Below, piece by piece: positions 1 through 64,000 of a stretch of 64,000 bases of DNA (positions within the stretch are counted from its first letter, which is position 1; each line of letters opens with the position of its first letter). The notes below the pieces were generated by a model that did not search any database, was not told where the DNA came from, and was given only the letters and a program-made list of their open reading frames with translations. The stretch is from assembly GCA_905250025.1 (NCBI GenBank), contig CAJNOJ010000036.1, forward strand, positions 62,001 to 126,000, read 5' to 3'. Made by a program: the position numbers and the translations under genes. The stretch is from Adineta ricciae. Lineage: Eukaryota; Rotifera; Eurotatoria; Adinetida; Adinetidae.

Positions 1-235
1 GGGATTGTAACTATTGATTGACGTAATCGTTCTTTTACTTCACTTGGTCCATCAATAACAACTTTGAAGTAACGAGGATTGTGTTCATCAACGATGGCGT
101 CAATACCTGGCACTGGTTCTTGCTGCAGACGAGCACTCTCCTTGAGTATGAAGAGACATTCAGTTGAAAGAGAAGAATTTTTATTCGCTAACTAACCTTA
201 ACAATACGTTTAGTTAATGCACCACTGTCGGCCAT
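1..235 (-). CDS. UBE2N: Ubiquitin-conjugating enzyme E2 N (Ubc13), 5' part only
   Basis: The first 47 codons of a Ubc13-type E2 are present; the gene runs off the left edge. Exon 1 is 197-235 (13 codons, beginning MADSGALTKRIVK) and exon 2 is 39-140 (34 codons), separated by a 56-bp GT-AG intron. Exon 2 carries QQEPVPGI, NPRYFKVVI and DGPSE, matching the N-terminal helix and first strands of UBE2N (EPVPGI, ARYFHVVI). A second intron starts at 38 with gtaaaag, placed where the family continues SPFEGG. With a Uev partner, Ubc13 builds K63-linked ubiquitin chains in DNA damage tolerance and signalling. The catalytic cysteine lies outside the window. The start follows an AG at 237-238, possibly a spliced-leader acceptor. 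The gene is divergent from APEX2, another DNA-repair gene. Confidence 0.9.
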
Positions 236-637
236 ACTATTTTGACAGGAATGTAGGAGATGAGTAGTTCAAAAAAAAATCTAATGTGGTAAGAGAAAAA
301 GCTAGGCATATAAATCGATAGATTTATCCCTACTTGCTAATTAGGAAAAAAGAGAACTGGATGAGATAAGAAGACAATTATTGTTGTTGGTTGTTTATTG
401 TTATTTTACCGTGAAATTACGAAACGGAAAAGCGACATCTATCATAGAAAGTTTTATTTTTCAAAGATAATCAAAAGTACAACGAAGTGTAAATCTGTCA
501 TGAAATTTGTATTTCAATTGGGAAAAAACCCTGAATGATCTAGCGTGATCAAGGTAAACTATGGATTGACACTCAGCTGCTGTTGAAATTGAAAAATTCC
601 CATTTCCTTTCCACTAATCATAATCTTTGATATCTAG
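236..637. other. Divergent intergenic region UBE2N / APEX2
   Basis: About 400 bp of AT-rich sequence lies between two divergently oriented starts and probably holds both promoters. I see no coding potential and no clear TATA box. The right end is a pyrimidine-rich stretch ending in AG immediately before the APEX2 start codon. Confidence 0.6.
620..637 (+). promoter_or_regulatory. Candidate trans-splice acceptor directly before APEX2 ATG
   Basis: The sequence reads ctttgatatctag and is followed immediately by ATG at 638. A 3' splice-site consensus abutting the start codon, with no coding exon upstream, fits spliced-leader trans-splicing, which is known in bdelloid rotifers. A very short 5' UTR exon joined by cis-splicing is the alternative. 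Confidence 0.5.
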
Positions 638-2562
638 ATGAGAATTTGCTCGTGGAATATCAATGGCCTTCGCTCATTGCGACAACCATTACAAGCAGTA
701 CTTGAACAACTCAATTGTGACATCATATGCTTTCAAGAAACGAAAGTGACACGTAAGGTTTGCAAAACCAGCGTTGATTAAATCTTTCTCTGTGGTTAGG
801 TCAAGCACTTGCTGAGGCCTATGCTCGAATCGATGGTTATCATACATTTTACAGCTGGTCACGACTTCGATCGGGTTATTCGGGTGTTGCAATATTTTGT
901 AAAACATCATTGACACCGATTCATGCAGAAGAAGGTTTGTTTGAAGATGAAAATATTTGTAGCGGCGATGAAGATCGAAATCTTTCGTTAGTTTTTAGGT
1001 CTTGCTGGAAAATTACACACGAATCTTGAGGATGGTTTAGGTGGAGAATACTCAACAATGGACGAAAATGATCTGTTAGCTATTGATCGCGAGGGTCGTG
1101 CAATCATGACGGAGCATGAACTTGAGTAAGTTTTTCCTTAGTTTTCGAGAATTTTTATCAGGGTTTGAAAACTAGAGATGGAACAAGTCTGGTCATCATC
1201 AATGTTTATTGTCCTCGGGTTGACCCTGATAAGCCTGAACGATTAACTTATAAACTTAATTTCTATGCTGCACTCGAGCAACGTGCTCGATACTTTCTAG
1301 AACGTGGATGGTATGCTCAAAGCTATTTTTGTACACTTGATTGAGCTATAAAGATTCATATTTAACTAGTCGGGTGATTATTGTTGGCGATTTCAATGTC
1401 TCCCACAAACCAATCGATACCTGCGATCCTGGAGAAGATCTCGATGTGAGTCTTGGATAGATAGATTGGTTAAATCAAGTGAAATTTCCGTATTTTAGTA
1501 TTTCAATTCCAGCCCTTCACGTCTTTGGTTTTCGAAATTGATTTCTGATAATATTTTCATCGATACATTCCGTTATTTGCATCCAGATCAACGGGAAGCG
1601 TATACCTGTTGGGAAACATTATCAAGCGCTCGTGTGAATAATTATGGTGTGCGTATAGATTATATTATCTGCGACGGAATGGTATCCAAATCACATTTAG
1701 TCGATTGTCAGCATCGAATAGAGGTTGAATCGAGTGATCATTGTCCAATCGTTGCAGAATTCAATTTCGTTCTCAAGGATCGTACATTGTCGAAACCACC
1801 TTCGATCTGTACAAAGTTTTGGTCAGAATTTAAGGGTACACAAATGAAACTGAGTCAATTTATGATGAAAACGAAACGAACGCGAGAAGACGAGATTGAG
1901 ACAGATACTGAGAAGTAAGAATGAGTCACGATAGAAGACTTGCGGTAAATGAATTTTAAATTTTAGGAAAGAACAAATAGAAGAAATAATTATGATAACT
2001 AACGAAAAAGTTATACAGGTAAGTCAATCAATAGTTACTTGTCAAACTAACTCTACAGTGTTTAATTAGAATGGTAAATCTAATGAAAAGACAAGTATTA
2101 CACAATCGAAAACACTGGTAAAACCAGCATTGAAAAAGATTAAATCAGGACAATCATCACTCTTCCAACATTTTATACGAAGTTCTCAAACAAGTCCTTC
2201 CTCTACTGCTGAGTCAAAGCCCAAAGTAGGATCGATTATTTAAGAGATTCTCATGACATAGTTCCTTTCATCTATTCTTCAAGGAACCTGAAGTCGTAGA
2301 TATAACTCCGTCCTCTGTAGTGGACGAGAAACCGAAGAAGACAACAACATGGAATCATATTTTCCGTCCCCCAACTCCACCACCGTTGTGTAATGGTCAC
2401 AAAGAACATTGCGTGATACGTCAAGTGAAAGATACATCTTCAGTCAATTGGGGACGATATTTTTATGTATGTTCGCGTGCCAATGGTGCTTCTAACAACC
2501 CTCAAGCACGTTGTGATCATTTCCAATGGAAAGAGATCAAGAAAAAGGGTCAATCAGAATGA
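638..2562 (+). CDS. APEX2: AP endonuclease 2 (exonuclease III family) with GRF zinc finger
   Basis: Nine exons join in one frame: 638-752, 800-934, 999-1125, 1176-1310, 1370-1445, 1499-1914, 1967-2018, 2070-2225 and 2284-2562. They give 1491 nt (496 aa), close to the vertebrate length. Active-site motifs of the EEP nuclease fold are intact: SWNING near residue 6, FQETKV near 36, VYCPR, GDFNVSHKP, and SSDHCP with the catalytic histidine. The C-terminal 60 residues form a GRF zinc finger (LCNGHKEHC, then YVCSRA and ARCDHFQW), which in APEX2 binds single-stranded DNA. A PIP-box-like QSSLFQHF precedes it, suggesting PCNA contact. The protein would cleave abasic sites and resect 3' ends in the nucleus. 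Introns are 47-65 bp. A run of overlapping AATAAA-like hexamers follows at about 2642-2656. Confidence 0.95.
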
Positions 2563-2667
2563 ATTTCTTTGTTTGCGTTTCCTTTTCTTTTGTACTATAA
2601 TTATTTTATTTCGGTAATGTCAAATGACAGAGTTCAATCAGATAAATAAATAAATCCAGAAAACAGT

Positions 2668-2952
2668 CTATTCAACTTTCACACCTTTCCAAAACGCGAC
2701 ATAACCTTTGATTTCATCGGCAGCTTCTTTCACGTTTGGATAATACCAAGCGGCGTCTTTGTTTTCTTTACCATCGACGACGAGTGTGTAATACGAAGCT
2801 ACACCTTTCCAACCACAAGTTGTATGCGTATCGGAATCCTTGAAAAATTCTTTTTTAATAGAATCTGGTGGAAAATAGTGGTTGTTTTCGACCACGATTG
2901 TTTTGTCACTTTCGGCAAGGACTTGTCCGTTCCAGATAGCTTTCTTCGTCAT
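2668..2952 (-). CDS. DUF427 domain protein
   Basis: An intronless 94-aa protein consisting of one complete DUF427 domain. Diagnostic family residues are all visible in order: AIWNGQVLAESD, then VVENNHYFPPDSI, then the SDTHTTCGWKGVASYY core, and DAAWYYPNVKEAADEI followed by GYVAFWKGV. The biochemical role of this family is not established. Members are common in bacteria and fungi and sparse in animals, so horizontal acquisition is plausible, in line with the large foreign gene content of bdelloids. I chose the internal ATG at 2952 because the domain begins at once after it. The frame is open 21 codons further upstream but encodes an unconvincing hydrophobic stretch. It converges with APEX2, about 105 bp between stops. 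Confidence 0.85.
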   Translation of the reverse strand: MTKKAIWNGQVLAESDKTIVVENNHYFPPDSIKKEFFKDSDTHTTCGWKGVASYYTLVVDGKENKDAAWYYPNVKEAADEIKGYVAFWKGVKVE

Positions 2953-4498
2953 GTTTAGACCTTTAATGAAGATAGAATAAAATGCGATTACATAATAGTA
3001 AATATATGCATGCACTCAGACAGAAAAGAGACGATTTTTAGAAACCATTTGACATGCTACTCAATAGGTGTCGTTGAATTATGAGGTTTTCGGAAGGTAC
3101 AAACAATATTTTCATCAACATACATCAATCTCTTCCAGTTAACTGCCGCCTGTTTTTTTTAATATACCGAGAACTGCCCTAACTAAGCGGCTCATATTTG
3201 AGTACCGTCCAACTCTAAGTGAAATCGGCGTTCTCTGTGTACTGTAAATATACTCTAGCATGGTAAATAATCTTACGTATTTACCAAAAGTACATATGCA
3301 AGAAACTGTTCAAGAAGTGGAGTAGATTCATTATGTATGCAATAGTTCTCAAAACAGAAGAATCACTGAAAAAGAACATCGGCCTCTCGATATCTCTCGA
3401 ATTATGTTCAGTGTTTTTTCAGCGCTTACTTCAATGTATAACCTATCATACGTTATCGAACTAAAGACTACTTTAGTTTCATAGCGAATTTCGAAAAATT
3501 GTCCAAATCTTATGTTTTGCTACTTGATATTCTGAAATATCTGCTGTAAAGAGTCGTATACGATGGCTTGCATCAGATGGTCCGAAGTCCACTTGTATAA
3601 ATAGAGAAACGGCATGTTTATTTTTCATGAATAGTCGAAATTGTGTTGTTTGTATTTCTTAATAAACTTGTCTCTGGAGCGAGAGTATTATTAATTCACG
3701 TAAGAAAATGAAATACAAATACAAAAAACAAGGAGAGGAACAAGAGTTTCAAAAACCTTCGTCAACTTGATATATACTTTTCATTTGGTATTGGCGTTTC
3801 AGTAGAATTTTGACAGGTTATTCTTCGTTATTGAAAGTCTACTGTAGCATGAGAACGGCTCTGACGCGTCATTCGTTGGTCATATGGTTAACAATCCTGT
3901 TGAACACCAAGCACACAACAAGTAATAACTCTTCCTAATCAGATTTGAAGGATGACAAGACGACTTGCATAGTACAGGGAGTGAGAATTATGTTACTTGA
4001 TAGGTTCTAAAACTAGTGAGTAGTACTCCTCACTATTGCAGCTTTTTCTAATGGCTTTGAATATGTTTGAGAGTATTGTATGTTACGTCTTAAGAGCTTT
4101 CCATACGAAGTCCCAGTATGTATCAATGTGTATTATAAGTAAAGGATAGAGTCAAAATTAATCTAGTTGTTGCGTTTTCTTTTCCGAGGTGTCTGAGTAC
4201 TGTATGAAAGCTCAACGATAATAGTTACTTTCTACTGGATGTAAACATTGCAAACAGCGTATATCTGAGTGATTGAATTCTGAATTTTAAATTATTAGGA
4301 GCCATGTTTTAATCAGCTCTCACATTTATATATCTTTTTTCGTAAGTCAACAGAGACGTATTCGATCGGAAGAGTTATACACAGACAAATAGATCACGTT
4401 GTTCAGATTGTCAATAAGTTTCTATGTTGCTTATATTTCACCATCAATCGATGCCTAAGCCTACGAAAAAGCGATATTCGAGTTGGTGTTTTTCACAG
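2953..4498. other. Intergenic, no gene seen
   Basis: About 1.5 kb of AT-rich sequence in which I found no protein-like frame. The polycystin-like gene needs a phase-1 first exon (signal peptide) somewhere upstream of 4498. I could not identify it with confidence, so part of this stretch may be its promoter and first exon. Confidence 0.5.
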
Positions 4499-7400
4499 GT
4501 GTTTCATATAATCAACCAAAACTATCGGCTTGTGCAACATGGGAGCCAAGCGCGATTACTTTCGCTGACGCTAGTACTATTGGTTCAAATCCTATGGACG
4601 TGTTTGTGGATATTAATAACACTGTCTATGTGTCTGGCAAAACATCAAGTAATGCGTTTGTGTGGTTTCAAGGAAGTACGTTTCCCGATAGAAATCTGTC
4701 CGGAGATTACAACGCTTCGTATAGTATTTTTGTTGGGAATGATGGTAGCATATATCTTGATAGTGGTGAAGGGAAAAACCGTGTGGACAGATGGTCATTA
4801 AATGTTTCATGGGGTACGCCAGTCATGTACACCAATTTTAGTTTCTGTCGTGATATTTTTATTGATCTGAATAACAACATTTACTGTTCTATTGGTGATT
4901 TCCATCGAGTGGTTAGGAGATCATGGAATGATAGTGCGAATACTATAACAGTCGTTGCTGGTAATGGAACTGCAGCACCAGCATCAAATACATTGAGTGA
5001 ACCCAGAGGAATATTTGTCGACGCTTTTAGGCGCTTGTATGTTGCTGATTGTGGAAACGATCGAGTACAATTATTCCAGCCTAATAGCTTGACCGCGAAC
5101 ACGATAGTAGGAAACGGAACAGCAGGAACAATTTCACTTAATTGTCCTTGTGGTCTCATAACGGATGTAGATGGCAACTTGTTCATTGCTGATAGTAAAT
5201 ACAATCGCATTGTTCGTTCAGGAAATAGTGGTTCTCAGTGTATCATTGGATGTTCAAAGACAGGCGGCTCGGCTGCTAATCAACTATTGAGTCCGCAAGG
5301 TTTAAGTTTTGATAGTTATGGCAATATGTATGTTGTTGATAAAGCAAATAGTAGAATTCAAAAATTTACTTTGGCAACAAACTCTTGTGGTAAGTGTTCA
5401 TAAACTATAGTCTCCTTCAAACATAATCAAAGTTGTTTTTTAGGACTTTCTCTGAATCAACCAATGTTCTGTCCGTCCGCTGAGTGGGATCTTAACGGCA
5501 CAATATTTGCAGATAATACAACTATTGGTAACAAGCCCAACAGTATTTGGGTTGATCGGAAGAATAATGTTTATACATCACTTCAAGAAACCAACAGTGT
5601 TTTGATATGGTTTAATCAAAGCTCGAGTTCAATGCAAAACATTTCCTACGATATACGGTATCCATATGGCCTTTTCATAACAAACAATGGTGATCTTTAC
5701 ATTGATAACGGTTTTCTAAAGGGTCGAGTTGACAAGTGGTCATTGTCCGAGAACAGAAGTAGTACCGTTATGTTGGTCACTGGTTCTTGCTACAGTTTAT
5801 TCATTGATATTTACGACAATCTGTATTGCTCTTTAGGAGCATTGCATAAAATTATCAAAAAGTCGATCTATACCCCGACAAACGCGTCTCAACTCATTGC
5901 AGGAAATGGAACGAATGGAACGGATTCAAATCTACTGAACCAACCCTACGGAATCTTCGTCGATATAGCTCTCAATTTGTATGTAGCAGATTGTGGCAAC
6001 AATCGTGTACAGCGCTTTCCATCAGGACAAGTAACTGCTACAACTGTCACAGCAAATAGTTCATTATATGGAATCTCACTTTCATCTCCAACTGCAGTGA
6101 TCCTCGATAAAGGAAATAATTTATTTATCATGGATAGTCACAATAATCGTATTGTAGTCGTTGGGTCAATGGGCACTAAATGCCTTATAGGATGCACAAG
6201 TATTAATATGGCATCGTCATCGATATTAAATGCTCCATTAATGTTTACATTTGATCGTGATGGTAATATCTTTGTTACTGACTATGGGAATGACCGTATC
6301 GTGAAATTTCGTTTCATCGAAGATTCGTGTGGTAAGTTCTCTTTGAATGACTCTGCCCGAGCTATTACAATATGTGTGTCATTCTGTTTTAGCGCAAACT
6401 ACTGTAACATCTACTGAAATAACTACTAGTGGAAGTTGGACATCGCTTCAGACCAATCACATAACTACAGATATATCAACAGTGACAACGGGATCAATGA
6501 CAACTTTGGGAAATCAAAGTATTCCGATTTTCTGTAGAGTTATAAGAGAACATTTGGATCATCACCTTCTCCTCTTCTTCTTCAGACTGTTTTGCACCAG
6601 CAGTTGTCTTAATTCCTGGTACATCATCCTTGTCATTACCGATTCAAAACCGACGAAATCAAGATCTTTACATTAGTTCATACATTCAATTGAAGTGCAA
6701 TACTTCTCTTTCAACGAACATTCAATGGACTATTCGTAGTTGCAGTAGCACCAATTGTTTAACTCCCGTTCAACTTGACTCATCCATTATAACAACATTC
6801 AGTGAACTTTATCTGCCTGCAAGAACTTTATCCTATGGTTTATATCAATTTGAACTGAGAGTGACCATGAATACCTCTTTAAATTTAACATCCACAAACT
6901 CAGCTTTTGTCACAGTAATAGCATCGAATATTACAGCGAATCTTGTTCAATATGGAACTTCAATGATTACACGTGGTCGATCACAAGATTTCACACTCGA
7001 TCCAGGTAGTTTCTCCATTGATCCTGATGGAAATGTGTTCAATGCAAGTGTAAGCGATCTTCGAAATCGAATTTTCCGTATCTATCCGAATAATCTACTG
7101 TAATTTAGCATTGGAAATATGAATATTATTGTCGTATTTATGGTTTCTACGATTTTCCCAATATTCTCGGATCACTGTTGACAATTGATGATCCGCGAAT
7201 TACTCAATTCAACTCGTCTTGTTTATCAAACACTTCACGTACGTTTATCAGTAGATTTCCTTTTTCATTTCCAAATTTTTTTTCTGAAGGAAATCAAGCA
7301 CCATTACAATTTGGTGGAGGTTCAATTTCACCAAATTCATCATTAACGATTCGTTCCTATTCACTTGCATCCAATCAAACGTATGAATTCCAAGTAATTA

Positions 7401-10400
7401 TGACAAATCGTCAGAATCCTGCAATTCAAACAACTGGTTATCTACTCGCTCGCATCGAAGATAGGAAATCTCAAATGATTACCGTAGCGTCTGTTGTTTT
7501 ATACCTTGTTTATATTTGACAATGATGATGGTTTTTGTAGATGTGTCATCGCTGAACTATGTGTTTCGATTACGGAATTTCAAATAATCAATCCAACAAC
7601 ACAAGTGGAATTGTTTTCTGCTTGTTCGGAGGATTGTTCAACAGTATTAAATATAACATGGAATGTGTACAAAGGTACCTACGTATCGTCGAGCATTCAA
7701 TGGACACTATTCAACGAAAGCAAATTATATGAAAATGTTTGGTTTTTTGGTAGACGTTCATCGAGATTTTGCCCTTCTCACTAATGAAATATAAATCTGT
7801 ATAGGTTCACATACTAGTAATTTTACTGCGACAAAGGATCTGTTTCTTAATAATGCTCAAACTACTCACTGGCGATTTGAAGTTGTATACACTTCTGCTT
7901 CAGAAAATAGTTCCAGTGCATTAGATTTTATCCTAAATCAACCTCCTCGAAATGGTTCTTGTTCGATTAGTCCTCTCAACGGCACCACAAGTACTGTATT
8001 TAACATTTCCTGTTTGAACTGGATTGATGAAGACGAAATTAAAGGCTATTCTATCTATGGTATACACTCTTCTTGCAACTAATTGTCAAACACTCATTCT
8101 GTATTTTAGGTTATACATCAGAGAATCCCGAACAAACAATCATTGCTTTTAGCGCAGTATCCGACTTTCAAGTTTATTTACCATCCGGAGACAGCAAAAC
8201 TTCATTGCTGCAACTTACAGTTTATATCCGTGATAGTTTTGATGCTGTGGTAGAATTCAATTTGACCGCTGTTATTGTCACAGTAGACTCGGCTATTGTG
8301 GCTGATTTTGTCCATAATTTACAGAACGCATCGAGTTCGTCGGCTGTCAATCCAATTATTCAATTACTCGTCAGTGGAAATCAGAATATGATTGCACAAA
8401 TAATCACATCACTTGCAAAGGAATTCAATAGAATCAATACGCAAAACGCTCATTATGCATTCTCTAGTATATCTTCTAATTGGTAACTTAAAGATAATCG
8501 AGAATAACTTCGTCTTTCTTTTCTAGATGGTATTTCTCTAAATACTTTCACTGTCTCTCCATTAAACAGTCAAAGATTACTAAACGTCAGTTGTACTAAT
8601 ACAAAAATCTCTTCTCTATTTTATTCCTTCAGGCTAATATTTCACTGAACACACCCATTCTTCAAGAATACCTGAAACAACTAAATAATTATATCAATAC
8701 TCGTGATTATCTCATGATGTATCTGTCCAAACTTCCAATTACTTCTTTGAGCAGTATTTCGTTACAAGCATCGGCACTAGCGCAACTCACCCAAGCCACG
8801 AACCAATTGACACGAACATCTTCCGTATGTTATAAACATTCTGTTCAAATATTCTACTATTGTTTTGAACAGGCTATTGCTTCTGACAAATGCTATCAAC
8901 TAGCGTCTGCTCTGCATTCGAAGTCATCGCAAGTTTTCTTTCAAGATGTGCAACGTGCTGCTGTTCATCTCGCTGAATGCACTTCGAATGTTTTAACTGT
9001 TCGATAATTTTCCTTCAATCGGAAAAAGAGCAATCATCATGTTTCTTTTCTAGGCGATCAATGGCCCTTTACAACAACGAACAATTGTTCTTGATTTAGA
9101 CTCATTTCGTGCTAATACATTTCCACAAGATTATGAAACTAATCTTGAGTTAGAATGGGCTAATCCAAGTAAGAAATCGTTTTGATTTCCATCTTTCAAT
9201 CATTCATCGTTCAAGATTTATTTGCCAATGGCGATGATTTTTCCTGGGAAACTATCCAAAAGAGTCGAATTATTTATTATCAAAAACAAACAGCTAATAC
9301 GATAAGCAATCAAGCGAAAGAAACCATGTCTTTATTGACAAACGCATTAAACTTACATTTGAATATCGGTCAAAACCTAACTATGAATACCTCAGCAGTT
9401 TTCATGTCCTTAGAAACTTTACAACTTGAATCACTGGCAAATAAATCCACTCGACAAGCAGAAAATGCATACATCCATATTCCGTCGAATTTACAAGTGA
9501 ATCTCTCGGCAAATTCAGCTGTTTCACTTCGAGTTAGACATCCTTTTTCTATGAATCATGTAAATCTTGCATTTGTCTTTCAGTCAATCTTACAACCGTT
9601 GGCATCAGCTAGTAATTTTCAAATAACAAATCTTTCCACCAGTCTTTCACTTTCGATTCTCGACCGGTCTGGAAAAGAGATTTCTGTACAAGCGTTAAAA
9701 GATCATCCGATCGAATTATTAATTCCTCGGGATCCAAATATAGTTATACCATCAATGGTTTTACAGAATGTCACAGCAATGAATTACGCTCCTCATCAGC
9801 TACTATTCAATCTACATTTTGTTGATATAATATCAACTCTTCCAGTATCTGTTCATTTCGAAATGCGTCCACTAAACAAAACTCGATCGTATTTATTAAT
9901 TTATAAATTTGATAGTTCGCCACAATTGAATACATCCATTCGACAAATTGATGGCTGGTCTCTCCTTTGTCCTTCGAGTATAGATCAACTTTACATTGGA
10001 TACATCTATATCATTCTTGACGTTTAGATTTGAATGTTGACGATATCTACACATACTTCATTGATAATCAACTCACCGTTGGTCATCAGTCCGTGATATT
10101 CGGTATACGAGAATTAAATTCTACAGACTACTGTTTGAATCAATCACTTTCGAATCCACCCATATTAAATGAACCATTCAAGTTTTCAACCAACTATGAA
10201 TTACGTATCTACACATCGGGTTGCTATTACTTAGATTCGAACAACAATTGGCAATCCGACGGATTAGTAGTAAGTCGTTGCCTTTTTTTTCTTACGTCAA
10301 AAGAGAGTATCTTTCTTTTTCGCAACGAATAGGTTGGCTCTGCAACAAATCATTATCAAACGCAATGTTTTTCGACTCATTTAACAACATTTGCTGGCGG

Positions 10401-11990
10401 TTTTCTAGTTTTACCGGCACCTACCAGCTGGAACTATGTCTTCTCAAATGTTGATTTTGTTAAAATCAAGACGATTTACGTCACTGTCATATGCATTTCT
10501 ATGCTATACTTCATCATACTGGTGATCTATGTTCAATACAAAGATAGAAGAGATTTGGCGACATGTGGAGTAACACCATTACTGGATAATTATAAACTAG
10601 ATCAATATTTTTACGAAGTTCTGTTCTTCACGCGAACATTATCTACTCCACACCGATCGATTTTGCAACGTGGTGGTATTGATGCATTTGTCATGGATGT
10701 TCCAAAGTAAATATTCATAGTACTTCTTCGAACTAAAATCATAATGTCCCTTTACTTTTCAGATCAATTGGACTGTTGAGTTACATTCGTATTCGGTGTG
10801 ACAATTCTGGTAAAGTACCATCAGCATCTTGGTTTCTCAAATACATCATTGTGTGTGATTCGCAAATGATGGAGAAATTCTCTTTTATATGTCAAGATTG
10901 GTTAGCTTTTGAAAACGACGATGGCGCAGTCAGTATTGTTCATATATTTGTATCTGTCTAGTCTTTCTTTTTTAGATCGAATGGGCTCTGACATACGCAG
11001 ATAAATGGCAGAGACAACAGTTTTCTGATGTTTTATCGAAACATGTCTATCATAGTGTGTCAGCGGGTCATTTATGGCATTCGATCTTTTCGCGTCTACC
11101 AACAAGTAAATTCACACGTGTGCAACGATGCACCTGCTATTTCGTTTTACTGGTTACTGCAATGTTGTTGAATATCCTTTACTATAATCAAGCAAATGAT
11201 ACTAAGGTGAAACAAAACACCGGAAGTTTAATCATCAGACCATTTTATATCACTCCAGAACAGGTTTGTGTTCTGTTTGCTTCAAAATATTTATTGAAGA
11301 AGAATATTTCAGATTACCATTGAATTTATTGTCGGAGCACTTACGTTTCTTCTAAGTATATTACTGGTGGAATTCTTTCGATGCATTCGCTCTTCTCATC
11401 CGTCGATATCTTCACTACGAGAAGCGATGTATAAAATAATACAAAAACCTGTACCGTAAGATCGCGCATTATTAATTATATAGAAAGTTTTTTTCTTTTG
11501 TTTATTAAGTGAAGAGATGGTAATAACTACGGACAAAACAAAACGATCGAAACTCATATTGCCTTGGTGGTGTCTATTTATTGTGTATACACTATCATTT
11601 ATAATGCTTCACATATCTACATTTTTCATTATTGCACGCGGAATTGAATTTGGTGATTTGAAAACTCAAAAGTGGTTAACATCATTACTTAGCGGATTCT
11701 TTTTTTCGATGTTTGTAGTTCAGCCCGTTAAAGTAAATCAATTCACTGAGAAAAGATCGATTCGAAGGAATTCGTTTCTACTAGGTTATTGGTTTAGCCG
11801 TACTATTCGCGTTTTTCATGAGAAGTACTGATCAAGAGATGATGCGATCAAACTATTCGAATGGAAACCACATCTTCCCGAGTAAAATAGATGAACTGTT
11901 GGACGTACTCAATCAAGTAAGAATCACTTTCGGAGACATGTGTTTGCTATTTTTAATATTTAGTCGTATATGAGTCAACAACTTCAATGA
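4499..11990 (+). CDS. Polycystin-1/REJ-like receptor: 2x NHL module, REJ, GPS, PLAT, TM segments, no channel domain
   Basis: A large multi-exon gene with introns of about 45-60 bp. Two big exons, 4499-5389 and 5444-6331, each encode NHL-type beta-propeller repeats (VADCGNDRVQ and VADCGNNRVQ). A Thr/Ser linker follows, then a REJ region from about 6590 to 8480 with the family hallmarks NQPPRNGSC and FNISCLNWIDED. A GAIN-like stretch leads to a GPS motif at about 10220-10430 (CYYLDSNNNW, THLTTFAGGF). A first membrane segment (10480-10540) is followed by a PLAT domain (about 10600-10930) and further membrane segments to QPVK, then VIGLAVLFAFF. The last exon, 11964-11990, encodes eight residues and a stop. 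Polycystin-1 relatives continue into a six-helix channel unit, which is absent here. The first exon is unresolved. The intron at 7489-7540 uses a weak gtctg donor. Likely a membrane adhesion or sensory receptor. Confidence 0.88.
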
Positions 11991-12136
11991 ATTCAGCTTT
12001 TTACCAGCCAGAGCGCATGAAAAACTTGATCAAAAGAAACTTTAATGTTTGATGTAGTGTCGAGTGTATATCTATGTACTATCAAAAAGATTAAAAAGAT
12101 ACAGAAAAGAAGATAAATATGCACTAGAAACGATGT

Positions 12137-12397
12137 TCAAAAGCATCTTCGCTCATGTCGCGAATAGAAGCATGGAGGACAAATGTTGACGCCGCATCCT
12201 TGACAGTCTCCAACAGCATCTTTATAACACGAACTGCATTTTGGTGTACATCGAACAACCATTGCTTTATAACCAACATTAGCAGCGCATCCGTGTTTCC
12301 GAAAGTGCGATAAACAGTAACGGTAATTACAAAAATCACATCGTCCGTAAGATGGTTTGGTACACTCCAAACATCGGATGCTGGAACCTGAACCCAT
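12137..12397 (-). CDS. Small cysteine-rich protein with two tandem B-box/AN1-like zinc fingers
   Basis: An 86-aa protein from the ATG at 12397; the frame is open further upstream to 12511. It contains two similar modules. Module one has spacing C-x2-C-x7-C-x2-C-x4-C-x2-H-x3-H-x-C. Module two has C-x2-C-x7-C-x2-C-x4-C-x2-C-x4-H-x3-C and ends at the C-terminus (RHERRCF). The regular spacing supports zinc binding and makes a chance open frame unlikely. I do not recognise the family; B-box or AN1 fingers are the nearest patterns. No RING or other partner domain is visible, although an upstream exon could add one. It converges with the polycystin-like gene, with 146 bp between stops. Confidence 0.55.
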   Translation of the reverse strand: MGSGSSIRCLECTKPSYGRCDFCNYRYCLSHFRKHGCAANVGYKAMVVRCTPKCSSCYKDAVGDCQGCGVNICPPCFYSRHERRCF

Positions 12398-12664
12398 TGA
12401 AACACGTAGTGATGAATACAGGAGTTTTCGCGAGGCAAACAATTTTCTAATGTAGAAAGGCTTTTTTACATTCTTTGCTTTTAAGCAGCAGAATGTGCTG
12501 AAAAGGTACAATTACATGATGCGTCAGTCAATATTTTTATGTTTGACACACAAGAGAGAGAGAGTCAATTTATGTAAGAAATTTGCATACGTGCAAAAAT
12601 ATTTTTTATTTATGAAACAAACCATAAATGTTTCGGATCTGACACTGTATTATATATGATATAG

Positions 12665-15600
12665 CTAAAGACGTGGATTTTGTCCATTAATAGGTGGCAG
12701 TAGCGATGGTGGTTGACGAATGGATACTAAATAAGACAAACAAGTTTTACAATCCGTCTTTTAAGTGAGACATTATCTTATTACCCGACGATGTATTCCA
12801 TCGATTCTGTTGTTGGTGTAGAAGTTCGTTCGAACGCAAACGCTAGAAAAGTTGGAGATTGAACTCCCTAGACAGAATTCCATTCGGATACTTACATTTA
12901 GGGAATCTGTTGAACTCTCAAGACTCGGTAAACGTTTACGATCATATCTTGGACTATTTGCATTTGGTAGTCCCGAGCTAATATATTGAAATTAGACGCT
13001 TTTTATACGACTTAGAGAAATTCCTACTCATCAATACGCGCGACTTGAGTATGTACCCATTCATAAACACGATTGGCACGTGGTTGTGTGACTACAGGCG
13101 GATTAGCAGCTAAAGAATGAAAATAGAACGAACGAGTTCGTGTTTTCAATTTGAATCCTTGTCAAACTTTGAGTATGTGCAAGTGGCTTTGTCGTATTTG
13201 TTACTGATGGTTTACGTCGAGCTAATCGAAGTGTACCAGGTGGTTGTTCATTATTTCGAGCCATTTGTAAACGTTGAAACGCATCTAAAAGAAAATCAAA
13301 GTGAACATTTCATTGAAAATGTAAAGAAATTAACCCATATGCTGTCGTTTTTGCCTACGTTCGGCATTCCATTTCATTTTTTGTGCACGTTTTAACATTA
13401 AAGCTGCTGTAGTACTCGATGGAGTAAAACCCCATTCATTCGTCATCATAATAGGTCGTGCGGACATGTCGAGGGGCTCAACAATTGGTTTTGCACGTGA
13501 AGAAGCTGTAGATGATGCACGACCGGAGTTTGGACGAGACAGCTCAGTTATTTGAATTGGACTCGGTAAGATTCCATGTTGAGATTGCCAGACTTGTCGA
13601 ACACGAGCCACTGGTGTCTGTGGTCGTTGAAATTTCGCATCAAACGCAGCCTATGAATAATCAATGAACAGTCTTTGTCTCCAACGGATAAAAGAAAGTA
13701 ATTTACTTCATCGAATTCAAATTGAGTCAAATCAATTTCGTCGAAGGTTTGTTGTTGTGAACTATGAAAATGTCGCACATTGTACATTCGCTGTCGAACT
13801 ACATAACCGCGCCAACGAGCCTGAATCTTCTGTGCAGCTTGTTGACATTTATCTAAATTTTGTTCCATCAATCGCCGACGCCAATGTGCTTGCAATCGAA
13901 TGATGCTTTGTTCTTTCGGAGACAGTTCTAAATAATTGTATGTGATTATTTAAGCAATACACGAGTTTTACATACCTTTAGGCTCACTAGACAACTTGAT
14001 TATTTCTGACAGTTCGACAGGCTCGACTTTTTTCTGTTCGTAATACTGTTGACATTGATTTTGAATTAATTTAAGTAGATGAAACGGTTCTGTTTGGCAT
14101 TGCTCAACTGTTTGACGTAATTTAATTAACACTGATGTAATATTTGACAGAAATGTTAAATATAATTGAATCGATTCAGTTGATTTGTTCGTAGAAAAAT
14201 TAGGTAATAATGTGATGGGATTTGTTGGAGACTTCTTTTCTGAGACAAGTGTTTCATTAATATCGCACAGTACAGGATTTTGTTCTAAATTCAGTCGACA
14301 CAATGATGGACAAGTTTTGACGAAGCGTTTTACAATCGATTCATCTAAAAGAAACAATGTATAATACTGTGAATGATTTTGTTGAACGTGAGTTTCTCTA
14401 CCAGAAAGTTGATTGAAACCCAAATCCAATTCATTCAATACTGGTAATTTAATTGGTGATAGCTCTTGCAAACTATTACTTGCTAAACGCAGATGTGTTA
14501 GAAATGGTAACCACGATCCAGTGGATAGTTCATCAAATGAAGTTAAACTATTCGATGAAAGATCCAGTTCATTCAATAGAATCGAATTCAAAAGATTGGG
14601 ACATTGAATCAAAGCATTTGAAGTTGCTTTTAGTGTTATCAATAACGGACATTGCTCGAGTTGTTCCATTTCGACAAGGTGATTATCGGATAGATCCATA
14701 TGTAACAGATGTGTACAACCTTGTAAACCAATCGTAGTCAATAGTTGATTGCCTGTTGCAAGGAGAATATTCAAGTTTGATAGAGTCTCAATGCCATTCA
14801 AACGTGTGAGACGATTTTTTGAAACATCGAGATATTTGAGAGATGGACTTTGTAGAGAAAGAAGTGAAGTCAGACGGTTACGAGATATGTTTAGATACTG
14901 TAAATGATTCAATTGAATATGCATTTGTTCAAGCCAGTTATTCTACATTAAAAAAATGAACTCTTGCAGATCGAACTTCGTTCTATTTACCTCAACGTCA
15001 AGAATAGTCAATGACGAGCAGGATTCTAAACCAGTCAATTGAACGAGTTTACACTGACGAAGTGTAAGGTGAGTTAAGTTGGAGTACGTATTTCCAACTA
15101 ATGACAATGAGCACGGAGTGATAAGTTTATCCAACAGCAGATAACGAAGCTAAACGAGAGGAAGAAATTCGAGAAAGTTTTTCAATGATTGACATACCTC
15201 GCTTGGTGATTGACTTTTGGCTGCTTTTGTTAACAATTGAGAATCAATGTCTGGTAGTTTCCGAATAGAGACACCTGTTTTGCGTGATGGTATTTGATGA
15301 CTCAATTCTTCAGTCAACTGAATGAGATTCGCGTAAGTCATATCACGAGTATGTTCTGCCCAGCGACGAGCATCGTTCAAGAATGGGTAGGTCACTTGAG
15401 TAGTTGGTCTTTCTTGCACAGGTACTGTCTTGCGTGGAGTGGATACTTTTGGTGTGATTGGACGGTCACGTGTGACTGGCACTGTTTCGATAGGTTTCGA
15501 GGAAATGATAGGATCGACAGGTAATGGATCAGCAGACTTGCCGATCGGATGTGGATCATGGAATGAGAAAACAAGTTGAGAATTGTTGATGGATACTTCA

Positions 15601-17920
15601 GATTTCTTCTCTTCTTTAGCTGGTAATGTTTCAATTTGTGTTCTATGCTCAGTTGGCGATGGAATTCTTGTCGGTTTGCTAACAATTGGATCAGGTTTAA
15701 TTTCAGCTACTGGCGGAACGATATTCGCAGCTTTTCGTGGCGAAATACTCCCAATTCGCAACAGTGTTGTGGAAGATTTATTTACAAATGTATTCGATCG
15801 TTTCAATGTTGCAGACGAAGTTGAATCGACTGATCTTGCGGTCGAAATCCGTTCGATAGTTGGCCGTTGAAAATTCTCCATTTCTTTGTCAAACGTTTTC
15901 GAGCGAATCAATGAATTCGACAAGGATATGTTTTCGATCGATGGTGTTATCGGGCTTTCGATGTTTTTATCGAATGTATTCGACCGTGCCAATGTTGTCA
16001 ATGAATCCTTCACATGAGTCGGCATGTGAGTATTAGATGCTTTAATAGGAATCATTGTCAGCTGTTTACTTGTTGGTACAGTCTTCTGATTTGAAGTTGT
16101 GTCCCTGAAAGAAACATGAAATTGTTTGATAATGAGCATTCTGTCGTTTGATTTGAATTTACTTAGCGTTGACCGATACTTGTGCTGGCTCTACTTTTGA
16201 TGCAGGTATGCGTCTGTGTGGTGATCTAACTCGTTGTTGTTTTGATTGGATGGGTGAAGATACTCGATGATTGGGCAGAACAATGTTTGTTTCGTCAGGA
16301 AAAACAGTCGGAATGAAATCGATTGGGTTTTCCAGTTGAAGAATCTGAGTTGACGGCGGAGGAGTACTGTAGAAAATAAAGATAGAAGTAGAAGAAGAAG
16401 ATTCGTCACTCTTAACTAACTTCGACGTTTGTTTTGTATTGACTTTCTTCTTCTTGGCTGATTCCTCTTTTTGCGCAATAGGTTGTTCTAGAACAAAAAC
16501 CGCTCGTACTCATTGAATGGTCTGACTTTTGCTACACCTGTAGGTATTAATGGTTGCAACTTTTGTCCTTGATTTATTGGTTTAATCGCTACATCTATCA
16601 ATGGCGATGAGATTCGATTACTGGTCGGTAAAAGTATTGTTGTCATATCAGTAGTTTCTCGTTGATTCTCCTTTTCAGTTGGATCAATTCGTTGAGTTTT
16701 CGTCGCTTTAGGAACATTAGCCATCTCAATTTGTTCTCTTTTCTTACGTTTTTTCGCAATGGATTTCAATGTTGGTTCGACTCGTTTCTCTATCTCTTTG
16801 TGATACTGACGATAAACTCTAGAGAAAAGAGAATTTCCTTCTTGAAGTACATTCATACTCATAGAAATAAGAAAACTGACCGTCGTCCTCGATACCACGC
16901 TTGAATGATAGTGGCCATTTTATTGTGTCGTTCATTTGTGACACGTTCTTGTTCACGACAAAGGTTTTCGAATTGAAGTTTCTCATTTTGAGCTTGACGA
17001 GTATTTTCATCAAGTGTCTCCTAGAAATATATATATATATATATATATAATCGAAGAGTTTATGAGGAAATCAAACAGGATCTAACTTGTAAGCGACGGT
17101 ATTCTTCTGTTAAACGAATTTGTTGCTCTTGAAGTACGACGGCATAACGCTCTTCTTCTTCCTAAACATTCTCATAGGAAATTGATGAATTTCAACGAAA
17201 GATTACTTTTCGTCGTTGTTCAAGTAGTGCTAATTCGTCTAGCATTCGTTGATGGGATTCAATTAGACGCTCATCATACAACTTTTTATTCGGATCTTCT
17301 TGTTCACGAGGAGTTGGCTCAGCAGTCTAAAATAATATCGATTGTTTTATTGAATAATGCACAAAAAGTCGCTTTTACTTCAACGGTCTCGACTGGTTGA
17401 AGACTTCGTTTAAGCGCTTCGATCTTCTGACGCGCATCATACTTATCATCATCGTCATCATCAGAATTGGACTGGATCATTGAATCAGACGGTAATTCTT
17501 CTGTATTGATACTTTCGAGAATCTGAAGACAATTCATTCAAATTTCAATCAATGGCGGTAGTATAAGCATACTCGATCTAATTCTTCTCGTTCGATTCCA
17601 CATTGATGTGCGACATTGTTCTGAATTTCTTTTTCACTTTGTCCAACTGGTCTCTTGATTAATTCATCGATCTCTGTAAAATCGATGTCATATCGATCCA
17701 CATTCGCTTCACTTTCTTTCTGAAACGCTGCTAAACGTTCGTGCATTTCTTTTTCTAAATTTCGTCGAGTTTCGTTCAAATCTTGCTTGAATTCAACTGG
17801 TTTTGTATCAGTTTGCTGTTCGGTCTGATCTTCATCGTCTTCCAACGAGCCGTCCAATGTAAGTGCATCAAGTTCTTCTTGAATAAGCCTATCAAGATCG
17901 GTTTCATCATTTGGATCCAT
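12665..17920 (-). CDS. LRRIQ1: Leucine-rich repeat and IQ motif protein 1
   Basis: A many-exon gene. The N-terminus (MDPNDETDLDRLIQEELDAL) is acidic, followed by coiled coil. An IQ motif (ATIIQAWYRGRR) lies at about 16880-16915. A long disordered region (15150-16400) follows, then roughly ten leucine-rich repeats across 13970-15130 (LQYLNISRNRLTSL, LKYLDVSKNRLTRL, LNELDLSSNSLTSF). Further IQ motifs (LQAHWRRRL, AAQKIQARWRGYVVRQR) lie at about 13780-13895. The order IQ-LRR-IQ and the N-terminal style match LRRIQ1, a calmodulin-binding protein linked to cilia and sperm. The C-terminus is spliced from short exons ending NGQNPRL and a stop at 12665-12667. The start has four A residues between a CGATTAG acceptor and the ATG. 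An intron holds a (TA)n tract. I did not verify every splice site. Confidence 0.85.
17027..17049. repeat. (TA)n microsatellite in a LRRIQ1 intron
   Basis: An uninterrupted alternating AT tract of about 22 bp lies inside an intron of the minus-strand LRRIQ1 gene. It is likely to be length-polymorphic. Confidence 0.9.
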
Positions 17921-17926
17921 TTTTCT

Positions 17927-18830
17927 AATCGAGATTTATCACAACTGACTGCTTACAATGTATGATTCATGTGCCATTGAAGTTTACTCTGTAGAATGGT
18001 TACCTAGTTTCAGAACATTTTTTCATAGAGGGACGTACAATCGTCTATTGACATTGGTTAGATGACGAGATGAACTAATAAGTGAATGTTGCTTCGCGAT
18101 CGCTTGTCAATGCTTAACAGAAGAGATATCTCGTTTTTATTTGTCTTTTTTGAAGATGATTGTCAATATGATTGGAGGTTGCCACGGCAAAACTGTTCAA
18201 TAAGTGAAACAAGTGGCACCGATACTGTTGTCATTTTCTCGTTCTATGAAATGAAATGATCATACACGGTTCATGCTCATTTCAATGGGACCGAAAATGA
18301 CAGCCGTATTGATAAGTAGGATCGCAGAAATTATTTTAAAGTATTCACAGTACTAACTGCATTTTCTTTTGAGTCAGTAACATTATGTCAAGACCGTATG
18401 AGTCAATTTAACCGTACATGATAAGATCTCTATTCTTTCTCTCTCTTTCCTCAACTTGCATTGTATCAATCAAACGTTGGAAACCAAATTCTGTAGGGCC
18501 ATAGGTCTAATTACTCCGCGTACATGTTACACTAGCGACATCTGATATGACATAAAAATTTAACTTGTTCAAAAGAAATAATTTCCTTAAAATCAGACCC
18601 CAATTTTTGAAAGTTTTTCAACAAAAGAATATAAGTCAACACCTATTAGTTATTGCTTTCATCATCTGTCAATATGTAAAAGACTCAAATTGATTGAAAT
18701 ATGTATACGGATATAGTTTTTCGTTTGATCAGTTTCTTATTATAAAATAAGGCAAACGAAAGTGGTTTCATCTTCACATGCGTAGATTGTTATTATCCAA
18801 ATTTTGTATGACTACATATTTCATGTATAG
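17927..18830. other. Intergenic, upstream of LRRIQ1
   Basis: About 900 bp of AT-rich sequence with no protein-like frame. It probably contains the LRRIQ1 promoter on its left side. Confidence 0.5.
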
Positions 18831-19946
18831 AACGTGCACAAAAGGACCTAATTGATCGTACTTTCCCTAATATTGAATCTTTTCTACATTATTTGAATTC
18901 GAAATGGAGACTCACTGGACTATTGCTATCTCACTATTTCTCATATCATATTCCTTGGAATGGTTGTACATTACACGTTGGTGAAGTTAGCACCATATTC
19001 GAGTAAAAGCTTTCCATATTCGTCTAGGAATGCATTCCAACCGTTCCAATCAGCGTTCCAAGTAGAGCTCTATCTAGTGGTATGCTCAGTTGCGACCTAG
19101 TCCCAACTTTGGTTTTTCGGATCAGTACTGCCGTTATTAGAAGCCTAAAAATAAAAACTCGAGTTATGGGAAAACTGAGCATACCACTAGTTAGAGCTCA
19201 TTGAGTTCTACGTGGAACGCATTCCTGAACGAATATGGGAAGCTTTTACTCGAATATGGTGCTAACTTCACCAACGTCAAATCAGATCTTTCAGATGAAT
19301 ATCAACCAACGAATGAACAATGTAAATTATGTCAATGCAAATATACTTTACAAAATCCTCAAAGAGTTTGTTTCGTTGTCCTTTTCTTTTCTTTTTCATT
19401 TCTTTTTTCTTTTCAAAGGATCATTTATTTACTACAAAACATATTGAAAATATTCGTTGTATTCTATCCAAACAGATTTCATCTAATGTTGCAACGACAA
19501 AAGATGATCAAAATTATAAAAAGAGCAGTATCAATGTGAAATTAGATTTAGATAATTCACCAACATCAGTATTAGACAAATCAACAAAAGATGAACAAAA
19601 TCAACTTCGGTCTTATTTAAGTTTGATGCATCTCATGCCACTCGGTAAGTTCATTCTCTTCTCTCCCTCATTTCTGATTTTTTTTTCATTTTCAAAAGGA
19701 GTGGATCCAAATATTCGTGGAACATCATTATTTATGTTACAATTACCATCTGATGCTTTAAATAAGATTGTTTCATTAAGTAAATCAGATGCTCATCTAA
19801 CACGTGCTCAATATAGACAAGATGGAAAAACTCTTCAACAATTACTTGATAATGATCATCAGAATGTCGATTATCAAACAATTGATGTTGGTTGTTCTTG
19901 TAAAAGATGTAATCTTGTTTGTAAGTTTATTAGATTTAATTGTTGA
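18831..19946 (+). pseudogene. Ankyrin-like gene fragment broken by an inverted repeat
   Basis: Several exon-like stretches lie on the plus strand. The first (18831-18975) follows an AG acceptor and reads RAQKDLIDRTFPNIESFLHY onward to PWNGCTLHV, then runs into the left arm of an inverted repeat and stops. After the right arm, the frame resumes with LLLEYGANFTNVKSDL, resembling an ankyrin repeat, and continues past introns at about 19363-19421 and 19645-19699. The later exons include GVDPNIRGTSLF (ankyrin-like) and a GCSCKRCNL end without a clear terminal exon. I do not recognise the family. The missing start and end and the interrupting palindrome argue for a decayed or truncated copy. Confidence 0.45.
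18974..19277. repeat. Imperfect inverted repeat, arms of about 105-117 bp
   Basis: The left arm, 18974-19090, is the imperfect reverse complement of the right arm, 19174-19277, with an 83-bp spacer. Both arms share blocks such as GAGCATACCACTAG, GGAACGCATTCCT-like sequence and TTTTACTCGAATATGGTGC. The left arm carries extra bases around 19040-19070. Part of the right arm is coding-like (ankyrin), so this may be an inverted partial duplication of a gene segment rather than a mobile element. I see no obvious target-site duplication. Confidence 0.8.
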
Positions 19947-20329
19947 ATAAAGATAACTGGTATTCATCTTTGTTCTTATTAATTTTGTTCACGAAATTTC
20001 TCGTTCAATGACTATTGTAAAAGATAAAATAGACTGAAAAGAACTATTTTTATTTTCACATCTACAGCAAAGTAATCGTAGATTACCACTCATAAACCAT
20101 ACTAATTTCAATGAATCACTGTAAAATTGCGACATCTTTTGCAATTGTTGATGTGTTGGTTTGAATAGATCCACTAATCAATATTGAAATTAACAATTGA
20201 TTGACTCAAACGTATAGTATGTCATCTCAGACACAGCACAGTAATTTTTTTCTCTCTATTTGTTTAGATTACAATCATTGAAAAGTATTAACGATACCGA
20301 CGATAATTGATTCCACCTTCTATTCTCTA
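19947..20329. other. Intergenic, upstream of SUGP1
   Basis: An AT-rich region. A 61-codon open frame on the minus strand (19989-20174) exists but has no recognisable motif. The right end is the pyrimidine-rich acceptor TATTCTCTAG at 20321-20330, upstream of the SUGP1 start. Confidence 0.45.
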
Positions 20330-20347
20330 GATTTCTTATTTTCTACC

Positions 20348-23104
20348 ATGTCCCGTACACAGCGAAAATTACAGGCCATGTCGGCACAGGAGATGTTAAT
20401 TCAAGAAAAAAAACGGAAAATTGAAGAGAAACTGCGTGTAGATGGTGCGAAGAAAATTCATGTTGATAGTAAGTTGATGATTACGCGAATAGAAGATTTA
20501 CAATCAATTCTATTTAGATGATAGTCAGCAGCAAGTAAATAACGAGTAAGATGATCAATGAAATTTTGTGTACATTCTTTATGGTTTTCGTGTAGTTCAA
20601 TGCAACATCAACTAGCTAGAGGCAACATATTCAAGAACGATGGATCGTTTCTTGAGCAATTTCAAAAATCTCAAGGACAATTATCCTCAACCATCATCAA
20701 TAATGACACACAACAAGTACATTAAGACACATTTTGAATAATTAATTATGTGTTTCTCCGTTCAATTTTCTAGTCATCTCTATCGAAAGGAACAGATTAT
20801 TCATCAATGAACTCCCTACCACAATTTGCACCACCATGGTTTCCTTCGGTATCTCAACCTCCATCATCATTTCCAGCGCCATTTAATCCATGTAAACACA
20901 TTCTTTCTCGTCTCACCAACTAATTCAATTCATTTGTCCTAAACATTTCAGCTCAATTACCACCATTTCCACTACCACCACTACCTCCTTCGCCTTCGTT
21001 TAGTGCACCATCATCCTTTTTTCCGCCAGCAATTACTAATAATTCGACTAGCTTCGTTCCACCACCATTTTTACCTTCATCGTTTCCATTACCACCACCA
21101 CCACTACCTCCACCGCAAGAACTCTTTTCGAAAATGCTTCAAACACCTCCCCCACCTTTGCCAGTTCCAGTTCTTGTAAACACTTCGATAACAACGACTG
21201 CAAGCAATTCTCAGATCAAAAGTGAAGATCTCTATGATCCTTTAAACGCTGAAGACGATCCAGAAGAAGAGACTGAACAAACGAACAAATCTATGGAGAA
21301 ACCAGTCTCCCGAGTATTTAACGTCAAGAAAGAAATTACAATAAAAATCGAACCAAGTATATCTCTCTCATCATAATATTCAGCAAAGAAAACTATCATT
21401 TGGTTTAATTTAGATCAATTTCCATCCACAAACTCCGATCGTAAGTATAATTCTTATCTCGAATAACTCATCTGACAATTTCGGCTAAGTGGTAGAAAAA
21501 AATAAACTATTTTTCTTTTTTTCCCGATTCATTTTTTTTTTTTGAAAAACTGTTCATTATTAATGCCGTCTTTGTCCAGTTTCTTCCTTAGAACATGAAC
21601 ATCAGAAACATGATACTGGCGGAATTCGTCGACATCAAAGCGCCACCACCACATCGACGAATCTCTCGTCCTCGTCGAAGTTGTGGTATATACACATACA
21701 TACATACACATTCTGGATCTATTTATTCTCGTGTTGAGCTATCATATATTTTTTTCGTGTCTACTGATATGATTATTAATTCATTTTCTTTTCTTTTCGC
21801 CATATTTAGGTGGAATGATGATGAAGATGACGATACCACTGACCAAAAATCAGACATAGTGAAGAGATCAGAATATACTGGGCGTGAGTATCTTAGTTAG
21901 AAGCATTATTGTTGTTAAATATGTTTCTGTTATAGAAACTGCTGAAGAAAATGATCGAAAACGTAAATCACGTTGGAATTGTAAGTGTTTAATTAGATTC
22001 TTTGTTTTTGCGGAATCTCGTTTATTTTATCCTCTAGCTTCAAATGTTAAGCAAGAACCTATTGATAATAAATTTGTTCAGCAAATTCATGAAGGTTTGT
22101 GTTAATTGATGATGTTTTCATCATCCAAATATTCGCTGATTTAGCCACAGAGAAAGCCAAATCATTTGTGGCACAACTGAATGAGCAGATGAAATTGTAT
22201 CCTCAAGGGTACGATGGCAAGAAAATGAACGATGGACAATATGTTGAACAGAGAGAAGTATAGATAGAAAAACTATCGTCGTTGTGTAGTGAAAGATGAA
22301 TATCTGTTTAGTTACAATCGATTTACCAAACCATGATGGTGAAACGACGAGAATTAGAGCAACTTGCTCGACAGCAGCAACGTAAACGTGAATATGATTC
22401 CGATGAAGAAACGGATAGTGAAACAGGAACATGGGAGCATCGTTTACGTACAGCAGAAATGGATATCACACGCGGTAAAGATCGAACTGGTTTATCTAAA
22501 GTTTCAATGTGAGTTTTTTTTTCTTCAGAATGGGCAGTAAAATTGACGGAAATGGCAGATGGAAAACATCATATAGGTGATTTCATTCCACCCGAAGAAT
22601 TAGAAAAATTCATGAAAACTTATTCGGTAAAAGAAAATAAACAATTAACAGAACATGATTTGAACCGATTTTATCTGTTAAGACATTGAAACATGGTGAA
22701 ACACCTGACGTATCCGATTATCGAGATTTTAAACTTCAAGCGGAAAACATTGGTTATCGCCTTTTAGAAAAATTCGGATGGAAGGAAGGACAAGGCCTAG
22801 GAAAAACTTCACAAGGAATTGTTAATCCTATCAATAAGTAAACTATTGATCAAAATAAAACTATGACGATTACAAGTGACTGTTCATTTGCAGGGGAACG
22901 ACGCCAATCAATCATAGTGGTTTCGGACAAGAACGTCCATCTGAGTTAGATCGTAATGATGATGAGTTTCAAATGTATCGGAAACGGATGATGCTTGCCT
23001 ATCGATTTCGACCAAATCCATTAGTAATTTGATAGCTTTTCTCAAAAACCAAACTCAACTGAAACTTCTCATTTTAGAACAATCCACGTCGGGATTATTA
23101 TTAA
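20348..23104 (+). CDS. SUGP1: SURP and G-patch domain protein 1-like splicing factor
   Basis: A multi-exon gene starting at [20 protein letters not shown]. It matches SUGP1 in order: a basic helical N-terminus, [16 protein letters not shown] (family FANDGSFLQQF), a long proline-rich region (about 20820-21180), an acidic stretch, KRKSRWN, the segment [11 protein letters not shown] with [17 protein letters not shown], then the G-patch ([20 protein letters not shown]). The conserved end is [20 protein letters not shown], with TAA at 23102-23104. SUGP1 works in the spliceosome, helps branch-site recognition with SF3B1 and activates DHX15 through the G-patch. I found no SURP module between the N-terminal motif and KRKSRWN, where vertebrate SUGP1 has two. 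Introns are about 50-60 bp; the last exon codes only for NNPRRDYY. The 5' leader follows a TCTAG acceptor at 20330. Confidence 0.9.
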
Positions 23105-24231
23105 AATTGAACTCGATAGTTTTGTTCGTTTCTTATCCTATCATTGTATATATACATTTACAAATCGAAGTGATCCCTTCGTCATTTATTTTTGTCATTT
23201 TATCTTATTCGCAAACATGCAGACTGTCAGTAATATCACCCAATTCGAAGTGATGACAAAAACTCTCTGAAGTTCATCGCAATCACACGGATACGATTGT
23301 AAATTGTTACAGATTTCGAAGAGTTCTAATGAACATATACAAGTGAGGAAATTATCAGAAGAGAAAGAATTGCTATGTTCATGATTTCATTATCACACTA
23401 CATGTCACTTTAATAGCGACACAATCTCTTATGAACGATGTGATAAAAATCAAAATGTGTGATATATTGTACAGATCAGATATCGAACGGCATTCTTCGC
23501 GAAAAAATTCTACACTTGAATAGTACAACATGTGTCAAAATCCTCGATAAACACGAAGATTTTTGCTCTCGATCATGAACTAATTACAATTTCTTCGCAA
23601 AGTGAAATTAATCTCATTCTTCATGTGAATTCTCTTCTCCAAGCTAAATCTTAATCAACGATATCAAACAAGCTTATCTAACTGACCATCGTATCAATTA
23701 GTTCGACGTCATCATGACCGTGACCATCAGATGGATTTCCCAGAATGACGAGAAATACTAATGACAAAATATCAGATTATTCCATAGATGTGGGTGTGGA
23801 TAAATCTTCAAGCCACTAAGGAGTGAGAGCAAGCCGATTTTCTCCGATCTACATGAAAGTCGAACATCAATGTGGAAAGCTGATAACGGATAAATTTCAC
23901 ATCCAAGAGACCATTTAGCATCTGTTCACTGATTTTGCTTTTGCATTTGTGACTTGTGGAAATCGAAGTCTTTTCGATGCTAAAAAACGTAAAGTTGAGT
24001 GTCAGAAGCGAAATTCACGGGAACTTGTCTCTCAATGATGACAATAAACGATTAATTATCAAAGAGAGAACGAAAAATCATCATCTCTGCCTTTTCTCTT
24101 TTCTCATTGGTCATCATTTTCTATTGGTCATTCCCCTTCCTACATAAAACGATATAATTTGTTCTTCCTCATTATCATTTGCATCTGTCGCAGAGAAAGT
24201 GTGAACAGCGATACACATTGAAATTTGTACG
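23105..24231. other. Intergenic, upstream of the T-box gene
   Basis: About 1.1 kb without a supportable gene. It is likely to hold the 3' end of SUGP1 and the promoter of the T-box gene. A developmental regulator with a comparatively long upstream region in an otherwise compact genome could carry cis-regulatory elements here, but I cannot point to a specific site. Confidence 0.45.
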
Positions 24232-25760
24232 ATGATAGCTTCACTTGGCACTAAAGAAGAAGTCCAACAAACATCCACAGAATATCACTACCTTTCGTCA
24301 CAATCTCATCCATACTACTATTCTGTACCGTTTAACGATGATTCGAATAATCCTCATCATTATCGTCCATCAATCTATGAAACAAATCAGTACTATTCAC
24401 TATCGAATCAAGAATGCAATCATTATTTCAATGATAAAGATCTAACTAACTATAGATCAACTTACTATCAACACTATTCTCCAGAAGAACACGCCAATGA
24501 TTCAGCATATCCATCGAAAGTTTCTGGTTATCATTCGATGTCAACATATGATTATACTCCGCCATCTTCGAACTGTGTTCTTCCATTGAATTCTGGATTC
24601 AATCAACATCTATCCTATGCACCTTTAGCCGTGGAATCCGTGAATTGTAATACAGACGAGAGTACAAATTATTCCACACCCTACGTATGTGAACAACTAA
24701 GATGCTTGCTATATTTACACCCATTATTGCTTTGTTTAGACATCATCGGATGGCATTTGTCGATCAGATTCTGTATTCGTTGAACTTCTCAATCGGCCAT
24801 TATGGTTAAAATTCGCTGCACATACCCATGAAAACGTCGTGACTAAACGTAAGTCATCAATTTAAATTGATTGTATTTCCTAGCGATTACTGTTCATCTT
24901 TAGCCGGCCGTCGTATGTTTCCGATCCTTGAGTTTAAGGTTTCTGGTTTAAAACCCGAAGCAACATACGAGATCTGCATAGAAATGGTTTTACTCGACTT
25001 GAATCATTGGAAATTCAATTCCGGTAAATGGATTGCATCTGAACAGAGTGAACCAGGCCCGAAAAACAGTTCGTATGAAGCTTTATCGTACTCAATTTGT
25101 TATTTAAGTATAATTGTAGGTCATCGTTATCTACATCCTGATTCACCGAGTAGTGGAGAACAATGGATGAAAAGTTCTCGAATTTCTTTTTCGAAATTAA
25201 AACTAACAAACAATAAAAAGTTATCTACAGGTCATTCGCAAAATCAAGTAAGATTATTCATCAATATCTTTGAACGCAAAATTTCATTGATATCTTCTAT
25301 TAGATGCCATTGCTCCTCAATTCGATGCATAAATACATTCCTCGTTTGAGTATTATTCAGACGAGCACTGAACCGAATGATACATTATCGTCACTACCTA
25401 AATATACATTCACCTTTCCGGAAACACAGTTTATTGCTGTAACAGCTTATCAAAATACTGATGTAAATGTTCTTTTCACGTCGCGATTCTTTCAATCAAA
25501 TCTTTTGTTTTAGATTACACAGCTGAAAATCGATAATAATCCATTCGCAAAAGGCTTTCGTGAGAATGCTGATAATCAGTAAGTTGTTCGACCTAATCTG
25601 TTCTAACTCAGTTTACATTGTTTACTACAGATCTATGTATAGTACGTACCCATATAGTCAAGTGTCGCCATCGGATGATCATCGAAGTAATGCCAGTGAA
25701 AATGATCGCGAAAATGTATACGAACATTTACATTTACCGAAGAAAAGACGACATTATTGA
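24232..25760 (+). CDS. T-box transcription factor, closest in style to Tbr1/Eomes/Tbx21
   Basis: Seven exons join in frame: 24232-24684, 24740-24848, 24904-25068, 25120-25247, 25304-25462, 25514-25578 and 25631-25760. The first 150 residues are a Tyr/Ser/His-rich disordered N-terminus. The T-box DNA-binding domain follows: [12 protein letters not shown], then [88 protein letters not shown] and [10 protein letters not shown]. The TDITQLKI and [10 protein letters not shown] end resembles Tbr1/Eomes more than Brachyury, but the first part is divergent, so the subfamily is tentative. It ends with a basic KKRRHY tail soon after the domain, shorter than vertebrate Eomes. Expected role: nuclear developmental transcription factor. 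The exon 3 donor is a non-consensus gttcg. Confidence 0.9.
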
Positions 25761-25854
25761 ACTTGTCTCTCTTTGCAATTTTGATGATTGAATAAACTAT
25801 TTTCATGTTTATTAATCTAATGGATATATATGATGTATATCTACATTTTATTTC

Positions 25855-27771
25855 TCATCTAGTCAATATTTTGAAGGATATGATAGAAAATAAGTAAAGA
25901 ATTACATTGCTTCTAACACAGACACTAGCAGCATTCGAGCGTAAGGTCGATGTTAGCGATGATCGGTACTTTTGTGATGTACGTCGGTGAATTGGTATAA
26001 ATTTACTTGTTTGTTTCGATCGTGGTTTGGTTGAATATGAAGATTCTTCTTCGATAGTTTTATTCGATGACACAAGAATATCGCGCACACGACGGGTAAA
26101 TGGAAAAGCTCCTTGTTGACAATAGAGTCCGGTGAAATCATCCTGATCGAGAGACCATAACATTGCGCCACCAAGATTCATCGTCTTCGCGTATAAAACC
26201 TTAAGAGAAATATAAGATTCTTCATTGAGGTAATTCAAAGAACGAGATCATTACTTTGACAGTAACACTTTTGAGATCATCGTATCCGACCCATTGCTTT
26301 TCTAATGTGCTTGATCCCGAACTATACGCATAAGGTGCTTGAACATCAGTATCAAATACACGTGTCCAGTTATACAGCCGTAGTTTTTGACAAATCTATC
26401 CAGAATACATTTAACGACTATTTCGGTCAATAATTTAGTAGAAGAAGTCTTACTTCGAAATATGCCAACGTTCCATTTTCTTTTGTAAATGGCCCAGCTA
26501 GAAAAGGAGAATAGGATAACAAATTTCAGTATTCAAATCGCTTGTTAATACCAATTCCACTACCAATAGTTTCTGTACCAATAGAAACTGAATCTGAATT
26601 ATTCGCCAATGTAAAACTTCGACCATACAATGCTAGTCCTAAATTGAGTTTCTCAGCCGGGCATCCATTCGATAACCAATAGTGAATCGAATTATTCTGA
26701 AATAAACATTACATATCAAGTTCCAAATGAACTATAGAAACTTACGACATTCTTCCATTGTCCGTCATCATCAGTGTCGTTTTCAGCGGCATACTTTCCA
26801 TAAAGTGGCGCATTTACACCAGTTACGTTGTCCCAAGATCCGTGATAATCATATGTCATCACGCTGACATAATCAAGATGACTGATAGAGAGGAAAAGAA
26901 AGATGCTAAAGACAGTTTGGAGATTGAACACTTACTGGCAGAAGTCAGGCACAACGTAGCCATTATCGACTTTGATTGGATCGGCTGTGACTGCTGCTGT
27001 TAGAAGAAACGGATTGGAATGATTATGAAACGATTCATGCATTTCCTAAATGAACATAATGTTGTTCGATTGCGATTAATGTGGCATTACTTTAATAAGA
27101 ATATTGAATTCTTCTCGAGAATTATTCATCGCACCACGTTCAATATCACCTGGAAATTCCCAATCCTACGAGAAATGAATGCACGAACATGGGTTTAATT
27201 CTAAAGATATAAACCATACTAAGTCGATCCCATCAAAATTCCATCCTTTTAAAAACTGTTTTGTTTGTCGGATAAACGTTGCTCGAGTTGATGAATTCGT
27301 CAATATATTATTGAATGCTTCGCTACGAGCATTCCATCCTCCAACAGCTAGCAACAATTTCAATGATGGTCTATATCGTTTCAACTTATTCAATCTTAGG
27401 TACAATGACTAGAAAATATTTAACAAAATGCGATTAGATCAGAGCGCAAAACCTTTGATATTACCGTTCCGAATTTGTCGCTAAAATTCGTGTCGTGTTT
27501 TTCACTTGGCTCTATTTTGAGTGTTGTTGGGTTAATCAATGCAAAGGCAGCATGAATATGTGTACAAAGTGATGGATCAATATAATCAGGATATAAGATC
27601 GGAGTATGTGGAAGACGATAAAGTGACCAATTTGCATAATAACAGACGATTCTCATGTCTAGCAAGGTATAATTCGATAGAATTGAGAAGATTTATTTGT
27701 TATTTACCTGTAGATACAAATGATAAAAGTACAGCGAAGAAGACGAACACTTGAAATACGTTGTATTGCAT
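25855..27771 (-). CDS. Secreted GH18 chitinase, possibly membrane-anchored
   Basis: Exon 1 encodes a signal peptide (MQYNVFQVFVFFAVLLSFVS) and joins RIVCYYANWSLYR, the first beta strand of the GH18 barrel. LLLAVGGWNARSEAF and the catalytic FDGIDLDWEFP (DxxDxDxE, split by an intron near 27170-27225) follow, so all three acidic residues are present. Later exons carry YDYHGSWDN, GLALYGRSF and the C-terminal NLGGAMLWSLDQDDFTG. The enzyme would hydrolyse beta-1,4 linkages of chitin, relevant to the rotifer trophi, egg shell or diet. No chitin-binding domain is visible. Instead the tail is basic/Ser-rich and ends in a short hydrophobic segment (NVILYLFSIISF), which could be a GPI-anchor signal or a membrane tail. 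Introns are short. It is tail-to-tail with the T-box gene, 94 bp apart. Confidence 0.9.
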
Positions 27772-28928
27772 GTTGATGAATAAAATGATGATGTGAATAG
27801 TTGCGGAGAAGAAACGAAATAAAAAGGAGGATGTAATTGTATTGTTTGTTCAGCAGAGAAAGAAGAAGAAGAAGAAAAAAAACTTAAGAAAGAAGGATTA
27901 ACGTTTTTTGACCTCATTGAGCTTATGGCTGTATTTATCGCGTTCAAGGATCGATTTACATTTCTTTCACACGTTCAATATTCCTTTCATTGTATTCTCT
28001 TACCTGTTTGTTAAATTCACAATCGATGACAACATTTAATTAGACGAGAATTCAAACGAACAGTCGAATTTGAGTAATCAAAGTCACTAAATGATTGATA
28101 ATTGCTGAGATTTTACAATAAATGGAATTCTTATCAAATCATTCCTCATTGTTTGTGCAGATTCTGTCCATATCTCAAAAGGATCTTCGAAGCAAAATTC
28201 TCACGTATACAATAGTCGTATTAAAGCGATTACATAATGCGAAATAAATAACAAAAAAACATGTGTGTTGAATTCAAGATGAGGATCAACGAACTTATTG
28301 TACTTCAGGTTGTTTTTGTTGAACAAAAGAACATGATTGATGAATGTCAGTGAAAGACGTAGGTTAACTCATGACCTATGATAAAGTTTGTTTTTTTTTT
28401 ATTTAGAGAAGACTAAATGTATTACGAAAAGTAAATAACAGATCGCTTGTCAAGACAGTGGAATCATTTTCGCGCTCGATTGAGTAGACAATGATATTCT
28501 GTTGATGAACAGCCACGTCAATAATATTTTTCCTTCAATACGAAATTATTTCATCGGTAAGACAAAGAAATATTCGCATACCGAGTCGCTTCTGCCGTTT
28601 CGTTGCTCTAGTAACTTTCGAATAATAATAATAATACGATTGCAATGAGTCATCAGTCTATCGTATCACGTTACTCGCTCTAAACAAGCCCTTTTCTTTT
28701 CTTTTTTTTCTCTTGCGTTTTATACATTTTTCGCATCCAACACCAAAGGAAGCGGACAACTGATGCTAGTACACGTGGTTATATATCTATATATATCTGT
28801 AGTATCAGTAGAACATATACCATCTTTCCCACGAACAACTATGACTTATTCTTACATGTCTCAGTTCTCTTTTTGACCAACTTGTCAGCAGGTTGGGTAT
28901 AACTTATGTGTTGATTTGCTTCTTCTAG
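27772..28928. other. Divergent intergenic region between chitinase and C16orf89-like gene
   Basis: About 1.16 kb separates two divergent genes for secreted proteins, so it probably contains both promoters. I see poly-A/T tracts and short AT repeats (near 28625 and 28780) but no coding frame. Its right end, gcttcttctag, abuts the downstream ATG. Confidence 0.5.
28915..28928 (+). promoter_or_regulatory. Candidate trans-splice acceptor directly before ATG
   Basis: The pyrimidine tract TTGCTTCTTCTAG is followed with no gap by the ATG of a single-exon gene. An acceptor with no matching upstream exon or donor is what spliced-leader trans-splicing would produce. Confidence 0.5.
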
Positions 28929-29942
28929 ATGTCGATTCAAATCTTTTTACTTTTTTGTATTTGTTCGACGGTATACGTGAAAACAAGCTCAGCTCTTCCA
29001 TCATCGGAATTACATATCAAATATGGTGGAGAAGCATTGAAATCTTTAGAACGTTTGCTGAAATTTTTCGAATCCGATGTGAAAGATCTAAATCTTGATG
29101 GCGTATACGGTTTACGCATTGCACAAGGCCAATTGGATGCTCTTCATGATAAATTGATTAATCCGTTGAAGAAGAATATTGGTGTAACAGATGCAAACAA
29201 TCATGTTCAATCATTATCGAATCAAATCGAACGTATCGCTAATAAAAGTTTGGAAGAAATCGCTCGGAAAGATACATCGTATTTAAAACGATTTGCTTTG
29301 ATTGCGTCGAAAGCATTTCTCATTGATTATGAGGTTAGGAATATCAAAGAAAATCTTATTGAAACCGGTGAACGAATCAGCGAATTCGATGAAGATAAAT
29401 CCGATGTTTGTTTTTCCGAAATCCTCGGCTCCAATGACCGTTCGAACTCATCACCATGTCTTGTTTCTCAGTCGTGTTGGAACTTGATGACTTCGTCGAA
29501 AAGTACCAATTACCGATTAACACATCAATTGCTCTGGTTTTTAGTCGCAAAAACTATCGGATGTATCGATCATCGTTCTACATCAAATCTTGCGAATAAA
29601 AATCTCAAATATCTCGAAGATCGTTACTGTGCAAACATTTATTACGATGCTCAAACCAATTTCAACAATAATGATAACCAAGATCTCTTTCTCGAGCAGA
29701 TTCTGCTATGCTCGATGATTGGTTATGAAGAATTTATTCGCTTAGATTGGTTGAAGACCATTCTAACATGGCAAGATGCAGAATCCGGATGTTTCAGCAG
29801 CGCATCGGATGTAATGGAAAGCAATATCAAAATGAAGCGACATTTATTGATCGAACAGGAGATGAACAATGGATGTTTATCGCACAAGAGTGGTCTGGCG
29901 AGTGGAGTCTTAGCTGTTTACGCTAGAGCTTTATTACAATAA
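28929..29942 (+). CDS. C16orf89 (UPF0764) family secreted protein
   Basis: A single-exon gene of 337 aa with an N-terminal signal peptide (IFLLFCICSTVYV). The body is helical with spaced cysteines. NLDGVYGLRIAQGQLDAL near residue 55 and the pattern SSPCLVSQSCWNLMTS, TNYRLTHQLLWF, AKTIGC near residues 172-215 match the C16orf89/UPF0764 family, secreted proteins of unknown function known from vertebrate thyroid and many invertebrates. The C-terminal part (NNGCLSHKSGLASGVLAVYA) also fits. The absence of introns contrasts with most genes in this window and could reflect retroposition or intron loss. I am moderately sure of the family. Confidence 0.7.
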   Translation: MSIQIFLLFCICSTVYVKTSSALPSSELHIKYGGEALKSLERLLKFFESDVKDLNLDGVYGLRIAQGQLDALHDKLINPLKKNIGVTDANNHVQSLSNQIERIANKSLEEIARKDTSYLKRFALIASKAFLIDYEVRNIKENLIETGERISEFDEDKSDVCFSEILGSNDRSNSSPCLVSQSCWNLMTSSKSTNYRLTHQLLWFLVAKTIGCIDHRSTSNLANKNLKYLEDRYCANIYYDAQTNFNNNDNQDLFLEQILLCSMIGYEEFIRLDWLKTILTWQDAESGCFSSASDVMESNIKMKRHLLIEQEMNNGCLSHKSGLASGVLAVYARALLQ

Positions 29943-31317
29943 GTTATTTTGTAAAATTCAATCGTGAAATATCGAATAAAATCGCACATGCTTATACAGA
30001 ATATGCAATCCGAACAAATATTGCATTTCTTAACAATCTCTATCAGTAAAATATATTTTAAAGTATGAATGGGACGACTTCTCTTCTGTTAGCAGAGATA
30101 GAATCTTGAAACAGCGTATTTGGTTCGAACTACATACTATTTTTAACTTTCCTCATTCTTTCAATGCTCGGACAAAGAAATCTTTCTTGTAAATCTGACA
30201 GAAGACTACGTCACAATGTGTTACTACCGTATGTTACATTTTCCTATTCATTGTTTGATACACATGAATAACATCAAACCACACAAGCATGAATTTGAAT
30301 AAAACAATACCCTCGATTAAAACTTTCCTCGCAATCAATTCTTTGAATAATAAAAAAAGGTTTTTTTTTCACTTTGCACTGTCAATCTTTTGAGTATAGA
30401 ATTGTTCATTGAGGACAGACATGTTGTAGAAAAGCTAAGAAATACAACAGGGATTAATAGACTTTCAATAAACAATCGAGATTTAAGTCGACAAAAAAAA
30501 TCTCGGCGGAGTTTATTTTCTCTAAGGTTTCATATGTCAAACAGACACTACAAATTGAAAGAAAACAATTCATGTGATTCAATTTCAGTTAAGACAAACA
30601 ATCTGTATCTGATGTTACATCACCCTGTGATATTGAACACTACTTGACTATTCCATGTCAATGATTTTTTGACTAAAATTAACAAATTATGATAATATAT
30701 TCGAGTTTATTTTGAAAAATAATCTTAATCGCAATAAAATGTTTTTTTTTTGTATGTGGATTTCTTTTCTTTTTCTCTCATACAAAATCTAATAAATCTC
30801 CACTTTCATCTTTTCATAACGGTCGAAAACAAATATTTCTTTCCAATTTCTTTTTTTTTCTTGACAGTTTTTTTTCTTCTTTTGACGTTAGTCTTTCGTG
30901 TGGCATCATTTGCCCAAGGTAACATTAGCAGTCCAATCGTTGATATTTACAAACACTAAACGACAACGGACAAGTATTGCAAAGTAAGGGAAGAGAAAAC
31001 GAATAAGAGTCAATAACAAAAAACGAAGAGAGAAGTGTGCTTCTTCTTCTTCTTCTTCTTGTTCTTGTTCTCTCAACTCTTTCGCGTAATATAATTCAAG
31101 TGATGCAAAATGAGGCAAGAGAAAAGGCGGAGCGAGCTATTGAAATTACTTTGCTCTTTAGATCACGTAGAGAGGCTAAGAACACGATAGTAATTGTATA
31201 GTCTCATTCGCTCTTATTCTTCGTCTTGTCAATCAATCCCTCTGTCGAGTACGATCAACTGCAAAACAGATAAATTGAAGTACGGTTCGGTCAAAGAAAG
31301 CAAACAACAACAAAATT
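29943..31317. other. Intergenic, low complexity
   Basis: About 1.4 kb with many homopolymer runs and a CTT repeat near 31040-31070 but no convincing gene. A minus-strand frame over the CTT tract gives poly-Glu and is compositional. Confidence 0.5.
31040..31070. repeat. (CTT)n microsatellite
   Basis: A run of CTT triplets with slight degeneration at its right end, about 250 bp upstream of the coiled-coil gene starting at 31318. Confidence 0.85.
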
Positions 31318-32222
31318 ATGTTCAAAAGTGTGCCAATAAAGACAAGCGAAAATGGTCATGAACAACAGTATGACAATGATCAACTTATTTCTATGATTCA
31401 CGGTCTAATGGACGAACGTGATGTTCTCTGGCGTGAGAATGAATATTTAAAAGCGAAATTAAATGAACCTATCTTGATGGAAACAATCAACGAGATGAGA
31501 AAAGAACGAGACTCACTATTGAAACTATTACTTAACCTAACAAGCAATCGTCATGATAAACCTGACCCATCACAATATCCCAATTCTTCTTCAGACGAAT
31601 TGTAGGTCGAAAACTTCATCACTCATCTTTCTCTTATTTATAATCATCTTTTTGTTCTAGTACAAACAATTATCCAGCTGATCTTCTTCCTCCAACATCT
31701 TATCGAACATTTATCACCACTCCGAATGGTAAAATATCGCATAATGGTAATTCACCGAGTAAAAAACCTTCAAGTCAATCTCGATCTAGTAATCGCGACA
31801 TTCCTCAAGGTGAATCGAAACTATCTCGTCGGATACATCGAATGAAGCCTAATTCAGACCAACAACCTGCGGTTGTCTATCGTGTTGAAGGTACAAAGGA
31901 ATGTTTGATGAATCCAAATGAATTATCATCCGTCTTTGCGCACGTCAAACATTCTCATCCGAATAAAAAAATCGTTGTTTATAAAACTTCGACAACTCCT
32001 CAAACACATGAATTCAACCAATTAGTTGACGAAATGTGTCTTAAACATGGCGTCGAATTGAAACATAGTCAAAACTCTCCATTTCAGCAATATCGTTCTC
32101 AATCTCTGCAAGATTTAACGTCAACGTCGTTGTCAGTACCATATCAACCTGATTTTGATTTTCAATTCCAACCAATTGAAAAACAAGAAAAAAGTCGAGG
32201 AAATTATATGAAAAAGAGTTAA
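31318..32222 (+). CDS. Unrecognised coiled-coil protein
   Basis: Two exons, 31318-31601 and 31661-32222, join in frame to 281 aa. Residues 20-80 are strongly charged and heptad-like (LISMIHGLMDERDVLWREN, NEMRKERDSLLKLLLNL), indicating a coiled coil. The middle is Ser/Pro/Asn-rich and probably disordered. A folded-looking segment (VVYRVEGTKECLMN to IVVYKTSTTPQTHEFNQLVD) precedes a Gln-rich tail. I do not recognise the family and propose no function. The clean 59-bp GT-AG intron with maintained frame supports a real gene. It converges with the laforin gene, 56 bp between stops. Confidence 0.7.
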
Positions 32223-32278
32223 GTTTTTATTGATTGCTTGATTAGAAAAGTAAAAGGAAATTTTATTCATCGCTCATT

Positions 32279-33443
32279 TTATGCATATGCTTTTCTGTAT
32301 ATTTTTTCCGCATTCTCCAAAAATACACGATCGAAAAAGCCACACGACCGTACCGGAGCTAATTCATAATGGACTTTCGCTAACGGTATGTTCAGCACAA
32401 AGTGATAATAAGCACAAACAGTACCAAACGCTCGGCCAACACCTAAAAGATTAATTGATTTTTTTTTTGATCTGCCAAATGTAAATATAAAAGAAGCGAA
32501 GAGAAGTGATCGCTTATTTAACCTCGACACAAAGGTCAATTGAAAAACATACATTAGTCAAACGAACTTCTTTATACTTTCGATGTATACTTACCAGCAT
32601 TACAATGTACGTAAACTTTATGTCCTTTTGCTAACAATGTTTTCAATACTAAGGCCGACTGTGGAGACATCAGTTCTCTTCCAGTTGATGACAGATCAGT
32701 GATAGGTACCCATAAAAATAGAATCCCCGCTTGTTCGTACGCTTTGCGTAAGATATCGACGCTGGCTAAGTCATATTCGTTGTTTGGCTCGGGAACATGA
32801 TCATCACCGAGAATCTTTTTACAATTTTTTTCGATATCTTTGATTACTTGCAAATTAAGAACAGCTGTGACACCTAATTCTTGACCTAAGACGTTATTAA
32901 TGTGTTCTAATGTGCGAGGACAACTGCCAACATGTAATTGTTCATTGACACGACCATAATGCATGATTCCATTCGAAACGACCTCGTTATAAAAGTTTGA
33001 TGTATGAGATTTTTCGTTGGTAGCTAGAAAAGAGCAAGAAGTGATCCGTAAAAATCGAATATACTTCTCGTACCTCCCGTCTTCACATCAATCCAATAGT
33101 CAATCGGTGTGTAATAAACTCCATCCACCAAATTTTTACAATCATCTCGTAGCCACACTCGATTTTCACCCGGTTTCCCTTCCCAGACATCATTAATCAC
33201 ATATTTGTAATCGAATTCTTTTACATCTTTAGAAATGTTTATGTCTATTCGATAAAATCGTGGTTCGTTGAGCAATCGTTTAGAACGATACAATTCTTTG
33301 GTCAGAAGATTAAGTTGGGGGGCTTTGTCTGCACTCCATGAACCTAATTCAGGCAAACTACCACAGAGTCGAATGATTGGAGTGGAATTTAGAATTGAAG
33401 TAATTATCGCTCCAGGAACAATCAAACCAAATGTGTATTGCAT
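32279..33443 (-). CDS. EPM2A: Laforin: CBM20 plus dual-specificity phosphatase
   Basis: Exon 1 (start at 33443) encodes an N-terminal starch-binding CBM20: IRLCGSLPELGSWSADKAPQ, then YKYVINDVWEGKPGENR. Exon 2 continues with the phosphatase domain (MHYGRVNEQLHVGSCPR, LWVPITDLSSTGRE). The signature HCNAGVGRAFG is split by an intron after HCNAG; the catalytic Cys and the Arg are present. CBM20 followed by DSP is diagnostic of laforin, which removes phosphate from glycogen and prevents insoluble polyglucosan. The end is YRKAYA with the stop at 32279-32281. Total length appears close to that of vertebrate laforin (331 aa). The start has AAA between an ATAG acceptor and the ATG. The intron inside the active site is longer (about 150 bp) than others in the window. 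Confidence 0.93.
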
Positions 33444-33721
33444 TTTCTATTTGAGATCAAAACTTCGAAAATAAAACAAGAAATTCCAGCGATATTATTT
33501 ATATTTTAAATAGATCTGAAACATGTACTATGTGACCCGGACAAATGTCTGCTTTGATCATGTCGAAAATACAATTGTTTTCGAGATATTTATTTATATT
33601 AAAAAGAAAAAAGGCATATGAAATTTTTTGAAAAGCTTGACTAATTTATACAATAAAAACAAGTGAGAACAATAAATATAATTTATCAATCATATATGTT
33701 CTTCTGTATTTACGATGTCTT
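33444..33721. other. Short intergenic region
   Basis: This separates the 3' end of the hydrophilic helical gene from the laforin start. It is AT-rich with no coding signal. Confidence 0.4.
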
Positions 33722-34672
33722 CTATTTTGATTGGTGTTTGGTTGTTTCAACCGTTTTGGTTTCTGTGACGTGCGTAGCGCTACCAGCTGCGTCACGAGCT
33801 GGTGCAGCTGATTTGCTTTCAGCAGTGGTCGTAGCTGCTGCTGATACTTCGGTTTTAATTGTTGTTGTACCGGTTGCTTGGTGAATAGTTGTGGCTTTGT
33901 CTAAAGTGGCATTTGCAGCGATATTACGAGCTTCAGCTTCGACTTGAGCTTCAGCAGCTTCCAAGACACCGATTTTGAGTCGAGCAGCTTTCTTGTTCAA
34001 AGCATCAATGTCATTTCGAGCGGCTTGTAAAATGGCAGCTTGTTGATTGTTTAAGTCAGCTTCGATTTCGGCAATTCGTTTCGCTTTGGCAGCATCGATT
34101 TCTTCAACCATCAATTGTAAACGGGCTTGATATTCTTTATCGATTTCGCCGGTGTGTTCGTTGGCTTTGCGGAGAAGTTCTTCTTGTTCACGACGTGTGC
34201 GACCAACAACTTCATCGATTTCCCGTTGAATTTGTTCATTGATTTGTTCGGTCTGATTTCGAGCATATTCATCAATTTGTGAATGTGTTGAACCTTAAGA
34301 AGAAAAAACGTTTCACATGACAGACTTGTTACTGTTGAACATACCTAATTTAGTAACTAAATCAGTGAGTTTTTGTTTATTGGCAAGTGAGACTGAGGAA
34401 GAACCATCAGATGAGATAGTTGATTTGATATTGACACCATCACGTTGAACTGTACGAGTTTCACAGGTTTCACCACCAGCACCTTTAGTTTTGCATTCGA
34501 TTTTTTGATCACATTTCTCACCGCTAGTGCATGAAGTTTTGCATTCCTTATTGTGTACACCAGAGACTGTTTTTGTGCATAATCCATCTTCACATTTGAT
34601 TTCGGTTTTGTGACTTTGAGCATGATCATGTTCATGATCTTTACCCAAAAGCTTGTTGATAATACTGGTCAT
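33722..34672 (-). CDS. Hydrophilic long-helix protein, CAHS-like in architecture
   Basis: Two exons, 34345-34672 and 33722-34293, join in frame to 299 aa. Residues 1-35 are His/Lys-rich (GKDHEHDHAQSHKTEIK). Residues 28-75 hold eight cysteines (CEDGLC, CKTSC, CDQKIEC). From about residue 110 to 240 a continuous charged amphipathic helix runs without proline or breaks (NEQIQREIDEVVGRTRREQE, GEIDKEYQARL, AAKAKRIAEIEADLNNQQA). The tail is Thr/Ala/Glu-rich and disordered. High charge, a long central helix and disordered ends recall tardigrade CAHS and some LEA proteins tied to desiccation tolerance, but I cannot show homology. No signal peptide is seen, so it is probably cytosolic. The 951-bp locus sits between laforin and MRPS7 with a short promoter region. 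The start follows a CATATAG acceptor by two bases. Confidence 0.75.
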
Positions 34673-35073
34673 ATCTATATGAAATCAAATCGGGCAATTA
34701 TTTGAGTGTAATCTGTATAGATATCGCACTACTTACTTGCTTTGTATTTGTATAGACGTTAGAAGAATAGTGTGTAATAATTGTGATTATTGCATTGAAA
34801 GTCAAGCTGCTTTTATACCATGGAAGACGTCAACCAGAACGTAAGAGAATCAAAACACGTAATACGTGTTTTTTATGATTGGATAAAGCAAAATATTTTG
34901 GACAAAAATAGACAATAGTAGCGTCATGGATCACGTTTACAGTGCTTTTTCGGATGATTGTGAGATGAATGAGTAAAGAGCTAGGGTATTTTTCAGTTTA
35001 TGTTTATTAAATCACCATACACAAAACAAGACAAAGAAAGTGAAAAAAATAACAACATATCATATGGTATGTT
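34673..35073. other. Intergenic, promoter side of the hydrophilic protein gene
   Basis: About 400 bp containing the promoter of the 34672 gene and the 3' end of MRPS7. A purine-rich, AT-rich sequence without a coding frame. Confidence 0.4.
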
Positions 35074-35856
35074 TTATTTTTGCCATTTGAAATGTGCATA
35101 AGCGCGATTGAGTTCAGCATTTCGATGAATTTCTTGTTTTTTCTTGATTGTTCGTCCTTGATTCTGTGCTGCATCCATTATTTCCTTCGCGAATAATGTC
35201 CAAAACCGTTGATCATGTGGTCGAGCATCATGTGTACTATCAATCAACATACGAATTGCTGTAAAAACACCACGATCTGGCGACATTGGAATCGGCACTG
35301 AATATAAAGTTCCACCTTTTGCGATACGAGTGAGACCTAACGAAAAACTTTCTACAAAAACTTTCTTTTCACGTCTCAGTTACTCACGAACAATGGGTGT
35401 GGCATTTTTAACAGCTCTTGTCAGTAGAATTACGGGATTACATTCGATTTGAGCACGTTCTTCATCTGTTTTTGCTCGATGCCATTTTCCAACTTGTATT
35501 AATTTGATCGTTCGAAATGTTTTATGCATTAATTCTTCTACTAACTCACGATTGCCATCACGTAACAGAATTCCCATAACTCGTGAAACAATCGGATCGT
35601 GAAAACAAGAAAAAGATTGGTAAGTAGGTATAACAGGCTTCACAGGTCGAAAATGCCGTTCGTCCAAATCGTCCATGTTTAACAATTCAGAACGGGATTG
35701 AACAGGATCTACATGTGAACCGTATTTTTCCCACCAGGTTGAATCTTTTTGGCCATGGTATTGAGTTTGTCCAGCAGTCAAGTACGGTTTCGAAAGATGT
35801 AAATACCGTGCGGCTTGAGCAGGTGATGGACGAAGTAAAAGTAGAGATTTCAACAT
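35074..35856 (-). CDS. MRPS7: Mitochondrial ribosomal protein uS7m
   Basis: Two exons, 35388-35856 and 35074-35336, give 243 aa. The N-terminus (MLKSLLLLRPSPAQAARYLH) is a plausible mitochondrial targeting peptide. The S7 fold is recognisable: DPIVSRVMGILLRDGNRELVEEL, CNPVILLTRAVKNATPIV, TRIAKGGTLYSVPIP, PDRGVFTAIRMLI, the C-terminal NRAYAHFKW. It binds the 12S rRNA head region of the mitochondrial small subunit. I chose the ATG at 35856 rather than the in-frame one at 35877, because an acceptor CTTTAG ends at 35865 and leaves an 8-nt leader. The upstream ATG would be removed by trans-splicing and lies almost at the edge of a transposon inverted repeat. The intron donor is a perfect gtgagt. 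Confidence 0.9.
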
Positions 35857-35864
35857 TTTTTCTT

Positions 35865-35872
35865 CTAAAGAA
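35865..35872 (-). promoter_or_regulatory. Candidate trans-splice acceptor of MRPS7
   Basis: On the minus strand TTTCTTTAG is followed by AAGAAAAA and the ATG at 35856. The terminal inverted repeat of a transposon begins only about 10 bp further upstream, at 35883, so any cis-spliced upstream exon or promoter would have to lie inside or beyond the element. Confidence 0.5.
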
Positions 35873-35882
35873 ATCATTCACT

Positions 35883-36016
35883 GGCTACAACTGCAGTTTA
35901 GTCACACCGTTGTGTTCAACAATAACAGAACAGGAAAAAAATCTATTCGCTTATCGTTCTGACCTATGACTAGGAGGTAGATATATATTACAAATAGATG
36001 TCATAGAAGAACAAGA
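35883..36016. repeat. Left inverted repeat of Merlin-like element
   Basis: About 134 bp matching the reverse complement of 36838-36972. Differences are one extra base near the tip, a shorter poly-A run (seven against nine) and two substitutions near the inner end. Confidence 0.9.
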
Positions 36017-36218
36017 TCAATTAATTAATTAAAAGATAATCCGCTCTATTCATAACCGTGTTCTGAAATTTGAAAAAGTTAACTCTTTTGATGTAAAGAT
36101 AAAAATAGACAAATAATAATCTAATCTTTTGGGAATAAAGCTAATTATTGAATAAATGACTGAGATAAATATAAAAAGCTAACATGTTCCTTGCATTTTT
36201 CACCATACAACTTGAGAA

Positions 36219-36805
36219 TGAATACTCCTATCAACACTCATATAACTCTCGACGATCTTGAATCATTAAATAGTAGAAAACTTCACATGTTGACATCATC
36301 AAATGAAAGCACTATTCAATTATTACCAAGCAGACTTGGTGACAACGATTCGTGTCCTGCAGGTTGCAATCAATGGTACACCGGTAAATTTTCAAGAGAA
36401 ATAGATGGTACGTGCACTAATACTTATCAAGATCCTTTACATACGACCTATTTTAGGATACGTGTTCCGTTGCAAAAAATGTAAAGCAACGAAGTCGATC
36501 CGGCAAGGAAGTTTTTTCTCCGACTCACACTTATCATTATCAACAATCATCGAAATAATACAAACTTCTACGGACATCGAACAGTTAATCACTCAGTTCA
36601 CTTTGTGGACCCAGCGACACACGTACATACGCAGTTGATCGAAAATACGTGGATGCGTATCAAAATGAAACAAAAAAGACAATGTGGACTTGCGAGAACT
36701 CTGTTACCTACATATCTCGAGGAATTTGTTTGGAGGCAGGACTTCGGCGATAAGCCATTTCAAAATATAGTAACGCAAATAACAGAAAATTATCCTGTAC
36801 TTTGA
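36219..36805 (+). pseudogene. Merlin transposase remnant lacking the DDE core
   Basis: Exon 1 starts MNTPINTHITLDDLESLN and holds the first half of a zinc ribbon (CPAGCNQWY). A 49-bp intron (36408-36456) follows. Exon 2 has RCKKCKATKSIRQGSFFSDS, the second half of the ribbon and the conserved ISXO2/Merlin motif, then LSTIIEIIQT. Near 36600 the sequence jumps to the C-terminal motif (FVDPATHVHTQLIENTW, YLEEFVWRQDF), which lies in another frame. The D-D-E catalytic region between them is missing, so this copy cannot encode a working transposase. Confidence 0.85.
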
Positions 36806-36837
36806 TTGTTACATATGTAATTTCTTCAATAAATCTG

Positions 36838-36972
36838 TTTTGTTCTTCTATGAAATCTATTTGTAATATATATCTACCTCCTAGTCATAGGTCAGAACGA
36901 TAAGCGAATAGATTTTTTTTTCCTGTTCTGTTATTGTTGAACACAACGGTGTGACTAAACTGCAGTTGTACC
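36838..36972. repeat. Right inverted repeat of Merlin-like element
   Basis: About 135 bp, the reverse-complement partner of 35883-36016. It ends in CTGCAGTTGTACC at 36972. Confidence 0.9.
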
Positions 36973-37134
36973 AAAAAAACACTGACTTTTTAACATACAC
37001 ACACAGTGGGACTAACAACGCATCAGTAGAAGATGTATAAAAAAAAGAGGAGAGAAGAAGAGAAAAATCAACAATAGCAAATGTCGTCAAATCACCATCA
37101 CTGCACACAAAATACAGACATTCTGTTATTATTT

Positions 37135-38043
37135 CTATTTACAATGTTCAGACAGCCATTTGAGACCTTCCGGTAAACCAGTTCCTTGCAATGCGGAGCA
37201 TGACATAATTGCATACGGACGTGTGAGTTTATCTAGATGTAATAGTTGGCGTATTTCAGCAGGCTGCATACAATCTGGCATATCTTGTTTGTTACAAAAT
37301 ATTAAAAGAACAGTGTTTCGCATTTCACGATCATTGATGATTTTGTCTAATTCATGACTTGCTTCTTCGATACGTTCACGGTCACATGAGTCAACAACGA
37401 AGATAAGTCCTTGAGATCCGGTATAGTAATGCCGCCATAATGGTCGAATTTTGTCCTAAAAACTCATCAATCATTTTTTTTGATTAAATTAGAGACTAGC
37501 TTTTCTTTATAGAATTATCAAAATTAATCTTTTGCATTCTAGAGCAATTACAAACAGCTGGACGCGTGTCTTTTATCTTGTTATTTGACTCGAGCTTTGA
37601 AATGACATTTCCATACTTATTTTTTTTACTTCACTGCACAATTAATTGAATAAGGTCACTATCGTATACCTGAAGTACGGTACGTTATGAGTTTGGGACG
37701 TCGGAGGTTTTGAATGCAGGTACAAAGTACGAAATGCATGACGTAATCAAAACTTTGAAAAGGAATTTCTTCCTATTCCGTGACTTACTTGTCCACCAAC
37801 ATCCCAAACATTGAATTTCACATGACCTAGTAGAACAGTTTCGACATTAAATCCAACTGTAGGTATAGTTGTGATTGCTTCTTTATGACGAAGACGATAG
37901 AGTATCGATGTTTTTCCAGCATTATCTAAACGAAATAACGATCCGATCGATGTTCGACGAATTTCATCAAAGATCTTACCAAGACCGAGCATTAATATAC
38001 GATAATGCTTCTTACCAAAAATTGTACCAAACATATTCCCCAT
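37135..38043 (-). CDS. ARF/ARL-family small GTPase
   Basis: Three exons, 37980-38043, 37789-37925 and 37135-37455, give 173 aa. The start [12 protein letters not shown] has Gly2 for N-myristoylation and an amphipathic helix. Nucleotide-binding motifs are intact: GLDNAGKT (P-loop, split by intron 1), PTVGFNVE (switch 1), [17 protein letters not shown] (switch 2), NKQD and [16 protein letters not shown] is typical of ARL proteins, whereas the [12 protein letters not shown] part is ARF-like, so the subgroup is unclear. Role: membrane-associated GTPase in vesicle traffic. Intron 2 is 333 bp, several times the usual size here; I saw no feature in it. The Merlin-like element ends about 160 bp beyond its stop. 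Confidence 0.92.
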
Positions 38044-38480
38044 CGTTCTCACTTCTCTTTTGTAATAAATAATTGACTTATTTATATAATCGATGCCACT
38101 TTTGATAAAAGTACGAAATTGAATTGTTTTGCCGTTATCTAGAGAACATTGTATTGTATTATCGATCAATATATGTCTACGATTACATGCCACTATCGAA
38201 CAAGAGTACAATAATCACACAGGGAGGTCGCGATAAGATACATTCACTCGACGCTACATACACTAAATCGCCATTACATCTAAATGCATTCGACCTTCTC
38301 TATGTAGAGAAAAAGTGAAAGATGGCGTTGGTTTTCAACTTAATATGATACATATATGAACATGATTAGAAAATTGAGAGTCGAAACTACTTTCTCGGAA
38401 TATATTGAAATCTTTTCTGTTTCAGTTTTCTGACATTTAGAGTATTATCATAATACCATATATGTAGGTGAGTGAGATCA
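38044..38480. other. Intergenic
   Basis: A 5' flank of the ARF gene on the left and, towards the right, the presumed outer end of the MULE-like locus. No coding frame. Confidence 0.4.
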
Positions 38481-38527
38481 AAGTTGAAATATTGTGATAA
38501 GAAGAAAAGTCATTGTATTAATATAAA
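38481..38527. repeat. Weak candidate terminal repeat, left end of MULE-USP locus
   Basis: Three short blocks, AAGTTGAAA, GTCATTGTA and TTAATATAAA, occur here in order. Their reverse complements occur in mirrored order at 46350-46384. A 17-bp insertion separates the first two blocks here. In AT-rich DNA this could be chance. Confidence 0.25.
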
Positions 38528-38598
38528 TGGTGTTGATAACGCTGTACATCAATTATGTAAAGAATCAAGTAAAGGCAAAGAAAAAGCACTCTTTATAA

Positions 38599-39364
38599 TC
38601 AATGAAAATTTACAATTATGAATAAAAAACGAAGAACGAAAAATGAACACAGTATCTTTGCAAAATGAAAACATCGAATCATTTTCAATGAAAAGTCAAT
38701 GAACGAATAGTTCCATTGACCAGTTTCTGAATCAACATAAGTACCTAATTGTTTATTTTGAATGTGACAATAAAATCTCACATGTGTGTTTTTGTCTATT
38801 AATTGAATTGTCACCGGCTGATTGAGTACGAATTTGTCAGGTGTTACTGTTGTTGACTAAAAAGAACAAAGAAATCTAATCATATTCATGACTTAAATCG
38901 TTTACTTGATGTACCGGTGAAACTGGTCGTGGTGGAGAACTTCTATCATCGTTGTTGGAACACAATTCCTAAATGAAGCATAAGGAAAAACTCAGTGCAA
39001 CTGATCGTGCGTATATAGCTGCATTTACCTGTTTTAAAAAGACGATTACTATTCGTGCCGTATGAAATATATCATTGGTTTCGGATTTTGAAATCGAAGC
39101 AGCTTTTTCATATGGAGTGGATGTGAAAATCGAATTATCTTTCAATTTGACAACGGACAAAGCATTGTATTCATCAATTAATATCGCAGATATTGACGTA
39201 TACATATATCGGTTCTGTAAATAATCAGTTAACTCCACACGAAAGTTTGTTAGAGTATTCAGTGTTGCATTTGATAGACGACACATTAAAATCGGTGGGC
39301 ATTTTAGATGTATTTGTTTGAAAACAGGCAGAATCAAGTTTTTTGATTTCTCGTTGCAATTCGA
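38599..39364 (-). pseudogene. C-terminal exons of the USP-MULE protein beyond an in-frame TGA
   Basis: Directly after the TGA at 39365-39367 the same frame stays open for about 120 codons and looks strongly protein-like (LKCPPILMCRLSNATLN, ELTDYLQNRYMYTS, ILIDEYNALSVVKL, NDIFHTARIVIVFLKQ). It continues through two phase-0 introns to SPPRPVSPVHQ, then FVLNQPVTIQLIDKN, and a stop at 38599. The pattern resembles the second half of a USP fold. Either the TGA is a disabling mutation, it is avoided by unseen splicing, or it is the true end and these exons are decayed. Confidence 0.5.
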
Positions 39365-42300
39365 TCACTGAAGACTTTCATCATATGAAGTTAATAGTGG
39401 TGTACCATAAATTTCACTGCTGTCAGAATCTTGTTCGTAAATGCAGATGCCTTCAGATGTCGATGATAACAGGTTAGATGAGGAATGATATTTGTTACAA
39501 GCATAATACGTCACACATGATGAAAGTAAAAGATGACGAAGTTCGGTGAATTGTTCATCATGCTCGATAATTTCGATAGCGTCACGTAAGGTTTTAAACG
39601 GTTTGATGGTACGATCGTTCACATTCACCGTGATTGAACAACATTGGGCAACGGCATATAAAAAGTTAGAAGTACATGTACGGATGCGTTCAAGTATAAC
39701 GATTCGACTAGCAGCAAGTAACTTGAGAAACATTGGCCCATTGCCTATAAGCTTTTGTTGAGGGCTCACACACCATCGTTCTTTGATTTTCGTCAAGGAT
39801 ATCAGTTTGTTCTCTGTACTTGAATCAACAGTTGCAAAACCGACTACGTCGAAAACCGTCGCTGATGTACAACCGATGCTAGATTTGTCCAAAAATCGAT
39901 TAAAACAAATTGTTTCCGGTACTTTGCAGGATGTTTCCTTTGATCCATTGCCATGATCAATTTTGACAACTATGACAGATGGACCTAAGAATACGTGCAG
40001 CTACTTATCAATACTTTAATAGGCAGTGCTAGGGCAAAATGAGCTTATAAGAAGTCAGGCAATTCAAATCCTAAGAACTGCTACCTCAAAACAAATCTTT
40101 CCTCAAGAACTCTTCCCACAACAGAACACCAACACTCACTAGCCGAAAGTATCAGATATTCTGACAAAAACTGTACAAACAGAGGAGCCCTTTTGAACTG
40201 AACTATCAGATTTGTAAAACTTACAATCAATGATTTTCATGTGTCGTGAGATCGTTGAGCCACATTTATCACATTTACGATCTGAAGTACCACCGACAAA
40301 AAAATTTGATAAATGATTATGAAGATCGATTTGATTGTCCATTGTGTGAATCAAAATATAACGAATGATGTTTTTCTTCTCGATTGCGAATTTGCAAGAT
40401 GTACAAGTGTAAATCATTCTAACTCGAATTGATGGAATGAGCAATGAAACAAGAATTTGATCAACAATATAAACTAATTGTCGGTCAATATCATCTGGCA
40501 TATTATAAGGTAAGTCGAATTGAGTACGTAATAGCTGTTGTTGTTCTGGACTTGTTTTCTTCGGCGGCTTAATCAGTCTTAGACAACGCATCCAATTTTT
40601 AACAAAATCAATGATTTCGATGAGATGTGGTGACACTATTGACGCTGGATCAGGAAGCGTTTCACGAAATACTTTGATTGATAGTAGAAGTGCAATACCT
40701 ACGTTAAACCAACTGGCGACAGCAAGAGTAGGTATGATGAGGCCGACATTAACATTCGCCGGACGCACTATCAAGGCATTTTTCAAACTATTCGTGACAG
40801 ATTCATTTGGAGCTTTACAATAATGGCCATGACCACGATGACTAGATTGCCTCCAATTTTCTTGAACATCACGCAGTTGCAATCGAGTACGGTTTTGAGA
40901 ATTCGTAGTTTGAGACATACTTGCCATGAAAGACACAGAAAAATTTTCTACTAATCTCAACATATCTTTGATAAGAATCTGAAGAACAACATCTGCTCTG
41001 ATACGAGTTTCAACGCCTGAAAAAGAGTACAAATAAACTTGTGTGTACTTTTCACAGGTTTCATTATATAAAATATCCTACCGAGCTGAGTTCTCTTCAC
41101 AATCCCCATACGTCGTTCGGAAATAGCATTTGTTCGTTGGTCATGTGTAGAAACAAGTAAAGCATCAAATGCATGAACAGATTCTCGACCATGTCGTGAT
41201 AAATTTCCTACAGATATATTTTAACTATCGATTTTATCTAATTTAAGCTGTGAAATATCATACCTAGCAACAAGTTGGACCAAATCGGAACCGTTGGCAT
41301 GCATCGTTGATTAATAAACAATAGCCATATGCGAGATCCCTTTGATACCTTATCGGTAGACGACGGCTTACCAATCATTTTGATACTTTCTTCACAGCAT
41401 TCATAATAAATGACACTTAGATCACGTTTAAATGGACTGTCGATTTCATTTAATTCTTTTTCGACGTTAATAATCTACAAAGCAATAGCAGATAAATTGA
41501 CCAAATTTCAACTTGTGTGAAAATATATATGAATAAAAAAGTATGCTACTCTAACAAATATCAAAACAAATACCTGTGACGTGCTCGATTGTTTAATTTT
41601 TCGACGTTTTCTAATGTGCTCGTCGGATTGAAGTTCATCTCCTTCATCGTCGTCATTGAAGAAATCCTCTTCGTCAAATTCATACGGATCATCGGTAGCG
41701 GTAACAACTTCTTTCGATTGAGTAATCGCTTTCGACGCATTGGGTTCATTAGTTATTTCGGAAATACGCGAAAGAAGCATCGTATAATGTTTGGCAAAAT
41801 AGGGGGTAGTATTGGTTGTATAATTAAGAAAAACTCGACAAATTAAACGCCAATTATTTTTCAATTGTTCGTAGGTATTGCTGTTAACAAGAAGCGCGAT
41901 TGACCACATGGCAAATTCACGTATCATGTCCGGTAAATACTTGTTAATTCGTTTACGCATGTCCTGTTCAATGCAAAACGAATAAACATAGAAATATTTA
42001 CATATTCAAATGAAATGTAGCCTTACCAACATGAAATGTGCCAAACACGCATGAATGTTTGTTTTGAAGAAGTCACTCTGAATACCTTTTTTCGTAACGA
42101 TACGATAAGCTCGCGAAAGAAACTGTTGATAATTCTCATCGTTAAATACACGTAATGCAGCTTGTAAAAAGACTTGTGCACGGTCTGACAAGATTATTGC
42201 AGGTCTTGGAAATGAATCTTTTTTATGTGGAAATATCTAGCAAAATGTACAAGAAATATGATATTCATGTAGTCATAAACAGTTTATAAACAAAGTGTAC

Positions 42301-45300
42301 TTACCTGTTTATGATTATCTTTGAAGGACAATAGCCATTGAGTAACTGTGAATAATGACTGAGATTCCGACAACATGAATGTCAAAGGTATTAATGAGTC
42401 TTCGTCAACAATATTGGAATGAGTAATTGCCAACTCATAATATAAAATTTCTTTGGATCCGGTGTTCTTCACGACTCCTCCAGTTGCATCCCATGAAAGA
42501 ACAGAATCTTTGTGAGCAACAATTGCGTCGTACAAACGAATGGATGCTTCAGTAAATACAGTTGTACAAAACGGTCTCAGTTAAACAACTTGAAGAGCAC
42601 CGCGAAGTGTACCATCGGGATTGACTTTTAGAATAAACTCATCGTGTAACTGTAAAATACTTGATGTAACATTTGGAGAGAGTAGAGATTCGGCAACTAC
42701 TTCGGCTTTGATCTTCTTGAAAATTAACTTCGATTTGCCAGTACTGTCATAATTAAATCCCATCTTTTCAAGCGTTGTTCGTTTTTCACTATACTGTCCA
42801 TGAACCTGATAAACCAAAGCACCACTTCTGAATTTTTCGGCCAGTTCTTTTCGTTTTAAGCCACGAATAGGACGAGCTACTCGTCTCTTTACGTCATGAC
42901 AAACCGTATTGTGAGATGTACTAACATGAAGATCACCATTATTCAAAACAAATACGCGGCATGAAAATTTGCAATCTGTATCATTACATTTAAGAACACA
43001 TTTGATAATATAGTGCGTTGGATTTGAAAGATCGTTTCCAAATCTACGTGTGCAGACACATAAACCACAATACGGATTATAGCGTTTTAAATATGGTAAA
43101 ATTATATCCAGGTATTCAATATTAACTTTTCTTGCTAGTGGTTGATCGGATCCTTCTGTTGACGGAACACGTTTCGTTCTTTTATTCGAAGGTGAGTTTG
43201 ATCCATTATTTGATTGCTTTTTTTGAGATAATGAAATCGATGTCACAGGTAGTAAACCCATTTTTCTCATTTTTGCATCATGTTCTTGATTAAGTATCTG
43301 TTGTCGATATTGAAGTAAATTCACCAGCGCTGTCGAACTCAACTTAGCTTGAAATGTGCGAGGAAGCGTACATTCAAATACTACCTGTAATGGTACGCCT
43401 GCAGCTACGGAAGCTACTATACGACTGGTGTCTGTAAGTCAAAATAGAATTCGCTAGTCAATACTAGATTCGATCACAGTCACGCTTACCTGAATTCATC
43501 GATTCCCATTCATCAGTAAACGACATATGGGTTCTTTTGCTTGAAGCAGAAGTTTGGACTGAAGATGATGGCACATCAGCTATCGGTCCTGAAAGGCACC
43601 AAATTAGAAAAGATAAATCAAATGAAATAAAGATATCTATAATGATTCGTACGTTTATTTGAAACATGATTGTCTTTCGATGTTTGCTTTTTTCGTACTT
43701 TTTTTTGGACATTGATCACCAATTGTGATACTGCTTTCAGTGGAACCGGCAGGTATATCGAGATTTGAAGTAATATTTAATTGTTGATGAGGACTCTTGT
43801 CAATGGTACCCAACGTAATTCCAATGCTCGGTTTGTCAGTACATAAAGCCAAAGTACCTAAACAAAATATCAGATCAATGCGCATGACTACATCAAAAGT
43901 TTGGAATGCCTGTTCTCTCGTTGAAATTATACTCACAATCTTTCAATTGTTTACTTGTAGGAGACATCATTGAACAAACATTAGTACGTCGTGCACTTCC
44001 TAAAATCTATAAGACAAAATATATAAAATAGTTGCTTATTGTCATAACAATCGTGCTCGTACTGGAGTATTTGAAATGTTTGGAGTAGCGACGAGAGAAT
44101 TATCGATGGAAGAACATTGTAGTGGTATTGGTGTTGGTACATGCTTCGTATTTGTGGGCGCACGAGGTGTCTTGCCGTAAAAAAATATCGAAGCATATTT
44201 GTTATATAATACTTGTTCTAATGATACTTGTTGACATTGAGAATCATTAACAAAGAACCAAATGTCATTATATGTTCGAAGATATGCATGGTAATGCCCG
44301 TTATCATTGTTTTTACTAATATGATTAATAACTGCATATAATCGATATAAGTACTCATTAGATTCACCATGGTTTTGGTTTTCTTTGTTCGAATCGAGTA
44401 GCTTATCAGTTACATATGGATGAACGGTTAGCAATTCATCAAAAGCCACCTGTTGCGTGTGTTTTCGTATTGAAGAGCCAAATCCAACGCTTCTTTTCAA
44501 ATTAATAATCAATGCTGGTGGTAAATCTTGAATGGTAAAGCGTTTAGTAGCGTGGACAAATGTATTACAAACACCATAATGATATGAGTTATCACCTGTC
44601 AAAATTTCTGGCTCAAAAAAATGTTGAAGTGCATCAGGTAAACTATTCATGTTATTAATTTCGACCGAGAGAGTATACGTATATTCTTCTTTTATGCTGG
44701 CATTCAAACATGACGAACATTTGACAGTATTTAGAAGCGTAATACGAAATATTCGATCGATAAAATTGAACACTGATTTTATTGGAGATAATATTGACAT
44801 GTGCAAAGCATAACAAGCAACACAATGATCCAAAAAACTCGTGATAAAAAGATTGGCATCTTCCTGTTCTTGAGTAATAAATGCAGGTGAGATTTCTTTG
44901 AGATTTTTGCTAATGCAATCAGCCGACGCAGCAACAGATATATCTTGGTCAGTAATATTTTGTTTTGATGATGAAGACACGCTGTAAATCACACTTGACA
45001 TTTGACAGATAGAGCAGAAACTACCTTGATTTGATAATTGACCTAAAAATTATATTCAATTATAAATTTCCGTATTAATAATACGGCGTATGATTTACGT
45101 ACATGTAGTTAAGTGATGTTTTTGCTTGAATATCCACTCGATTAGTGGAGGTGTACTAGCAAAACACTGTAAAGATGCATTAATAAAACACGACGTTCCA
45201 TCTGAATTATTCAAACCAACTACTTTTCTGCGTAGTTCATTCCAATCCATCAATGGTCCTGCAAAGTAGTCAAATTAATTTGAATAGAAAACTCAAGTTT

Positions 45301-46232
45301 TCTTGTAATACTTATGTATGTGATACTACTTGTCTTGTCATTATCGATGGAAATTGACTCCTGAGTAGTTGTGACATGAGTTTTGGTTGAACTGTCTAGA
45401 ATAGTACAATAGTAAAGAAATAATTCGTATTTGTCAAGCTAAATAAAAGTATATCAATTAGACTTACTTCCACAAGCAACAGATCTTTTCGGAGTTGATG
45501 TACACACATTGTCGAATAGAATTTCTCCCGAACATGCATTCACTAAAACAAAGAAACATTAGGCAACAAAATGTCTCACAGATTATATCATTTTCTTGCT
45601 CTCTCAGAAGAAAGTACTGTATGGATAATTGAAAACATACGATTGAATGACTTTTCGTTGAAGGTTGTGTTATGTATATTTGATGAAAATTGTTTCTCTG
45701 CTTCACCATGATCATGATCAGCAGCATGCATATCATTCGATGGTTCAACGGATGGTATGTTGAGAAGTTCTCGATAAAAAGCCATTTCGCTTAAATAGCT
45801 AATACCTTTAGGAGATAATCTCTCTCTCCATATATCCAGAACAGTAATATTTTTCAAATAACTCTCCCATGTCACATTGTATCCAAGAAGACGGCCGATG
45901 AACGTTAAATCCATTCCATCAGGCACCATTTTTACATAGCCATCTACATCAATATCATCAACATCTTTCAATAGATTTTCCACACAGACCAGAATAAGTT
46001 CGTCTACGAGGAGTTCTGCAGCATCCATTTCTATTTGTGTCCGCCCCGTTATACACATAACACCGCATGAATATCGTAAAATGGAAGTTGCAGCTTCCAA
46101 AACACGACGTTCCTGTGCAGTTGGTGGTGGTTTTGGTGAACGAAATTTGAATAATTCATTCAACTCGTTCAGACTGTCATTGCTATCGTCTGATGGAGAT
46201 GAATTATCAGATCCAGTGGCAGACATGCTCAT
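39365..46232 (-). CDS. USP deubiquitinase - MULE-type transposase - USP-like fusion protein
   Basis: A long multi-exon minus-strand gene whose exons keep one frame across many 50-60-bp introns. Order: an acidic/Ser N-terminus (MSMSATGSDNSSPSDDSND; 45600-46232); a USP domain (about 44050-45260) with Cys box GTSCFINASLQC, zinc-site cysteines (CSSCLNA, YGVCNTF) and His box NGHYHAYLR; a linker; a zinc-binding, FLYWCH-like segment (CVLKCNDTDCKFSC, RRVARPIRGLKRKELAEKF; 42600-43340). A MULE-like DDE core follows, with SWDATGGVV (about 42480), ILSDRAQVF (about 42190), CLAHF (about 42040) and NAISERRMGIVKR (about 41120). A second USP-like region (39370-40900) has ASWFNVGIALLL where CWFN is expected, CTSC and CDKC zinc pairs, and CPSVIVVKI. 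A real transposon or a domesticated gene are both possible. Splice joins at 43680 (gtacg) and 42600 (gtgctc) are my inference. Confidence 0.65.
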
Positions 46233-46834
46233 TCACATCTGGAATATAACGAAAACAACTATAAATACTTGAAGTGAATTAGCTTGAATGCACGTTCAAA
46301 AAAGAGAGAACAGTACAGATAAAATCAGAAATTTTTACTTCTGTTTGATTTTATATTAAATTACAATGACGATATTTTCAACTTAGTAGAAATTTTTTTA
46401 TTAAAACACGTCTTAATCCATTCAAATTATGAAATCAATAGTTTAGAGAGAACGGACATGTGAGGGACCAACTATTACTGTTTCTGGCTCCGATCTCAGA
46501 AGAGCTATATTTTATGATCTGACTCCTGGTTATCGGGATCGAGACCGAGGCTAGTCATACACATGCATACTTTAGACACTGTATGCAAGGCAATATTCAA
46601 AATAGTTCAATTTGGTCTCTCCTTCAGTAGTCTGTACGATAAAATGTGACTGTTGATCATGTATACATATGTATATACGTTTTGTTTTATTTCTGACTTT
46701 CGATCGCATGTCACATGGAAGAAATATTGAATAGACATCAAGCATTTGATAAACATATTTGAATCTTACGATGATTGTGATTGAAATGTGTTTTTGAATC
46801 ATGAACACAAGCAAACACGTGTAATCGAGAATGA
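46233..46834. other. Upstream region of the USP-MULE gene
   Basis: AT-rich, no gene seen. It includes the mirrored candidate terminal repeat at 46350-46384. A minus-strand open frame at 46572-46967 runs into the neighbouring inverted-repeat element and is not credible as a gene. Confidence 0.4.
46350..46384. repeat. Weak candidate terminal repeat, right end of MULE-USP locus
   Basis: TTTATATTAA, TACAATGAC and TTTCAACTT mirror the three blocks at 38481-38527 in reverse order. If real, the element would be about 7.9 kb. Confidence is low because the blocks are short and AT-rich. Confidence 0.25.
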
Positions 46835-46836
46835 TA

Positions 46837-47034
46837 CCGGGTGTACCAATAGTTTTGCGACATTTTTTATTTCGTTGATTTCCTGAGTTGGGAAAATGAT
46901 AAAATCTGGATTTTTCTTTTAAATGATAGAGCAAGGAGAGTTGTACAAAAAACTCATAAAGGAACATTTATTCTCTGATTCGAACAATTTTCTCGTGGAA
47001 GTTTTTAAGTGCCTATGCGGAACTCTGATGTCCC
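46837..47034. repeat. Left TIR of mariner-like element
   Basis: 198 bp, inverted partner of 47581-47778. Both contain GATAGAGCAAGGAGAGTTG and GTGGAAGTTTTTAAGTGCC on opposite strands. Confidence 0.85.
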
Positions 47035-47580
47035 CGCACGATAAAAATGCTAGTACATTTTTTAAAGTTTTGTATGTATTTTAATATTGAAAAATGATAT
47101 GTACCTAATTCGTCTTTTACGAGTTGCGCCATGCAAAGCTTTCTCAGATCTATAGCAAGAAATTGCAAATAACAGCTTTCACTGGTCTATCCATTCTCAA
47201 AACCAGAAAGTCTACAATTCGTGGTCCTGTTTTTTGCGATATTTTACTTTTATTTTCAATCTATCATAGTTTCTAAAAACGATATGATATACATTTTATT
47301 TGTATAGGATGCGCCATGTAAAGAACTACAAAATAAGTCAAAACAAACTGATCGAAGTTTATACATCTGTGTTTTTTTAAACACAAGATGGACAATTGAC
47401 CTATATAGTCTCATTTATTATGAGTTTGTTAGTTTTCTATTTCTATCGACTCAAACGAATAATAAAAGATAATTTTTTTTTAAGGATACGCCATCACAAG
47501 CTCTACACTAACTGTGTGTACAAACTCAGAAAAAAGAACCAAAAGTGGCTGCAATATATTTATATTCATCCGATTATGAT

Positions 47581-47778
47581 GGGACATCGGAGTTTCGCAT
47601 AGGCACTTAAAAACTTCCACGAAAAAATTGTTCAAATCAGAGAATAAAGGTTCTCTTATGAGTTTTTTGTACAACTCTCCTTGCTCTATCATTTAAAAGA
47701 AAAATCCGAATTTTATCATTTTCTCAACTCAGGATATCAGCCAAATAACATATGTCGCAAAGCTATTGGTACACCCGG
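47581..47778. repeat. Right TIR of mariner-like element
   Basis: 198 bp, inverted partner of 46837-47034, ending TTGGTACACCCGG before TA. Confidence 0.85.
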
Positions 47779-47780
47779 TA

Positions 47781-49352
47781 TTTCGTTTTCTACAGCCGCT
47801 TCTGAAAGATAGAATATGTGTTTCTTCATATGTAACGCATGCTATTTTATATCAATATCTTGTTGCTCTTGAAGTTTTTCTTTCGCATGCGCTGCATTGA
47901 TCTCTCTCTTTCTCTCTCGTAGACATGTGCAAAATTAGGACCGTGAAAAAAAACTTTACGAGAGCCGGGATCGGAATCAAAAACAATTGGATCCGCAGAT
48001 TTCTGGTTTGAAGAGAGGGAAAAACTTCATAATTTGTTATCGAGTTGCCATTTTTGCATGAAATTAAAAGTCTGTTGATGAAATTAGTCATAGCTTCTCT
48101 AAGCATCCTAAAAATTGATACACCATTAGTAATATTCAATATCATTTAGTATTACACAGACAAATGCTAGGCTTTTCAGCAAATTTGATTCACGAGGATC
48201 AATCGTCGGAAACCCATCATATTTGTGGTCAATAATACCTTCCGTATCTTTTTATCACAATGTATGTTGAGATGGAGAGATTTAGTACCGCATAGAGTGC
48301 TCATTACACCACGGTGTTTGTAAATATATAACGATCAAACTGCTCATTCATTTCATTGTATCATGCACAGTTTTCATAGAAAATACGTTTTACAAAGTTT
48401 TGAAAAAAACAGTTGAAATTCACTCATCAATTATACTGAGCGTAACTGTTGTCTCGCGTTGATGTACAAAAGCCTTTAAATTAAAAAAGCGATTTCTTAT
48501 GAGTTTTTTTATAATTTCATATTATCTGTAATTTATTGGACTCAGTAGAAAGAGAGCCAAGAACATTTATTGTTTCGCATAACTCTATCTATTACTTTCA
48601 TCAACACATTAGTTGTCAAAGTTACCAATATCTTACTTTGTCATTAAAAAGGTGGAGCAGTAAGAAAGCAATGCATATGAATATGATCTTTAACAGTGAA
48701 TCAATGAGGTTGATATGTTTCATCCACTTCCTCATCAAAGAAGAAGATTTCAAATCAAACCAGAGTTCAAATGAAGTTATGTCCGTCGTATCTAACAGCA
48801 AAAGTTGCATAAGATAAAAGTTGAATGTCAAACCATTTGCTTCGTCAAGTACCAGCAAAAAATTCTCAAATCATGTACAAAATTTTCATTAATAAATCAA
48901 TAAATACATCATGTGAACCATCGTTCAAAAAAACAGTTTGATTAGTGACGATTTATTCGATTAATAATCTGACGAAATGACAGAGATAGAAGTTTAATGC
49001 AAGCCAAAGCGCGACTTGTTCATGTTCTATGCAAAACGAGGATATATAGTCAAATAACGGTAGGTAAAGCGTGAAATGCATTTTGATTGACTCATAAACG
49101 CAAGAATAAGATACATACTGTTTTGTATATAGCGTGTGTATGTAACTTATCTCGACCACACAGGGACTGATCGACTGCAATCAATTTATGGGATTCATAG
49201 CCAATTAGAATAATACAGAGGTCACTGTTAAAGGTGGTTGATATGACAACAGACTATATAATGAAGATTAACACATGTGAAATTTCATTTCCATTCTTGA
49301 AAGGTCTTATCGATGTCTTCTGCTGCTGCAGTAAGTAAATCTATTCGTTTTA
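47781..49352. other. Intergenic between mariner-like element and DNAI7
   Basis: About 1.6 kb, AT-rich. Small open frames on both strands overlap one another (48536-48858) and show no motif. I see nothing supportable. Confidence 0.45.
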
Positions 49353-49353
49353 G
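49340..49353 (+). promoter_or_regulatory. Candidate trans-splice acceptor of DNAI7
   Basis: TCTATTCGTTTTAG is followed 14 nt later by the likely ATG at 49368. An upstream ATG with a donor-like gtaagt (49331) leaves too short an intron for ordinary cis-splicing. Confidence 0.4.
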
Positions 49354-49367
49354 AATCAAATAGATAC

Positions 49368-52300
49368 ATGTCATCGTCATCCATCTATGAAATCATCTCA
49401 AAATGGAAATCATTGGATTCTCCGAGTAGAAATGCAGATGATAAACTCGTCGTAAATGAGAATGCTCGATCGAAGAAATCGAAACAAAAGAAAAATATAG
49501 ACAGTAAATCAGTAACTAGAATAAGATGATAAAATCGAACGAAGGTGTACATGACCGATCATTAACATCTGGCGGATCTCAAAAGCCAATCAGTAAAAAC
49601 ACGAAAACGAAATCGCGTAAAAAATATAGCACAAAAGGTCGAAAACAAAAGAAAAAATCGAGTGTATGCGATCGTAAATTGCACAGTTTTGCTCATCATT
49701 TTGTTTCACGAAAAAAAAAAAAGGTTAACACTTATGCATTGATTTATCTAATTTATTTAGAAATCGGCATCAACGAACAACAAAACTGCGAAGGCGAAGA
49801 GGAAGAGAGAAGAAGAAGAACGAAAGCGACGCGAAGAAGGTATGTACTTTTATCTGAATGACTTACTATTATATCGATTCCACCGAACAAAAGATATAGA
49901 CAGTTTTATTAAAGAAAAAAAATATCATTAACTTTTCTTTGTTCGAAATATTCTCGTCGCTAACCATTCTGATGATTTCTACTGCGACAAAAGCTATAAC
50001 TATTAGAATAAAACACTCGGAAAACGAGATTTTTTCTAGTTCTATGACCGGAAAAATGATCTGATTTATTTAATATAATTAAATCCGTCTTCTCTGCTCT
50101 ACGAGACTACTAATAGTTACCAATTATTGCGAATAGTTCGTGATAGGTGTCTCGTGATAGCACAACTGCTTATTAATTGACAAGGCATTTGAGGGGTAGA
50201 ATGCTCGTTTCTACGTATATAAAATGATAGACTTGTACCATCTTCCAAGTGACCTTAACACGCCATCACTCGTCCGTTTCTAGCCTTCGTTTTAACTATA
50301 ACAAAGCAGACATTTGTCTGAGAAGTAGAGAAGTAATCATCCGTGGAGAGACACTTTTATCTTAATCAAGATGCTAAACTTCTGCAAAAACGAGAAAAAT
50401 TCGATTTGATCTTTCATATATGTCGGTTATCTGCATTTGTAAAGTCAGTTACATAGAGAAAAAGAACGAATGGAAGGAAAGAAGAAAAAAAGAAATAAGA
50501 ATAAACTGACAGCGGTGGGATTCGAACCCACGCCTTTTACGACTGGTGCCTAAAACCAGCGCCTTAGACCACTCGGCCACACTGCCATTCTTATTTCGTA
50601 ATTTATATTTAATTTATAGAGGAAGCTCGTGTACGTGCTGAACTTGCTGAAAAAGAACGCATCGAAACAGAAAAACGACTTGCTGAAGAAAAAGCTATTT
50701 TAGCGAAAGAAGTACATTTTCGGATTGTTTGTTATATTTTCTCAAAACAAAGTATCGAAAATTATCTAGATTAATGAATTACGCCGTCGAGAATTAGCTG
50801 AATTTTATGAATTTATTCAACCACGAATTGATCAAGCGAATGCAACACGTCACAAACAACGTGACGAGTTCAAAGTAAACTATTCCAAGTATTATTTTTC
50901 TACACGGCTATTGCTTTTTCGTTTCTTAAAGTGGAAACGTGTTATGCAATGCGATGGTACACCTGATCCAACAAGTCTACTTGAAATCAATACATTTATG
51001 TCGTTATGGCACGATGAACATCAACGAACTAATTTGGAGTATACAATGAAACAAACGAATCTTGTTTTATCATTAATCAAAGAATTGAATACTGTGATTA
51101 GTTCGATCCCGAAGGATTCATCTGAACTTGAATCGATTCCAACGTATAAAAAAGTTTGTATACAAAAGAAAACGATTCATTCGAATAGAAAACAATCTCT
51201 TGAATAATTTAGACGATTCATGAACTTGAAGATCTATTGAACTATAAATGGCGTCAAGCAGAACATGATACTATGTTGAAAGCGACTGATTTACAAGATT
51301 TCGAAACTAGTAATTTTCAATATTTTTCTGAAAACGAAAACGCTGCTATTTGTATATGGGCAAATCTCAGTCATAATCCAAGGTTTAATTGAAATATTTG
51401 ATTTGACTCGCTAAAGTTTATCCGTTTCCTTCTTAGAATCAAAGGTTATCTATTCGAACAAAATGGCTTTGGCTTTGATTTACCAAAACCATTAACATTA
51501 GCACATATTGCTATACTTGGCTTTTTTCTTAAATACGATTATTATTCTGAACGTTCGTTATTAGCAAAATGTCGTATCCGATCAATGGAATATACATATG
51601 GTACATGACGTTTTGCAGGAATTTCGATAATTATAGAGGCTATTTTAGATCCAATACCTGAACCTTTGGTGGACGAACCGGCGAAGCAAGTGACGAATGA
51701 CGATGATGATCATGAACCTATTGATCCGACATTACCAGCTGAAATCAGAAAACTTATGGAACAATCAAGACGTCGTGAAAAGGAAGCTGCTGCTGCAGCA
51801 GCGGCAGCAGCAGCTGCAGCGGAAGCACAAGCTTTACAAGAAGCTGCGGCTGCACAAGCCTCTCAGGAAAATGCCGATGAAAGTCAAGATGGAACTGTAT
51901 CACCAACAGCATTGAACAGAAAAAAATCCGTACGAGATGGTAACTTGACAACGATTGAAAATCCACCTGCCTAATTCCATTCGTGTTTATTTTCAGTAAC
52001 TGCCGATCTAATTCTAGAAGAATTAGCTGATGAATCAGTGATTGATCTTCGTTCACATTGGCCTATTTTACCATTGCTTGAAATCAATCTATTCAATATT
52101 CCACCGCAACCGAAAAAAGTTCAAGAGTGGAATATAGTCCAAGGTAAATTTCGAAACAATCTTCGTTTTCATTTACAGAGCATCGTCTTATTTGATTCTC
52201 TGCAGTGGATGACACGGATGTTCTTGTTCCCTATATATACCCATCGGATCCAGGGTTGCCAAAACGATTTTACGAAGAATATGTGTCATTAAGTAAAATG

Positions 52301-53014
52301 GAAGCAGCAAAAACAAAAGCGGATGAAAAAGTAAACGGACATCAATGCTGTTCACCATTGATTCATTCCTAAACATTTTCAGACGGATGATGCCATGGAT
52401 CCATCGATGACATTCGACGCAACGATTATTGCAAATAATCCTGAAATAAAAAGAATGTTTTTAGCCAACGCGATAAAACAAGAATCAGCACTGATTTTCA
52501 AATACAAGTCAGTGGTTTTTTTTCACTTCAATACAAAATTAATAGAGAATATTTTGATTTAGAATTCCATCCGAAATATTTATCACTGACAAACCACTAC
52601 TGGCTCGATGGATTAAAGATCGAAATCATTGGAAACAGGAAGGTTATGTCGACTACGAATATACGTCGGGTAGTTTCACCAGACATATCTCGTCATGATC
52701 TATTTCCACTTCATCTAGATACTCGTATGATTTCGTTTAAAACATATGATTTCGGTACATTTGCATTACTTACTGATCGGCATGCTCATATGCCATTTCA
52801 ATCATGGCGTATGCGACCTAAGTCACCTGGCAGTGTGCTCTTCTCGCTGACTACCCAATCATTCGAAATCATGTTCGAAATTCGAGTAAGTTCGATTGCA
52901 TTCTGTTTATATGAGAGAAGAATTCTGATTTATATAAATTCTTTCCTTCTCTTTGTTGAAAAAAAAACGAAAAACAAAGTACAAAATAAAAAAGAGATAC
53001 ACACAAGCGTTTGA
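49368..53014 (+). CDS. DNAI7: Dynein axonemal intermediate chain 7 (CASC1)
   Basis: A multi-exon gene. It begins with a Lys/Ser-rich N-terminus (exon 1 49368-49503, exon 2 from 49545), then the charged helix KREEEERKRREE with EARVRAELAEKERIETE. CASC1/DNAI7 hallmarks follow: NELRRRELAEFYEFIQPRID, FKWKRVMQCDGTPDP, LLEINTFMSLWHDE, a segment ICIWANLSHNPRIKGY, and near the C-terminus INLFNIPPQPKKV and HMPFQSWRMRPKSPGS. The role is assembly or stability of inner-arm dynein in motile cilia. The intron at 49840-50619 (780 bp) is huge for this genome and contains a tRNA on the other strand. A 12-alanine run lies at about 51785-51820. The intron at 52667-52715 is needed to keep frame. The end is uncertain: after FEIMFEIR a strong donor gtaagt occurs, and little further coding sequence is available before the next gene, so the C-terminus is shorter than in vertebrates. 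Confidence 0.85.
50492..50597. repeat. 11-bp perfect inverted repeat flanking the tRNA
   Basis: GAAATAAGAAT at 50492-50502 and its exact reverse complement at 50587-50597 bracket the tRNA almost at its ends, so the locus can form a long extended stem. Confidence 0.8.
50507..50586 (-). tRNA. tRNA-Leu (anticodon UAG)
   Basis: The 80-nt minus-strand sequence folds as a class II tRNA: acceptor stem GGCAGTG with CGCTGTC and discriminator A, D arm GGCCGAGTGGTCTAAGGC, anticodon stem-loop CTGGT-TTTAGGC-ACCAG giving anticodon TAG, variable arm and T arm GTGGGTTCGAATCCCAC. A run of seven T residues about 17 bp downstream (50484-50490 on the plus strand as A) is a Pol III terminator. No intron is present. 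It lies antisense within the largest DNAI7 intron. Confidence 0.96.
51780..51822 (+). repeat. Poly-alanine coding repeat in DNAI7
   Basis: A GCN triplet run encodes 12 consecutive alanines after RREKE. Mixed codons (GCT, GCA, GCG) suggest an older, stabilised expansion. Confidence 0.85.
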
Positions 53015-53047
53015 TAATAGAATAGCTTATAAAGGGAACAATTTTCT

Positions 53048-56000
53048 CTAAGATTTTCGTTTCGTATTCAACGATGTTGATGTGGATGGTGATTCATCAT
53101 CTGGACTGTTTTTTAATAATGAACTAAGATCACATACGAATAGACCGCGATTGTTTGTTTCAATTGATTGATCACGTAGTGTTTTATTTGGCGTTTGAGC
53201 AGCTTTTGTATGAAGACTCGTACTACTCAATGTAGGTGAATCAACTGTCTGAGACGATGACGTTACTAGACGAACATTCGATTCATAGGATGTACTCGTA
53301 TCACGTTTTGTTGTTGATGTTGGTTCCGTATTTGTTTCCACATCTCTCAATTCACGAGGAGTTTTCAGAAGCGACGGTGATGATGCAGTTGTGGTTGTTA
53401 ACGATGAATCATCACTTTTCTGTGGAACAATCGTGATTTTTTTCACTGTTTGAATATTTACTTGAAGACCAACATCACGCGTGGATATATGTCCGTTACT
53501 ACGTGACTTATGTTTACGGTGATGATGATGGTGATGGTGATGATGTTGTTTCTGTTGACCTGTCGCCATCGATGATGACGAGTTTGGCGATGGACTTGGA
53601 TCATGGATGAATAAGTGGCTATTGGCTTCGATATCTTGTGTTGGTGCTATAGTCAAATGAGTTTGATTTGAACCATCGCGTTTCTCTATCATTACTAAAT
53701 TCATTGAAGCTGGACTACGTGGACGTTGATAATGTATGGAAGGATTTGTGTCATCGGCGTATCGTAACTAAAGATAAGAAAAGTAGTATAATATCAAATT
53801 GATCTTTAGTGAGATGAGAAGTGTCACTTGACTGTTTTGGACGCTTGTGATAAAAAACTTACATCAGGCGATCTACGTCGCAAGTGTTCAATCGTGTCCG
53901 AAGACGCTGATGGTGGTGGTTGTGGTTGAAAATGTTGTACGATAGAATACAACGTGTTCGGATCGGGTTGTGGAATAATCACTGATTGATTTTCGAGATC
54001 GACAAATGAAGAAAACGTTGCCATTGTCCATGTTAGTTGTGTTTGTGACGCACATGATCGTTTGTCCTGTTCGCCCACTGTACTCAATACTCTCGTTGCA
54101 GATTGTGGATAAAGAATATTATCATAGAGCGATTGAGTGTTTGCATAGACAGGTTCGGGGATTGGAAATTGACTGTAGGCAGACTCGATACGGCGTGGAG
54201 CTTTGACTACCGAATTTTCCAACGGAGATAATGGAGAATGACAGTCAGATAGTTTACCATAAGTATCATTATGACCCTTCTTATTAGTGTTATCCGATGA
54301 AGACTTCGGCATCATTTGAAGACTGTACGAAAGAGGAATATTCGATGAATATGGTCTTGATGACACTGTACGATTAGCTGTTGATGATAATTGATCGGTT
54401 TCTATCGGACTTGGACGCTGATTTGAAGAAAACTGAGTTGATTGATTTAGATTTTTTACATAATGATCTATTGATGGATGACATTGAATTGAATGAAGTG
54501 GTGGAATGTAATCATCATGTTCTTCATAGCGTAATTCTCGACGAGAAGCTTTATTGTTGTGGATACGATCAACTGAACGACTTAAACTACTAGATGTGTG
54601 ATCAGTAAGTGGCTGTTTCAATTGTAGATTCTGAAGAGTTGTTGATGGTATAACGGCTATCGAGGTGCGAGGTCCGCCGTAGCGTGCAGATGTGAAAAAG
54701 CTGTTCGAATAGCGACGAGAAGTACGCCGATAGACAACAGTATTAGTGTGATTAACTTTTTCGTTCGATTGATGATGATAAGATGTGGTTGATGGATTTT
54801 CGTTTGAAGGTTGACTGACAGTAAAACTTGAATTAGTTGTTGGTAAATTTTTCTGAATGAAACAAACAAAGAAAGGGACTGATGAGAGAGAATCAAAAAA
54901 GGGGTTTTCTACGGTTTCTTTTAGATCAAGAGAAAGGGAAAATATTCTTCATTTTTTTCTCGTTGTCCTCCTATTGAATGAAAGTTTTCCAAGACGTACT
55001 GCAGTCAAAAAATCTATTTATGCACATCGGTAATTTTTAAAAGCAAAAACAATGAATAAAATATAGAATGTTTTTCTTCCTTCGTCTCTAACGTTTACCT
55101 TCTGTGCCGGTCGAAATCGAAGAGAAAAATAATGTATTAGGTGTAAATTTCATAGATATGCATGCACATATATATGTAGTCAGTTTCTTTTCATTTCATT
55201 TTTTCCTGCGTATAGAAAGAACGAAAAAAAGAAACATCAACCAAAAAAAAAAGTAAATAGGCTATGCGAGACCAATGAAAAAGAAAATTTGCAAACTATT
55301 TGTTCTTCTTCTGCTGAGTGTTTTTTATGATAATCAACATCTCAATCGCGTACGAAACTAGAGACAAAACATGTGCATCTATTTACTCACATATAGATAT
55401 GACGAGGAGAACAATAGGATTGGAAAAGAGCATCTATCCTTTTTTTCCTTCGATTTATATTATTGTTGCTCTTTTCCTTCGCTTTTTCTTTTGGTTACTC
55501 CCATAGGACTGAAGATTGAAGTCTCAGCCTAGTCTATCGATAATCGATAACCTTTTTGTGGGCGTCTTTTGCAATCCGCCCCTTTAGCGAAAAGACGATG
55601 TGTGTCGACCTGTTCATATTCGTGTTGATATTTTCTCACTCACTTACAACAATAACAAATTGTAATCAGCCAGCAGTTACGAACCCGACATTAGTGGTGA
55701 CATATTGGTGTAAACGCGTATATATATATACACACATACAATGTACTGAGTACTGCTGTTGCAGCAATGCGTATCAATTACCTGTTTCTTACTCTCTCTC
55801 TCTCTCTCTTTGCTCTTTTATATGCATACGCATGTACACACTCTACTTTTTCCTCGTCTCGTCTGTCGATGTTGGTTTAGTTGATCTAAATCATTTCTCA
55901 CACAACACGACGCCAAGGTGTAGCGTCAAAAATTCTCCTCATTTTACTCTCTTCTTTTTTTCTCACTCACCCTTACACATGTAATGTAGAAGAGAGGGAG

Positions 56001-59000
56001 AGAGGTAGAGAGAAGACGAAGGGAGGGAAGGAAGGAATGAACTCGTCGCTCGAAGCATAGAGAGACACACATTTTCGTATTTACTATTCATCGTTGTACA
56101 CTGATGAGTGCGCACACATCGAGTAGTGATTTTCGTTTGAAGTTAGTCGCACTAACTGTTACGCTGGTATCTACTCTTCAACATACTTATTTGACTAATG
56201 ATAATAGAAACAGAGAATGAATGGATGAATGAAAAAAAGAAATGCTAAAAAAACAAGTCGAATAGATCAGATGAAAATAAAAAAAGGAGTATAATTAGCA
56301 CAATCTCGATTTGAAATGTCGCTATATCTATTGACAAAACACGTACGAAGAAGATCGATGTTGTTTTTTTTCCTTAGTTGTCACCTATACTCATCGAAAT
56401 ATATATATATATATATAATAGCTAGAAGGTTACTTATATAATAGTCGGACGAGTTTGTGTTGGTAGAAGAAAAACCGCAAGAAGAAAGAAGAAAAAAGGC
56501 ACAACTATGTCGACAACGTCGTCGACGCCACCATGTCCTTCTTCTTTTTCTTTTCCTTGTCGACATCGTATTTTGCTGCTATTACTATTATTGCAGTTTT
56601 ATTCGTCGTTCTGTCTTATTTCGATCGGTTTGTTTTGTCGCACAAGAAGGAACACAGAATAGCTTTCGATTCTCCCCCTCCCTCCTCTCTCTTCGCCTTC
56701 TGCTCTTAGTCCTCAATAATACCGATACATAATAGAATCACCATCGACCGGCAAGTTCTCTCTTCTTCGCTTTCTATTTGATAAAAAAAAAACGCAAGCA
56801 CTATTTCATGTTGTAAAATTAGATAAGCACACATGGCACGTGCATACAGGCGTCATTCTCATCTGATATTAACAGATGAAAGAGAGAGAGAGAGTGACAG
56901 AAAGCAAATGAAAATCGACTTTTATGGTCTCAATTATTTGCGTTTCCCTTGCGTCTCGTCTTGTTCGAAAGGTGAATATGTGTTTGCATACTCTTTTTTT
57001 TCTTTCGATGGCCGAGTCAAGTCAATTTATCAGTAACTATCAACACACATAGGATTATTTTTTATATTGTATACATATATGTATTTGCGTGACCTTCACC
57101 TGTGATTCGGTTACATATTTCAATAAAATATCAGGGAAAAAAACGAAACATCTCCTCTGAATTACTTCGATAGATGTCTCGTTCTAATAAAAATAGAGAA
57201 AACCGAAAAAAAATGTACACGTACTTATCTATTTATGCTGAATAGTCATTAATGAAAAGATCTAATCTATGCGTGTATGTTGATCCATTTATCTCTATCA
57301 TTAAATGAAGGGGAAAAAAGGCATCTGATTATTATAACTCTCATAAGTCAAACTGATACACAATATAAACCAGAAACTCATAGATTATACGAAAGAAAAA
57401 ACTCGTGTTCCAAGATGAAAAAGAACCTCTGACGTCTACGGATGAGCGTTTACATTCCGATGCCTATGTCTTTGTGTATCGTTCTGTAGAAGATAGTTGT
57501 GAATAAGAAAATAAAGATACTTGAACAAAATAGAAAGAGAGAAGAGGATGAACGTCATGAATTCGCGTAAATTATCGCCGATGAGAAGAGGATTTCGCTG
57601 GCAGCAATGCGATTCCTAGTTAAATTAAATGGAATCGATACTAGTAGAGAACGAAATCAAATGCAAGTAGAAAAACAAATCGGATAAATATTCATTTGCA
57701 TTTCGGTCTCGATTTGGTTAAGAGGGGTGGATTTTAAAAAATAATACATTGCTCGAGTTAAAAATAGATTCAAGGTTAAGAAAGAGTAGGAAAAAACATA
57801 TAAAAATAACAAAATTTCCTTCGATACATACTTTTTCATTCTGATCGATGCTGCCACGCTTCGATAGATCATTTTCGGACTTGGTTCGAGCACGTTTCTG
57901 CAATAGAAAATAAGAAAAACATCATAATAGCATTCAATACAAATCGAATTCGTCATCTTTATTAAGTAAACACATCTATTTCATCTGAATACGTCCCAAG
58001 TGATCAACTAGATTGTTATCAAGAATACGTACTATAACACTGAAGAGTTTCATTCGTAATCAATAAACGAGAAGGAAACACCGGCTCTGTAACTAGCGTT
58101 GTTCAGCTACTATCTGTTCTGCGCATAGTAATGATAACAACATGAGCAAAGTAATAACTGCAGTTGATGAAGATGAAGTGCCGGCTACTAAAGTAGTCTC
58201 AGCAGTAGTAGTAGTAGTAACAGTAGCAGGAACGGCATCTCCCCATCATTCTTCTATTAAATATAGTCAGGAGAGAGAGACGCTGATTTCCTGTTCGTCT
58301 TCTTCTTCCCTCTTGTTTCTCTCTCCCTTTTCACATTTTTTTTTCAACAAGCTTGACACGCACACACCTATACAAAACGTTCAATGAGCCATCAAATACA
58401 CACTCACTCCTGTTACGGCACAACAAAAGAAAAAAAAGTAGAAGATGGTAGATAGAGAGGAAAAAACGGCCGAGTACTACTCTGCACGGAATAGTAGCTC
58501 ACGGTTGTTGTTTTCTTAGACCTGTAAATGAACTACATTAAACACATCGATGATTTTCTTCAAAACATAATAATGCATCACACTCCATTCTCGTTCTTCG
58601 GAGAACATGCGCATGTGCTAATAACGGCAAATTTCTAGTTTCTTCCTGCACTTGCAAGTAAATGATTGATAGATTGCATACGATCACTTATCAATAAGTA
58701 ACTCGGAGAAAAAAGAAATTCCAGCAGACTTTCTCTTCGCGTCATTCACTCTTTAACATCACCTAGATTCTTTCCGTTTTGCAATAAATTAGTTTTGTCT
58801 GCCTTTGCATAATACGTACATGCTGTCACACACAAACATACGTCTATATATCTTTTGATAATTGTATTCTCAAGTTCAAAATAAGATGAGATAAAAGAGA
58901 ATTCAAGCTGTTACTCTCCTACGTGTATTATATACACTTGAGTCAACTACACATCTGTATAAAATACGATTCAATCTACATAATACATCAAGTTATCAGA

Positions 59001-60847
59001 TGAATCGTGAAGAGATATTCGATTACACAAGAAAATATACTACTAACTCTAATCGGATTGTGGTTTAAACAAGTATAAGAAACGAGTCGTAAAATGAAGT
59101 TTCTTTTTCTTTTTAATGATTCTATTTTCCTCGATGATGTAACGGAGAAATCGTCAAAATAGATTCGACATTCTTTTAAATAGCTCTATTAAACTATTTA
59201 CTAGACCCCAATGTCGTTTGATTAATATTCAATGAATTTGTCGTGTCTAGTTTAAGCTTCGGATTATTTAACATCGTTATTTCGCTTGCCCAAAAGAAAA
59301 GAGAAACGTATGTATCACCTTCCATGTAAGTCTGTGGATCAGTGTACGTATCGATTAGAGGAAAGAAAATGACTTCAAGATGTTATTGATGTTTTGCAAT
59401 AGAACAAATCAATGCTCAGTCAAATAATTAGCAGCAAATTTGAGATGTGATATGTTTTGGAGTTGATCGAGATAAAGTCAAACAATCTTTGATCACAAAA
59501 TCAATGGATGTATCGTTAGTACAGTGTGTAGTAAGAGGAAAAAAGATACTCGATGCCCCGATCAGCGATTTCATAGTCAATAAAAAGATGTTATTCTTCT
59601 TAACGAGAGGCATAGTTCGAGTCGAACAATGTCTTGTAAAAGAAACAGTTTAATATATAAAAAAAAGACTCGGACATTCTTGTATGAAACCGTACGACTA
59701 AGTCTGTATGAGAAGAAAAAACAAAGGATTCATTTTGTGTCTAGTTCATTGAATATACTAAAAGAAAGACAATAGACGAGTTGTGAATATATTTCTCAGT
59801 TCGATTGACAAGAAGAACTTTGCTGATCGTCGATCATTAATCTTCGATCTAACTTCTTGATTAGTTTTTCGCACAAATATTCATAATGGGTTAGATTTTA
59901 TCATATCCATCAATGTAAAATTGAATATGATTCGCATCGATCACCATTTAGTGAATGTCTTTTCAACGCATTCGTCACTCTCTTTTAAACATAAGACGTT
60001 TTTTCTGTCGGTATTTCATACATTTTCTCTCTCTCTTCTTATCCTTTCTTGTCATCACATCAATGTAAATGGTGTTAAAAAGGCCAATCTATACGTACAA
60101 AAAAAAAAAGACAATCGCATTCACTTCATTCCTAACAATTAATTTCTATGTCATTCAATCGCAAGTTGAACATGCAAAATGGAATTTTATCTTCTCTCGA
60201 TTCATGCTGAACAGAATTCTTTTCTTTCTATTAAACAGACATCGTTAGATTGTTTTATACACATACCAATGATGACTTAGATATCTTGTTATTCTTTTAC
60301 TGATACTCAATCATGTCCTTCAGACAATGGATTGTATATATGAGAACTGTAGACAAATGAAAGAAAGAGCTCGTATTTTGACGATCATCAATCAACGGAT
60401 GAATGAACGACAACGATGTCTCACACTGATCTATCTCGTAACAGGTGTAGATGTTGAAGATGAAAAGATGAAATCTTCACTTACATCGACTGGTACTGTT
60501 GCTACTGTTGGCGTTAGTGTTGTTATCGTATTGGAATCGCTGCGAGATACGCGTTGTGATCCACATGGTGAAAACCATTTCGTCCACTTTTTAGTCCATG
60601 CTAACGGTCGTTTCATGGAAGTGTTTTCTTTCTGCAGTCCATTTAGATGTGTTTTGACGTGATTAGAATTCATTCCAGTATGTGATACTAATGGACTGTG
60701 TTGATCATTATTTGGTATTGATGATAATGAGGGTGGTAGTAGTTGTTGTCGTTTAGCTGTTCTTTTCTTACGTCGATGAAGCGAATGGTTATTGTTACTC
60801 GATTCGATCATACTTATAGTAGAAATCATCGCTTTGCGATGCTCCAT
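53048..60847 (-). CDS. Large disordered protein with long introns, family not recognised
   Basis: Four exons join exactly in phase 0: 60443-60847 (135 codons), 57832-57897 (22), 53863-54852 (330) and 53048-53767 (240 with stop), giving 726 aa. The first exon is basic (LHRRKKRTAKRQQLL, TKKWTKWFSPCGSQ). The second is a charged micro-exon (RTKSENDLSKRGSIDQ). The rest is Ser/Thr/Pro/Asn-rich and mostly disordered, with a nine-histidine run. Short repeats of a xxxQT-type motif occur: CASQTQL, DVGLQVN, DVETNTEP, SSSQTVD, KAAQTPN, SIETN. I do not recognise the family; a scaffold or cytoskeletal adaptor would fit the composition but is speculation. Introns 1 and 2 are 2545 and 2979 bp, about 50 times the local norm. 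It is tail-to-tail with DNAI7, about 30 bp apart. Confidence 0.65.
55791..55810. repeat. (CT)n microsatellite
   Basis: A run of CT dinucleotides of about 19 bp inside the long intron. Confidence 0.9.
56398..56417. repeat. (TA)n microsatellite
   Basis: A run of alternating A and T of about 20 bp inside the long intron. Confidence 0.9.
57898..60442. other. Long intron 1 of the disordered-protein gene
   Basis: A 2.5-kb AT-rich stretch without a supportable gene. A plus-strand frame at 59447-59653 overlaps a minus-strand frame and shows no motif. Confidence 0.45.
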
Positions 60848-63800
60848 ATCTTCTCGTTTGGTAGTTGTTTATAAAAAAAAAGAGATAAGTATAGGTCAAA
60901 CAATAACGACAGAGTAAAACGATAACTGTTCAATTAATCATTTTCATAAATTCGTTCTCATAGTAGTTTCACTATGAGATTTCGAATAACAACACAGACA
61001 AAACAAAATAGGCAACAACGAAATCTAGAATGAACGGAAAAGGTATAGAAATAAGACCAATGGTTAGAGCACCTATCGTGGATAATCGTATTAGCGTGAG
61101 GTATGCGTGCATGCGTGATTATTGTTATTCGAGAATGAATGAAGAAGAGAGGGAGGTGTAGTTGGTCCGCCGATACCAATGGTCATATCGCAGTATACTT
61201 ACAAACAGTAGAGAGAAAGAAAGAAAGAAAGAAAGATTGAATAAAGAGAAAAAGAAGCGAAGAAATCAATGACATTTAAATCAAAAAAGTAAAGTGAGAA
61301 TGAATGAACGGGAGAGAAAGAGAAGGAGAGCGAGCACAACGAATACTAATAGTGAGACATGAGACAGACAAGTGATGATGGTTGAGTAAGTGTTGTGATA
61401 CATGAATATAAATCAGCTTCTGACTGATTCTACAAGTGTATGTCATCGAAAACGAAAGAAAGTAGCAACTTCTTACATATCATCTCTTGATCATAAAACA
61501 GAACATCTTTTGTTCGAAATATCGGATTGGAAAGAGTCTACGTGTGGATAGTAGCTGTCCATTAATACTTTATCAGCATGTACATGCATGCTTAGCACAT
61601 GTCCGGAAGGGAACTGTCCTTATTGAGATTAGAATAATAATGATATTCAACCGTCGAAGATTAAATCAACGTGTCGTTTCTTTTTTATAATAAAGTTGTT
61701 CAAGATAATTTCTGTCTCCTCCTAATCAAAACAGATCAACTAGACTGTTCGAAGTTAATAATCATGTTAAGATGTATATCATTCATTTACTTACTTACTT
61801 CAAACTGCTTCCGGCAAAGATATATCGATCATTATCAATGTATATCATTGTCTAGAACAGGTGTATATCGTCGATAAGTTTTGCTATCATATACATAGTC
61901 TTTCTTTCATATCGTTCGATCGATTGAATCCAAAGAATAAAAAAAATGATGAACGATTGCGGATGGGAGAACAAGTAAATGATAATAATGATGTAATTTC
62001 TGTTCATTAATTGCTTTTACTTGACTATTGATGTTGTTGTTGTTATCAATGATAATGACGCTAGTGTTTGTCTTTGTCTCGTAAACTGTTCATAAAGTTT
62101 CTCATTACATCCCGAATTGATGAGAAAATCGATCAAAGAAGAACAAAAAAACAATATTCATTCTCTCATACGCTCTTTTACTCTTTCATCAAGCAATCTT
62201 CCATCGCTAATGCAAATAAATGTTACCTTTCTCTTCCATAAACTCTCAGTTCGATGACAAACAAGCAATTAATATTTCGTTGTGCTTATCAATCTGCGGA
62301 TGAAATATGTAAACTAGTGATTGATATGAAAGTTAGTCGAGTGATGGTGGAATACAAACTAGTAGCAACCATGAGTAACCTACGTGTTTGATCGATGACT
62401 TCGTGTTCGTATGATGAGAATTTGCAATTGAAAAGTAAATGATGTCAGTAGTTATGCAAGAGACTCTTTAATGATCAACATAGATACGCATCGTATGGAT
62501 AGACATGTCCAACATGTTAAAGAATTAAGAAATCACAAATTTGTCGTTTGCCTTCGTATCTGATCGCAAACTTGTTGACAGTATTAAGCTTCGTGCATAT
62601 GTAAATCATGAGAGATATGCAGTGAAGTGTATGCTAGAATGTATCCTTTCGGCGAAAAGTGAAAGAAGAATATGATCGACTTCGGTCAAAAGAAAAAAAA
62701 ACGATTCCAGCAATGTCGATAGACGCTACGCTGGAATAAATCCGAAAGCTTAAATTTAACGCATATAGTTCAGATTGATGTTCAATGTCTGTAGAGTGTA
62801 TTGTTTCCTAAAGTAGCTTATGGGATTATTCCTTATTCACTTGTTGATGAGAAGTAAGATTGTATATGTCTAGTGATGCAGTTTATTGATATAATTCGTT
62901 AAAATATTTCAATTTGGTTCGTCAGAGTAGATAAATGTCTATGTTTAACGAAAAGATTTTATGTAAATGTTCATATTTAAGCTGAAACTAAATGAACTTG
63001 TTCGTTTGAATCAAGTTTTATTTTCGTCCTTTTCTCTTCCTTCTCGTAATTCCATTTAACAAATCCAACACCGGCCGATTGACATATCTTCAGTTATCCG
63101 ATTTATTCGTCCCAATTATCATCAACTAACACATTTATTTAGATAGACATATATTGCTGTTAGCTATGACATTTGTTCTGGTACTATCATATATTAGTCC
63201 GCGGAGTTTTCAACTTACAACGTATTATGACAAGGACTAGATCATCTCTCGTGAGTTGCTCGCTGAAGAATTAGAAGTAATAATTGGTTAAAGGAAAATA
63301 GATCTCATTCGATTTCGCTTCAGAGAATTCTTCAGGGAATTTGTTAGACGGCAGACTTTCGATAATGATCAATGACTTGAAGAAACTGTTCGAGATGTTA
63401 GAAAGAGCAAATACAATGATCAATTTCATCGATCTCCCTCGAGTAATATTCAGACAATTTGTTAGAAATTTGCCTTCGTTTTCTTGTTGGAGAAATATTG
63501 CTAATTATGTAGCAAATATAAAAGAAATTATTGTGCTAATAATTAAGATTTTGTGCTATAAAAGATCCGAGTATCAATTATTGATTGAGTAAATTTACTA
63601 CGTTATCAAATGAATGAAACAATTAAATATGTTCTGACTCGATTAGTATTATTCATCGACATTGAAGTAGTTCTAGTGAGAAAGCAGAACTTCACACGTT
63701 CATTCGGATAATTTTCATTGACACCATCTGGTGTCGATCATCATCTGATCTTTTCAATAGTATAGATTCGAGATTCTACAGATGTTTGCCTTCATTTCTC

Positions 63801-64000
63801 GTTCTCCCTCTCCTTCAATGTCTAGAAAAACAAAGCGAGGGAGAAGAAAAAAGTCAATTTATGAATGCCTGTTAATTAGCTTGTTGGTTGAGTTGAAAGG
63901 CAAGCGGAAACAGTATGATATGCAAAAGACATCGTGTAGTAGAAGAAGAGAATTATGAAAATCAACAATTTACGCAATACATGGCTGTATCGTCGGATAA
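60848..64000. other. AT-rich region to the right edge, no gene seen
   Basis: A 3.15-kb stretch upstream of the minus-strand gene starting at 60847. It holds a (GAAA)n tract at about 61211-61235 and purine-rich segments (61300-61340). An 83-codon open frame at 63341-63592 has no motif or neighbouring splice structure. It may contain the promoter and non-coding 5' exons of the disordered-protein gene. Confidence 0.45.
61211..61235. repeat. (GAAA)n microsatellite
   Basis: A run of GAAA tetramers upstream of the disordered-protein gene. Confidence 0.9.

Follow-up and report, generated by a model that had tools for sequence, protein, structure and literature searches.

The transposon and its gene

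We analysed a 64,000-nucleotide stretch of the Adineta ricciae genome (the window, C36:62001-126000) and searched it against the whole 130-Mb assembly of 1,033 contigs. The window contains a repeat unit with inverted ends and a flanking duplication, and a long gene lies inside this unit on the minus strand. The parts of the unit are as follows.

38226..49157, minus strand (written in gene sense): whole transposon, 10,932 bp, placed from repeat boundaries and end matches
38217..38225, no strand: left copy of the target-site duplication, ACACAGGGA, 9 bp, perfect
38226..38262, plus strand: left inverted end, with ~84% identity to the C3 and C123 right ends across 37 bp
46834..47781, no strand: separate TIR element (arms of 201 nt) lying within the transposon, upstream of the gene
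49121..49157, minus strand: right inverted end, its inner limit set by analogy with the left end
49158..49166, no strand: right copy of the target-site duplication, ACACAGGGA, 9 bp, perfect

DNA searches with both flanks placed the repeat boundaries at 38226 and 49157, and the two ends of the element (C36:100226 and C36:111157) matched the pattern GGTYGMGATAAGWTRCATWCA with 0 mismatches. The inverted ends are marked by GGTCG; the left end reads GGTCGCGATAAG... and the right end, inverted, GGTCGAGATAAG..., with agreement at 21 of the 25 outermost bases. With one mismatch allowed, the end pattern was found genome-wide at 17 places on 12 contigs, as opposed to 0 for a control pattern. One of the three places on C3 resembled an assembly duplication. 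Both ends could be read in four elements, and perfect 9-bp duplications were observed for three of them (the window, C3 and C542) when the end placement was allowed to shift by a base or two, while C123 showed no 9-bp duplication. Random pairs of 9-mers from the window agreed by chance in 11 of 200,000 cases. The elements on C3, C123 and C542, which are known from their ends and length alone, measure ~2 kb end to end; they are probably non-autonomous because this is too short for the gene. Furthermore, a left end on C601 was 98% identical over 203 bp, and the family has therefore moved recently.

Contig C385 matched the ARF-like gene to the left of the element (72% and 68%) and two stretches to its right. 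The distance from the ARF-like gene to the next match was 0.53 kb on C385 compared to 12.5 kb in the window. C385 is a diverged paralogous stretch without the element, and the exact empty site is thus unreadable.

The gene and its parts are listed below, all on the minus strand.

38876..46232: gene, 16 exons, 15 GT-AG introns, 2,039 codons to the TAG, two in-frame stops
45641..46232: exon 1, encoding an N-terminal domain that Pfam does not match; 47% identity in C320
44171..45226: USP1, USP36-type by sequence; catalytic Cys 45190, His 44296, Asp 44245 (first codon base)
43490..44006: linking exons 6-8, from USP to transposase; of these, exons 7 and 8 have conserved counterparts in C320 and exon 6 is placed by the gene model
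42877..43129: C3H zinc-type segment before the DDE core
42581..42583: in-frame TAA, codon 1022, ahead of the first catalytic D
41116..42490: DDE core, with D 42490, D 42185, C 42047, H 42038, W 41906, E 41118
39761..40750: USP2, a degenerate USP that retains the zinc cysteines but neither the catalytic Cys nor the catalytic His
39365..39367: in-frame TGA, codon 1897

In the gene model, one frame runs from an ATG at 46232 to a TAG at 38878-38876, with introns of 53-240 bp, and the protein order is USP, C3H segment, DDE core and degenerate second USP. The preliminary description had confined the unit to 39365..46232; both the gene (46232-38876) and the transposon (38226-49157) proved to be larger. 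It had also proposed that the exons keep frame, which held for the joins across the 15 introns but not for codons 1022 and 1897, where the TAA and TGA interrupt the frame. The stops in the window copy probably represent a later loss, and this copy is probably dead for transposition. If translation ended at codon 1022, the product would contain the USP but not the DDE core.

The deubiquitinase domains

USP1 matched the full 254-position model of PF00443 at 44177-45220 (minus strand) with an E value of 9.2e-34, across one short intron. The PF00443 match over the cut-off, together with the catalytic Cys, His and Asp/Asn, places it in the USP family (peptidase C19), as the Cys and His boxes reported earlier had indicated. 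The catalytic Cys, His and Asp are kept in USP1 of the window, C320 and C419, and USP1 appears to be an intact deubiquitinase with predicted activity. When a profile of the main USP exon from these three copies was compared with solved structures, the top match was ubiquitin hydrolase 36 (2.6e-43), followed by hydrolase 8 of 4zux (1.3e-30), which we take to be yeast Ubp8 of SAGA. Judged by sequence, USP1 is of USP36 type. Its relatives in the same genome (C306, C42 and C83) showed 32-33% identity, and C306 itself matched USP36 at 2.3e-74. In a tree of 14 USP domains, all from this genome, the three transposon USPs (window, C320 and C419) and C306 formed one clade with a support of 0.96, within which C306 grouped with the window and C320, leaving C419 apart (0.90). 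Because C306 is nested within the transposon USPs, one capture and two captures are both possible.

The exon of the second USP-like region had no match in Pfam, and a profile built from USP2 of the window and C419 gave no significant match to USPs directly (2-5%). The same profile matched the USP of sister families at 82% and an E value of 1e-5, and among 10 shuffles, made on three profiles, none exceeded 2%. The USPs of these sister elements (C75, C350 and C408) carry the motifs NCWFNS/NCWYNS and GHY...W...D and were found by PF00443, with 2.8e-12 for C350. A five-member profile (window, C419, C75, C350 and C408) matched 52 solved sequences at E values up to 1, all of which were deubiquitinases, with the best at 3.1e-5. 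The second USP-like domain of the preliminary description was thus upheld in its homology but not as an intact enzyme, and these comparisons identify the region as a degenerate USP, which in C419, too, has kept the zinc cysteines and lost the catalytic Cys and His. Behind USP2 (window and C419), a third such stretch was not supported, with at most 0.9%.

The DDE core, its lineage and the gene model

Relatives of the transposase were found at no fewer than 10 places (C36, C320, C419, C21, C75, C350, C238, C347, C771 and C657). They support the earlier proposal of a transposon lineage and show it to be multi-locus. USP sequence adjoins six of these 10 places (C36, C320, C419, C75, C350 and C347); none was seen within 10 kb at C21 and at C238, and for C771 and C657, where 1.5 kb was covered, the USP search gave no match on those contigs. 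The C238 copy has stops and the C347 copy is partial. C408 contains a USP and an Ulp1 with a gap at the expected transposase position, and C350 carries an Ulp1 on the same strand (PF02902 7.3e-12; SENP2 1.5e-4). The Ulp1 of C75 and that of C408 were recognised by eye. The inverted arms of C75 measure ~0.5 kb and contain tandem units (84%), and no target duplication was seen for this element. The upstream frame of C75 and C350 looked Myb-like by eye; Pfam gave no match for it, and a counterpart was likewise absent from the window. No relative was found in three scans of viral contigs. A single spliced-leader 23-mer, tried as a marker of a bdelloid host, had 0 matches in the genome.

Three Cys and one His of the zinc-type segment are invariant in all five relatives, but neither FLYWCH nor another Pfam family was found over the cut-off. 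The motifs DATG, SDRA, HACLxH and a W are common to all five relatives, and SExRM is present in the four that reach it (C320 ends earlier). Between the second D and the E, C-x2-H and W were found in five of five and the E itself in four of four; the spacing from D2 to E is long (283 residues). The motifs named in the preliminary description stood, but the family model did not recognise them: no match to PF10551 over the cut-off was obtained for the window, C320, C419, C75 or C350, either with single exons or with spliced DDE segments. A genome-wide MULE search likewise gave no match at the window, and the DDE segment had 0 sequence matches in the PDB up to an E value of 10. Direct comparison of the family profile with the MULEs of the same genome gave at most 3%, which is not significant. 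Of the three domain models named in the preliminary description, PF00443 was matched and PF10551 and FLYWCH were not, and the DDE assignment rests on indirect profile evidence.

This evidence came from two bridging relatives, C771 and C657, which join the family at 98.6% and an E value of 6.9e-16. A profile of seven MULE proteins from the same genome, searched against 415 reading frames of the fetched loci, had C771 and C657 as its first non-MULE matches (E values of 8.6e-6 and 8.5e-5), with the next match at 0.085. Both D residues of C771 and C657 were in register with those of the MULEs. Two MULE sub-profiles alone placed them at 0.035 or weaker, and both have DFSA in place of SDRA and lack the W. 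With PF10551, C771 reached an E value of 0.024 and 15.5 bits, below the cut-off of 27.6, and C657 gave no match. The top outside match of the family profile was the MULE L016 (E value of 0.0043).

MULE transposases are described in excerpts of PMC5225508 as having an N-terminal zinc finger, a DDE, a C-H motif and a W between the second D and the E. The 9-bp duplications of the three elements fall within the 8-10 bp of MULEs, whereas the inverted ends of the window element are only ~37 bp compared to TIRs of typically >100 bp; ends of <60 bp were reported for two of 14 Aedes MULE families (excerpts of PMC5225508). We consider it unlikely that the DDE core belongs to another or a new superfamily. 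The lack of PF10551 matches over the cut-off in all members and the negative direct profile comparison would agree with such an origin, but the 9-bp duplications, the C-x2-H and W between the second D and the E, and the D residues aligned with MULEs through C771 and C657 argue against it. As judged from sequence comparison, the bridging relatives and the duplications favour a MULE-like DDE core, and the element is termed MULE-like because the PF10551 cut-off was not reached directly.

The C320 element allowed the gene model to be compared exon by exon. Its tblastn matches tracked the inferred exons, among them exon 7 (codons 667-705) and exon 8 (codons 708-738), as far as exon 12, within which they end at a palindrome-like repeat of 550 bp. 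Identity to the window was 51% in the zinc segment, 60% in the USP and 81% in the first DDE exon. C320 retains the USP, two of the three linking exons and the DDE; in C75 and C350, no USP precedes the transposase frame. Because every join between exon 5 and exon 9 keeps frame, the USP and the transposase are modelled as one protein, and the gene model supports the single gene proposed earlier, joining a USP, a MULE-like DDE transposase and a second USP-like domain. That the two are instead neighbouring, unfused genes within one transposon appears quite unlikely. Such an arrangement would fit the stop met six codons beyond the inferred donor of exon 5, the placement of exon 6 by the gene model rather than by homology, and the sister elements C75 and C350, but it is at odds with the phase-consistent GT-AG joins and with the conservation of exons 7 and 8 as coding in C320. 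The relation to transposition would be unchanged with two genes.

The dN/dS between the window and C320 was ~0.25 over 1,233 codons. By part, it was ~0.22 for USP1 (374 codons), ~0.12 for the DDE (260 codons), 0.30 for the linking exons (39 codons) and 0.36 for the zinc segment (318 codons), all of which are rough values because dS lies between 0.9 and 1.6. The low dN/dS indicates that the lineage was under selection for both enzymes, the USP and the DDE.

The preliminary description had left a choice between a transposon and a host gene domesticated from one; retention as a host gene for its deubiquitinase function would accord with the purifying selection on USP1 and the DDE, the many introns and the lack of any other copy above 81% identity in the protein searches, but it is very improbable given the two in-frame stops, and the locus is assigned to a transposon because of the intact inverted ends and 9-bp duplication, the elements elsewhere that share these ends, and the C385 stretch that lacks the element. 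We consider it likely that the stretch contains a broken MULE-like cut-and-paste DNA transposon, with one gene encoding a USP36-type USP, a DDE transposase and a degenerate USP.

Possible roles of the deubiquitinase and known systems

In an intact element of this MULE-like type, the zinc segment would bind the transposon ends and the DDE core would cut and insert. The preliminary description had proposed that ubiquitin is removed from the transposase or from host silencing factors, and we infer a deubiquitinating role for the USP of the window. Our first choice, tentative and somewhat short of an even chance, is self-protection: the N-terminal USP would deubiquitinate in cis the transposase or host proteins bound within the transposition complex, thereby prolonging the life of the complex. 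This role fits a deubiquitinase that is part of the transposase polypeptide, and the same was proposed for the deubiquitinases of Helitrons, namely protection of the transposase complex from ubiquitin-driven turnover (excerpts of PMC9741609). The degenerate USP2 might conceivably serve as a ubiquitin-binding or scaffold module. The second choice is the removal of ubiquitin from chromatin against silencing or repair signalling, which is possible but less than probable. It agrees with the nearest solved relatives, USP36 and Ubp8, which act on histone H2B. It also agrees with the KIU-carrying Vandal MULEs, which escape silencing, although excerpts of PMC13317346 call the function of their Ulp1 domain unknown. 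Processing of a long polyprotein has a slight chance, and a role other than those named has a small one. It is also doubtful, albeit conceivable, that the MULE-like lineage recruited a USP36-type USP, a second USP and Ulp1 repeatedly and uses them to take ubiquitin or SUMO off chromatin or off silencing factors, with the lost catalysis of one USP balanced by another protease.

Several known transposons resemble this element in part. Mutator elements with Ulp1 are known from plants, hydra and lancelet (excerpts of PMC2836005), and these Ulp1-MULEs, including the plant KIU/Vandal elements (excerpts of PMC13317346), likewise combine a Mutator-type transposon with a protease for ubiquitin-like proteins; the sister elements in the lineage of the window also have Ulp1. 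However, the protease in the window is a USP36-type USP, which the gene model places on the N-terminal side of the transposase, and a degenerate USP follows the core. The Ulp1 of KIU elements is located in a VANC-type gene (excerpts of PMC13317346). Ginger1 also has a cut-and-paste transposase and a protease domain (OTU or Ulp1) in the same protein, but its transposase is of integrase type and the OTU or Ulp1 is C-terminal (excerpts of PMC2836005). Helitrons can have more than one deubiquitinase domain in one protein, either two VTDs or a VTD and an OTU (excerpts of PMC9741609), although they are rolling-circle elements with other deubiquitinase classes. Muta1 of Aedes aegypti, an animal MULE, shares duplications of 8-9 bp; it differs in its length of 3,198 bp, its 504-residue transposase and its 145 bp TIRs, and no protease domain is mentioned in the excerpts of PMC5225508.

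According to the preliminary description, no MULE with a USP is known to have been described. A DDE transposase with a USP-class domain has, however, been reported: Trichomonas vaginalis XP_001314237.1 combines transposase_11 with Peptidase C19, according to one sentence in the excerpts of PMC2836005. It belongs to another transposase family. For a MULE-like transposase, no description of a USP was found in the literature covered (titles and abstract openings, with most subscription papers and Repbase outside the scope). Neither the excerpts of PMC6431247 and PMC7943196, on large or bdelloid transposons, nor those of the animal-MULE papers PMC5225508 and PMC3169594 mention a USP in a DNA transposon.

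With this USP36-type enzyme, the USP class joins the proteases that accompany cut-and-paste transposases. Considered alongside Ulp1-MULEs, OTU-Gingers and VTD-Helitrons, this suggests that ubiquitin/SUMO control is a recurring need of transposons and that some transposons interfere with the host ubiquitin system. The window, C320 and C419 have an active-looking N-terminal USP, and C75, C350 and C408 have an active-looking second USP and an Ulp1; this alternation provides a natural comparison for identifying that need.

Sister elements and a further transposase relative

Each of the three sister elements, on C75 (locus L030), C350 (L031) and C408 (L032), carried a catalytic-looking USP plus a Ulp1 protease, the latter assigned by Pfam in C350 and by eye in C75 and C408. 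The inverted arms of C75 and C350 were built of tandem repeats, in which respect these two resemble foldback elements. Another transposase relative, on C21 (L029 3862-6278), retained long frames, and neither the DATG nor the SDRA motif was seen in it; this relative is either decayed or perhaps domesticated.

Copies of the transposon ends and of the nested element

In the copy on C3, the right end was present twice, on either side of one N (L059, C3:774030-774480); this doubling has the appearance of an assembly artefact by duplication. The left end on C601 (L065) was 98% identical over 203 bp to that of the transposon in the window; farther along from it, the nested element recurred as two partial copies. 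The nested element itself (window 46834-47781) had inverted arms of 201 nt with 92% complementarity, and other full-length copies were found in the genome at 96%, for example two on C111.

Flanks of the transposon

A further repeat, at about 35886-36973, was bounded by inverted ends each roughly 130 bp long, and partial copies of it (91-95%) were present on C980, C227 and C147; a Pfam search with the short reading frame within it gave no match. Immediately left of the transposon lay a putative ARF-like GTPase gene (37135-38214, assigned by eye), whose likely start is about 180 bp away from the insertion point. On the other side, a 93-bp stretch (50500-50592) showed 99% identity to C385, a paralogous contig stretch without the transposon, far higher than the surrounding sequence, and is possibly a tRNA gene.
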